A DNA stretch of 64,000 nt from Liolophura sinensis (Eukaryota > Mollusca > Polyplacophora > Chitonida > Chitonidae), in NCBI RefSeq assembly GCF_032854445.1, contig NC_088301.1, forward strand, positions 25,838,402 through 25,902,401, in the 5' to 3' direction. Positions within the stretch are counted from its first letter, which is position 1, and each line of letters begins with the position of its first letter. The notes beneath the pieces are model-generated. The model saw only the letters and a program-made list of their open reading frames with translations. It searched no databases and was not told the DNA's origin. The position numbers and the translations under genes are program-made. Shown here one piece after another: positions 1-64,000 of this stretch.

Positions 1-211
1 TGTTGGACCAACTGCAGCACCAATGGTTACGAAGAGCGCTTTATCCAGTATTTGATTTTTTTTTTTTTTTTACTTTTGTTTTGTGACATACTCAAGAATT
101 TTATGGCCTGTATATTACAGACGAAGTAAATCTCAGACCTTTGGCAAGTTTATACAATGGCAAACTTTTATAGAATATGAATATAATGAATAATGAATAT
201 TTTAATGAATT

Positions 212-468
212 AATGAATTTATTTGATTGGTATTTTACGCCGTACTCAAGAATATTTCACTCATATGACAGCAGCCAGCATTATGGTGGGAGGAAACCAT
301 GCACAGCCTGGGGGAAAACAACGACCATCCTCTGCTGGGAGACCTCACGTACGGTCAAAGAGGAAACCAGCATGAGCTGGATTTGAACTCACAGCGACCG
401 CATTGGTGAGCTGCTTCTGGGTCATTACGCTGCGCTAGCTTGTTAACCAACTGAGCTACACAGGCCCC
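212..468 (-). mobile_element. RUDI/V-SINE-like element, near full length
   Basis: Minus orientation: tRNA-like head at 468 (GGGGCCTGTGTAGCTCAGTT), body with GGTTTCCTCCCACCATAATG, AT-rich tail near 212. This is the consensus element of the window; other copies were matched to it. Confidence 0.85.
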
Positions 469-1049
469 TTTATGAATATTAAGGGTGGGTCATAGGTCAC
501 TAGTGAGCTTCTTGTAACACCACACAAAGATGCACCATTGGGATTGCTACCAGGGCACAAAAACAATGATAGCAGAGAAGGTCATTCTTGATCCAGTGTA
601 ATCATAACCCCATTGTGTTTAAAGCATCAGAACTTTAAATATATGTACTTTTGAAATAACAGGTATAGTTTTATAATAGGCATTTCAAGAGTAGAAGGTT
701 TTTCGCTTGTGAACTAAAACAGAGAAGAAAAAATACACCAAATTCCACTTTGATTAATAGACAGTTTACTGAATTCTTCACATCTCTTACACTTTCATCA
801 TTCTCTCACACACTCACAGATTAATGATAACAGTACCCTACACCACTGTTACACACTCGTCTCAGGTTTGATTAATGGCCCAATGAACAATGCATTACTG
901 TTTGGGCCCTCTTGCTTTACAAAAGGAAACCCCTCATAAGCAGAAAATGTACTTTCTAAATTGTCCATCTTTTCACACAAAACAGCAGAACAAAATAACT
1001 CTCCTGCAGAGTAACACAGAACTGGGCCATTATGGAATAGATGCAATAT

Positions 1050-1219
1050 TTATTTATTCATTTATTTATTTGATTGGCGTTTTACGCCGTACTCAAGAAT
1101 ATTTCACTTATACGACGGTGGCCAATATTATGGCGGGTGGAAACCGGGCAGAGCTCGGGGGGGACACCCACAACCATCTGCACGTTGCTGTCAGACCTTC
1201 CCACGTACGGCCGGAGAAA
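1050..1219 (-). mobile_element. RUDI/V-SINE-like element, 5'-truncated
   Basis: Core and TTTA-rich tail present; the tRNA-like head is missing. Confidence 0.8.
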
Positions 1220-1694
1220 TAGACGCAATATGATGAACAAATGATTATTGTACAAATGCTTGGGACATTTAAACAAAATACTCTCTTTCTCTTTTTCTTT
1301 TTGAGACCATACTTCATGAATGGACATGGACACCAACATACAGCAGCAAATTACTTTCCTCAGCTTTAATGTAATTCCATGAACTAAGGACGTTCAACTC
1401 TCAATTATGATACACCAGATACTCAGCTTTGGGAAAAGACATCTATGTAAAGCACGATGTGAGGTAGTGCCTGACATTTTTTTTCGATAAGTACACAAGA
1501 AACAACTGATACACGATAGGGGAGTTGGGTTGCATCCACAATTCAATGACTGTGGACGTAAGTCTCACAAAACCTCTTATTATCTTACATTACCTGGCAT
1601 CCAGCTGACTGTCCTGTACCACAGCTTCCACAATCTGCTTAATTCTCACTGTTTCACCCACCTTACAGAACCACTTACGATTTTTTCATAACGT

Positions 1695-1700
1695 TTTATT
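1695..1700 (-). promoter_or_regulatory. polyadenylation signal AATAAA
   Basis: AATAAA on the minus strand about 40 nt past the stop codon of the KCNE-like frame, a normal position for the end of a short 3' UTR. Confidence 0.4.
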
Positions 1701-1739
1701 AATTTCTTTTCAGAAAAAAAAAATTTGAAATGTTCATAT

Positions 1740-2159
1740 TTAAACAATAGCAAGTGTCATTTCCACAGACGAATGCCTTGTTTCGCTGTCCTCATCGTCA
1801 AACACCGAGCCTTTCTCGTCTTCTTTGTGCTCACCCAGGTGTCGCACGCAGCGATCTGAAAACAACTTCTGCATTAAGAGTTTGTTCTGAAACTGAGGTG
1901 TATGGAAAGCGTCTCTCTTGATGAACTCGTTGAAGAAATTCCTCTGATCAGCTTCTTCTTGTTCGCGTCTCACATACTTGACCATCAGCACTACGATGCT
2001 AAAAGCATAGAACATGATGACGCAGACAATGTAGAGGAGAGCATTGGTGTGGTCAGAGACATTGGTCTGTAAGGGGATTGCCGTGATATTGGCTTGGCCT
2101 GACACGGTCAAGCTGTTATTGCACATGGTCGGCATGCTGACGCAGTCCATTGTAAGCAT
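1740..2159 (-). CDS. KCNE (MinK)-like single-pass membrane protein
   Basis: A 139-aa reading frame in one exon. Residues 1-40 contain three N-glycosylation sequons (NNS at 14, NIT at 24, NVS at 33). One hydrophobic segment lies at about 41-62 (starts LLYIVCVIMFYAF), followed by a basic stop-transfer stretch KYVRREQEE and then NFFNEFIKRDAF. This layout of glycosylated outer N-terminus, LY..V..F..F..V.LM..Y.R in the membrane and an F-N-x-[YF]-I-like cytoplasmic motif fits KCNE1-5, beta subunits of voltage-gated K+ channels that act at the plasma membrane. The length is within the family range. The frame is open upstream of the first ATG with possible acceptor AGs at about 2165-2175, so a 5' exon could exist. 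An AATAAA follows the stop. The KCNE call rests on pattern; another invertebrate type I protein is possible. Confidence 0.6.
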   Translation of the reverse strand: MLTMDCVSMPTMCNNSLTVSGQANITAIPLQTNVSDHTNALLYIVCVIMFYAFSIVVLMVKYVRREQEEADQRNFFNEFIKRDAFHTPQFQNKLLMQKLFSDRCVRHLGEHKEDEKGSVFDDEDSETRHSSVEMTLAIV

Positions 2160-2205
2160 TACAAAACTGCTCCTAAACCTTAATGATTACTTAATTGCAT
2201 TCATT

Positions 2206-2560
2206 AATGGCCACCTTAATGATTGTTACCGCTACTTTAATGATTGCTACAGTACTATCTCCTGAGTAGATCTGTTTACCATTCACTGGTATGGCTACCT
2301 TAATGATTGTAATGCTACTATTTGCAGAGTAGATTTGTAGCACTCGCTGATTCACCACCTTAATGATTGTAATGCTACTATTTGCAGAGTAGATTTGTAG
2401 CACTCGCTGATTCACCACCTTAATGACTGTAATGCTACTATTTGCAGAGTAGATTTGTAGCACTCGCTGATTCACCACCTTAATGATTGTAATGCTACTA
2501 TTTGCAGAGTAGATTTGTAGCACTCGCTGATTCACCACCTTAATGACTGTTACAATACTA
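2206..2560. repeat. 60-bp tandem array next to the KCNE-like gene
   Basis: About 5-6 units of CACCTTAATGATTGTAATGC ... CACTCGCTGATT, the inner four nearly identical, plus degenerate TTAATGATTG copies running toward the KCNE-like exon. Because 60 is divisible by 3, a minus-strand frame repeats a 20-residue motif (VVNQRVLQIYSANSS...). Confidence 0.9.
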
Positions 2561-3640
2561 TAATAATGATGGTTTCATTACCACTACTGCGTCAAGCCTG
2601 AAAACCCAAACCTGAACAATTACACATGTAGCACTCCTGCTGCTATAGGTATTGGTTCATACTGTTTTTCAAGTTGTCATTCAAAATACATATTGTCAAA
2701 TGCTGCAATATTTACAGTTTTGACTTTTCATACATTTGTACCCTCTAGTTCGTCTTTACACTCCCTTGCCACAACTGCCACATTACACGGTCTTTATCGA
2801 TCACTTATGGATCATCTGCCAGTTTCTGCCTTTCTCACAGTGTGTAGCTAACTGGAATCACAAAATTCTCCTAAATTTGCGACTTGCGACAACAATCCGC
2901 GTACATCTTACAGTTTGTTAAGATCTGGTTCCCCTCTGTCCACAGCCAAACACGTTCTGCTGAGAGACCTAAAGGTGACAAGTGAGGAGAAAGTCAACCC
3001 TTGCACGTCATCTGGAGCTTAATCTGGTGATTCCGTCTCCTGGGGGATCCCTCTGTCACCTGGAGGATCCCTCAGAGCACAATGAAGATCCCAATAACAC
3101 CTGACGGATCCCAGCGCCACCTGATTCTTCACTGTCTTCTCCAAGGAGGCAGCAAGAAATGTGGTCCAAATTCTAAAACAGAAGGCAAGATTTAAAGGTT
3201 AAAGTGATATTTAAAAGAGTCTTCAACAGAGCTAAATAAAAGAATTTTTTTTGGGGGGGGGGAGGGGGGAGAGGGTAAACTGATATAGGGTTTGAATTTC
3301 AATGGTTACATGTGACCACTGAATGCCCTGGTTTTAGCCTCTATTCTTTCATATTATTTTATTTTACTTATTTGGTCTGATATCTGAAGACTATGCCGTA
3401 CACATTTACACATGCAGAAATGGGGAGATGTAAATCAATACATGCAACTCTCCATCCCCAACGAGCTTCCCATGGTGGCAAAACAAATGTGACAATGATG
3501 ACGTGTTCCCAAGGTGACACAACAAATGTGACAATAATGACGTGTTTAACACCTCCAGTCTTGCACCTGCCTGTGCATCCGAGAGGTGATGTCAGCAAGT
3601 AGTACAAAATAGAGCATGTAAGCGTATACCTATACACAAT
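2561..3640. other. No gene recognised; possible 5' exon region of the KCNE-like gene
   Basis: 3040-3180 holds several GGATCCC motifs ending, on the minus strand, just after CTTCTGTTTTAG, so a noncoding exon of the minus-strand gene is conceivable. At 3480-3545 an ACAAATGTGACAAT.ATGACG motif is duplicated. Confidence 0.2.
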
Positions 3641-3689
3641 ACACCTTGGCAGAGTTTGTAATTTTGAGCTCTTGTCGTCAACACATACA

Positions 3690-3860
3690 TTTATTTATTT
3701 ATTTATTTGAGAGGTGTTTTAAGCCGTACTCAAGAATATTTCACTTATATGACTGCGGCCAGCATCATGGTGGGAGGAAACCAGACAGAACCCGACGAAA
3801 ACCCATGACCGTTGCATGTTGCTGGCAGACCTTCCCATGTACGGTGGGAGAGGAAGCTAG
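3690..3860 (-). mobile_element. RUDI/V-SINE-like element, 5'-truncated
   Basis: Tail, GGTTTCCTCCCACCATGATG core and central part only. Confidence 0.8.
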
Positions 3861-5754
3861 ACAACACATGTGTCTATATCCTTCCAGAACTGGGAATGCA
3901 CAGTGTTATGACCAAAACATACACAAATCTAGTCTAGCAATTTACAAACTTTGCCACCAAAACGCATATTCCTGTTTTTAGCCTTCACAAAAGATATACC
4001 TCTGCAGAGCTTAATACAATAATTTTGCAACCAAAGCATGAAGGGCCTCAGTTGTAAACAGTTTTCCAATCAAAATATATATATATATATCAGGCAAACA
4101 CTGTACTTAGCATAAAAATTTACCTAAAGAAGTGCATAAATAAATAAACATAGATATCCTACCTTTTAAAAAAAACCCACCTTTCTTAAATAAACAGAAG
4201 TCTTAGTCAAAATCATAAACTTGGTCATGGACAAAATACAGCATCTTCCCTTACTGAGCTTGAAACACGGTACCCTATTGCCTTGTCCAGCAGAACATAC
4301 CCATAGTGTCAATGCTCTACATATCCTTTTACTACCATGTTCATTGCCTTCAAACTCTAATCTAACATCTCTTATCTCCGAAACCTTTCTCACAATGTTG
4401 ACAGTGCTGGAATGGAGGAAGTATCGGAGTACACAACAGATAGAGAACGGTGATTCGCCACAAATGTCCAATAAAAACAAAGGTGACCAAACCATTATGG
4501 GCTTGCTGGCCCATGGGCACTTCTGTGGGGATTGTCCTTTACTAAGATGAAGCCATCAGGAAGTGTTGCTTCCATTGGACAGCCCCTGGCCAAACCATTT
4601 TATTAGTAAGGCTCTCTCTAAAGCTGTAAAGGTCAGCTGCAGCTAGCGACTGGTATTCCACCTTTACTAATGTCACTCTAACCAATTCGCCAGTCAAAAT
4701 ACTAATTGAAGGCAAACCTTTTGCAAACACTGAGTTTTCCTGAAGAATTAACTGCTTTGCAACAAGTGACTGCATTAAACCCAGATCTGGGGTTAAACAA
4801 AGCAATTTATCCTGACATACACACACACACACACACACACTTTCCCCATCATAATTAATAGAGACCAAAAAAAAAATCACCTGTTCACCGCCAGAATTTC
4901 AGCATCAATCACTTGCCTTGTTCTTCTTTCGTTATGACCTACAGTCTCACAAAACACTCTCCGTCCTTCATCCCCGTTTGCCAGGCACTACTACTCTTGC
5001 AAATTTTTAAGCTTATTGATCAACCCCTCTACATGTTATCACACCGTCAAGCCGTCATGAATATCTTGCACCTCCGGTTCCCTCCCGCAAATTTATTCAT
5101 AGAAGCCGTTCTTAAGTCACAATAACTAGTCTGCTTATTCCTGACTGAACTGCCAATGTTTGTCAGGTCATAAAACGAAAATCAATGTCAAAGTGAGTCA
5201 TGAGGAGTGTCATTTCCTGCTGGTATAAAAATTGTCCCCATCAGTGGACATATGAGCCAGAGAATGGTACAAAAAACAAAAAGCCATGTGATTAGCTAAT
5301 TAGTTTGAAGACAGGATTACCTATTTCTTCTCATTCATAGAAAATCTCTTTCTCCATTTCAAACATCAAAAGGAATGTAGCATTAATTAAGAACGAAGAG
5401 AAAGTTAATGAAAATTAATTAATCAGAAGACAGGAGTCTACCTGGACTATACTGAGGCAAAGGCTGAAATAGAACCATGAAATCATGTAGGTACCAACCG
5501 TGAACTGAATGTTCATGTAGCTGATTTCCTTTCAATATCTCACTTGTGTCAAATCTCACTGTGATTTTTGTACTTTTATTTTTTTTTAAAGCCCTACTTT
5601 TACTGAAATGGACCAGACCGAAAGCAATGACGACGTGTGTTTCCTATACATGATGTCAAGGTGTGCTTTCAAAAGTCTGAAAAAACTTCGACGACAATGT
5701 GTAGCTGGAGCTATTTCGAAGGAGTTAATTTGGGGCCCATGTATTTTTTAATAC
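3861..5754. other. No gene recognised
   Basis: AT-rich sequence with short (AT)n and (AC)n runs; open frames here are short and without splice or family support. Confidence 0.4.
4818..4841. repeat. (AC)n microsatellite
   Basis: About 12 dinucleotide units. Confidence 0.9.
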
Positions 5755-6858
5755 ATTATTCACCTGGTAGCTGCTACTGTACTGTATCCGTGACACACAG
5801 TTATCCCCATGCAGTATGCCTGTTGTTAGCTAGCAGCATGTCACTGAACACTATTCACCTGGTAAATACTACTGTACTGTATCTGTGGCACACAGTAATC
5901 CCCACGCAGTATGCCTGTTGTTAGCTAGCAGCATGTCACTGAACACTATTCACCTGGTAGATACTACTGTACTGTATCTGTGGCACACAGTAATCTCCAT
6001 GCAGTATGCCTGTTGTTAGCTAGCAGCATGTCACTAAACACTATTCACCTGGTAGCTACTACTGTACTGTATCCGTGACACACAGTAATCCCCATGCAGT
6101 ATGCCTGTTGTTAGCTAGCAGCATGTCACTAAACACTATTCACCTGGTAGCTACTACTGTACTGTATCCGTGACACACAGTAATCCCCATGCAGTATGCC
6201 TGTTGTTAGCTAGCAGCATGTCACTGAACACTATTCACCTGGTAGGTACTACTGTACTGTATCCGTGACACACAGTAATCCCCATGCAGTATGCCTGTTC
6301 TTAGCTAGCAGCATGTTACTAAACACTATTCACCTAGTAGCTACTACTGTACTGTATCCGTGACACACAGTAATCCCCACGCAGTATGCCTGATGTTAGC
6401 TAGCAGCATGTCACTGAACACTATTCACCTGGTAGGTACTACTGTACTGTATCCGTGACACACAGTAATCCCCATGCAGTATGCCTGTTCTTAGCTAGCA
6501 GCATGTTACTAAACACTATTCACCTAGTAGCTACTACTGTACTGTATCCGTGACACACAGCAATCCCCATGCAGTATGCCTGTTGTTAGCTAGCAGCATG
6601 TCACTAAACACTATTCACCTGGTAGCTACTACTGTACTGTATCCGTGACACACAGTAATGCCCATGCAGTATGCCTGTTGTTAGCTAGCAGCATGTTACT
6701 AAACACTATTCACCTGGTAGCTACTACTGTACTGTATCCGTGGCACACAGTAATCCCCATGCAGTATGCCTGTTGTTAGCTAGCAGCATGTTACTAAACA
6801 CTATTCACCTGGTAGCTACTACTGTACTGTATCCGTGGCACACAGTAATCCCCATGCA
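5755..6858. repeat. 95-bp satellite, 12 units
   Basis: CACCT anchors fall every 95 bp exactly, from 5761 to 6806, with few substitutions. Consensus includes GGTAGCTACTACTGTACTGT and GTTGTTAGCTAGCAGCATGT. Two adjacent variants (GGTAGGTACT plus TTCTTAGC, then CCTAGTAG) occur as a 190-bp block repeated at 6236 and 6426. Confidence 0.95.
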
Positions 6859-9167
6859 GAGAACAGCAGGCATTGTACAGCTAAGCAAAGGGACACAGGA
6901 AGATATTTACAGCTATCTACTCCTCCGCTATCTTTTTACATCAATCTTCATTGTCATCAATATATGTCAACAGGGAAGTTTTTCAAATGCCCAGAAAAAA
7001 AAATTCCATACAATCCACCTGAATGAAGATAATCAGCTTTGTCCATGCTAGAAACATACATATTTCCTACAAACAAACCTACATGGGGACATACATTATT
7101 ACAAGTAGGTGCCGGCAGCCTGAACAAATAAAAAGAAAATATTTAGTACAGGTTTTCCCGCCAAATGATTATAATAATAAATGATTATAACAATAAATGA
7201 TTATAATAATAAATGATTATAATAATAAATGATTATAATAATAATCATCTTTGTCTACACAATCATTAACTTATATCCCACAACTCATACCTGGGGCTTT
7301 TTGATGATAACCGAAGATGAGTGGTTGCTTTCAGCTACAACCATCGATTAATAAGAGGACATAAACTGGTGGTTTGCACCCTCAACCATTAACAAGTTAC
7401 TATTCAACATACATATCCACATAATAGCCTTTATACCAATGTCCAGCTTATGATGATCAAATTATTTAACTTTCACTTTTTAAGTTAGAAATGTATTGCA
7501 TTAGTTTCACCTAAAGATCAGCTTTTCTGAAGTGAAACAGTTTTCTTGATTCTGATTTTGATTCATCCACATTATAAAGAACCGCTTAAGATTTGTGAAG
7601 TATGATTAATTTCTTATGATAAAAACAACTTAGTGTTGGCATCAAAAGTATCATTTTAAGACCCTCGCGTGATTCTGAAGGTGCATATTTACAGGCTTAA
7701 ACTTAAGGTGAAATAAAGTATGTACTGTAAATCTTCTAATTTTCAGGAGAGATATCAGGCGTGATGAAAGCAAAAAATTGCCTTTTTGTCCAAAAAAACA
7801 GTAAAGCTATGCATATGTTGTTCATTAGATTGTCTGATCATGTGAGAAAAGAAAAGCTGTGTATTCCTGTTGCAATTACCCTAAATGACATAAAAATCTG
7901 ACCACAAAAGAGCAAATAAATGAAGATATTATTTCTGGAGCTAAAATTTACATTTTCCCAGTAGGATATCATCCTACCTTCCAAACACCCCTCAAAGAAC
8001 CTTTCTAAATTCAACAGAACTCCCAGAATCTGGAAAAAGGAGCAACTTAGTCATGGACAAATTTTTAGGTTATTTAGGTAGGTAGATATTATTCATTAGA
8101 TGGCCTAACCATATGAAAAAAGAGAACAATTACATACATACTGGCTAAAACAAGCAGACCAAACATCCTAAAAATTAGAAGAATTACAGTACTCCAGCTA
8201 CAACCCACATCACTGGGGCTTGATAGGTCTTGTGGTTTCTTCCCAGCAGCATCTGGTGTCTGTCCAACATCAGACTTATGGAAATATCAACCAAGTCTAT
8301 TAGCCTTATCAAGGACACTTCAGTCTAGTTATCAGCCTCCTTTAGACGGCATGGTCAGCTGCCATGTGATTAAGTCTGCATGCATATCCATACTCAAGTG
8401 GCTGGGCGCAAGATAATTAGTCCAGTCAGCATCTGATGCATGTATGCAGAAATGGTGCGGACAAGCTTACATACTACGGCAATTCTTCAACCTTTTCGCA
8501 TGTTGGCAAGGTGTTTATTCAAACGGATCCCGAAGGCATTATTCTGTGTTTACAAAATAAAATTGTACTTATTGTGAAGCCATGGATCTGGCCAATCCAA
8601 AAACTGATGTAATCTTGTTTCCAAAATCAAACTAAAAATGTGCATAAATTGCACGAAAAGATGCTCTGTCATATTTAAAAAGGAATTAGGGAAGCTCGGT
8701 AACCTGATCACAAACTGGTGATGGGAGGTGCAAGAAAGATGTCAAACAATACAAAATGGTCAATGTTCAGCGTGACTTTAAAAAAGCTAAAAAGGGCGCC
8801 ATCAATGACAAATCCGTTTGCCTTTTTTAATGGAATACATTGTCCACTATGTGTTCATGCACATCAACATGAACACGCTGCATTCAGATAAATATTTGCC
8901 CGATAGCGCCATTTGGCGGGAATTCCTTCTTCTTCTATGACACCTCACATTTCCTGTATAACTCAGTGGATTCCAGGTCATACACATTTGCGGATATCAT
9001 GGAGCTGAATTTAGCAGAATGACAGTGTATTCCCGCAGCTGCTGACACACCAAATAGCCACACATACAGAATCAAATCAAATGTCTCAATTCACATATGT
9101 ATGTGGATTGAATGCAAAATGAATGGAAGCAAATCGTTCACAGAAACTTATGCCAGCAACATGCGGA
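6859..9167. other. No gene recognised
   Basis: Contains a dispersed segment (about 7510-7740) that recurs in diverged form at 12590-12810 (TTAGTGTTG.CATCA...GTATCATTTTAA). Otherwise featureless. Confidence 0.4.
7164..7244. repeat. 16-bp AT-rich minisatellite
   Basis: Five copies of ATGATTATAATAATAA. Confidence 0.9.
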
Positions 9168-9286
9168 TTGTCATGGGTTTTGTCCAGGCTCTGCCCGGTT
9201 TCCTCCCACCATAATGCTGGCTGCCATCATATAAATGATATATTCCTCAGTACACTAATCAAATCAAATAAATAAATAAATAACAG
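9168..9286 (+). mobile_element. RUDI/V-SINE-like element, 3' part
   Basis: Plus orientation, from the central region to the AAATAAATAAAT tail. Confidence 0.75.
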
Positions 9287-9741
9287 AAAGTGGTGTGTCT
9301 ACAGCTGTAATAAATGGGAATGGATACGCATTTTGTATCAATATATCAATGCGTGGTCTCTTTAATTCCCGCAAGCTATACTGGAATGTGAGACTCAAGG
9401 ACGATTAACACAGGTGGTCCAAATGACAGTAGAACACATCATTTTCGTCTTCTCCATTGTGAAATATTGTGTTGTCATTAGGAAGGAATTCCCACTGAAG
9501 AGCGGCTACTGGAATTATAACACTATACTTTAACGAGAAACAGTGACTCCACAAGCATACAGATCGGAATGTCCTTTAATAATTTTCACTTCACCGAGTT
9601 GATTCTGTGGTCTGAGGAAATCTGAATATAAATACAGTGCGTCCAAACCAGTCTGCAGTGATGTGCATTGGAAAGCACAGAAAGTGAATACCTATAATAT
9701 GCTTCTGTCAGTACATACCACTCTTTCACTTTCTCGCTTAC

Positions 9742-9826
9742 CTTTCCAGGAATAGCTGTGATTAATGGCAAGGTACAGCTACAGACAGGGATTAATACAA
9801 CATAGTCCCAGGTATAGATGAGCACA
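9742..9826 (-). CDS. Exon-like segment at the left end of the 125-bp array
   Basis: 85 nt open in one frame (VLIYTWDYVVLIPVCSC then TLPLITAIPGK) between ATGCAG and GTAAGC. Its acceptor, first bases (TGTGCTCAT) and the downstream intron resemble array units. It needs phase 2 on entry, which does not match the exon at 12150-12191, so it may be a divergent array unit rather than a true exon. Confidence 0.2.
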
Positions 9827-9827
9827 C

Positions 9828-12110
9828 TGCATGAAACAAAGTGTTAATTACTGTCAGTTCTTTCTACCATATCGATTCCGTCACTATCTCTCCCTCATTT
9901 ACCTCTCAAGTAATCAATATAGTAAATGACAATTTAACAGCACATGAAAACACTGCATAAAAAAAGTGTTAATTACTTTCAGTTCTTTCTACCATATCGA
10001 TTCCGTCACTATCTCTCCCTCATTTACCTCTCAAGTAATCAATATAGTAAATGACAATTTAACAGTACATGAGAACACTGCATAAAAAAAGTGTTAATTA
10101 CTGTCAGTTCTTTCTACCTTATCATTGCCATCACTACCTCTCCTTCATTTACCTCTCAAGTAATCATTACAGTAAATGACAATTTAACAGTACATGAGAA
10201 CACTGCATAAAAAAAGTGTTAATTACTTTCAGTTCTTTCTACCATATCGATGCCATCACTACCTCTCCTTCATTTACCTTTCAAGTAATCATTACAGTAA
10301 ATGACAATTTAACAGTACATGAGAACAACAAATGAGAAAAAGTGTTAATTACTGTCAGAACTGTCTACCATATCCATGCCATCACTACCTCTCCTTCATT
10401 TACCTCTCAAGTAATCATTACAGTAAATGACAATTTACCAGTGCATGAGAACACTGCATATAAAAAGTGTTAATTACTTTCAGTTCTTTCTACCATATCC
10501 ATGCCATCACTACCTCTCCTTCATTTACCTCTCAAGTAATCATTACAGTAAATGACAATTTACCAGTGCATGAGAACACTGCATAAAAAAAGTGTTAATT
10601 ACTTTCAGTTCTTTCTACCATATCCATGCCATCACTACCTCTCCTTCATTTACCTCTCAAGTAATCATTACAGTAAATGACAATTTACCAGTGCACGAGA
10701 ACACTGCATATAAAAAGCACTAATTACTTTCAGTTCTTTCTACCATATCCATGCCATCACTACCTCTCCTTCATTTACCTTTCAAGTAATCATTACAGTA
10801 AATGACAATTTACCAGTGCATGAGAACACTGCATAAAAAAAGTGTTAATTACTTTCAGTACTGTCTACCATATCGATGCCATCACTACCTCTCGCTCATT
10901 TACCTTTCAAGTAATCATTATAGTAAATGACAATTTAACAGTACATGAGAACAACAAATGAGAAAAAGTGTTAATTACTTTCAGTTCTTTCTACCATATC
11001 GATGCCATCACTACCTCTCGCTCATTTACCTCTCAAGTAATCATTACAGTAAATGACAATTTACCAGTGCATGAGAACACTGCATAAAAAAAGTGTTAAT
11101 TACTTTCAGTACTGTCTACCATATCGATGCCATCACTACCTCTCGCTCATTTACCTCTCAAGTAATCATTATAGTAAATGACAATTTAACAGTACATGAG
11201 AACAACAAATGAGAAAAAGTGTTAATTACTTTCAGTTCTTTCTACCATATCGATGCCATCACTACCTCTCGCTCATTTACCTCTCAAGTAATCATTACAG
11301 TAAATGACAATTTACCAGTGCATGAGAACACTGCATAAAAAAAGTGTTAATTACTTTCAGTACTGTCTACCATATCGATGCCATCACTACCTCTCGCTCA
11401 TTTACCTTTCAAGTAATCATTATAGTAAATGACAATTTAACAGTACATGAGAACAACAAATGAGAAAAAGTGTTAATTACTGTCAGTACTGTCTACCATA
11501 TCGATGCCATCACTACCTCTCCCTCATTTACCTCTCAAGTAATCATTACAGTAAATGACAATTTAACAGTACATGAGAACACTGCATAAAAAAAGGGTTA
11601 ATTACTGTCAGTAATGTCTACCATATCCATGCCATCACTATCTCTCCTTCATTTACCTCTCAAGTAATCATTACAGTAAATGACAATTTACCAGTGCACG
11701 AGAACACTGCATATAAAAAGCGCTAATTACTTTCAGTTCTTTCTACCATATCCATGCCATCACTACCTCTCCTTCATTTACCTTTCAAGTAATCATTACA
11801 GTAAATGACAATTTACCAGTGCATGAGAACACTGCATATAAAAAGTGTTAATTACTGTCAGTTCTTTCTACCATATCGATGCCATCACTACCTCTCCCTC
11901 ATTTACCTCTCAAGTAATCATTACAGTAAATGACAATTTAACAGTACATGAGGACACCAAATGAGCAAAAGTGTTAATTACTGTTGGCACTTTCTACCAT
12001 ATTGATGCCATCACTACCTCACCCCCATTTACCTCTCAACTAATCATGACAGTTAATGATAATATAACGTTAGATGGTGTCACTGCATGAGACAAAACAT
12101 TACGTAATGC
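9828..12110. repeat. 125-bp tandem array, 18 units, each with splice-like borders on the minus strand
   Basis: Anchors GTGTTAATTACT recur every 125-126 bp from 9841 to 11971. On the minus strand a typical unit reads CACTTTTTTTATGCAG (acceptor-like), 50 nt, then TTGAGAG|GTAAATGAG (donor-like). Five units have lost the acceptor AG (variant AACAACAAATGAG). Two variants alternate as a 251-bp dimer at 10842, 11093 and 11344. The unit resembles the exon and flanks at 12085-12215. Confidence 0.9.
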
Positions 12111-12149
12111 TAGAGCATTAAATCGTATCGATTCCATCTACCCAGTTAC

Positions 12150-12191
12150 CTCTTCTGCAATCAATGCAATGGCAAAGGTACCTGTGGATTC
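12150..12191 (-). CDS. Possible FANCD2-like exon, founder of the 125-bp array
   Basis: 42 nt, phase 0 in and out, ESTGTFAIALIAEE, between CATCAACCAG and GTAACT. It continues the phase of the exon at 12319-12507. Its 3' half, donor and following intron (ATGG.ATCGATA) are recognisable in every unit of the neighbouring array. Confidence 0.35.
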
Positions 12192-12318
12192 CTGGTTGAT
12201 GTTTGATGAGCAGTAAGTGCTAATGTCAGTAAATGGTCGTCCTTGACACCTACATGTACACTAATAATTACCTGGCAGGCCTACATTTAATTAACTGCTC
12301 TTCATCCAGGCGACTTAC

Positions 12319-12507
12319 CGCTGACATCAAACAATAAACAACCTGACAGATGCTCTGGATGTAGACAATCAGCTGTGCAGCTGGAGACAATCCATCTGTT
12401 TGGAATGACTGCGCTTTACCATCGCTTTTCACTGTATTAATAAGTCTCCTTGTAGCCACAATGCCAATGTCCATGTACTTAAAGCGCTGCCTCACTGGAA
12501 TGCCAAG
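12319..12507 (-). CDS. Possible FANCD2-like exon
   Basis: 189 nt open segment bounded by acceptor GTGTCTCCAG and donor GTAAGT, phase 0 in and out (63 codons). LGIPVRQRFKYMDIGIVATR and later LSPAAQLIVYIQSICQVV. The pattern F-K-Y-x-x-I-G-I then an L-S-x-x-Q helix resembles the middle of FANCD2 (interstrand crosslink repair) as I remember it. The identification is weak, no other part of such a gene is visible nearby, and it may belong to another helical-repeat protein or be a gene fragment. Confidence 0.4.
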
Positions 12508-13227
12508 CTGGAGACACCAGATAGGACATCGTACCATGTCACAACATACTGTTCCATATTTCTACTTGCTGTATTTCATCTACAGTTTAGTCTTTTTCAG
12601 GTGAAACATTTCGCTTGAACATGACTTATTCATCCACCTTATATGGTCACACTTTTTTTTAAAGATTCATTCATTTCACTAATTTTTTAGTGTTGACATC
12701 AGAGGTATCATTTTAAAGCCTTTCTGTGCTTCTTACTGTTGCTTCTGAAAAATTCTCTGAGAAAGTGCATTTTTTTACAAACTCAACTCACAGACCATAA
12801 ATTAAGCTTTATTTTAGCCAAATATGGGTCAAAAACTGATCCGCATGTCTGAAAACACTTTTCACATCTTCAAGTCATTTATGCGTATGGGAAATAAGCA
12901 GAAATAACAGGTACTTGCACATGTCTCATGGTGAGTTCCAAGCAAGCAAAATGCACAGATAGCTAAAGTCTTATAGGCATATGACCTGGTTTTGAACTAC
13001 CTCTAATGACACGAGGGACAAAAAGGGAATACTGAGTACATGTTCAGTGGGTGGTTGATTAAGATGCTCCGTACAGTATGCAAGAGCTACCTAATAATGT
13101 GCTTTTCATCTAACCATTTACCTTTTGCATAAAAGAACGACGAATACATGTTGATGCATATGTATGTACATTCAGCCTGACAAAATCAATAATGTACAGA
13201 ATGTACTTAGTGAGATGTCTACTGACT

Positions 13228-13525
13228 GGCAGAGTGGTATAATGGGTTGTACCAGTGAAAGACCAGCCCTTGACCATAGAGGTTGTGGACTCAAATAAAA
13301 ATAAATATAGATAATGAAGAAAATATGTTAAGTTTTAATTGCTTAATGGCAGAGTGGTATAATGGGATCTACCTGTGGTCAGCCCTTGACCATTACGGTT
13401 ATGCACTCAGATCACAGACACATGTAATATGCTTAGTGAATTGCTGTCTGGTAGAGTGGGTAATGGATTTTACCAAAGGACAACCAGCTCATGACCCCTT
13501 GTAAAGGTTGTGCACTCAAATCCAG
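13228..13525 (+). repeat. Three spaced copies of a tRNA-like motif
   Basis: Copies at about 13228, 13346 and 13449 of GGCAGAGTGGTATAATGGG ... GACCAGCCCTTGACCAT ... GGTTGTGGACTCAAAT. The ends recall tRNA boxes A and B in degraded form. No cloverleaf is intact. Confidence 0.5.
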
Positions 13526-14470
13526 AAATGAGACCGAATACGTGCTTCCAGCTTGTCAATCATTTCAAAGCCGACAGCAAATCGCTTATGCATTCCCAAA
13601 AAACACTATATTTTCAAACACATTTGGATCACGCACACAAGCTATATTTATGTCATTTTGGAATATGAACCTGTGTTTAGATGGTTTCAAAGGCCTGTCA
13701 TTGATATTTGTTCAAATTGTGCACGTGACATATTTCCTGGTTTTCACGTATTCCCACGATGAATTGGCAGAAAACTTGCTAATGTGGAAATAAATCATTC
13801 ATTCATTCATTTACTCACTCAAAGTGAATAATTCTCAAAAGCTACATAAAAAAGTAAATAAATAAATAGATTCTTACCTGAGTTCTTGGTAAAACAGGAC
13901 CAGGCAACATTCAAACCATATGACCCTGTGTAGCTTCTGATGGCTAAGCTATTTGCCTGATCCTCGGACATCAAAGCATGCCACACACATGTATAACAAC
14001 AAACAGGTCAGACTGCTAATTGGCTTTAGCCAGGTGAGCTGACTCTGTGGCTACTACCCTGTCCTATCACTACCACATCCGATGGGTCAGACAAAGCCTG
14101 GCAATGCAAGCTTGCTCACCCCACTGCACAATCGCATTATTGATCACCACTTGATCGGCGGACACACCTGTTCATGTATGTCCCTGTTTACCTGGGCTGA
14201 GTTCATCAATGTCGCCATAAAGACGGATTTGCCCTTCATTAGCAAACCCAACAGGTAATGTCCACGAAGGGTGCACCTGTCAAGTGCCGTTCCCAGACAC
14301 GCAGCAGCCGACAGCTGACAGATTCAGGAGTCATTTGATGCAAATCATATACAGCCTGCCATTTAGCCAATTTCCCATCAAGCCAATTCTGATGATACAG
14401 CTCCAGATGTTAGCTAATGGTACAAACCAATTCAGCTTATTAAAAGACTATAACCATTCACTACGAAATG

Positions 14471-14736
14471 ATATTTATTTATTTATTTATTTATTTGACT
14501 GGTGTTTTACGCCATACTCAAGAATATTTCACTTATATGATAAGGGCCAGCATTATAGTGGGAGGAATCCGGGCAGAGCCCGGTGGAAACCCACAAGCAT
14601 CCACAGGTTGCTGTCAGATCTTCTCACGTATGGCCGGAGAGGAGCTGGACTTGAACTCACAGCGATCGCATTGGTGAGAGGCTCCTGGGTCATTACGCTG
14701 TGCTAGTGCGCCAACCACCTGAACCACGGATGCCCC
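14471..14736 (-). mobile_element. RUDI/V-SINE-like element, full length
   Basis: Complete from (TTTA)n tail to tRNA-like head GGGGCATCCGTGGTTCAGGT. Confidence 0.85.
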
Positions 14737-16034
14737 ACAAAATGATAACCATGCATAAAAGCACTAGGCAATTTATTTCACATAAACTTTCACAAGCACA
14801 TATAGGCCATAAAATGACAGGCTACTTCTGATGCCAATTAACACTTCAGTTTTTCTGATAGGAAATTAATCAAACGTCACAAAAAACTCTTATGTGGGAA
14901 AATCAATCAGAATCGAGCAAAATGTGTTGTTTGGCCAAAAAGCTAAACTTTAGGTGAAATATAGTAATTATTGATCAAATTAAAATTTCTGTCAAATGTT
15001 AACACAGACATGCAAAAAGATATACAGCAGGTGTGCCCTGTATCACATATGACTGCCCCCTGATCCCTCACCCCCACCAGGCCCTCAAAAAAGGTGTTAA
15101 GCTATAAACAGAACTTAGGAATTCCAGCTTAAAAAGTGTATACATATATGAATATTAAAAAGAAATTACACACTTTTAAATAATATAAGGTATGAGGATA
15201 TTAAGCTGTAATGAAACCGTATGAAACTCAACCCACAAATCTACAAATTATACCCCGGACTAATTTTAGTTCATAAAAGCACTTTCTGTATTTTAATATA
15301 AAAAAAAAATATGGCTGGTTTACAACTTGCTGCATTCTGAAAAATACTATGTACTGCCTTTAGATTGAAGATTCACATGTCTATAGCTATTTCCAATATG
15401 GGATATGGAAATTAAAATCAGCTTAGCTGAATTTAAACACTCTGTACCTGTTATGCAAACTTCATTTATCGGGTACATGTAAATACACAACTACAAGCAG
15501 TGGACTGCAAATGTACCAGTCTGTAACAGATGTTCTCTTTGTGTGCCTGCATTGAGCTTTGTTCTTCACAGCCACAGGTGCCCAGACATGATATTGGCCT
15601 CATGACAAACTGTCACACTGGTAATGCAGGCAAGCTCACTCTCTTCTCATTTACTGTTGTACTGTATTACATATAATGGCCTGTATGCTGTTTTAATACA
15701 GAGCTGCAAATTTTATATCCACCGGCAGATGCAAAGAACTATTACAGCAAAACAATACTCCAATATTTGTTTGCATGTGTGAGGCTTCTTTCAAGGAGCG
15801 GTCGTAAATCGTCATGGCAATAAAAAGTGAAGAATTATGTCACCATGGTAAATGCGTTTGATGTAACATTGCAACAGCCTTGTTAAAATGATTGTGTTGG
15901 AAATACAGATAATTCTAACCATTTAAATACAGGTCGCTTAGACACAGTTTTTCAAAAAAATGTGCGTAAACGTGCAATCGCTTTGCACTTTTTGCAGAAG
16001 TTTAAACACTTCTGACTTTAAATATGCGGCATTA
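14737..16034. other. No gene recognised
   Basis: AT-rich, no array, no SINE and no supported exon on either strand. Confidence 0.4.
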
Positions 16035-16905
16035 TTTATGTATCTCATGATAAACCTTATTAATGAATTTGATGATAAACTACATTAATGTACATGTATC
16101 TCATGATAAACTACAATAATGTATTTCGTGATAAACTCCATTAATGTATCTCATGATAAATTCCATTAATGTATCTCATGATAAACTACATTAATGTATC
16201 TCATGATAAACTCCATTAATGTATCTCATGATAAATTCCATTCATGTATCTCATGATAAACTACATTAATATATCTCATGATAAACTCCATTAAGGTATC
16301 ACATGATAAATTCCATTAATGTATCTCATGATAAACTCCATTAAAGTATCTCATGATAAATTCCATTAAGGTATCTCATGATAAACTACATTAATGTATC
16401 TTGTGATAAACTCCATTAATTTGTCTCATGGCAAACTTCATTCATGTATCTTATGGCAAATCTCTTCAATTTATCTCATGACAAACCAGATTAATCTATC
16501 TCATGATAAACTTCATTAATGTATCTCATGATAAATGCCATTAATGTATCTCATGATAAACTCCATCAATGTATCTCATGATAAACTTCATTTATCTATC
16601 TCATGACAAACCTCATGTATATCTCATGATAAAACCCATTAAATGAAATGTACAATGTACGATAAACAGCACAAATGTCTCTCATAATATATCCAACTAA
16701 TGTATCTCATGTCAAACCTCATTAATACATTCCATGATAAACCTTGATGATTAATTTTAATGAACCTTATTACTGTTTCTCATGATAGACCTCATTAATG
16801 TATCTCATGGCAAAACTCACTAGGTACAGTGTATCTCATGATAAAACTCACTAGGGTCCAATGTATCTCATGATAAAACTCACTAGAGTACAATGTATGT
16901 CAGGA
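16035..16905. repeat. 25-bp minisatellite (about 30 units) that lengthens to the right
   Basis: Unit TCTCATGATAAACTCCATTAATGTA. Homogeneous to about 16400, then diverged; near 16800-16900 units become about 34 bp (AAACTCACTAGGGT.CAATGTA). Confidence 0.9.
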
Positions 16906-16961
16906 TAAAACTCAAATCCAAGACATTTTTCGTGTAAATTTCTAGATACATGTACAGTTAT

Positions 16962-17126
16962 TTTTATCCATTTATTTGACAGGTGTTTTAAGCAATACTC
17001 AAACAATATTTCACTTAAACAACGGCAGCCAGCATATTGGTGGGAGAAAACTGGGCAGACCCCAGTGGGAAAACATGACCATCTGCAGGCTGCTGGCATA
17101 GCTTCCCACGTACAGCCAGAGGACAT
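16962..17126 (-). mobile_element. RUDI/V-SINE-like element, 5'-truncated and diverged
   Basis: Tail, core and central domain with many substitutions, directly after the 25-bp array. Confidence 0.7.
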
Positions 17127-17437
17127 ATTTATTTACTGCAAGCAAAATGTTGCGACACTAGAACGAGAAGCCAGACTTACTTTAGTACTTGATATTTTGA
17201 ACAGAGTACGGTGTATGCCTGTCAAATAGCCAGATGACAGCCAAGACAATATTGTGCATTTCCTCTATTTAGAAATAAAAATTTGGGGTGCAAATTAATT
17301 TGGATACACTAAACACTAAAAATCAGATTTACATATGGGCTGGATATCACTAAGGCTTCATGGGAAAGTAGTTGTTCACAAAAATGACAAAAAATACTGT
17401 TTAGTTTCACACGACAATATTTAATATATATATATCT

Positions 17438-17562
17438 TTTTTTTTTTCCTTTTTATTTTATTGAAGAGAAGAATGTCACGCTTTCTTATGCATTTTATTT
17501 GTTTGCATTAGCCATATAACGATATATATATATATATAAATATCGTTATATGGCTAATGCAA

Positions 17563-17640
<78 letters not shown>

Positions 17641-17802
17641 TTATATGGCTAATGCAAACAAATAAAATGACATATCGTTATATGGCTAATGCAAACAAAT
17701 AAGATGTAGATATATATCGTTATATAGCTAATGCAAACAAATAAAATGTATAACAAAGTGTGACGTTCTTCTCTGCAATAAAGCAAAAAGGAAAAAAAAG
17801 AA
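17438..17802. mobile_element. Fold-back (MITE-like) element with AT-dinucleotide core
   Basis: Left arm 17438-17530 and right arm 17700-17802 are inverted copies: ATTGAAGAGAAGAATGTCAC and TTTGTTTGCATTAGCCATAT on the left match GTGTGACGTTCTTCTCTGCA and ATATAGCTAATGCAAACAAA on the right. Between them are a long (AT)n run (about 17570-17636) and three further copies of CGTTATATGGCTAATGCAAA. Confidence 0.7.
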
Positions 17803-19237
17803 GAAGCACTTAGACATCAAATGTACTGTCAGACCCAGGCCACTTAGGCAACCATACAAAGGCTTTAGGAAACAAAATGCTCATAAAAATCCCTGTATGG
17901 AGGGGATGATGAAAACAGGGTTAAGTTTCCATGGAAACATCTCTATAAAACTCTTTGAGATGCAAGCATCATCAAGAACTGAGCAAAATATATCTGTTGC
18001 CATGGCTACTAACTAGGTATACAAACTGGCAGACGTCTGTTTCGTGAAAATAAAAATGTTTATTCATATTACATAGGTATGGAAAAGATAATATTTAGAC
18101 AACAAAAAGATGTACAGCTATTTGAAATTAACCTAATATATCACTAATCGATCATTTATTTATATCTGAACCCCTCAGAAGCTAAGCTGCAGTTAACTGA
18201 GCACAGATCTGCAGGGCTGAAGAAGGCCAGCTTGGGAACCATCTCCATTCAGTTCACCATTTTCTAGCTGCTTTCTTTTACATGTCGATCAGTAGATCTA
18301 ACATCTGATTCGCCCACAGGTATCACAAACTTACACCCATTACCTCAGGAATTAGTATGCATCTCAGCCAGCAATTGTGGTTTTGCATTTTTATTTGGAA
18401 AAAAAGGTGGACTGAACTCAGCTGTTTGAATTTAGGCCACCAAAATTGGTGGTCCAGAAAAAGCCATCCTAAATGGAGCCAGCTTAGTTTAGGTCACCTT
18501 TCTTCACTAGTGTGAGCATCCAAGCTGGCCTCAATCTACCCATTCTTCCTTCTGTAACAGTGACTTTAGACTCCATTTCATGAGTATACCAAGCCTGTAA
18601 GTCTCTATCTTTTTTTAGCTTTTTCATCTCAAGCTAAAAGATGATGTGGACAAAGAACTGCGATGCTGTTGTTCTCATCATCTATAATTTAGATCTATCC
18701 TACAAATTTAAACCTTATCTTTCCTAGGGCACAGAAAAGCATTTTCTTCTTCACCTATAAACTATATATAATACCCCCAACCTCTTTACTTATGAAAAAG
18801 CAACTTTCAGTGTGATTTCTGTACCTGTTTACCATTTTGGTGACAAAATTGCTTCAAGTACGGTTGGCCAAGTTCAGGATTTCACAAAAAGTTGAATTTC
18901 ATCTGTCTACATAGAATATCGCCCTCAGAATGAATGACTGAATGATTTCGGCTAAAAAAAAAAAAACCTCAGCAAATATTTCAGCCATTTCGAGGCAAAA
19001 TATTGCCCTCAGAATATTCTTGAATAGACATCTTACAAACATATGAAAAGGCTGAAGAACTGCAGTGCTTGTATTTATTTCAACAGTATCATTTTGCAGA
19101 AAACAGGCCAAGATACATGCCACAGGAAGCCTTTTAAGAATGTCAACCATGTCTTCCGGCATTCCATAAAAAAGAGTATACATACAACACACTCAGTCCA
19201 TGTCTGTTAAATTAGTCAGGCTGGAAACGTACATGTA
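17803..19237. other. No gene recognised
   Basis: 18790-18890 (GCAACTTTC.GTGTGATTT ... TTGGCCAAGTTCAGGA) recurs in diverged form at 56410-56510, so a low-copy dispersed repeat is present. No gene seen. Confidence 0.4.
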
Positions 19238-19512
19238 TCTTTATTTATTTCTTTATTTATTTATTTATTTGATTCGTATTTTTCACCCGTACTCAAGACT
19301 ATTTTACTTATATGACGGCGGTCAGCATTATGGTGGGAGGAAACCGGGCACAGCCCCGGAGAAACCCACGACCATCCACAGGTTGCTGGCAGACCGTCCC
19401 ACGTACGGCCAGAGAGGAAGACAGCATGAGATGGACTTGAACTCACAGCGACAGCAATGGTGAGAGGTCATTACGCTGTGCTAGCGCGCTAACTAACTGA
19501 GGCATGGAGGCA
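19238..19512 (-). mobile_element. RUDI/V-SINE-like element, full length
   Basis: All parts present; a small deletion near the tRNA-like head. Confidence 0.85.
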
Positions 19513-19806
19513 GGGAATTTTGGCATAAAAAAAGAAAAAAATATTTGTATATTTCAAGAGATTTTTACTGATTTCATAAGTTTCCAAACCTGATTTTCAC
19601 ACTGTGAGATTCAATTATCGAGACCGCAGACAGTCTGGTACATGTTGCTTTACACCTGCCTACAAGTTTACTTTCGCAGGCATGGAAATGAAAGTGTTGT
19701 CTAATTAACACTGAAGTTGTTACAAAACTCCGCTCTATGAGGACTGAACTTTGTCCATGTTCACAATCTATGAGCGCTCTGCAGATTGTCCTGTTGATTA
19801 ACATAT

Positions 19807-19900
19807 TATAATTTTCAGTTATCATGAGGCATAATTTTCAGTTATCATCAGGCATAATTTTCAGTTATCATCAGGCATAATTTTCAGTTATCGCCAGAAA
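19807..19900. repeat. 23-bp minisatellite
   Basis: Four copies of ATAATTTTCAGTTATCATCA plus GGC. Confidence 0.85.
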
Positions 19901-20394
19901 TAATTCAAAATCGTCTATTGGTATTCATTTCTGTAGTCAGACTGAATTTTGATACATCTGACAACAATAAACCTGTATCCTTCTGCTGTTCTTCTTTACT
20001 TTGTGTCAAATAATGCCATTTCTGCTGTCAATCGAAATAATCTCAGCAATTGCCAGTCATATTACTACATCAGCTAATTAGAATACTTGATAGTGTTGCC
20101 ATTTCACATAAGAACTAAACCTAAATCTTTGAATCGGAACATGTTTGCTGAATGTGGTTCTTACTCATTTGGCAATCAGTGGAGTATTTTGAATAAATGA
20201 TATATGCCAAAGTACGCTGCTTTTACTGCAAGGGAATTTTCCACAATGATTGAAAAACCACTCATATCTAAGGCATACCAGCAAACTACAATTCAATGTT
20301 AACATAGGTAAAAAATACTTTGAGAGATATTACACAAGATTTATTTATTTTTTTATTTGATTGGAGTGCACTTTAGTTAAAATGGAGGCTAGTT

Positions 20395-20575
20395 AAAATA
20401 CACTCCATGAGGGAGTGATTACTTGGAATTTAATGTCGTATTTAACAATTTTCCAGTCATATGATGACGAAGGAATCCTTAAAGTGTATGCAATATGACT
20501 CCTTGTCCCAGGACATATTTCCACCGCTCTTTATTCTCTCAGATGAAGAAACCCGCTTGATCTTTCTTCAAGGAT
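20395..20575 (-). mobile_element. SINE family B copy, tail half only
   Basis: From GAGTGATTACTTGGAATTTA through CCACCGCTCTTTATT; no tRNA-like head. Confidence 0.55.
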
Positions 20576-20616
20576 TAGTGTCAAGATTAAGCTACTTGTC
20601 CTAAGTGTAAAGACTA

Positions 20617-21375
20617 TAACCTGTTTAACAGTATTGTAACATGGTATGGGGCGGTAGGCCTGCTGTATTGATCAGTTGACGAAGTACACTCATCAGTGAT
20701 TTCATACATTAAGGTCGGCCGTCAGTGTTGCCACAGCCACTCTAATATGATATTAATAACCTAATCTAGGCTTGGTATGGCTTAATTACGAATTGAGTGG
20801 ACTTTGGATATGACAGGGATGTCAACACGGCATTTAATTATGCCTCGAGTGTCTCTGATGGGATGGTCATTTCTTTTACTCGTACATTTCTTCGTCAATC
20901 TCTTCTAATTTTGTTACAGTATGTTACCACAAGGGCCTCTGAGGAACGTCATTATGACTTTAAATCCACCAAAAACAATAGATTTACTGCCCTAGCCGAT
21001 CTTCAGCTGGCAGTTTGGTAAAGCTCAGCAGGTGACATCATAGATGGCCGACCCATGTCTGGCTGGCCTGTATGACCTTGGAATTCGTGTCAAAACGGTG
21101 TCAATTTGGAGTTGGATTCTAGCTACACAGAATCAAGCACAGAAGTGATTTTTGACACTGACAGCTCTGGTCAGATTTTAAGTTTCCAAGTTTTCAAACG
21201 TATAATTTGATCTTTGTCCAGGCATTTCCAACAATGGCAATACGGAAGGTAAGCTATGCCTTTATCCTGTGTAATACTGTAGGTCTACATTTCATGTTTA
21301 TACCAGATTTAATATTTGCTATTCTTTCCTTCTGTTCGCTTCACAATAAACATCATTCTATTGCCCAAGTGGATA
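20617..21375. repeat. Dispersed repeat, copy 1 (about 500 bp, interrupted)
   Basis: Matches 23694-24205 in order: ACCTGTTTAACAGTAT, CTGCCCTAG, GCTCAGCAGGTGAC, CATAGATGGCC, TTTGATCTTTGTCCA, GGTAAGCTAT and TTCACAATAAACAT. A stretch of about 280 bp after the first motif is extra here. No coding match recognised. Confidence 0.65.
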
Positions 21376-22296
21376 TGCTTCAAAATTGGGTTCGCAGGAA
21401 TTAATTTTCATGCATTTAATCAAGGCAATACTGAAAACAAAATTCTTACAGATGTTTAAATGGCAAAGCTCTGACAGCTCGTAAAAGCTGGACTTGTATG
21501 ATGTGATTCGGGAAGAGTACAAAGTGTTGGCGGAAAAAACGCATAAACCCAGCCTCATTATCTAGTGATTTTAATGTCATTACTCAGAGTACTGTGCTTT
21601 TTTTCCAATATTTTTTTTTACACTCAATTTAACAATATATACAAGGGTAGCCAATTATGAATAAATAACCAATCTGGACACTAATCCTTTAACTGCCCAA
21701 TGAAAGTTTAAAATGAACATTGGGACATAGACAATACTTGATATAACAGCATTACCCTTCATGATCCACTAATACACCTGGCACAATGTACAAAGCATAG
21801 AGACTCTGCATATACTGAGAAGCTGTACAACTGACATTTAAATATTTCGACAAAGTTTTGTTTGCTACAGGTTAATTCATGTATTACTGTACTTTTCTTG
21901 TCTTCATAAGATGACATAGTATATATTTACTGAGATGTCAAATATTTGATCTATCTGTTGAATCCAAGTGTCTATGCTTTGGCATAAAGCTGAAAGAATG
22001 CTGCCTGCGAATACATCTCCCGTTTTTAATCAGGTAATAAAGCAAGGGACAGACACGAGGCCTTACAGTCATAGTCATGATTTTCTGTAACCTGGTTTCC
22101 ATAGAAACCACCTAATTATTCAACTGCACACATGCAGATCAGGTTGTTTTATGTAAAATTCATTATATTTGGCATACAAGTAATGTCAACAGCAGGGAAT
22201 AAAAAAAACTGACAATGTTAAAACACAAAAAAGCCTTGTTAGATGTAGATAACTGCAAAAAGACAGAGGCCTTACCTGTTACCTTGGCAACACAGT
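21376..22296. other. 3' flank of GTF3C3, no other gene recognised
   Basis: The 3' UTR presumably lies at the right side of this interval; ATTAAA on the minus strand at 22025-22030 is a candidate poly(A) signal. Confidence 0.35.
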
Positions 22297-22407
22297 TCAC
22301 ACAACACAGTACTGCTGTAGTAACATTCTGGCATAATCATCTGATTTACTTGCCCGGTAAATCTGCGATAGGTTGTACGCGGCTTCACGTCGCAGATCAA
22401 AAATTCC
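22297..22407 (-). CDS. GTF3C3: GTF3C3 exon 26 (stop)
   Basis: 111 nt including TGA. GIFDLRREAAYNLSQIYRAS then KSDDYARMLLQQYCVV, matching the human C-terminus, which also ends in a YC(S/V) motif. A possible ATTAAA poly(A) signal is at 22025-22030. Confidence 0.93.
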   Translation of the reverse strand, partial: GIFDLRREAAYNLSQIYRASKSDDYARMLLQQYCVV

Positions 22408-25400
22408 CTGAAAGAAAAAAACAAAACAACTTACTTGAGGACAGGAAACAGGATACAGCATTGACTTACATTTTTTTTACTTTAGGAGAGAATGTACAAC
22501 TCACAAAACCAGATCAAATGCAAACTCATCAGAACAGGAGAATTCCCCACAACATTATAGCCCATGCTAAATACGCAAAACTTATGCCTGGAGTAAGCTG
22601 GTTTTGAAACTCAACCTGGAGCATCACAAACAAATCAGCACACAAGTCACATGAAAACATCAGCCAACTTTTGCAGTAGTTCATGCACAGGTACTGATGG
22701 TCAATAACAATCAGATAAATTATTAAATATACAAAATTTACGCCTGGATCGGGCTGTTTTTGAACATTATGTGAGGTACCACAAAGCAAACCTGCAGACA
22801 CATTTTTTTTTAAAGATACGGCAATATTTGGCACAGTTACTACACAGAGACCAAAACCAACGTGACAGACAAACAGACAGACACACTCAAATTAATACCC
22901 TCAGCATTTTCTGAAGTTGTTTATGCATGAATGCAACCATACATTATAAGGTACAGACTCACTGGCACTGCACTGAAATTAGCTACGATAACCACTGACA
23001 TCTGACTACCTAGAACATGCCACAGAACATGCCACAAAAAATATAAAAGACAACGAATAATTCAACAAAGAATGGAGTCAGTTGTATGCTGCACTGATAT
23101 GTTCAAACTTACCTCGTCATCCACAATAGCAGGGGGTGTGTTAAGTGCTTTCTTGTAGTAATACACAGCTGCGTACTTAAGATCTGTTAGGCATTTAAAA
23201 AAAAAAAACAAGTCTTTCAATATAACAAGAATAAATTTTTTGTATTTTCTGTTAAGAGAATGTCCCCAGATACACATTAAATCTAACGAAGACAGTATAA
23301 AAACAGTTTGATGTAGGACAACATTTGGTATTGGATTATCACCAAGTTTCTCTTGTCATTATGCATACAGGTGTAGCACAAAAGTACTCATGCTATCTGG
23401 ATCCCAAAACCCAGTCATTTCTGCTGAACTCTCATTAAATTCTAGGATTCTACGGAAATCCCTCCAACCTTCCATCCTCACCTAACTGATGCATGGCTCT
23501 TCCCAGGTTATAGTACGCCTCCTGACACTCTCCTCGCAGGTCCATGTACTTATGCAGAAAAGAACAACCCTGCCGAGGAGAGACGAAAGGGTCATTTTAC
23601 ATCACAGGTATATCAAAAACCTTTCAATCAGTCAATGCCTCAAAGAGCATAAATAAAAGATGTTAGTTTCCAGATTCAGCTACAGGCCCTAATTAAAACC
23701 TGTTTAACAGTATGTGACCGGGAGGGCTTCTGAGAAACTTAATAATGACTTTAATCCATCAAAAACAACAGATTTACTGCCCTAGACAATCTCCAGCTGG
23801 CCAGCCCGGTACGGCTCAGCAGGTGACGTCATAGATGGCCAACGCAAGTCCAGCTGGCCTAAATAACATGGGTATTTGTATCAAAATAATGTCATTTTTG
23901 GGATGCACAGAAGCAAATATACAGCTGTATCAGTTTGAACCCACAGCAGACCATGTTGAAATTCCCATCTATGACGCTGATATCTCTGGTCAGGCTTCAG
24001 ATTACCAGTTTTCAGATGTTCAATTTGATCTTTGTCCACGCATTTCCAGCCATACTGGCAATAATACAGATGGGTAAGCTATAGCCTTACCCGGTGATAC
24101 TCTGTACATTTCGTGTGTTTATTTTAAGATTTAATATTTATTAAATATTCCTTACCCCTGTCCGTTTCACAATAAACATTCTATTCCCCGAGGGATTCTA
24201 AATTCATACCTACATGAGATGACAACTGCCAGTACATGTTATTGCATTACAGATAAAGTGGTGTACAACATAAATACATGTAGGGTTTTTCAAATCAGTT
24301 TACAAAATTAAAACCTGTCATTCTTCAACTAAACTAGGTTGCTTTAACTTCAGAACTTGCTACTAGCTATTTTCAGGTCTCACCTAACCACAGCTTAAAT
24401 GTAGTTCTAAAAACGCATTGTTTAAATGGAAGAGTGATCTTAATGGAGATAATGCAGTACAGCCCTATTAAAACCAATGACAACATTTTCTACCTGTGTG
24501 AGAAGTGCATGCCTCTTGTCAGCAAACTTCTGGGCCGCCATGTGAACAAAGGTAAGACCAATACAAAGGTTAAGTAATGCGTTGTTTGGGTCGTGCCGTA
24601 ATGCACTGGTGTACTCCCCTAAAATATACAAGCATAAGAAAATCACATTTATTTGATTTATGCATTTCGCTAATGTTTTACACTATACTATTACAACAAT
24701 ACTTAGTTTGTATGCCCGCAGCCAGGTTTATGGGTAGAGATGGAAGCCAAAGGAAAACAGAAAGTGACAAGCAAAATGAATGGCATAGGAAAACAGAAAA
24801 AAGCAAAGAGGAACCTTCACTCAATTCCATGAGGCAGGAGTACTGTAGCTGGATTCTGATCCATAGCTAGTGGTCCATACCTTAATATGTGCACCTTCCA
24901 CCACATATACATGTATGTGTGCACAAATGTATTTATATGTATGTGGCGAAAGGCAAAAGATATCCCCACGAACTTCATGTAAGGCCACATGAAAGACTGT
25001 GTTTCCGTTCACTGCTTACTGCTTGATTGGCTTAAAGAACTGTAGAAACCTGGAAATCTCCTTAATTCTCTACTTTCAGCGTGTCGATCTGCTAAAGATG
25101 ACATGTATTGTGCCATTATCATTCCTACACTAAAAGGACGCTGGCATTGAAAAGGGTTGACATTAGAAAATCAAACACAAGGCTTTATCAAAAATGTCAA
25201 GATTACATTATCCAGTATTTTTATTTTATTATCAGAATGATTTATTTAGTTGAACCAACTGGATGCCACCTTACCTATTGAGTGTTTAAAGCTGCCTGAA
25301 ACCATGGAGATGTGACCATTAAGAATACCCAGCTGAAGATGGTCCGGATGCTGGGGGAGTCGAAAAAAAAACTTCATAATGTCACAGCAAGCATGGAAGA

Positions 25401-28400
25401 AAAAACGACGTTGTTTACAATGGCAAAGCAATAATGAATCTTACACATCCCTAAGGCAAGCAGACGGTAATTACACAATGGCTATGCCCTCGTACAGTGA
25501 TCTCTGCAAAACTGACATGCACCATTTTGTTTTGCCAATTATCACTATGGGGTAGCATCTGACAATAATTGGATACCGACGTGGGAAGTCCGAAGTGGGA
25601 CAAATTACATCATTTCAGTGATGCTGGACATTCCACTGCAGCGTCAACAGAGCGATGTCACAATGAGTAGACTAAATATGTCACACATGAAACCGCCAAA
25701 CGCAACACGTTTTGCATCAGGCAACAAAAGACTTGTGACATGCCAGTCCTTCGCCACACCAGCACCACCTGTTGTGAGAGGATACCCCATTGTAATTATA
25801 ATATATTTGCGGCCGTTAAGCAGCTATCAGGCTGCTGATTACTGACATCAGGGTGAATAAAAAGTAAAACATTCAAAGAAATCTGATTCTTGTAGCATTC
25901 ACATTTAAAAAGAACATTAGAGGATCAAAACAAAGCCAATGAACGAACCCTCATACTGAGTCTCAGACAGAAGCGGTTGTGACGGAGGTCTGCCGAGAAT
26001 AACATCACTTGACAGAACAGGTTCCACGCATTGACATTGTCAAACTCCTGAAAGAAGAAATGTGAGATATGTAATTCACATTATCAAACTTCTACAAACA
26101 GAAATAGGAGATGTGTAATTCACATTATCAAACTTCTACAAACAGAAATGGGAGATATGTAATTCACATTATCAAACTTCCACAAACAGAAATGGGAGAT
26201 ATGTAATTCACATTATCAAACTTCTAAAAACAGAAATGGGAGATATGTAATTCACGCTATCAAACTTCTACAAACAGAAATGGGAGATAGGTAATTCACG
26301 TTATCAAACTTCTAAAAACAGAAATGGGAGATATGTAATTCACATTATCAAACTTCCACAAACAGAAATGGGAGATATGTAATTCACATTATCAAACTTC
26401 TAAAAACAGAAATGGGAGATATGTAATTCACGCTATCAAACTTCTACAAACAGAAATGGGAGATATGTAATTCACATTATCAAACTTCTAAAAACAGAAA
26501 TGGGAGATATGTAATTCAAATTATCAAACTTCTAAAAACAGAAATGGGAAATATGTAATTCACATTATCAAACTTCTACAAACAGAAATGGGAGATATGT
26601 AATTCACATTATCAAACTTCCACAAACAGAAATGGGAGATATGTAATTCACATTATCAAACTTCTAAAAACAGAAATGGGAGATATGTAATTCACGCTAT
26701 CAAACTTCCACAAACAGAAATGGGAGATTTGTGATTCACATTATCAAACTTCTAAAAACAGAAATGGGAGATGTGTAATTCACGTTATCAAACTTCGGAA
26801 AACAGAAATGGGAGATAGGTAATTCAAATTATCAAACTTCTAAAAACAGAAATGGGAGATTTGTGATTCACATTATCAAACTTCTAAAAACAGAAATGGG
26901 AGATGTGTAATTCACGTTATCAAACTTCGGAAAACAGAAATGGGAGATATGTAATTCAAATTATCAAACTTCTAAAAACAGAAATGGGAGATTTGTGATT
27001 CACATTATCAAACTTCTAAAAACAGAAATGGGAGATATGTAATTCATGTTATCAAACTTCTGAAAACCAAAATGGGAGATATGTAATTCACATTAATTCA
27101 TAAAACTGAGATGTGGTTAAATATTCTGTCTGCATTGAATGTCAAGCATAGTTTTGCTAGGCAGAATAGCTTCAACACAGAAATAATGACCTTTACATAT
27201 TTTTAAACTAATGAAGAAAGAAATGCATGATTCATACTTTTTTTTCAAACAGTAAAAACTAAAAATGGAAACCACCCCACTTTCATCAAATACCTGGAAA
27301 ATCTGACTTGTTGATAGTAAATGTCATCTCTGCTAGGCAGAATAACTTCATCACAGAAATAATGACCTTTGCATATTTTTAAACTAATGAAGAAAGAAAT
27401 GCATGACTCATACTTTATTTTCATACAGTAAAAACTAAAAATGGAAACCAACCCACTTTCATCAAATACCTGGAAAATCTGACCTGGTGATAGTAAATGT
27501 CATCTTTGTCAGACATTTTCATGAAAAAAGTTAAATAAACAGTATTATCATTAATAGGGATTACACTTTCTGAATATAGCATAGATTCTAGTGCTGAAAT
27601 TTGGCTGAGACCACTGCAGGTTTCGAACCAGCGACCTCAGAGTAAGGCAACAAATCGCCAGCAATATATGTCAACCGTCTAGACCACTCGACCAACAGGC
27701 CTTCCACAAAAATAGAAGGTAGCTGACCAGTAGACTTTACAGCAAACATGCATTACCCCTCTGATGATCACAAATGACGTCACTCCCTTAGGTGAATATA
27801 AAATTCAGGCCAGTCACTGCAACCTGTACATCATAACACAACCCGGAATTTTACCGAAGATTTCTTACCCTCAAACAGATTTCCTTGACAAATCTGTAGG
27901 CAAACTGTCCGTTCTTGTTCATCATAAATGCCAATACACACATATCTTCAGTTTCCTGCAGAATCAGAAAGAGATTAGAAAGATCATTTCTTTCATTTAT
28001 TTTCCTGGTGTTTACACCAAACTTAAGCTATTTTTTTGCTGCATACATGAAGAGACAGAATTATCAACAATGGGTGGAGGAAACAGATCAATGCCTGGAG
28101 AAACCAGAACACGATAAATTATTTGTATCTAAATGTTAATCTTCTTATAAATTTATTTATTTATTTATTTGATTGGTGTGTTACGCCGTACTTAAGAATA
28201 TTTCACTAATATGACGGCGGCCAGCATTATGGTGGGTGAAAACCGAGCAGAGCCCACGACCATCTGCAGGTTACTGGAAGACGGCTGGAGAGGAAGCCAG
28301 TATGAGTTGTACTTAAACTCACAGCGACTACATTGGTGAGAGACTCCTGGGCCATTACGCTGCGCTAGCGCGTTAACCAACTGAGCCAAGGAGGCCCCTC

Positions 28401-31400
28401 TTCATATAAAGACTTGTAACCAAGCCAAAGGGAACTGAATTCTATCAAGAAGCCTAAACCATTCAGGTATTAGTGTACTGAAGCAAGCTGTGAATAAAGG
28501 AGGAAAAAAAACAGAAAAACAATGCCAATGTCACATGAAAGAGCATAAAAACTATAGTCTTTAATATTTTTTTCTTTCAGGAGAAAGGGGTATTTGAAAC
28601 TCTTGGTATATATTGTCTTCGAATAATAATGTTTTAAATAAGAATGTGATGCATGTCTAATAAATTTATTTGAATGTAAATTAATTGTTTATATTCAAAC
28701 ATATGCATTTAATCTGAATGATGATAATATTTATGAATATCTTGAGAACATAAATATCAAAAAACGGAAAAAAAATATTGAAGAGCTGTTTTACAATTAA
28801 CTTTTTGTGCTCTTTTATGAGAACTTTATTTAACTATTGTGTGAACCTTATTTAACTTTCATGTGAACTTTAACTTTTATGTGAACTTTATTTAACTTTC
28901 ATGTGAACTTTATTTAACTTTCATGTGACCTTTATTTAACTTTTATGTGACCTTTATTTAACTTTTATGTGAACTTTATTTAACTTTTATGTGACCTTTA
29001 TTTAACTTTTATGTGAACTTTATTTAACTTTTATGTGAACTTTAATTTTCATGTAATTTCCACCCTTAATGATGGAGCCAATCAGCCGAGGCGAAGAGCG
29101 AAGTTTTAGCTCAAGATGAGCGGAAATGTTCAAAGCTTTCTTTTCTTTTGTAATGTTATTAACTGATTTATTTGTTTATTTATTTGATTGGTGTTTTACG
29201 CTATACTCAAGAATATTTAACTTATACGACGACGGCCAGCATTATGGTGCGTGGAAACCCGGGGGAAACCCATGACCATCTGCAGGTTGCTGGGAGACCT
29301 TCCCACATACGGCCAGAGAGGAAGCCAGCGTTATTAATTGAACATTAACGCAAGTCTCATTTTAAATTGTACACAATGTGGACTTGTTAAGACTGACTGA
29401 CCCTGGCCATGGTTTCATCAGAGGTAAAAAGAGGACAGGAGAGGCCCAGAACTGCCAGTTCCTCTAGCTCACTAAGTTTTCCTTCTTCTACCAGAACGTC
29501 AAACACCTGGGGGACAAGAAAACACAGACAATGCACAAAAAACAACAACAACAAAAAATGTAAATAAGTAAATAAAGCAGTGTTCTTCAAAGGTGATTCA
29601 GCTTATTTATAAGAATGTGTGTATCAAATTTGAACAATCTTACTGAAGTTTTAACATATATTGTTCACATGAGAACTCCACACAAAAATGCAAATGAACA
29701 AAAACAGTGACGCAATCGCACAATTAAGATTCCTGCACTGCATTTACAAGGGGGTATAACTCATGTTCCACAGGACATGTACACGTATATATAGTCTCAA
29801 CATCAAGGACCCAGGAAAGCATTGAGTAACAACTTTTATAAATTCTTTCATTACATCACATTGATTTTATTGATTTATTTCCTTGGTGCTTAAGCCATAT
29901 TCAACAACATTACACTTATATAAAGTCAGCTTTATGATTTATTTATTTATCTGATTGGTATTTTACGGCGTACTCAAGAATGTTTCACTTATACGATGGC
30001 GGCCAGCATTATGGTGGGAGGAAACCGGGCACTACTACAGCCACAGACAGGTTTATGTTTGTTGGAAATCAGAGTGCACAAAGAAACCTGGGAAACCTTC
30101 TAATTTAAAGCTGCAGTCTAAACAGTGAGAGCTGGATTTGAAACCTCCACCCACCCTGGTCAATACCCGATGTAGAATTTTTCTAGTACTTTTAGTCCAA
30201 AAAAACCAAACTAACCATGTTGGTTGCAAAATGAACATTATGTTGTTGAAATCTAGCACTGTATATCCACCATTTCATTAGATTTATTTATTTAGTTAGC
30301 TCGCTGATGTTTAACGCCGTACTCAAGAATATTTCATTTATATGACAGCACCCAGCATTATGGCGAGAGAAAATCGTGCAGAACCAAGGGGAAACCAAAG
30401 AGTATCCGCAGGCGCTGAAGACATTCCATGTACAGCCGGACACCACTTCATTAGAGAAAACCTACAGAATCTGCAGAAAAATTATTATGGCTCGAACTGA
30501 AACGACTGAATGATTGCAACTAAACGCCACATCTGCAGCACAGATATTTCAACAATATTGTAGTGATTTATATTAATGGTGTTTTACACCGTAGTCGAGA
30601 ATATTTCACTTATACGACGGCAACCAGCGTTATAGTGGGAGGAAACCAGGCAGAGCCCGAGGGAAACAGATACCATCGGCAGGTTGCTGGCAGACTTTCC
30701 CACGTTCAGCTGGCTAAGATTTGACACTGTTTTACACTGTACTCAAGAATATTTCAGCCGGAGAGGAAGCCAGCATGTGCTGGACTTGAACTCAGAGCGA
30801 CCTCAATGGTGAGAGGTTCCTGGATCATTACGCTAATCTAGTGCGCTAACCAACTGAGCTACGAAAGCCCCTCAATATTGTAGTGAGAGGCTCAGTTGAA
30901 AAGATTACAGTCAATAACATACCTTCACAAATATATCCCACAATTCATCTTTGGACAAACCTTTTCCAGCTGTAGAGGGATCTGAAATGAAACAAGCAAA
31001 TGTACATGTAAGACTGAAATGTTGAGAATGAAAATGTGACAGAAGTGGACAAAGGGACACAGGAGTTTGAGCTGGCTAGCTGATTGGTTGCAGCATTCAC
31101 ATGCCCACAGTTTAATGCTGAATTATCTTATCTTATCTAAAGGACACCTGAAAAGGAACTATAAAACAATGATGATGATTTTAGGGCAATCAAGTTTTTT
31201 TAAAAATTTCATTTTTGAGGTATATTTATTTATTTATTTGATTGGTGTTTTATGCCGCACTCAAGAATACTGTATTTATACGACGGCGGCCAGCATTATG
31301 GTGGGAGGAAACCGGGTAGCGCCCAGGGGAAACCGTCGACCATCTGCAGGTTGCTGGAAAACCTTTTGAGATATACATATATTTTATATCTCTTTATAAT

Positions 31401-34400
31401 TAATCACTCATTTTTTAAATCTTTTCTGCAAATGAGCAGAAATTTCATCATTGATGAGCTTTCCAGAAACTCTGGGCCAGCTTGGCTCACACCCCTATCC
31501 TTCAACATCGTTGTCTTGATCTACTTTTCCAATATAATGATATCACAATCCTCTTGAAGATTTATCTGCTCTTCACACCTTTCATTTTCATTTCATTTTT
31601 TGTTCACCATAAACCTTAAATTAAATACATAGGTATACATGTGTGATACATTTGGCAGGAATAAAAAAGCTCGCAAGAGTTTGTTCTATCCCATGAAAAG
31701 TAGAATGTTATATAATGGAGTTTATACATGGAATAATGGTAATGATATTACAGTGTGACATATATAATGGAGTATATACATGGAATAATGGTAATGATAT
31801 TACAGTGTGACATATATAATAGAGTATATACATGGAATAATGGTAATGATATTACAGTGTGACATATACAAGCATACATGGTAACAAACTAATGTTCAAA
31901 ATCAGGAATCATAAAAGATGTTGGAAACTTTAGCAACAGGAACTTTAGGGAACTTTTTTTTTTCCTTTTTTTTTTTTCGTCATTAACCTACATAAGCAAC
32001 CAAAGTGCGTCTTAATGAAACTGCTCAATTGCACCTTGCACAGTGTATAACACCAAGAAACCAGCAAAGATTTCAGCACTGACATCAATAGGTTCTTCTA
32101 TTACTTTTACACGTCTCAGCTTGTGGTATACCACACCATTTGACTACAGTCAGAAATATGTTTTTTTTACACATACAAGAGGACTTACTTTTTGTTTTCA
32201 TCAGGTCTGGTTTGTTTTTAGCCAGCATTCTCAAGGCTTCTATTCTGTGCTTTGGTGTGTGATATGACAGAACAACTGCATGAACAGAGAAAAAGACTGA
32301 ACTAATCGCATGACAACTAGAATGCAGATGACCTTTTGGCTATAAGCATACGCAAGAAAAATCATCACTATGCTAAGAACCTGGGCCTGGTTGTTCCAAA
32401 CTGGTTTAAGACTGATTTTAACTTTAAGCCAAGTCTTCACTTTTGTACTTTGCTGAAAAAAAAATTGTGTAACAGTATTATAAAAATGAACTAAAGCCGT
32501 TATACTTTGACTTTGCAGAGCTGTGTAAACTGCCGAGTTTGGCTTAATTTTTGAATATAAAATATGGCTTAGTACCATTATTAGCTAATACACTTTCAAA
32601 CAACTGGACCCTGGGGTAACTGGTGTAAATAATGAAAGGATTTTTCAAGAAAATTTTGAAGGTGAGAAATGTCACGACAACCAGTGCAGTAAGTTCGGGG
32701 AGACCATGAAAATACTGATACAAACTGCATTTAAAACTTACATGTGCATAAGTTTTAATCATGGGGAAGAGATATCTAAAATTTTCATGGAAATCAGAGC
32801 AGAACTGGACAAAATCGTGTCTATAGCCAAACAGACTGATTTACTTACCCTTGAAGCACTCTGGATTGTATAGCTCCTGCATATGACTGATGATTAGTTT
32901 TTTACCATTGCTGATAAACTCGTCAAGTTTCTTGTGGGAGTAGAGCATCATACACTTGTGCAACAACAACCATCGCTCCTGGTCAGACAAAGAAACAGTT
33001 AATGTTAAGCAAAAGCACAAATGAAACTGTTCTCAAGACCATGAACAAACTGGTTATTTTTTGTTTCAGATCCACTTCAGATCTATTTAATGGGCCTTGA
33101 CACTCTGAAATTTCTTTGTGGACAGATATTAACAAAAACTCTGCTTTCAAAGTTTGGTTATTTGCTACCGGTTTTATTTTTTCTATGCTGTTGGCATTGT
33201 TAAACAGACTTTCTCGAAAACAACTGTGTTTATTGACAAAATTTCTTACTTCTTCCATGTTATTTACAACATCTTAATAGGAAGTGTGAAAAAACAGCCA
33301 CTTTTGCATCAACTCATTCAAACATTTGACCATCTCATTTTTTCATCTCAATCAAAATGTCATAGGGGGCTTTTTCTTCTTCCTCAATTCTTTTGATCGT
33401 TGTTCAGTGATGTTCTGAAGACTTTCTCATTTACCTGAAATGACCATAAATTTCAGCCAATTGGCCTGATTCTAAGAGTTCTATTGATTTTAGAAGGAGT
33501 TTTGAGGCTAGCTGGGGATATATTCTATACAATAGATATTCTACTGGAAAATCGTAAGCCTCAGCACCAAGATTATATTCCATGACATTCATTTGCCTAT
33601 CAAAATGCAATTTTGAGGTGAAATTTTAGGGTATATGACAGCAGCCAGTGTAAATGTAACATGGATGGAGAAAACCTGGAGCGCCTGGTGTAAACCACCG
33701 GTCTATGGTCTGTTACTCAAATACTCTCTCACTGATCTTCAACTAAAACCAAACTCTGTGAATGGTCACACAAGCCTCATTTATCCCTTACTGTCACCCA
33801 AGCAGATTTTAAATTTATTTATTTATTTGACTGGTGTTTTACGCCATAATATTTCACTTATGCGACGGCAGCCAGCATTATGGTTGGAGGAAACCAGGCA
33901 GAGAGCAGAGGAAACCCATGACCATCCGCAGGTTGCTGCAGGCCTTCCCCCTAGCAGATTTTCGGTATATATATATATATGTATCAAAAACCTAATCAGA
34001 TCATTTTAGTTTTCAAACCTAAATTTGATGCTAGAGATGTATTCTGTACATGTATTTTTATGACATTACAAGGATATGATACTTCACGTATAGGAATTCC
34101 AGATTGTCAACTAACCTCGTTAGTCAGTGGTGCTTGCTCTACCATCTCTGTAAAGACAGGAATGACAACAATACACATTTACACACATTGAGAGGTTTTC
34201 AACATACCTGTATATCTTACATTGTCAAATATGTATTCACATATTTATTTGATTACTGTTTTAGGCAGTGCTCAATAATTCACTTATATGACGGTGGCCA
34301 GCATTATGGCAAGAGGAAACCGAGCACAGCCTGGGGGAAACCCACAACCATCCACAGATTGCTGACAGACCTTCCTGTGTACCACAAATGTGTTATTTGT

Positions 34401-37400
34401 ACATTAGAACTTATTTATAACACACCAAAGACATTCAGTCCAATATCAACTTTCAATTAAAGACTATTTAATTACAATTGTGATGGTTCTGCTTAAAATC
34501 GGATAGCTATTGCACTTCTGGTAAAGTTATATCCCATTGTCTTCTTGTCTGATGTTATATTAGTCAAAAGCTGAAGAAAAAATTATTTCTGCATGACCTT
34601 GCAAAATTTTTACTGCAAATTTGTTTTCATACTTCAGAAATCCAAACTTTTATGAATACTATATCCCTTTTTTTTCTCAAAAGTAAAGGCTTCAGAACTG
34701 ATCAAATTCTTTACTTAAATTCAAGAAAATAATATGTAAAGATTGGAGGCTACAAAAATATCTGGGATGACACTGGGGGGATTTACCTGTGGTGAGGGTG
34801 CGTATTGCCTCATCAGCTCTACCCATCTGCTGCTGAAGGTTAGACAAGGCTACACGAGCCTCGGTGTGATTGGGGGCCAGCTCAACCACCTTAGCATAGG
34901 CCTCTTCTGACCGATCTACCTCGCCCAGGATGCTAAGACACTCCGCATAGCGCAGCCACACTGCAGCCTACCACAAAGCAGAGTAAAGGATATATGAAAA
35001 GGTATTATAAAATCAAGCCTCTAACGGCAACGAGGAAAGATATGTCAATAAAATTTGGAAAAAAATCTTCATTTTTGAGATATATTATATATTCTTTAAT
35101 AACCCTTCTATTTTATACACATTCTCCATCAAGGGTAGGATATATTTGCAAATGATGTCACAGAGTAACATACTAAGAATTGCACCCCCATTCAGGCTTT
35201 CCTCCCAACAAAAATGTTTTGACAGCTATCACAGAAGGTCACTTAATTTCCGGCATCATCGCTGGGGCCAACCACTGGGGAAACTGTTGTTCAAAGCCAT
35301 TTCCATGCCCCATGAAGAAAGCCAAGAAACTGTTGTGTATTTGTATAGGTTAGGCCACTTCATACACTCCCTATTCAAAAATATCAAACTAAGCTTTTCA
35401 TGTATACTTTAATAGAAACAATAATTTTAATTGAAAACAACTGCTACAGCCTCATTTATTTATTTTATTTGATTGGTGTTTTAAGCAGTACTCAAGAATA
35501 TTTCACTTATACAATGGCGGCCAGCATTATGGTGGGAGGCAACCGGGGGAAACCCATGGCCATCCATAGGTTGCTGGTAAACCTTCCCACATACGGAGAG
35601 GAAGCCAGCATGTGCTGGACCTTGCTGAACTCACACCGACCGCATTGGTGAGAGGCTCCAGGGTCACTGTGTTAACCATCTCAGTCTGGAAGAGATGGCT
35701 TTAGGTCAGGAGATCTGTCAGGTACCTTAGTGGCACATCTCCCAGTGGTTTCCTCCACTATCGATTGCTATCAACAATTTCAGCCATCTGATAAATAATG
35801 CTCACTTCCTGACAAAGCCCACAAATTTTTACATGAAATTTCAAGACTTTAATTACAACCCCCTCCCCCTCCCTTCCCCTTGTAAGCTCCTCCCCAGCCA
35901 TCACAGACTCGAAGAGCCTTGTAAAGTTGTCTGTCATCTCCGCTGGATGCAGTTTTGTGATACAGTGCTTACCAGGGAGTAGTTCTTGGTTTTGACAAGC
36001 ATCTCCAGGATGGGCCTGGCGTCTTTGTATCGACCCAGGTGCATGTAAGCCTCAGCTACATCCAGATACAGGTCACCACTAGACTCGGCAGATTCCTCCT
36101 GGAGGGGCGAGCGCACATACTGCAAAATACACACACTGGTACAGTAAAATACACACACAGTATCCCAGTATCAGCTAGTACAAAAATACGCACAATATTA
36201 CTGTAAGATGTACTGCAAATTGCACACGCAGAATTATGGTACAGTAACAGGTATTGCCAAATACTGTGAAACTTCATTTTTCAACCACCAATGCACTTTT
36301 TTAAGTGGAAATTTATGCGTACAATTATTATGTAAATTATGCCCAAACTGATTTCTGTGTGTCGTTAAAGGTGTTAGCTTCTTAAAACTGTGCAAAGTAT
36401 TTGCTCCACACTCTCTCAGAATGTTTCTAAATATTGGTTGCAGAGGCGGTTGAAAAGATTGAAGAATTAGGGTACACATACAATATCTTGGTAACAGGTA
36501 CTGCCGGATACACATACAATATCTTGGTAACAGGTACTGCCGGATACACATACAATATCTACACATACAATATCTTGGTAACAGGTACTGCCGGATACAC
36601 ATACAATATCTTGGTAACAGGTACTGCCGGATACACATACAATATCTACACATACAATATCTTGGTAACAGGTACTGCCGGATACACATACAATATCTTG
36701 GTAACAGGTATTGCCGGATACACATACAATATCTTGGTAACAGGTACTGCCGGATACACATACAATATCTTGGTAACAGGTACTGCCGGATACACATACA
36801 ATATCTTGGTAACAGGTGCTGCCGGATACACATACAATATCTTGGTAACAGGTACTGCCGGATACACATCCAATATCTTGGTAACAGGTACTGCCGGATA
36901 CACATACAATATCTTGGTAACAGGTGCTGCCGGATACACATACAATATCGTGGTAACAGGTACTGCCAAATACGCACACACATAGTATCACCCTAACAGG
37001 TGCTGCAAAATACATGCCAAATTCTGCCAAACACTATCACTGCACAAGGTACCATAATATACACACTGAGTTTTTCTACAGGCTGTGCACTGATAATTAC
37101 ATTTATGTATGATTTCTTACTTTCAGACATTTTTCATTCGCTCCGCATGTGTTTTACACAATTCTGGGGGACAATCTAGCATACCTATGTATTTATGTAC
37201 ATCCATTCTCAAAAGAAATATCCAACCAGTAATAGCAAACACAACTGAATAGTTGTATGTCCATGTAAACATTACAAAATTTGTCTAACTCCCACAGCTC
37301 AAGGTGTATCACACAGGCCACCTAGCTTCACCCCCAAGGCTATAGGTAACCACCAGCTTTACCCTCAAGTCTATTGGTTACCATTAACTTCCACACCAGT

Positions 37401-40400
37401 GTTACAAACCTTGGCTAACTCATATAGCTCTAGGTGTATCAGACACACCACCAGCTTCACCCTCAGGTCTATAGGTAACCATTAACTTCCACACCAGTGT
37501 TACAAACCTTGGCTAACTCATATAGCTCTAGGTGTATCAGACACACCACCAGCTTCACCCTCAGGTCTATAGGTAACCATTCAGACACAGTACACCTGTC
37601 GAATGGAAACACAATATTAATGGTATACAATTCCTCATATTTGACATGAATGCAAATTAACAAATTTTCTCTCTTTTTCTTCATTCAAGACCATAATGAG
37701 AAGAATGCAAGCACTTACCAGAAGTTGAATGGGAAAGGTCTAAAGTACGTGTATATCAAATTTTGTTTACATACACATCTATGTATTTAAAAATGTCACA
37801 ACAATGCAGTTTTTTTTTTTAGCTTAAACTGACAAACTGCTAGGCACGTAAATCATAAGCCCTTCTCAGTATATATATGATGAAATAGGCATCAAGAAAA
37901 AAAAAGATATAGGTCAGGCCCTGTATTTATCAAGTAACATAAGACATAAATCATAAATTGCAATCCTTAATAATCAGAAGAGGTAAGAACTCAAATTGTG
38001 GCTGGTACCTTGTTCTGCAGTCAAAAAGCAAATGTACAAATTTGAAACTTCCTAGAGCAACTTGAAAAGACGTTGGAAAAATATGGGCCCAGACATAAGC
38101 ATATATCTGAGCTGTCATAACAATAAAATACTTCTACTTTGGACATACAAGTATTCAGACAGAACATAATTTTTTCTCACAACATATTGGATTAAGATCA
38201 AGTTAGAAATCATTGGAGAAATTTGGAAATTACTTTCAATTCAATACATGGTTCTGCTTTAGCACTGTTTGCTAGCAGACAGCAGCCATTGTGATTAACG
38301 TACAACTATTACTTATAATTTGTCATTCTTCTCCATTATTCTGGGATTAACTTCTGTGGAATGGATTTTTCTACCTTGTCAGTTTTTCTGTGTCTAGAGC
38401 ACCAGTCTCGTCTGTGCCCAGCCATTTTGTATCATCAGCCAAGTAAAACACAACCCCACAGTGCTTCATTAAGATCTGTAAACATGACAACAATTCCAAT
38501 GTTAGTTAGATATAGGTATATGTCACAGCAGAGCATTACAGGAGGCTGTGAGTGAGTGAGTGAGTGAGTGCTTGGGGTTTAACGTCGTACTCAACAATTT
38601 TTCAGTCATATGATGACAAATCAATCCTTAGGGTGCATGTACGTGTAATGTGCCTCCTTGTTGCAGGACAGATTTCCACCGCTCTTTTATTTAGTGCTGC
38701 TTCACTGAGACGACCTACTGAAGGCAAGTAAGCAGCCCCGCCCAAGCCATTATACTGATGCGGGTCAACCAGTCGTTGCACTATCCCCTTCATGCTGAAC
38801 GCCAAGCAAGGAAGTTATAACTTCCTCTTTTAAAGTCTTAGGTGTGACTCGATCAAGGATTGATCCCGGATCTACCGGTCCTGAAGCGGACGCTCTAACA
38901 ACTGTGCTATCTGGGCCAGTCAAGAGGCTGTGAAGGTGCTTGTTAACAGAAGAAGTTATCAAATCTAAATCTCACAGCTTAGGAGAATGGAAACAGGTTT
39001 CTCACTATACATTTGATTTGACACATTCATGAGCTTCCACTTCACTGTCAAAAGAATAAGCTTGACAGGATTTTGGTTATATTTTCACATGCTCGCCCCC
39101 TCCGTACAAGACCTGAAATGCTAGCACGAACTGTTGATTTAAATTAGGCCCTAGTACTCATGAAAATGTTTGACAAATGTTTACCTGTTAATTTTATTGT
39201 AAAGATCTAAGAATATTTATTTTGAGAATTGCCTTACATATTGGGTGATATAATTTAGTGCTGTGTTCTTATCAATGCACATGAAGTTTAATTATGATCA
39301 ATCATTTGAAAAGCATTCTACCACTGTTCCTCCCTTCTGCAGAAAAAAAAAAAAGAAAACAACTTACCTACCCTCATTTGTTCTAAAGGGCTTGTAACAT
39401 CAAACAAACAATGTTTTAATTTTGGCACTAGTGATCATGCGAACTTCATGTACGACCACATGAGACAGCACTGTCCAACGTGTGTTGCCACCAAAGCCCC
39501 AACAACAATACAAACAGGGGATTCAAAAAAATTCTTTATCTGAGAAACCATTTCCATGATCTAGCAAAATTGCCAAGACTCAAGTCTTAGGAATAATTCA
39601 ACCCCGACCAAGACCCACAAATTCACAGAAAACGAAAGATGTATCAACAGGTATTAAGATTGGCTGTATTAGTAATTGTAAACTACTTTTTATCAATGAA
39701 TGAAGAGCATATCACCTCTAACGACACCTTATACATCTTTTGGGACATCAAAAGTTCCAGCAGTAAGTTGACATCTGAAATGGATGGATGAAGTAATATA
39801 GTGACTTTGAAATCAAACTTACTACAACTTGAAAGAGGATCTGAAACAGTCCTTTTGGCTAAAATACAATGTTATTTATTTATTTATGTGATTGGTGTTT
39901 TATGCCATACTCAAGAATATTTCACTTATGCACTGGCGGCTAGCATTATGGTGGGAGGAAACCAGGCAGAGCCCAGGGGAAACCCACAGCTATTCGCAGG
40001 TTGCTGAGAAACCTTCCCACACACGGCCAGAGAGGAAGCCAGCATGAGCTGGACTTGAACTCACAGCGACCGCATTGGTGAGACAATGTGTGTACATCAA
40101 ATGCCTCAATTTGCCTAACACTGCATTCACTTCCCCATGGAATCGATGTATGCTCTATAATGATTAATTTATTTGAGAGAGCAGTAACATTTAGGACACA
40201 TGCCCAGGACATTTAGGACATTGCCCAGCCCTTGTGACTCTTTCCTCTAAATCCTGTAACATAATCTTAGACATGTCATAGACAAAACAACTTCACTGGA
40301 TTCAAATGGATTGTACATTTAAAATAAAAAAAAGTTTTAGGCCAAAGTAGTTTTTTTAGCTAAAAAAAATGAATATTAAAAATGACAGGTGATAACCTAA

Positions 40401-43400
40401 ATGTATACAGGAAACAGCCATTTCAAACAACTATTTCAAATACATCTGAAGGTTTACAAATACAGTTCTGTAAATAAGAAAAATTTTTTTTTCATTTAAA
40501 TTTTAAAACCTTTCAGAATTTTCAGAATCGTATCTACGTTACATTCATGACCAACATAAGAACTGACCCTCTGAGGTTATCTTGTTGGGATGCTCCTTAA
40601 ATGCCTCTCTCAGGGTTTGTATCGCCTTCTCTGCCTCACTGCTCTCATGATACACCTGTAATGTGAGAGATTAACACATGAACACACTTCAGGACAAAAC
40701 TGCTTTATGTTTCAAGCATCCGCAAGAAGATCTAGGATCAAAGTTAAATTCAAGTCCAGCTCATGCTGGCTTCCGCTCCGGAGGTACGTGGGAAGATCTT
40801 CCAGCAACCTGTGGATGGCCGTGGGTTTCCCCCTGGCTCTGCCCAGTTTCCTCTCACCGTAATGCTGGCCACCGTAGTATAAGAGAAATATTCTTGAGTA
40901 CAGTGTAAAACACCAATCCAATAAATAAATAAATAAATAAATCTAGGATCAAAGCCAGGTCAAGTCATACTAAGATGTTAAAAATGGTGTTAGTTGCTGG
41001 ATCACTTGGGACAAGCAAGGTTAGAGCAAGGAAGCAGGACTAGTTGGCCTGGTGTCAGTATAATGTGACTAGGTTGCGCGTTATGTCTGGTGTCTCTGGC
41101 AGAAGCACTTTGGTGGCTTGGACTCGCCTTGCCACAAAAAGACACAGTACACATGTACATACACACACTGAAGGACTCCTTGTAGTTATATGACCGAAAA
41201 TTTCTTTGACATAAAACCCCAAGCATAAATACATGCATACAATATAGTACTATAGCATTTACACTAATAGAAACAGGAACAGTAATTGAATAAGCGAGTG
41301 AGTGAGCGCTTGGGGTTTAACACCGTACTTAACAATATTTCAGTCACATGACAATGAAGGAATCCTTAGAGTGCAAGTGATGTGCCTCCTTGTTGCAAAG
41401 ACAGATTTCCACTGCTCTTTTATCTAGTGCTGCTTCACTGAGACCGAAGGCAAGTAAGCTGCCCCGCCCCAGCCATTATGCTGAAACGGGTCAACCAGTC
41501 TATCCCCTTCATGACAAACGCCAAGCTACGCAGATACAACTTCCTCTTTTAAGGCCTTACGTGTATCCCGGCCCAGGATTGTCCCTGGATCTACCACCTT
41601 CCGGAGCAGACGCTCTACCAAATGTGCTATCGGAGTAAGTGGGCAATGTGATAACATTCTAAAAACAGGGACATAAGCAGTACAAAATGTTGCCTGTAGA
41701 ATCTCAAAAGGGTCAAAATACTGAGCACAAACCTTGGCCATGTCCCTGGCAATCTGTAAGTACTTGTCCCCCTCGGTTTTGGGCAAAATTTTCAGGATGT
41801 AGTGAAAGCCCTCCAGCACTTTCTTGGGCTCCTTCAGTTGTTCTAACAGTGCACACCTTTCTGTGGCATACGCTATGTTTGTAGGGTCGTATTTCAGAGC
41901 TGCACAACATAGAAAATATCAGTAAATATACACATGAATACTGCTTTTGGTAAATAAACAAACAGAAAATTAATCCCTATATTTTATTCACTTGGTGCTG
42001 AAACTCTCAGGAATGCTTCAATTCTACCACGATCAGGATTATGGATGGTGGAGTCTGGAGAATTTGGATTAAACCTTTGGAGGCCTTTCTCACAAAGAGG
42101 CCTTTCTCACAAAAAACAATGAGAAGTATTACAGTCTAGAAATTTCCCTGTCCAAGAATGGGACTGAACGCAGGTTTTCCTGTGACTCAGCTAATGAAAG
42201 GCAAGCATATTAACCACTCAGCCAGAGCTGCTCTCTCAAATGGAACATATTATTCGTTCCATGGTTATTCTGTGAAAAGATGAGAAAATATATAGAGTCA
42301 GTGATCCTCATATTCAGCTCAGCTTCGATCCACCAATTTTTCCTACAGTAACCACGAGGAATAACGAATTTAGGCAAGTTGCTTCAGAGACGTTATTGTT
42401 TTCGAAGCCAAACAAAAGTCGATAACTTACTCAACTGGCGCATATGGCACAGTCTGCAGGATACGGGAATATACACATTCCCCACATGACTCTTGCTGTC
42501 CAGTGAAAACTGGAATATTTTGTCTGATCACCTACTCAACTGGTGCATATGGCACAGTCTGCAGGATACGGGAATATACACATTTCCCACATGACTCTTG
42601 CTGTCCAGTGAAAACTGGAGTATTTTGTCTGATCACCTACTCAACTGGTGCATATGGCACAGTCTGCAGGATACGGGAATATACACATTTCCCACATGAC
42701 TCTTGCTGTCCAGTGAAAACTGGAGTATTTTGTCTGATGTGGAACAAAAAAACAAATATGCTTACTGTAAATCTTCAACCTCTTCAACCACTAAAGTACT
42801 TTTTTGGGGTTGAATTTATGCATACAGTCATTACGAAAATAACATTAAAAATGATTTGTTTGCGTCATCAAAGATGCAAGCTTCATAAAATCGTGCAAAT
42901 TATTTCTCTACACCTGATAGTTCTATCAGACTGTTTCAAAATATTGCTTGCAGAGGTGATGGAAAAGGTTGAAAAACTAGGGTTTATTCCACATACCGAA
43001 ACAGTGTTGAGCGCTTGGATCTGAGCTTGTTTGGTTTAGTCTCACATATTTCGATGGTTATAGTTGAGAGTCAAACTTTCTAACTTTAGACAGTTTCATG
43101 CAGGAAAATACCTTTGGTGAAGCAGGTGACTGCTTGTTTAAGTTCCCCCATCTCAACAGAAATCTCTGCCAGCCTCCCCCACTCCTCTGAGTCCTGGGGC
43201 CTCAGATGTGCAGCAATCAAAGAAAACTACAAGAACAATAAAGATAAAAGGCTCTTTTACACACACAGCACTTTACAAATGACTGCAACTTTTACAAGAC
43301 CAGATATACATGTCTAGTTACATTTAGATTTTTTGGCATCAAGGCCCTAGTTTGTTTTTCAAGGATTTCAAGGGCCTTATATTTTTTCCTCTAATTTTCC

Positions 43401-46400
43401 AAGACTTTCTAATAGTGCATTTTCACACCCAATGAGAACCATACAGGAGACAGAACCACTGCACTTCAGGGACTACATGTAACAAACTTTAGTAACTTTA
43501 GTTGTATTCTAACTAAATACTTACACGTTACAAGTTAGAACACAAGCTTTAACAAAAAAAAACCATCTCTGTCTGTCAACAGTTTGCATTTCTTTTGAGC
43601 AGGAGAGGGGTTGTAGCAAATGCCCTCATCTTAAAAAGAAAAGGCTGCGAAAGTATTACCTGATTCATTTCAACACATGTGAAAAATGGCCCAGAGGGTT
43701 CCATACCTGCATGGATTTCTGCATGTCCCCAAGTTCTTCGTACAGTAGACCCAGGGTTTGGAAAGGCTCAGCTGCCATCGGGGCTGAAAACATCAAATTA
43801 TTTAGTACAATTAATGACATTAATTTGACTATTTAAAAAAAAATAAAATACAATTTGTGTAAAAAAAAAAAATGTACTTATTTTAGGTCTTTTGAATTTC
43901 ATGAATTTGGCACACAGTTAACATACCTTTCAATCCCTCTTGTCTCAATAATTATGAGACATAAATGCATCAATCAGAAATTAAGGAAGTAGTGTACTAC
44001 AACAGCCTCTCACCAGGTGGATCTGAACTCACACCCTCACTGATCAACAGCTACATGTTCATGCCGCATTTATGATGGAACACACAACATTGTTAACTGC
44101 TGTTTGTTACATTACCTTTTGTCATTACATTTGTAACATGACCTTTGAACCAGGTTGTATGCAGTTCTCTCTGCAAAATGTGAGGTCATCCGCGACTGGA
44201 ACCAACACCGCGACTACAACCAGCTGAGTTGACCTGGGTCAAACCTTAACCTCATGTGTATGCCAAGCTTAAAACTGTTACACCTTATGGATTGGAATTG
44301 GTAAATCAAATTGAGTTTTCAAATGCTCACCTAGTCTGATGACCTCCATGCACATCTTCACTGCTTCCTCGTGCTCTCCTCGGGCAAACTTAAGATGAGC
44401 TTCTCCCATCAGGCCCTGCAGGTGTTTGGGAAGGTCTCCACCTTTCCTCTTCTAAAATTCAACAGGGACAAAAATTGAAAGAATAAATGAATGGTGTATT
44501 TCAGCCATGTCGTGGTGAGGACGTGTCAGCGCCAGAAAACAGTAATGGCTTTTGACATGAGAATGGACACATCCCAAAATATTTTTTAAATTTTAAAACC
44601 AACATTGAACACAAAACAAATTATAAATCAAAATATTTATTTGCTGGCATGTTGACTTAGATGCTTATATCATCCTTACCTTTTTCTTATATTTTTGTTT
44701 TTTCATAGAAGATAAAGGAGATGTTAGCATTGCCTTCTTCTGCCTAGGGGAGAGGATCTTAACCTTCACAATGTTCTTTTTCTTCTTTGCTTTTTCTGTT
44801 GATAAGAAATAATGTTGATGTAACAAATTGCATTGTAAATCCTGTCTTGCATCATCTCTCCATTGTTCACAGTTCATATCAAACTGTTTCACACATAACT
44901 TTACTTTGAATTATTTATTTATGAATTGCATCTGAAAAGCTCTGTACATCTACAGGCTCTTGAGAGTACAGAACAAAACAAAAGAAATACACACAACCTT
45001 TTCACTTTCACATAAACATATATTAAATTTGCATATTCTACATATTCAGGTCTGTGCTGTAGCATTAAAGCCCCAATCTCACTTGGTGATTTGCTGGCTT
45101 TGTTTGGGGTCCATTCTTCATCATCGTCATTAACGGGGATATCTTCATCATCTTCTTCATCATCATCATCTTCTTCTTCCTCGTCCTCCACAGAGGGTGT
45201 GTCAGATTTGTCACCTTCCTCATCTCCCTGCTCCTCTTCTTCAGTCAGCACATCTGGCAAATATATGGTAAATACAGAAGTGAAAAGCACAGTGTACAAA
45301 TATACACTACACAGAGCACAGGGGTCAAAATATTTGGTCATTCAGTCATTTTCTCAGATTTAGCCCAGCTCATCAGAAAGATGACCGTGCATGATGTACA
45401 TATTAGGAATTTCGGACAGTGCAAAAATACACTGTACAGAGAGCAGTTACAAGCAAAGTGCTCAAACACACATCCCAGACAAACAAAGTACACAAATGTA
45501 CAACAAACAGAGCAGTGACAAAGTACACAACATGCACAGTAGTGACAAACACAGTACACAACCACACAAAACACCGAGCAGTAACAAACACAATACATAA
45601 ATACACAGAACAAAGAGCAGTAACAACCACAGAATAACCATACACTACATACACACCACAAACAAAGAACACAAATACAAAGCACACAGACCAGTAACAA
45701 ACACAAAAGTCACTTTAATTTTCTGCCTGATTTAGTGAACAAAATCACACGTACCTTGATTATTGTCATTAAGTGAAACCTCTCCCTGTTCTCCAGATAA
45801 CAGCTGCTCCCTAGCTTGACCAAACTGCTCCATCATTTCACTGAACACGCTGAACTCAATTTCTCCTGAAAAAGAAAGTGAAAGTTTACACATGTTTTGA
45901 CCACAAAACCCTAAATATAGCATACATCCACAACCAAACCAGAAAACTAAGACGATTTAGCTGACTTGGTTAAGATCATATTCATAAATTGTCCACCTAT
46001 ACCATGTATATAATGGCAGTGAGTTTAAAGGTCAAGGAAACTGGAGTGCCAGGGGCGTAAACCACTGACCGTTTGCAAGTTACTTCTAAACTTTCTCACG
46101 TGAGACGTAGAGATATGCACATAATAATAGTGGAAGACAAGTGATTCATCCAGGAACAGTGAGAGCAAGGGAATTAATGAAGTCCCTCCCCAAGGCCAGA
46201 GACTGAACCCTTCAACCTCTTGTAAAATTGAATGTAGATCCCATTAAACATGAACAGCCTTTAGTACAAACTGCAGTGTCATCAACACCATGCTAAAAGG
46301 CTAACACTGTCCGTATATATGTTGTTATAATATACACACACATGTACTTCAGTACATACAAATGTCAAGTTTGTATACAATTTGTCAGGGTTACAGGTAC

Positions 46401-49290
46401 AACCTGTATTACTGGTAACTATTGCTAAATCATATTTATATCAAAGATTTAAAAGATTCATGAAATATAATATTTCTTGTACTCTATATTGAGCTTTGTT
46501 AAACAACAAGAAACACCCAAATTATTATATTGTCACAACTATGACTATTCATTGTATGATTTAAAAGATTCATGAAATATAATATTTCTTGTACTCTATA
46601 TTGAGCTTTGTTAAACAACAAGAAACACAAGAAACACCCAAATTATTATATTGTCACAACTTTTGACTGTTTATTGTATGCATAAGGATTGAACAGCAGT
46701 CACATCATATGTTATGGAGTTGTATTAAAAAGCATAGTGGTGGTAAACGCACTGTAGGCAGTAAGTGCACAACTTTACCACATGCAAATCATGAACTGCA
46801 TTTGGAAATCCATGTACTATGGGAGGCAATGCAACCCTGTGAATAGCTGAGCAAAATGTTGAGCTAAGAGGTAAAAAGACTTCCTTGGTCTTTTATATGC
46901 AAATCGCTATCTGTGTATTATGCGTGGCCACTACAACCCTGTGATTGGCCAAAAACTTTAACCAAACTAGACACCGAAATCACCACTGACAGCATCTGAC
47001 ACCCCACTCCACAATACCTTGCGTTCAAAAATTCCAGCAAAAGCCCAATAAATACTTAAAAGAGTAGAACTCTATTTGGAGGGTCAGTTAGTGTATTTTC
47101 ACAGTGGCCTTAATAAGGCACAACTGCCCACCTGTGAAGTATTTTGTGGTGATAGTGTCCACATCCATAAGGCTCAGCTGTTTCATGTTACCCAACGAAA
47201 CGTCCTCCAGGTTTGACACTGAGACAGATGCTCTGGAGTCCACCTCCATGTCATCTTGGCTGGTGTCTAAGGCAGAAAAGCTCAACTCTTCCTCATCCCC
47301 AGATGATTCCAGTAAATCTCCTGCCTATAAAACATTGTAAACCAGGAAAATGAGTTTTGTAAGCTTCATGATCATAAAGTTTCATTGCAGCATTAATAAT
47401 TAATGCTGAACTGGCTCATATACTTGGGGAAATATCCAGGGACATTAAGGACTATGTTAAATTTTCCTGTTTTATACAGGTAGCAATTTCGGTGGAGGAT
47501 GGTAATTAGTGCAATTTTTCCTCTTAATTAATCAAGAATATGACCTATCACACAGTTCAGGATTCAAAGAAATTTGATTACCTCAAAAGGATTACTCTTT
47601 CTGAATATAGCATAGATTCTAGTGCTGAGATTTGGCTGAGGCCACTGCGGGTTTCGAACCAGTGACCTCAGAATCAGGCACCAAATCGCCAAGAATACTT
47701 GACAACCGTCTATACCACAAAAATAGATGATAGTTGACCGATAGGCTTTACAGCAAACATGCACTACCCTTGTGATGATCACAAATGACACCACTCTTTT
47801 AGGTGAATATATCAGACGGGTATAGATGTCTTTTTAGCAAGTGGATTAAGTAACAGTATTATCGTTACTAGGGATTACACTTTCTGAATATACCGGTCAA
47901 CTACCTGCTATTTTTGTGGAAGGCCTGTTGGTTGAGTGGTCTACACAACTGACATGTATTGCTGGCGATTTGGTGCCTGACTCTGAGGTCGCTGGTATGA
48001 AACGCACAGTGTTCTGAGCCAAATATCAGCACTAGAATCTGTGCTATATTCAGAAAGTGTAATCCCTATTAACGATAATACTGTTACTTAATCCAGTTTC
48101 TAAAATGACATCTACACCGGCCTGACAAGGATTCTGTTCTGCTAGCTTTGACATACAGTACTTCACATGACAACGGAGCGACTCGTCTGTAATACTGAAG
48201 AGCATAGGGTGTGAATGATGAGAAATCATGTTTCTATCTTGTTGAAAAAGGTGTATCCCAAGGTTTCATAAGAATTTCAGATTTACAGAGTTACCAAAAA
48301 TGTAAAAATGCCTGTAGATGCCCTTAAGGTCTGTATGGACCCTTCTTCTGAAATAACTTGGGTTATATTTTTTGTTGTCTTTTTTTTTCAGCCAAGTATG
48401 GTCCTAAACTAACATCTGAGTGCACTCCATTTAAAAACCTGATGCAGTTGCCTGCAATTGTCAAATATGTCAAGGTTGTCAGTACAGTGGGTAGCTTTGA
48501 GGATCACCCAGGAATCAATGGCCCACACGGACTAAGAAATAACTGATCAACATTGTGCTTGTGATAAATCGACAGATGAAAATGTGCTGCTGTTTTGGAA
48601 TAGATTTAAAAACCATCTTCATTCTGCAAAATGCCTTGTGGAATGGGCCTAACAGGTTTTTTAATGCAACGATTAAACGTTGAGGCACGTCAATATCAGA
48701 AATCGTTGAGAAAAGGCCTCAACATTTAATATAATTGAACTATCCTCTGAGAAGGAGCTCATAGACTAACAAAAGAATCTGCCGGCTTAGCCTCGAAAGA
48801 CTCCTTTTCTTATGTTGGCCAAGCATCGTTGGAGTCTCAACGCTAACAGTAATAATTTCGGGGCTACTGGTGGACATGCCTATCTATCGCGCACGTTGCA
48901 AAGGTCAAGCTAGTATAGTGTAAGCGGGGGTGTTAAAGCGAGCGTGGAACCAGTTATAGGGTACGATAACTAGTGTTGTTGTTGTTGTTACAAGCAGACG
49001 TCGTTACCGAAGTCAACATAAAAACAGTTAAACCAAAGACTTTAACAGTGCTCTACCTGTCTCCTTAGTTTTTTCCATTCCGCATACTGTTCCTTGGACA
49101 GACTTTCTCCAGTCATGCCCTTAAATAAATTAGTGTTCATCATGTTTTGCGTTAGTTTATCGTGGCTATCTACTTGCCCCTTTATCAATTTCTTCCTCCA
49201 ATTACAGGAGAGCTGCTCCTGCCCCCAAGGTGATTCTGACAGAACTTTACGGATATTTACGCTGTATTTATAACTAACTGTAGACGACAT
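22297..49290 (-). CDS. GTF3C3: General transcription factor 3C polypeptide 3 (TFIIIC102-like TPR subunit), complete gene, 26 coding exons
   Basis: GTF3C3 is a TFIIIC subunit that binds internal promoters of tRNA genes and recruits TFIIIB for RNA polymerase III in the nucleus. I joined 26 coding exons by hand. All 25 introns are GT-AG, every phase fits, and the sum is 2,967 nt (988 aa plus stop); human GTF3C3 is about 886 aa. Order: N-terminal region 1-179, acidic tract about 180-236, Lys-rich linker 237-275, then TPR repeats from about 276 to the C-terminus. Diagnostic stretches include KHLQGLMGEAHLKFARGE, GDLYLDVAEAYMHLGRY, VWLRYAECLSILG, NGHISMVSGSFKHS and CIGLTFVHMAAQKF. Exon coordinates follow as separate entries. 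The gene is divergent from the thioesterase gene at 49755. Introns hold many SINEs and minisatellites; some arrays copy this gene's own splice sites. The start ATG is the first in exon 1. Confidence 0.96.
23113..23183 (-). CDS. GTF3C3: GTF3C3 exon 25
   Basis: 71 nt, phase 1 in and 0 out. LKYAAVYYYKKALNTPPAIV then DDE. Acceptor TAACAG, donor GTAAGT. Confidence 0.92.
23482..23569 (-). CDS. GTF3C3: GTF3C3 exon 24
   Basis: 88 nt, phase 0 in and 1 out. GCSFLHKYMDLRGECQEAYY then NLGRAMHQL. Confidence 0.93.
23694..24205. repeat. Dispersed repeat, copy 2
   Basis: Uninterrupted partner of 20617-21375, in GTF3C3 intron 23 between exons 23 and 24. The 80-codon frame inside it has no recognisable family and is shared only loosely with copy 1. 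Confidence 0.65.
24494..24618 (-). CDS. GTF3C3: GTF3C3 exon 23
   Basis: 125 nt, phase 1 in and 0 out. EYTSALRHDPNNALLNLCIG then LTFVHMAAQKFADKRHALL. Confidence 0.95.
25275..25350 (-). CDS. GTF3C3: GTF3C3 exon 22
   Basis: 76 nt, phase 0 in and 1 out. HPDHLQLGILNGHISMVSGS then FKHSI, among the best-conserved parts of the family. Acceptor CTCCCCCAG. Confidence 0.93.
25949..26047 (-). CDS. GTF3C3: GTF3C3 exon 21
   Basis: 99 nt, phase 0 in and out. EFDNVNAWNLFCQVMLFSAD then LRHNRFCLRLSMR. Donor is GTTCGT; an earlier GTATGA was rejected because it breaks phase and the human alignment. The first 14 nt and the acceptor form the founder unit of the 44-bp array. Confidence 0.9.
26034..27095. repeat. 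44-bp array: founder plus 23 copies of the GTF3C3 exon 21 acceptor
   Basis: The first 44-bp unit (26034-26077) consists of 14 nt of exon 21 and 30 nt of intron with the acceptor. Copies read on the minus strand CATTTCTGTTTGTAG|AAGTTTG, against TTCTTCTTTCAG|GAGTTTG in the founder. 17 of 23 copies keep AG at the splice position. A three-unit block of 132 bp is repeated near 26770-27010. Confidence 0.95.
27157..27510. repeat. 176-bp tandem duplication
   Basis: CTAGGCAGAATA at 27157 and 27333 begin two near-identical copies, in the intron between GTF3C3 exons 20 and 21. Confidence 0.85.
27545..27805. mobile_element. Element with tRNA-like segment, copy 1
   Basis: Begins AGGGATTACACTTTCTGAAT. 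The minus strand contains TTGGTCGAGTGGTCTAGACG (box A-like) and CTGGTTCGAAACCTGC (box B). Same layout as 47572-47811. Confidence 0.6.
27869..27955 (-). CDS. GTF3C3: GTF3C3 exon 20
   Basis: 87 nt, phase 0 in and out. ETEDMCVLAFMMNKNGQFAY then RFVKEICLR. Acceptor TTCTGCAG, donor GTAAGA. Confidence 0.88.
28149..28398 (-). mobile_element. RUDI/V-SINE-like element, near full length
   Basis: GTF3C3 intron copy with head GGGGCCTCCTTGGCTCAGTT. Confidence 0.85.
28800..29058. repeat. 22-bp minisatellite
   Basis: About 11 units of ATGTGAACTTTATTTAACTT with C/T and A/C variants. Confidence 0.9.
29165..29328 (-). mobile_element. RUDI/V-SINE-like element, truncated
   Basis: Tail to GAAGCCAGC; head missing. 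Confidence 0.8.
29402..29506 (-). CDS. GTF3C3: GTF3C3 exon 19
   Basis: 105 nt, phase 0 in and out. VFDVLVEEGKLSELEELAVL then GLSCPLFTSDETMAR. Acceptor GTCCCCCAG, donor GTCAGT. Confidence 0.88.
29866..30030 (-). mobile_element. Two tandem RUDI/V-SINE-like 3' ends
   Basis: A short diverged tail fragment (29866-29922) is followed by a better preserved tail-plus-core fragment (29936-30030). Confidence 0.65.
30283..30441 (-). mobile_element. RUDI/V-SINE-like element, truncated
   Basis: Tail, core and central domain, diverged. Confidence 0.75.
30563..30872 (-). mobile_element. RUDI/V-SINE-like element with an internal SINE-end insertion
   Basis: Full-length copy interrupted at about 30717-30760 by a second copy of its own 3' end (the ACTCAAGAATATTTCA region), then resuming with the head part. 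Confidence 0.8.
30923..30981 (-). CDS. GTF3C3: GTF3C3 exon 18
   Basis: 59 nt, phase 1 in and 0 out. PSTAGKGLSKDELWDIFVK, aligned with the human KDDWWNLLLK segment. Confidence 0.85.
31221..31368 (-). mobile_element. RUDI/V-SINE-like element, truncated
   Basis: Tail to the GGTTGCTGG region. Confidence 0.8.
31700..31868. repeat. 52-bp repeat, three copies
   Basis: Unit contains TATACATGGAATAATGGTAA and TGATATTACAGTGTGACA. Confidence 0.9.
32189..32275 (-). CDS. GTF3C3: GTF3C3 exon 17
   Basis: 87 nt, phase 1 in and out. VLSYHTPKHRIEALRMLAKN then KPDLMKTK. Lies in the poorly conserved middle of the protein. Donor GTAAGT. Confidence 0.8.
32849..32978 (-). CDS. GTF3C3: GTF3C3 exon 16
   Basis: 130 nt, phase 0 in and 1 out. 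ERWLLLHKCMMLYSHKKLDE then FISNGKKLIISHMQELYNP. Donor GTAAGTAA. Confidence 0.88.
33811..33960 (-). mobile_element. RUDI/V-SINE-like element, truncated
   Basis: Tail, shortened core (the ACTCAAG part is lost) and central domain. Confidence 0.75.
34116..34147 (-). CDS. GTF3C3: GTF3C3 exon 15 (32-nt microexon)
   Basis: 32 nt, phase 1 in and 0 out, encoding MVEQAPLTNE after the split Glu codon. Acceptor CTTTACAG, donor GTTAGT. Needed to bridge exons 14 and 16 in phase, and it lies where human GTF3C3 has a short linker. Confidence 0.75.
34240..34383 (-). mobile_element. RUDI/V-SINE-like element, truncated
   Basis: Tail to CTTCCTGTGTAC, diverged. Lies next to the GTF3C3 microexon. Confidence 0.7.
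34787..34967 (-). CDS. GTF3C3: GTF3C3 exon 14
   Basis: 181 nt, phase 0 in and 1 out. AAVWLRYAECLSILGEVDRS then a TPR ending LSNLQQQMGRADEAIRTL. Donor GTAAAT. Confidence 0.93.
35453..35690 (-). mobile_element. RUDI/V-SINE-like element
   Basis: Tail to near the head, with a degraded tRNA-like end. Confidence 0.8.
35973..36119 (-). CDS. GTF3C3: GTF3C3 exon 13
   Basis: 147 nt, phase 0 in and out. YVRSPLQEESAESSGDLYLD then VAEAYMHLGRYKDARPILE. Acceptor TATTTTGCAG. A second AG (CTCCAG) 21 nt further in would remove 7 residues, but including them matches human spacing better. Confidence 0.9.
36255..36475. mobile_element. Dispersed MITE-like repeat E, copy 1
   Basis: Shares with 42764-43005 and 58466-58695 the order: CAACC.C.AA(A/T)GCACTTTTTT, ATGC(A/G)TACA.TTA, AGCTTC.TAAAAC.GTGCAAA, TTGGTTGCAGAGGCGGTTGA and an end in GTTGAAGAATTAGGGT. 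Confidence 0.55.
36487..36985. repeat. 36-bp array upstream of GTF3C3 exon 13
   Basis: 13 units of CTTGGTAACAGGTACTGCCG GATACACATACAATAT with two 15-bp insertions of CTACACATACAATAT. Degenerate copies continue toward exon 13: the exon's acceptor (TGTGTATTTTGCAG|TATG) aligns with the unit's minus strand (TGTGTATCCGGCAG|TACC). The 36-bp period keeps frames open on both strands. Confidence 0.9.
37273..37580 (-). repeat. Partial exon 12 triplication (98-bp unit)
   Basis: Copy A (37479-37580) is the 3' part of the real exon 12 and its donor. Copy B (37381-37478) is nearly identical, including CCAAG|GTTTGTAAC. Copy C (37273-37380) is diverged, with the donor degraded. B and C lack the exon's true acceptor and start. 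Confidence 0.9.
37508..37595 (-). CDS. GTF3C3: GTF3C3 exon 12
   Basis: 88 nt, phase 2 in and 0 out. CTVSEWLPIDLRVKLVVCLI then HLELYELAK. Its 3' part and donor are duplicated twice more just downstream (see 37273-37580); only this copy has the upstream acceptor CGACAG and the full reading frame. Confidence 0.88.
38549..38921 (-). mobile_element. Second tRNA-derived SINE family (B), longest copy
   Basis: About 370 bp ending in a tRNA-like head on the minus strand (GGCCCAGATAGCACAGTTGT, a box A-like start, then a degenerate box B). Plus-strand landmarks: GAGTGAGTGC, GGTTTAACGTCGTACTCAA, CCACCGCTCTTTTAT, CTTCCTCTTTTAAAG. Shares the GTTTAACGTCGTACTCAA motif with the RUDI-like family. Confidence 0.75.
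39687..39774 (-). CDS. GTF3C3: GTF3C3 exon 11
   Basis: 88 nt, phase 1 in and 2 out. DVNLLLELLMSQKMYKVSLE then VICSSFIDKK, matching the human segment in content and position. The donor (GTAGTT) is weak; it was chosen because it restores phase with exon 12. Confidence 0.75.
39871..40084 (-). mobile_element. RUDI/V-SINE-like element, head missing
   Basis: Tail to GACCGCATTGGTGAGA; well preserved. Confidence 0.8.
40568..40655 (-). CDS. GTF3C3: GTF3C3 exon 10
   Basis: 88 nt, phase 0 in and 1 out. VYHESSEAEKAIQTLREAF then KEHPNKITSE. Donor GTCAGT. Confidence 0.85.
40743..40943 (+). mobile_element. RUDI/V-SINE-like element, head missing
   Basis: Plus orientation, from TTCAAGTCCAGCTCATGCTG to a perfect (AAAT)n tail. 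Confidence 0.8.
41294..41640 (-). mobile_element. SINE family B copy
   Basis: Same layout as 38549-38921 with small deletions; GTF3C3 intron 9. Confidence 0.75.
41733..41899 (-). CDS. GTF3C3: GTF3C3 exon 9
   Basis: 167 nt, phase 1 in and 0 out. LKYDPTNIAYATERCALLE ... KYLQIARDMAK. Donor is GTTTGT. Confidence 0.9.
41977..42235 (-). mobile_element. Third tRNA-derived SINE type (C)
   Basis: Minus strand starts CTGGCTGAGTGGTTAATATG (box A-like) and has GCGTTCAGTCCC (box B-like), then a body with CCCTGTCCAAG on the plus strand. Confidence 0.55.
42429..42743. repeat. 105-bp tandem repeat, three copies
   Basis: ACTCAACTGG anchors at 42429, 42534 and 42639. 105 is 35 codons, which explains the repeating plus-strand frame; no coding evidence beyond that. 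GTF3C3 intron 8. Confidence 0.92.
42764..43005. mobile_element. Dispersed MITE-like repeat E, copy 2
   Basis: Clearest copy. Ends carry inverted TTCAACCTCTTCAACC-like and GGTTGAAAAACTA motifs. Confidence 0.6.
43112..43226 (-). CDS. GTF3C3: GTF3C3 exon 8
   Basis: 115 nt, phase 0 in and 1 out. FSLIAAHLRPQDSEEWGRL then AEISVEMGELKQAVTCFTK, a TPR helix pair. Confidence 0.9.
43707..43783 (-). CDS. GTF3C3: GTF3C3 exon 7
   Basis: 77 nt, phase 1 in and 0 out. APMAAEPFQTLGLLYEELG, aligned with the second TPR of GTF3C3. Confidence 0.9.
44331..44451 (-). CDS. GTF3C3: GTF3C3 exon 6 (first TPR)
   Basis: 121 nt, phase 0 in and 1 out. KRKGGDLPKHLQGLMGEAH and FARGEHEEAVKMCMEVIRL, the strongly conserved start of the TPR region. 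Confidence 0.92.
44680..44795 (-). CDS. GTF3C3: GTF3C3 exon 5 (Lys-rich linker)
   Basis: 116 nt, phase 1 in and 0 out. Lys-rich (KAKKKKNIVKVK ... KKQKYKKK), a probable nuclear localisation region between the acidic tract and the TPR array. Confidence 0.85.
45083..45253 (-). CDS. GTF3C3: GTF3C3 exon 4 (acidic tract)
   Basis: 171 nt, phase 1 in and out. Almost entirely Asp/Glu in the middle, then EEWTPNKASKSP. An acidic N-terminal region is also present in vertebrate GTF3C3. Donor GTGAGA. Confidence 0.85.
45425..45690. repeat. Imperfect CA-rich repeat
   Basis: Degenerate units of about 33 bp such as AGAGCAGTAACAAACACAGT ACACAA. Frames on both strands are low-complexity by-products. Confidence 0.75.
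45755..45865 (-). CDS. GTF3C3: GTF3C3 exon 3
   Basis: 111 nt, phase 1 in and out. Encodes GEIEFSVFSEMMEQFGQ and the following glutamine/glutamate-rich stretch. Acceptor TTTTTCAG, donor GTACGT. Confidence 0.85.
45984..46215. mobile_element. Diverged SINE-like repeat
   Basis: GGAGTGCCAGGGGCGTAAAC and a CCAAGGCCAGAGACTGAACC end; a related fragment is at 33630-33715 and a longer relative at 54843-55205. Confidence 0.4.
46446..46682. repeat. 112-bp tandem duplication
   Basis: GATTTAAAAGATTCATG at 46446 and 46558; the second copy has an extra AAGAAACACA. Confidence 0.9.
47132..47324 (-). CDS. GTF3C3: GTF3C3 exon 2
   Basis: 193 nt, phase 0 in and 1 out. Encodes AGDLLESSGDEEE onward, Ser/Asp-rich. 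Acceptor TTTTATAG, donor GTGGGC. Confidence 0.8.
47572..47811. mobile_element. Element with tRNA-like segment, copy 2
   Basis: Same order as 27545-27805 but missing about 20 bp at the box A-like side. Confidence 0.6.
47812..48125. mobile_element. Element with about 75-bp terminal inverted repeats around a tRNA-like segment
   Basis: Left 47812-47892 and right 48044-48125 are inverted copies (GGATTAAGTAACAGTATTAT, GGGATTACACTTTCTGAATA). Inside, the plus strand reads GGCCTGTTGGTTGAGTGGTC and a box B-like GGTCGCTGGTATGAAACG. Opposite in orientation to the copy beside it. Confidence 0.65.
48391..48545 (+). pseudogene. Plus-strand exon-like segment inside GTF3C3 intron 1
   Basis: After a strong polypyrimidine tract and CAG, about 51 codons are open to a TGA: AKYGPKLTSECTPFKNLMQL then PAIVKYVKVVSTVGSFEDHP. 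The composition looks protein-coding and the acceptor is good, so this could be the last exon of a nested gene or a gene fragment. I do not recognise the family and found no convincing upstream exon. Confidence 0.3.
49057..49290 (-). CDS. GTF3C3: GTF3C3 exon 1
   Basis: 234 nt, codons 1-78, starting MSSTVSYKYSV. Ends in phase 0 at donor GTAGAG. Holds the initiator ATG. Confidence 0.85.
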
Positions 49291-49754
49291 CTCTCTGTAG
49301 ATCTTCCATTCTCATCTTGCTGGGTTTTGTTTTGTTTTGAATTCGGGTATTGCACAGCGATGTTTGATCACTACACTGTAAATGACCAAGTTAGTAAACT
49401 TTGACCCGAAAAGAGCATTTTTATGAGGAAACTAAATGATGCAAAAATAATACTTTGGGGGCTGAAATTTAGATCCTTTCAATAGTAGCCTATATCACAA
49501 TACCTTGAAAACAAACCTCAAAACACTTTCCTAAGTTCGTCTGAATTAGGGAGTTTGTGTCGTGGGCGAATTTTAGGTGATTTCATTACAGTATACCGAT
49601 ACTTTTTGTTCTTTTTGAAAGGGACACCGATTCAAGCTTCATGCCTCGTGGGTTATCTCTCCGAACCTTTCGTTAAACACCACTCAAATTAAGAAACAAA
49701 TACTCCGTGAATTATGTTTTCACAGGTGCATTGATTTTAGGTGTTGCAGTTAAG
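49291..49754. promoter_or_regulatory. divergent promoter interval between GTF3C3 and the thioesterase gene
   Basis: 464 bp separate the GTF3C3 start codon (minus) from the thioesterase start codon (plus). I see no repeat or TATA box placed for either gene. A short shared interval is typical of bidirectional housekeeping promoters; that role is inferred from position only. Confidence 0.45.
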
Positions 49755-49845
49755 ATGGAAGTGCCTGTAGAATTTGTGAGCCATGACCAGACAAAGACAG
49801 AGATTCAGATGCTTGGTTACAGCTACTCGCATCTGGACAAGAATG
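49755..49845 (+). CDS. Thioesterase-like gene exon 1
   Basis: 91 nt, starts MEVPVEFVSHDQTKTEIQML, ends SHLDKN in phase 1 at GTAATG. Confidence 0.75.
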
Positions 49846-52444
49846 GTAATGATACATTGTATACTGGTAACATATATAAATAATTTTAATTATCGACTGA
49901 TGCCGGATGGTATCTAGAAAATTCCCTGTCCAAGGCCAGGGTTAGACCAGCATCTTGCATCCTAGCAATTGAAAGGCGATCACAAATAGCCAAATCCCAG
50001 TACCCTTGGTGGAGTAAGAGTGAGTTAGTACTTGGGGGTTTAACGTTGCACTTAACTGTTATCAGTCATGATACGGGTCAGCCAGTCGTTGCACTATCAC
50101 CTTAATGCTAATTAAACACCAAGAAAGGAAGTTACAACTTTTAAGGTCTTAAGTGTGACCAGACCCAGGATAGTCCCTGGATCTACCGCCCCCGAAGCGG
50201 ACACTCTACCAACAGAGCCATCGGGGCCAGTCAGGTAGACTAAGAGAGGATTATGAGGAGATCAGTTGCACAAGCCTCTGACTGATACAGTCGTTGTGAG
50301 TTCAAGTCCAGGCCATGCTGACTTACTCTTCGGTCCTATGTGAGAAGGTCCACCAGCAACCGCAGATGACCGTGAATTTTCCTGGGCTGTGCCTGGTTTT
50401 CTCCCACTATAATGCTGGTCGACGTCAGATAAGGGAAATATTCTTGAGCGAAGCAAAAAACAGCAATCAAAACAATATATAAATCACTTGTTATTGAAAC
50501 AATGTTTTTAATTTGTACTAAGGCTTTTTTTTTCCAACAAAAAAAAAAGGTCATTGGAAAGGTTGAAAATACTGTATATGTTTTATAGATCTAGACAGAG
50601 CCAATATCAACCTCTAGATCTAACTTCATTAGTGAGTTTAAGAATCGACTGTCGATTTTTATAGTCGGTCGGGAAGCAAGATAAAAATAGCTCAATTACA
50701 TGTGGGTGTGGTATTTCACACATTAAACATGCAGCTGTCAAAAAGTGCAGGAGTTAAATGACATGAAGTTTTGTTGATGGAGTACCTTGAACATCCATGG
50801 TGGATTGGCTGCAGCTTTAAGACAGGAAGTTTGGTTGGTAACCGGCATTAGGGTTGGTTTTCTGGGCACTGAAGTTTCCATAAAACCAAATGTGGTTATA
50901 CGAGTGAATACAATGTTAAGACACAAATCAAATACATAAATGAATAAATAAATAATCATCGCTGACATTGTGTGAGCCTTGGTGACAATAAGCAGTTGAT
51001 GGCATTTGTGTAGCTTTTTTGCACAGTGTTTGTTCCACCATGAATATGGTGGGCAAGTCTTTACATCACGCATTGAAAAGATCTTTGTTTACTCGCAAAA
51101 TGTTGTTGGTTTATGCCAGACATACCACCCATATAACTGACAGCCATTGTACAGGTTAAAAATTTAATGGCAATTTAAAGGACACATGAATCACTTGGTT
51201 TTTATTGCATAAGCCAGAGTATACGATGTGGCCTAACATACAGCTGTACATAAAAGCCTCTCAGCTTTTTCTTGGAGCCTGAAAATGACTTTAAGATACA
51301 GTTTTCCTAACCCCCAGGAGACAGTCTGGAAATTAAATAGCTGTCAATGGTAATAGCTGTCAAATGACATCGCTGGGGTGAGAGCCCGAACTGGGGACAC
51401 TAAGCTGATCCAACATTCCCAGGATGTTCATGGAGAATGTTGTTTCCTATTGTTTCCAACCAATGATGGAAAAATGCATAAAATAGAGGGGTTATTAAGA
51501 AATATGAAATATGCCTCAAATATGAAATTTTGTTTTTAAATTTTTTTTGGCAGATCTTTCTTCATTTTCCTCAAAACCATGCTCCTTGTTTTGTAGTACT
51601 TTTTCATTTATCAATGAAATAAATGAGCAAAGAATATTCATTCAGGAATGGTAATTGTGCAGTGAAAGGGATTAGATTATACGTGCAGATAGCAGTAAAT
51701 TCTGTCTAATTTTTTGCAGGACGGCTTTCGGAGAAGAGAACCTGTTTTCTGACAATTCTTTACGCCAGTCCAGACTTCATTGACAACCGCAGACTGAGAC
51801 AGGACAGGCGGTTATATTTTAGCTACTTCCGTATTAAGCTAAATACCCCACTGATAGATCCAAGGAGTTTGTTATACAAGAAAATCTGGCTGGAGGAAGA
51901 ACTGGTGCATGTTGGAAACACGTCCTTCATCATAAACTCCTTATTAAAAAGCCCTGACCGACGAAACACATTGGCCATTGCTAAATCTTTGTCCGTCATA
52001 GTGGACAAGGAGACACACAAGAAAAGGCAGCTGCCCTCGTGGTTTAAAGAAAAGTTTGGCCACATTAAACAAGAGCCTGTAAAGTTTGAGATACCAGAAG
52101 TGCCGCGGCACTGGAACTGCAAGGTCAAGATTTCCCACAATGATATCGACCTGAATAAGCATGCTAACTTCTCAGCCTATATCAGCTACTGCCAGGATGC
52201 TGTGTATAAACATCAGGTACAGCAGTCGAATTTATCATGGTTTAACAGACTTGGTGTAGAAGAGGTTGAGCAGAGTTATCTGGGTGAGGCCATGGAGGGT
52301 GAGGAACTAAGCCTGTATGTACAGCAGACGTCTAGCCCAGGGGCCGTCTTCCTTGTTAGTGTGGAGAAAGACGGGGTGATTATTGTTAAGACCAGATTAG
52401 TATATACATCTGCTTTATCACCTGGTCTTACTTCACAGCTGTAA
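49755..52444 (+). CDS. Double-hotdog acyl-ACP-thioesterase-like protein, 2 exons
   Basis: Exon 1 is 49755-49845 and exon 2 is 51720-52444, joined in phase 1 (donor GTAATG, acceptor TTTTTTGCAG), giving 816 nt or 271 aa. The C-terminal half contains KVKISHNDIDLNKHANFSAY followed by ISYCQDA, the 4HBT/FAT-type signature (D-x-D-x-N-x-H-x-N-x-x-Y) in which Asp and His/Asn act in thioester hydrolysis. The N-terminal half (YSYSHLDKNGRLSEKRTCFL onward) fits a first hotdog repeat, as in acyl-ACP thioesterases of PF01643 type, though more divergent. Expected reaction: release of a fatty acid from a thioester carrier; compartment unknown, and no clear targeting peptide is seen. The start ATG has A at -3 and G at +4. 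A 5' noncoding exon is possible (AG at 49748-49749). Confidence 0.75.
50019..50231 (-). mobile_element. SINE family B copy, internally deleted
   Basis: Both ends are kept; about 150 bp of the middle is missing. Confidence 0.7.
50263..50485 (+). mobile_element. RUDI/V-SINE-like element, diverged
   Basis: Plus orientation in the thioesterase intron, directly behind an opposite-facing second-family SINE. Confidence 0.7.
51720..52444 (+). CDS. Thioesterase-like gene exon 2
   Basis: 725 nt terminal exon from acceptor TTTTTTGCAG to TAA. GRLSEKRTCFLTILYASPDF to the C-terminal LSPGLTSQL; contains the hotdog signature in its second half. Confidence 0.85.
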
Positions 52445-52510
52445 ACTCACATGTCCAAGAAAATATGTTTTTTTCGAAAAAATGGTAAATGACCTGAAAT
52501 GTGGTCAATT

Positions 52511-52700
52511 TTATTTTATTTATTTATTTTCTTGATTCAAGTTTTACGCCAAACTCGAGAATATTTCACTTAAGTGACAATGGCCAGCATTATGGTGGGA
52601 TTCAACAGGGAAACCTACAATGATACGCAGGTTGCTGCAAGACCTTCCCATGTACGACCGGAGATGAAGCCAGGTAACATGAGCCGGACTTGAACTCGCA
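52511..52700 (-). mobile_element. RUDI/V-SINE-like element in the thioesterase 3' flank
   Basis: Starts about 70 nt past the thioesterase stop codon, so it may lie in the 3' UTR. Tail to the tRNA-box B region. Confidence 0.75.
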
Positions 52701-53531
52701 CATCATAATATATGGCATTTATTTGCCTTGATACATTTTTTAGGAGGCTGGGGCAACATTTTGGGTTATTTACCTTTATTGTCTTTTCTTGAAATCCATC
52801 ATAACTCTGGAGTGAAATTTATGTAATGTAAAATTACAATTCTGAGTGTCTCCGATTTGCACCTTGTAAAACAAACTCATGTTCATGTCAGTCCGTATTA
52901 CTTTGAAGGATATCCATGTTGTGAAGCAGGGTTTGGCATTGCATGAACTGCCTCATACCTCATTGATGTACTCAGCGGAGCATAACAATTTGGAACATTG
53001 TCCCTATATCCAGTGGGTTACCTGGCAGCAGATTTATTGTGATTCGTCAGCAGGGATAGAAATATGGCGTTAGTACCAGTATAAGTGCACTAATACGAAT
53101 TATTAGCACATGGACAATGTGCAGAAAAAAAAAGATTGTTTTAATATTATAAAATTCATGCTCACCATAAACCTATGGAGAGTGCTGTGTTTTCTTCATT
53201 AGAGCATTGGTTTACATAGAGATTTCTTAATTTTCCTAGTATAGATATGCCCAAAGTCTGAGATGGTGTGTTTCTCAGTGCAGGGAGACTAGAGTCAAAT
53301 GTACTGTGTGAACGCAACTTTATTTCTTAAATTCATCCTTGATCGGAGAGTATTTAAAGGTTTATTGGATTTCTTTGTGGTAAAACCAAAGAGGATTACA
53401 TATACTAATGTAGATGTATATGAGAAGTCATGTTACCAATTTTGCCTTGTTATCCTAGAGAACTAAAATTTAAACTTGAAGAGATAGTTAAGGGTATTAA
53501 TATAGCACACCTATGTACAGGATACAATCTA

Positions 53532-53680
53532 TTTGTTTAATTGAGCAAAGTTTTATGCTGTACTCAGGAATATTTCACTTGTACAACAACAGCCAGGATT
53601 ATGGCGAGAGGAAACCTGTGACCATCTGCAGGTTGCTGATAGGCCAACCTGAGAGGAAGCTAGCTCGACTTGAAATTTGA
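53532..53680 (-). mobile_element. RUDI/V-SINE-like element, diverged
   Basis: Tail, core with gaps, and GAGAGGAAGCTAGC. Confidence 0.65.
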
Positions 53681-55223
53681 TGGTACAATCTGTGGAAACT
53701 GTCTAGTATTAAAGTCTTTAGGATTTTTAAAGACATAATTTATGAAAGTCACATATAATAAAACCAAGAGAATATTTTAATCACATCCTGATCACATTTG
53801 CTTTGTAGGACAGTTTTGTTTTCTTACCAAATGTGGAGGCTTTATTTTTTGAAGGATTCGTCATTCTTTTCTCTCTGGATAGTGCCACAGACAGAATTGT
53901 CACGTATCTGTGAGGCATTGATCGGGTTGTACTACCAATGAGGGGACATCCAGTTGAGCAAATTGCAGCAATATTATAATTATCCAAGTGTTTGTTTTTG
54001 ATTTGTTATACCAGAGGGCGAAATGAAGGTCAAGGTGGGAAAACTCTAAACTACAGTTTTATCTGATTAACTTTATAGACTAGAAATTACCCGATATCCA
54101 GAAGTGAAATAGTGTAAATAGATGATGAAAGCAAGAGATTAAACGTGTTGATAATTTTACAATATAGTATCATTTAATGTATGTCATCATAGAGTGATTT
54201 ATTCATTTGGAGTTGCCTTATATGATGTCTGTTTGCTCAAATGTTTATATTTTATTTATATATAAATAATAATCAGAAATATAAATCTTTGTTTATATAA
54301 TTCTATCAGGGTTTTGTTGTGTTCTTTCAGAAATCAATGGTATTTTTTTTTCCTGGAGAAAAACACCTCTTATCCAGCTAAACATAAAGTTAGTCATATC
54401 CCAATGGCATCACATTTCATGAGCCCATTTTACAAAGCAGTCTAGAAATCACGCCTGGCAGCATATCCACGATGACATGTAGTGAAGATTTGCCCCCAAG
54501 GTAAGTGCTCTTGATGGTGCATTGAGACTGCTTTATAAAACATGCCCCAATGGGTCAATCCAAGTGCTGACCTGAGGTGAATGCTGCCTCACTGTAGTGC
54601 CATTTCAAACACACCAGATTTTATATGGTTCATACAGTCATAGTACAGACATCAAGCTTGAATTTAATCACTTGTTCTAACCACCAAGGAGGAAAGTGAT
54701 AAGACTACAAGCCCTCAAGACTTAGTCTCAGCCAATTCAGGACTGAGCGTATCACTTACTTTATGGCACGGCAGGAATCACCTGATTTCACTTATTGACT
54801 GAGGAGAGTAATGTGTCTGTGGAGTATTAAAACCCTGGGCAAGTAACTGACCAACTTTCCTAATTGTGACACACAGATTTTTGCCGTGTATGGATAGGCA
54901 AGTATCTCCAGTGAACTTCATGTAAGACCTGAATGACTATCAATGTCTGCAAGAAAGAAGGGTTATGGTAATTCTCAAATTCTTTGAAACTCAAAGGCGC
55001 CTGGATATTTAACAGCAGAATTTGTGATTGTCTACAGTGGATGGAGTGCCTGACCCTTGGCGAGTTACTACCAAAGGTTCCCACGTATGACTAAACAGAT
55101 GTCACTGCCTTATTGGTAGAAGACAAGTGGTCCTCACCGAACATACTTACTGACACCTAGGCTGCTGGGAAGTTCAAGAACAAGGGAAACTTCCCTCTCA
55201 AAGGGATTGAGCCCACACTTCAT

Positions 55224-55232
55224 ATATATATG

Positions 55233-55278
<46 letters not shown>
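55224..55278. repeat. (TA)n microsatellite
   Basis: Long TA run with single-base interruptions. Confidence 0.9.
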
Positions 55279-55280
<2 letters not shown>

Positions 55281-55394
55281 TGATTGGGTTTTTCATAAAA
55301 CCCAACAATTGAGTCATAAGGTGTGTGTGCATATATATGTCTTATTGTGGCAGGGCGATTCCATGCCGCTAAAGTGCTGTTGCAACTGAAATAT

Positions 55395-55585
55395 CATTCC
55401 CATGGTACTGGGCCATTCAGTCTTGCTTCCTTGCGTTAACCTCTCATTGCTCAGCGCCAAGAGAGGCAGCAACAAATACCGTCTTTGAAGTCTTTGGTAT
55501 GACCCGAACGAGGTTTGATCCCAGGTCTCCTGACTTCACCTTGTAGTTAGGTCATGCACCTTACTCACTGAGTTACATCCCACTC
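55395..55585 (-). mobile_element. SINE family B-related tRNA-like end
   Basis: Minus strand reads a tRNA-like head (GTAACTCAGTGAGTAAGGTG ... GGGATCAAACCTC) followed by the family B body. Confidence 0.5.
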
Positions 55586-55861
55586 CTGATCCAGTCATAA
55601 ATGTAACCACATTCGCACACCCATTAAATTCATACAGATATCAAAATTTTCGCTGTTAAATTATAACACAAACCACAGAAATAACGTCTTCATTTGAACA
55701 AATTTATCTCCATGATAAATACAACATGAACACCTCTGATTCCACACAGCACAATCTTAACGTTAAAGATCACAACTCCTTAAATAAAAAAACAACCAAC
55801 TTTGTTGAGACAAACAGCAGGAAATGCTGGACAAGAGACTCGTATGAAGTGTAAAACGGTG

Positions 55862-56032
55862 CTATGATACGGCTGTGTCCTCCGCAACAATGTCAAAGTC
55901 TGTCTCATCTTTGATGTCAATTGCAATATCATCACTGGTAAATCTTTGGCCAAACATATCTCTGATGCAGCCGAGAAAACTTGAAATTCCGTCCGTCTCC
56001 AAGGGTAGATAACTCTGAAGTGACTGTAACAT
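55862..56032 (-). CDS. MYSM1: MYSM1 terminal exon h
   Basis: 171 nt including TAG, phase 0 in. [20 protein letters not shown] then an acidic tail ending AEDTAVS. Acceptor GATTTCAG. Confidence 0.85.
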   Translation of the reverse strand: MLQSLQSYLPLETDGISSFLGCIRDMFGQRFTSDDIAIDIKDETDFDIVAEDTAVS

Positions 56033-59000
56033 CTGAAATCAGAGATCAGTGGTGATTTTGATTAATGCATCTCAACATATCTCCAGGGCGTTCATGAGAA
56101 GTGGTTACCAGCAACAAGAAAGCTGCCAATTCTGTAGAAAATGGAGCAGGTAAGCCTTGATGCTAGTTTACTCTCTTTAATTCTCTCTTACGTGGCTATC
56201 TACTTTTTCAAGGTAACCTTCTCCTCAAAAAGATACTTCTGTTTCATCACTTAGTGGTATCAATATTTATTAATAAATTTATCAATATTGATAAATGCAA
56301 GGCAGCTGAACAGTTCACAGCACAATACTGAACAAGAACATAATGTACACATGGCAACGACTGCAGAAGTGTACAGTTAAGAAAATAATTTCTCAACCTT
56401 TTTCCACATGAAAAGAGCAACTTTCGATGTGATTTACACACCTTCTTAATTTGATTTTGAAGGCAAACCTAACTTGGTTGGGGTGGAAAATATCAGGACA
56501 TCACAGAAGTATAATTGTAGTCTGAGTAATGTCCTCATAATATATTTGAAACAATATAGCTTTACTAATCAATACAGGAGTTTCAATTTGAAACAAAACT
56601 GATACCAACAGGTCAAAATCTAAGACCTACACCTTACAGAGAAGGGTTTCAGATAACATTCATAAATGGACAGAGTTTATGTATTCATTTATTTATTTGA
56701 TTGGTGTTTTACGCTGTACTAAAGAATATTGCACTTATACAATGGCGGCTAGCATTATGGTGGTTGGAAAGCAGGCAGAGTCCGAGGGAAAGGACCAAGA
56801 TTAAAGAGAAACCTAGTTCCCCTCATGAACCGACATACCAAATATGAAATCATAATCTGCAATGGCTTGTCATGTATTGCGACTATGTCGTCCATACAGG
56901 AGAACGGACATCACGATGAAATAATCTTTGGCATAAAAACTCTCAAACATGCCATTTGCCATGGAAACCAGAAATTTAGGTGAAAAGAGGAACCTAGTTC
57001 ACCTAAACATGAACCTGTATACTAAAGAATAAATCTTAATATCTGCAGTGCTTTGTCTTTATATACTGCGATCTTGTCGTTTATAAAGAAAGACATAGTA
57101 CAAAATAATCTCTGGGATAAAAACACCCAAACTTCCCATTTCCATCCGGTTGCCATGGGAACTAGAAATTTAAATGAAACATCCATCATTTAAATAGCAT
57201 ACCAGATCACTTCAATGTGAACCTGATGGACATAGTGAAAAAATAATCTGTGGGATAAAAACGTACCTTGTCCAGGCAGATCAGGTTGTCGCTGGCTCGG
57301 TACATGCTGAGTAAGTCCACCCGATGAGGGTTATCACCATGTCTGCACACAACCTCCTCTGACGCAGACACAACCACATCAGCACTGAACTTGTGCTGAG
57401 CCACTTTAAAATCAAACTGATATGGCACGTCTGGAACGAGACAATCAAACTGATGTGAGGTGAGGAAACTTAAAAGAGGTAATAAAACGTAATATCAGAC
57501 ATTTGGAGTGGGAAAATCAAACTGATATGACACAGTTAAAGGAGAACAAAACTTAAAACAATGACACTATAGGCTGAAAAGAGCACATTTTTTTCTATCT
57601 GGTGGTGCCTACTGCATAATTTTGCGAGTTCTGATCGCCATACACATAAAGCCTTAAAATAGCAAAGCTGGCATAAATCGCTGAGTACATCGCGTCCTCC
57701 ATCTTTAACACCCTGTAATTTATGATGGAGGTGTGTTGCCACTCAGCCAATGAGAGTTGTTTAAACTGCTGGCGTGTTCGTGTAAACTCAGAACCTACAT
57801 CCAACATTCTGGTTTTCCGATCGTCAAGCGGAAAACGAACTGTACTGTTCCCTACTTTCTCGGACGAAGAGTTCTACCAGAAATGTACGAACTGCACTTC
57901 GGCGGTTTCCGAAGGCAATTCTCCTCCTAACACAGAAGACTTCAGGTCTAGTTCTTAGGCAACATGGAATCGCCCACAGCGGATTATGGCGCCGACATTA
58001 TTTATAATTTATCAACTTGAGGTACATATTGGAATTTTTTTTATGCTATGCACCTGCGAGGAAATGCATACTCTTTCCAATGGTATATGTTTGATATTTA
58101 AATTTTCTTCTCCTTTAAAAGGAAACAATCACACTGTCACTAAACTTGCTATGGGTTATGTTAAACCTAAAGAGTACAATTCATAAGCGAAATCTTCTTG
58201 AGTACAGCGTAAAACACCAATCAAATCACAAGTACATCTCCATATGTTTCAGTACTCCAACAGATGTGCATTTCGAGCTTAGATTAGTTAAGCAGCACAT
58301 GGGGCTGAAAGAAAAGGATTATAGGACTTGCAGACATACAATTATCAAAAAGACCAAACATCATGTCACTCCATGGATTCCTGTGTCTCGCAGAATATGA
58401 CTGCTGTTTTTAACAGCAATACATTATGGGTTCGTTTTTCTTTGTTTTGTGTAGTTTTTTACATACTGTAAATATCCAACCTTTTCAACCACTAAAGCAT
58501 TTCTTTCGGTGAAATTTGTGCATACAATTACTATGAAAATGATGCTAAAAATGATTGATTTGTTTCATTAAAGATGCAAGCTTCATAAAACTGTGCAAAT
58601 TATTTCTCTGTACCATCTGTAACATCTCTCAGCATGATTCAAAGAACTGGTTGCCAAGGCAACACAAAGGGTCGATGAATTAGGCTACTTGTGGAAGTCT
58701 TCAATGAAAAACCATAATTTAGCTCTCTACAAAAACATAGAAGTACTATTTCAGGGAATGCACTTTCTATTTAATATAACATTCCCCAAAGCCTGCACTA
58801 CACATCAATATCTACTGCTGACTTACTGCAGTGTCCATTCTGACTGGTCTCATCACTGACCATCAAACACCTAAACTCTGACTGAATGGCCGAGCCACAA
58901 CGCTTGTACGGATTCACGATCATTCCCACGAAGTTGGAGCCACCTTTTGCAAACCAATCCTGTAAACAAATTACAAGCTAATAAGAAAACTTATCCATAA

Positions 59001-62000
59001 TAAATAATCTTTGTTAACTTTCTCACATTTATTTCATAAGGAAAAAAATTTTAACAAAACTGACAATTTTCTTTTAAATTATAAATCTGAAGAAAGAGAA
59101 TAATTTACATCATTTTAACATCCCTGAACAAAATATTTTCCTTAGTGAAGAGCCATCCAATCATATGATAATATAACAGAAATATTAGTCAAAACTGGTC
59201 AAAAGAAGCTATCTTTAAATCTATCTTTATGCTTCCAAAGATATTGAAAAAGTGCTGGCTGAACTTCAATTTTTAAGAAAACTTGGGGAGAAAAGGAAAG
59301 TCATATGTTTTTCACTTCGCTGTACTGCTACTTTCACAATCAAAATGTCCACAAAACATGTTATTTATCTGGTTATTTCTCATCACCATGCTCAAGAATT
59401 TTTCACTTCAGAGCAGTGAAGTTCACAAATTCCTTGTCCAAGGTTGGGATTGAACTCTAAACTCATGAGTCCTTGTGACTGAAAGACAAGTTTCTTAATC
59501 GCTCAACCACCAACTCCTACAATTTCGATGCGAATCCGGGGAATCGATTCGCACAAAGACTCGCGCCATACTTGTCTATGAGAATCCACTTGGATTTGCA
59601 CAGAGAAAGTGTTTATTTATTTCTTCTGAAGAGTTCTACAAGGACCGCGATGAATTCAGTTTTAGCGTACATAGCTCGGAAAAGATTATCACCACTCGGC
59701 TTCAACTTCTGTTGATTGAACTTGTTCCAAACTCCCTGACTGGTTTGAAACGGGAAAGTTTGGCAATGGCAGTGTGCGATACAAGACAAAATCTCATAAC
59801 ACTTAAAGCCATGCGTAAGCTCAGCGGTAACAACCTCTGCCGCTGTGGTCGTGTTCACCAAGCACTTACAAGTACATGTAAACTAAAGTTACGCTTTCAG
59901 GAACAAAAATGGCTGAAAATTAATGATTTCGGTACAGATAACATTTGTCCAAGTATATAATTTTACTTACTTTTTTGACCTTTGAATTCTCGCAGTCTCT
60001 GACGTTGGAATCCTACCAGATTCTTGCAAGAAATTTAGAACTTCTAGGCCTGAATCTCAACCTAGGAAGCATCGTGTTCACAGTTAGATCCTGACTATTA
60101 CCTGGAATTTGAGCTGTGTCTCCAGATCCCTTACAGAAGGATTAGGGGCAAACGTTGGATGGGAGTGGTACCAGCCTACTATGTTCAGTCCCTGGCTGCC
60201 GATCTTCTCCCCTGCTACTGTCTGGGATACTGTGGGATAGCAAAAAAAATTGGTGTTCTAGTGTTACTTATTGTTTTGCTTGTTTGTTTGATTGGTGTTT
60301 AACGTCACATTCACCAATATTTGTGATACATGTATATCACCTTGTTCATGTAGCTGGCAAGACGGTATGGATAGTACATACGTAAAATGCTGCTTCACTA
60401 AAACACCATGACGAAGATACTGGATAGGGCGTAGTCACATTATGCTGACATAATACCAAACAGGGAAGTTGGCCTAACCAAGATACCAATTTTAAAGTTT
60501 TACATGCAGGTATGACTCAACTTGTGATTCAGCCCCGGATCAAACAATGGCAATTGTTTGTTTAATCATTATATGACAACCACTGCATGTTAAGTACTGG
60601 AAGTCAGTTGAAGAAAATCTTCCTGAATAATAAGAAATGAAATATATGTCATCTTTAAATTCAAATCAGAGCACATAGGGAAGTCAGTGTTCCCTTGAGA
60701 CAAACACTAAGCCTACATGTAAGAGCACTGTTTTGTTCAGAACAAAGTAGCCAGTATAAGGATGCATCTTGCTCCCACTACAGACCAGTCGAAATACTAA
60801 TTTCTCTGTAGTTCTTACAGACAGCTGGTAGGGCAGCTTACCTGGGTCCATCTCACACTGCATGCCTGTGCTGACACTGACACACGGGACAGCAGTAACG
60901 ATCTCTAACCTCCCCTCCTGGTACTGCCCTCCCAACAGACCAATCACCTCAGTCTTAGACACATGAGCATGGATGTCCACAATAGCTAGGGCCGTGCTGT
61001 GCATCTCCACAGCAAACGGTGGCTGGGAAAACCAAAATAGACTTCCATATGAACTGAGTCAGTACAACTTCACAACCGCTTTTATATTCAAAGAAACAGC
61101 ATTTTTAGAATTGTACCCATGTTATTTACACACATATACAAAAAGAGCATTTTTAACAAAAATACTTGGCTTGTGCTGTGAAAAAAAAAAAAAGTTTTAT
61201 GATGCCACTGTATGGAGAATTGCCAATATGACCCATAAAACTCACTGTAGAAATAAAATATCTGACTTCATTTTATAGAAGGATGAATATTCTCTGCGTT
61301 TAAATTTAACAGTTCCTTCTGAACTAGTTACAAGAGCACCAGTGCTGAGCTGATATCATCATGCTGGATAAATGAGTGATGAAGACAATCGTTACAAAAG
61401 TATCATGAAACCAATCAGAATAATTGCTACATGTACATATATGTTTAAGTCCACAATAGAACAAAAATGGTAATAATTTTGCAAAAAATTAATCAAAAGC
61501 TCAAAACTCAAACTTGACCCGTTATGGTGTCATGGTGGAGCCATTTAATTTAATAAGCCAGTTTCAATTTAATTACGATGAAATGCGTTGAAAAAAGTAC
61601 AGAAAACAGTCAATGTCCCAAAAAACATGCCAAAAAAAGGCTTTACTTCAGTTAAAAATGGATGAAGCTGCCTGAAACTCAAATCTGACCTATAAGTCAT
61701 TCTCGCGAGCCATGTGCCAAATTTCAATTCAATAAAATGACACTGGTCGTAAGTGGGAAGGTCTGCCAGCAACCTGCGGATGGTCGTGGGTTCCCCCCTG
61801 GCACTGGTGGTTTCCTCCCACCATAATGCTGGCCGCCGTCGTATAAGTGAAATATTCTTGAGTACGGCGTAAAACAGCAATCAAATAAATAAATAAAATG
61901 ACCTATTTGAAAAAAATAGGCCGGAAAACTAATTCATGACAAACCTAGAGATGAGGTGAAAATCTGCAGTCCCTTCTAGTGCCAGACTAATATTACCTAC

Positions 62001-63908
62001 ACTAATGTATTCGCTAGTGATGAATGCAAATTCATTTGCATATTTTTCTTACCTCTTTATCATCAAAGTTACAACAGGGGATCAGTTTGAACGGATCATA
62101 TCTATCCAGTCTTGAGGACTTTGATGATGACTGGGTTGACTGATCAAGGGCAGTGTGCTGCAAAGATAATACATTTATTTACTCGATACATGTAGTTGTT
62201 TACTGCTGCACTCAACATCTTCTCCTCATATGATTCAAGCCAGTTTTATGGGTGGAGGAAATCGCAGTGCCCAGTTCTGACCATTGCTGAGCTATCCCAA
62301 ATTATCCCACTGTCACTGCTGACAGGCAAGTGGTGTGAAATTAACTTCGTGCAAGGCCTCACAAATGAGCACTGTCAACCTCTTATTGCCACCAAGGTTA
62401 TGAGAAACTGCAGAACCCCCTGTATGAGCAACCAGGCCCAGAGCTCTGTATTTACTTCAACAAAAAAGACATTCATGAAAAGTTGGAAGATGTTATTACA
62501 CCTGACATTTCCAACCAGGACAAATTCTCTTTTCACTCTTCACCTAATCAGAGACGCTTGAATTAAGGGTGACCCCTCATGACCATACAACTGAAGTGCA
62601 TATTGTATATCGATCTGATGGTAGACAGACAGAATAAGAATTGAGGCATTTTCATTGATAATATTAAAGCATACAATCAAATGGAATACTAAGTTACACA
62701 TATAAAAGTAAGCAAGAGAAACTAAAATCAATAGCATTTAGAATGTGTCTAGAACTGGACCACTTCTCTACTTCGCTGTCTGGTATTACTTACATCTATT
62801 GTTTTTCCTTCAGCATCTTTCTCATCTACCCAAAAGCCAAATGGGTCTCGAATCTTCCGCTTTCTTGGACGCTGTAACAAACAGAGCCCCCAGAATGTAT
62901 GACTGTTAATACCCAAAAGTTAGCACGTATATTTTGTGGAAGTTTGAGAGCGCCTCACGAACTTGTTATAGCTATGAACTTCTTCATACAATTCAATTAA
63001 ATTCAGTTACAAGTATTTCTTCACAATCTGTCGGTGTGTCAAGGGCTAACTTGATATTTCCTCAACAAAGATGTGCTTGATTGATATTTTACGCTTAAAA
63101 ATTACCCGCTTCTAATTACTAATGAGCCAGCCAACCTCATTAGTCCAGGGCCTGATACATGTAGTCATTGCAAGTAAGCACTTTGACAACCTGGAGCCAA
63201 CCAACCTCATTAGTCAAGGGCCTGATACATGCAGTCAGCACAAGTCAGCACTTTAACCACCTGGAGCCAGCTAACCTCACTAGTCAAGGGCCTGATATAT
63301 GTGGTCATTGCAAGTCAGCACTTTGACCACCTGGGGCCAGCTAACCTCATTAGTCAAGCGCCTGATACATGCAGTCAGCACAAGTCAGCACTTTGACCAC
63401 CTGGAGCCAGCCAACCTCATTAGTCAAGGGCCTGATACATGCAGTCAGCACAAGTCAGCACTTTGACCACCTTGAGCCAACCAATCTCATTAGTCAAGGG
63501 CCTGATACATGCAGTCAGCACAAGTCAGCACTTTGACCACCTTGAGCCAACCAATCTCATTAGTCAAGGGCCTGATACATGTAGTCACCACAAGTCAGCA
63601 CTTTGGCCACCTTGAGCCAACCAATCTCATTAGTCAAGGGCCTGATACATGTAGTCACCACAAGTCAGCGCTTTGGCCACCTGGAGCCAACCAAGTCACA
63701 CACTGACATCAACACACATACACTGTGTGATCTCGATTGACATGATCAATTGTAGCCAACTGATAACATCATCTTACAGTTTAGTGACAAAACAAAAGAA
63801 TAAATTGTGCCATACCATGGCTTCCATCTTCTCCACACTCAAAGACAACTTGTCCTCCACAGACCTCTCTTTGGTAATACCCGACTTCAAAGGACGATTG
63901 TAGCAGGC
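55862..63908 (-). CDS. MYSM1: MYSM1-like JAMM/MPN+ histone H2A deubiquitinase, C-terminal part (8 exons)
   Basis: Eight minus-strand exons join in phase to 1,053 nt (350 aa plus stop); the 5' part lies beyond the right edge. The MPN+ domain carries the full JAMM set: Glu in [10 protein letters not shown], then [17 protein letters not shown] (H-x-H-x10-D with the Ser), so the zinc protease should be active. [11 protein letters not shown] and DPFKLIPC match MYSM1 more closely than its relative MPND. MYSM1 removes ubiquitin from histone H2A in chromatin. The N-terminal SANT and SWIRM domains are not in the window. Introns hold a 70-bp array, SINEs and a TTAA-flanked element. The 3' end converges on the thioesterase gene. 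Confidence 0.9.
56682..56791 (-). mobile_element. RUDI/V-SINE-like element, 3' end only
   Basis: Tail and core in a MYSM1 intron. Confidence 0.75.
57267..57430 (-). CDS. MYSM1: MYSM1 internal exon g
   Basis: 164 nt, phase 1 in and 0 out. [20 protein letters not shown] then [20 protein letters not shown], corresponding to the YKFEVQQ region of MYSM1. Confidence 0.88.
57541..58114. mobile_element. TTAA-flanked MITE-like element
   Basis: AGGAGAACAAAACTTAAA at the left end and the inverted AGGAGAAGAAAATTTAAA at the right end differ at two positions; both sit directly inside TTAA. A TTAA target is typical of piggyBac-type transposition. No transposase frame is present. MYSM1 intron, next to exon g. 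Confidence 0.6.
58466..58695. mobile_element. Dispersed MITE-like repeat E, copy 3
   Basis: Same order as copies 1 and 2: CAACCACTAAAGCATTTCTT, AAGATGCAAGCTTCATAAAA, then TGGTTGCCAAGGC and GATGAATTAGGCTACTTG. Confidence 0.55.
58827..58959 (-). CDS. MYSM1: MYSM1 internal exon f
   Basis: 133 nt, phase 0 in and 1 out. [20 protein letters not shown] then the strand region [18 protein letters not shown]. Confidence 0.9.
59349..59518 (-). mobile_element. SINE type C copy
   Basis: Minus strand GTGGTTGAGCGATTAAGAAA (box A-like) and AGAGTTCAATCCC (box B-like); TTCCTTGTCCAAGGTTGGGA in the body. Confidence 0.55.
60102..60229 (-). CDS. MYSM1: MYSM1 internal exon e (JAMM motif)
   Basis: 128 nt, phase 1 in and 0 out. 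[17 protein letters not shown] then [20 protein letters not shown]: both zinc His, the Ser and the zinc Asp are present. Confidence 0.93.
60283..60546 (-). mobile_element. SINE with RUDI-like tail and family B-like body
   Basis: Begins TTTGATTGGTGTTTAACGTC and continues with TGCTGCTTCACT and TTTTAAAGTT landmarks of family B; a diverged or chimeric copy. Confidence 0.5.
60842..61022 (-). CDS. MYSM1: MYSM1 internal exon d (start of MPN+ domain)
   Basis: 181 nt, phase 0 in and 1 out. [20 protein letters not shown] then [17 protein letters not shown], with the catalytic Glu of the MPN fold, ending [10 protein letters not shown]. Confidence 0.93.
61745..61899 (+). mobile_element. RUDI/V-SINE-like element, 3' half
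   Basis: Very close to the consensus, plus orientation, in a MYSM1 intron; probably a young copy. Confidence 0.8.
62053..62157 (-). CDS. MYSM1: MYSM1 internal exon c
   Basis: 105 nt, phase 0 in and out. [20 protein letters not shown] then [15 protein letters not shown]. Confidence 0.88.
62794..62871 (-). CDS. MYSM1: MYSM1 internal exon b
   Basis: 78 nt, phase 0 in and out. [20 protein letters not shown] then EGKTID, a basic stretch that precedes the MPN domain in MYSM1. Donor GTAAGT. Confidence 0.85.
63122..63695. repeat. 70-bp array in a MYSM1 intron
   Basis: Eight to nine units with CTGGAG-like anchors every 70 bp (63191, 63261, 63331 ... 63681); consensus includes CCAACCTCATTAGTCAAGGG and CACAAGTCAGCACTTTGACC. 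Ends about 120 bp from the donor of exon a. Confidence 0.92.
63816..63908 (-). CDS. MYSM1: MYSM1 internal exon a
   Basis: 93 nt, phase 0 in and out, [20 protein letters not shown] then [11 protein letters not shown]. Acceptor GAGCAG chosen; an alternative AG lies 5 nt upstream. Donor GTATGG. Confidence 0.65.
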
Positions 63909-64000
63909 CTGCTCTGTTAACAAACATGAACAGGGATACAGGCATTTTAACATTTATAGTTCGCTACATTTGAGTGAAATACATGTTAGCTTGAGTACAG

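Follow-up and report, generated by a model that had tools for sequence, protein, structure and literature searches.

The tandem array at positions 9818-12068 of the 64,000-nucleotide stretch of Liolophura sinensis DNA analysed here (the window) is best read as a passive minisatellite confined to a single locus, a reading we hold with high confidence, and we infer that the array has no function. An initial annotation had described 18 exon-like cassettes and had listed a passive minisatellite among its readings. That listing holds up, because the array occupies a single locus, contains near-identical dimers and does not favour its splice-like sites; the cassette description stands only in part, as the tandem array is real but acceptor and donor are both present in just 13 of 18 cassettes (17 complete units and a 5' unit, 12082-12033). 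Unequal exchange or slippage would have enlarged and homogenised such a minisatellite, single units and 251-bp dimers both being duplicated. Its unit would by coincidence hold TTAAC, which resembles a branch point, ATGCAG with its T tract, and the donor-like GGTAAATGA; repetition would then display one modest coincidence many times, simply because the unit is repeated. The array shows how a repeated unit turns one such coincidence into a striking pattern, and it matters little otherwise.

TRF reported a sole array at this place, with a period of 125, 18.0 copies and 91% matches, and its tandemness is certainly beyond chance. Cutting at the constant TAATTA yielded 17 complete units on the minus strand, from 11980 down to 9851, of which 12 measure 125 nt and 5 measure 126 nt, with pairwise identities of 86-100%. 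The copies lie head to tail, and their period of 125 places them among minisatellites, whose units measure tens of bases or more. Read along the minus strand, the unit consists of TAATTAAC, a T tract, ATGCAG, 50 nt, GAGAG or GAAAG, and GTAAATGA, with about 75 nt separating GTAAATGA from the AG position of the next unit. When the 609-Mb genome (632 contigs) was searched, the whole array matched itself alone, and a 42-nt unit pattern allowing up to three mismatches gave 17 matches, all 17 inside this array. The principal parts of the array are as follows:

9851 to 11980, minus strand: array core of 17 complete units, from TRF and cutting at TAATTA.
11354 to 11479, minus strand: example of an acceptor-less 126-nt unit, in which CATTTG replaces ATGCAG.
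11980-11855, 11228-11103, 10977-10852 and 10351-10226, minus strand: further acceptor-less 126-nt units.
10852 to 11479, minus strand: apparently recent amplification of a 251-bp dimer, with unit identities of 99-100%.

The splice-like signals are unevenly distributed among the complete units. ATGCAG occurs in 12 of 17, so the claim of an acceptor in nearly every unit was too strong; the five remaining units (starts 11980, 11479, 11228, 10977 and 10351) have CATTTG in its place. The donor claim fares better in its general form, with the donor-like GGTAAATGA present in 17/17 units, than in its exact form, GAGAGGTAAATGAG being found in only 7/17. TTAAC is present in 15 of the 17, and the diverged 5' unit has an additional donor-like site at 12033. 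Under an approximate splice matrix, bit scores run from 5.7 to 9.6 for the 12 acceptors and from 7.7 to 7.9 for the donors. Every one of the 17 50-nt segments has a stop in each frame, as had been noted; in A+T-rich DNA this is likely to be expected often by chance.

Comparison between units indicates that these sites are not preferentially conserved, which argues against a splicing role. An alignment of the 17 complete units has 126 columns, 33 of them variable. Within the acceptor stretch the figure is 9 of 17 columns versus 24 of 109 elsewhere (Fisher 0.014, overstated since the columns are linked), within the donor 1 of 9 versus 32 of 117 elsewhere (Fisher 0.44), and for the splice columns pooled 10 of 26 versus 23 of 100 elsewhere (Fisher 0.134). 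The linkage among acceptor columns is evident from their shared partition: five columns set apart the same units (0, 4, 6, 8 and 13), and the G of AG, as a further column, sets apart four of them, which points to a few events spread through amplification. Of 126 seventeen-column windows, 12 show as much variation as the acceptor (maximum 10 variable columns), and of 126 nine-column windows, 47 show as little as the donor. A run of 16 constant nt, the longest, lies within the 50-nt segment and away from the splice sites; the donor's AGGTAAATGA, at 10 nt, ranks third in length. The initial annotation had proposed comparing AG and GT with the rest of the unit: the AG, missing from 5 of 17 units, is as variable as the remainder, whereas the GT, kept in 17/17, is constant, as are many other positions.

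The same array bears marks of block duplication and homogenisation of the kind found within minisatellites. Identity is 99-100% among units 4, 6 and 8 (starts 11479, 11228 and 10977) and 100% between units 5 and 7 (11353 and 11102), and it reaches a maximum of 1.000 at lags of two and four units. These near-identities point to a duplication, probably recent, of a 251-bp dimer that includes an acceptor-less unit. With its tandem units of tens of bases or more, single locus, homogenised core, decayed 5' edge and near-identical dimers, the array resembles intronic and intergenic minisatellites (VNTRs); it differs from them in that its unit bears a splice-like pair.

How unusual that pair is was assessed against random 125-bp pieces drawn from the remainder of the window. 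Circularised and scored on both strands, 176 of 3000 such pieces equalled or exceeded the acceptor-plus-donor sum of the unit, and 45 of 3000 had a best pair with an acceptor of at least 8.0 and a donor of at least 7.6. Among 22 arrays with a period of 30 or more in the window and the FANCD2 region (this array itself counted), it ranks first in exon-likeness, at 15.7 against 14.9 for the runner-up. A 200-kb sample, composed of 20 evenly spaced stretches from two contigs, contained 24 tandem arrays with a period of 30 or more, one of which scored higher. The exon-likeness of the unit is therefore weakly unusual, slightly beyond chance. That arrays are common in this genome, as the 24 in the 200 kb sampled attest, we count in favour of an ordinary minisatellite.

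Beyond the core, the initial annotation had noted that the units resemble a small exon with its flanks, and this resemblance is borne out. Extension of the unit in register, outward from 12063 to 12189, scores 24.5, a value that 0 of 100 dinucleotide shuffles reach (maximum 8.5), and local alignment of the 5' edge to the unit scores 26.0, a value matched by none of 1000 shuffles (maximum 25.0). Stricter local scoring missed the 5' edge likeness, 60/300 and 71/300 shuffles being as good for two flank cuts. On the opposite side, the stretch past 9818 is not significantly similar to the unit by anchored extension (27/100 shuffles as good), and local tests against the unit (33/1000) and against the small-exon region (74/1000) are weak. 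The edges comprise:

12064 to 12189, minus strand: diverged unit at the 5' edge that keeps the register of the array, acceptor-like at 12082 and donor-like at 12150.
12150 to 12191, minus strand: the 'small exon' of 42 nt, open in one frame (ESTGTFAIALIAEE), with a donor of 7.7 bits and an acceptor of 0.9 bits.
9742 to 9826, minus strand: possible 3' edge unit with an insertion, acceptor-like at 6.4 bits and donor-like (GTAAGC) at 11.1 bits.

Very probably, judging from these alignments, 12150-12191 is homologous to the array unit, and its donor aligns to the unit donor. What this homology means bears on an alternative in which the minisatellite arose from a functional small exon (12150-12191) and its flanks, followed by decay of the copies; this alternative partly coincides with the passive minisatellite, the origin of the unit being the sole difference. 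The segment has an open frame whose codon score ranks above the 95th but below the 99th percentile of stop-free segments, it and its flank are homologous to the unit in register, and a candidate exon upstream ends in a 10.2-bit donor. Ten further segments elsewhere in the window satisfy the same loose standard, 2 on the plus and 8 on the minus strand. Against seeding, a decayed edge unit yields the same homology, and the acceptor of the segment amounts to just 0.9 bits. Because of that acceptor, 12150-12191 is most simply read as part of a decayed edge copy of the unit rather than as its parent exon. We thus consider the exon-seeded origin unlikely: of the minisatellite seeded by an exon that had been proposed, the passive minisatellite stands, but the seeding is unproven, given the weak parent acceptor and the lack of any gene identified around it.

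The search for a host gene centred on the minus strand upstream of the array, where two further features lie:

12319 to 12493, minus strand: possible upstream coding exon, open, with a donor of 10.2 bits and an acceptor of 4.2 bits.
12569 to 12733, no strand assigned: dispersed repeat beside the array (upstream in the minus-strand sense), with at least 43 other genome matches at 70-86% identity, a lower bound from scoring 40 of 267 candidates.

The codon score of the candidate exon 12493-12319 ranks above the 90th but below the 95th percentile of stop-free segments, the score having been trained on 1112 codons from 20 of 22 FANCD2 matches and two window segments. This candidate matched neither Pfam nor PDB, and 12150-12191 likewise had no Pfam match, which further disfavours seeding by an exon. 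Other nearby minus-strand frames gave no PDB match, and in Pfam only hits no better than chance (E 0.75 and 0.066). FANCD2, considered as a lead for the host gene, failed; a FANCD2 gene sits on another contig. No host gene emerged from these searches, which leaves an intronic position of the array hypothetical. A phage collection returned no match.

The passive minisatellite has next to be weighed against readings that give the array a part in splicing. If the array lay in an intron, its cassettes might compete for the spliceosome, inclusion of one leading to a stop and decay, such that copy number would tune the output of the host. Stops in all frames of all 17 segments are what poison exons would have, 13 of 18 cassettes offer both sites, TTAAC recurs in most units, and the array tops the 22 compared in exon-likeness. 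Against this, five of 17 complete units are without an acceptor, units of that kind occur among the near-identical duplicates, the acceptor block ranks with the most variable parts, and the search for a host gene found none. Poison exons or splice decoys are therefore improbable here; from the earlier suggestion of such an array the stops survive, while its function is unsupported. A more specific version, in which the 13 complete cassettes are real pseudo-exons and gain or loss of units resets the poisoning of a host transcript as a copy-number splicing rheostat, we regard as very improbable. If junction reads existed, the array would offer a natural series for the number of weak competing exons that an intron can tolerate, and a case for how a minisatellite can alter splicing.

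A comparable locus is VNTR6-1 in intron 6 of TERT, a tandem repeat reported, with experimental support, to shift splicing via an expandable G-quadruplex (PMC11830802). The two share a tandem array able in principle to alter splicing by copy number; they differ in that the array here is known from sequence alone and the fold of its unit pair is not special. Mutually exclusive exons, to which the units had also been likened, fit badly, as all 17 segments have stops in every frame, so that the units share no open frame, and their 50 nt is not a multiple of 3. The Dscam-type arrays described in PMC6071210 likewise comprise serial exon-like segments with flanks, and the present array departs from them in having no open frame, a segment length that is not a multiple of 3 and no clear docking complementarity. 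An ungapped antisense search for complementarity of the docking type in flanks of about 1 kb found none that was clear: 2 of 40 shuffles were as good upstream, a marginal result, and 20 of 40 were as good downstream. The unremarkable fold of one 251-nt unit pair also counts against mutually exclusive exons.

The least probable reading, which we give very little credence, takes the array for a putative enhancer or a sink for DNA-binding proteins, built from TAATTA and ATGATTA, which we presume to be homeodomain-like sites. TAATTA occurs at 7.93 per kb in the array versus 0.49 per kb in the rest of the window, ATGATTA at 7.05 versus 0.28 per kb, and TAATTA is invariant in 17/17 units, partly a consequence of cutting the units there; yet any short word of a repeated unit attains such enrichment. 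Two further candidates were rejected. A transposon-borne array is, as judged from the array itself and its upstream flank, at odds with the presence of the array sequence at one genomic place, outside the dispersed repeat 12569-12733. For a structured RNA, the fold of one 251-nt unit pair was unremarkable (z -1.23), and Rfam had no family at gathering score in the window.

Elsewhere, the window is rich in minisatellites, with further sizeable arrays at 5753-6859, 26030-27095, 36473-36967 and 63124-63694 (units of about 95, 44, 36 and 70 nt). A translatable dispersed repeat starts at approximately 210, 1048, 3670, 14455, 17006 and 19281 on the plus strand and 9252 on the minus strand; these seven places all lie within the first 23 kb, and the repeat recurs in the FANCD2 region of another contig. 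Several protein-coding candidates are also present. A 148-codon open frame on the minus strand (1743-2186) matches the Pfam family ISK_Channel (KCNE) with E 4.4e-5, above the curated cut-off, and has coding-like codon use; a 244-codon open frame on the plus strand (51710-52441) matches the thioesterase-like family 4HBT_2 with E 5e-8. A TPR frame lies above the Pfam cut-off and a JAB match under it (16.6 of 22.5 bits). Together with the FANCD2 gene on another contig, the KCNE-type, TPR and JAB matches give the genome an animal-like gene content. In the FANCD2 region (C11:26358000-26361300), a long stretch is open in several frames with repeats such as SRNAVGQQEC; it seems to form a further, short-unit tandem array, and falls outside the set of scored arrays with a period of 30 or more.
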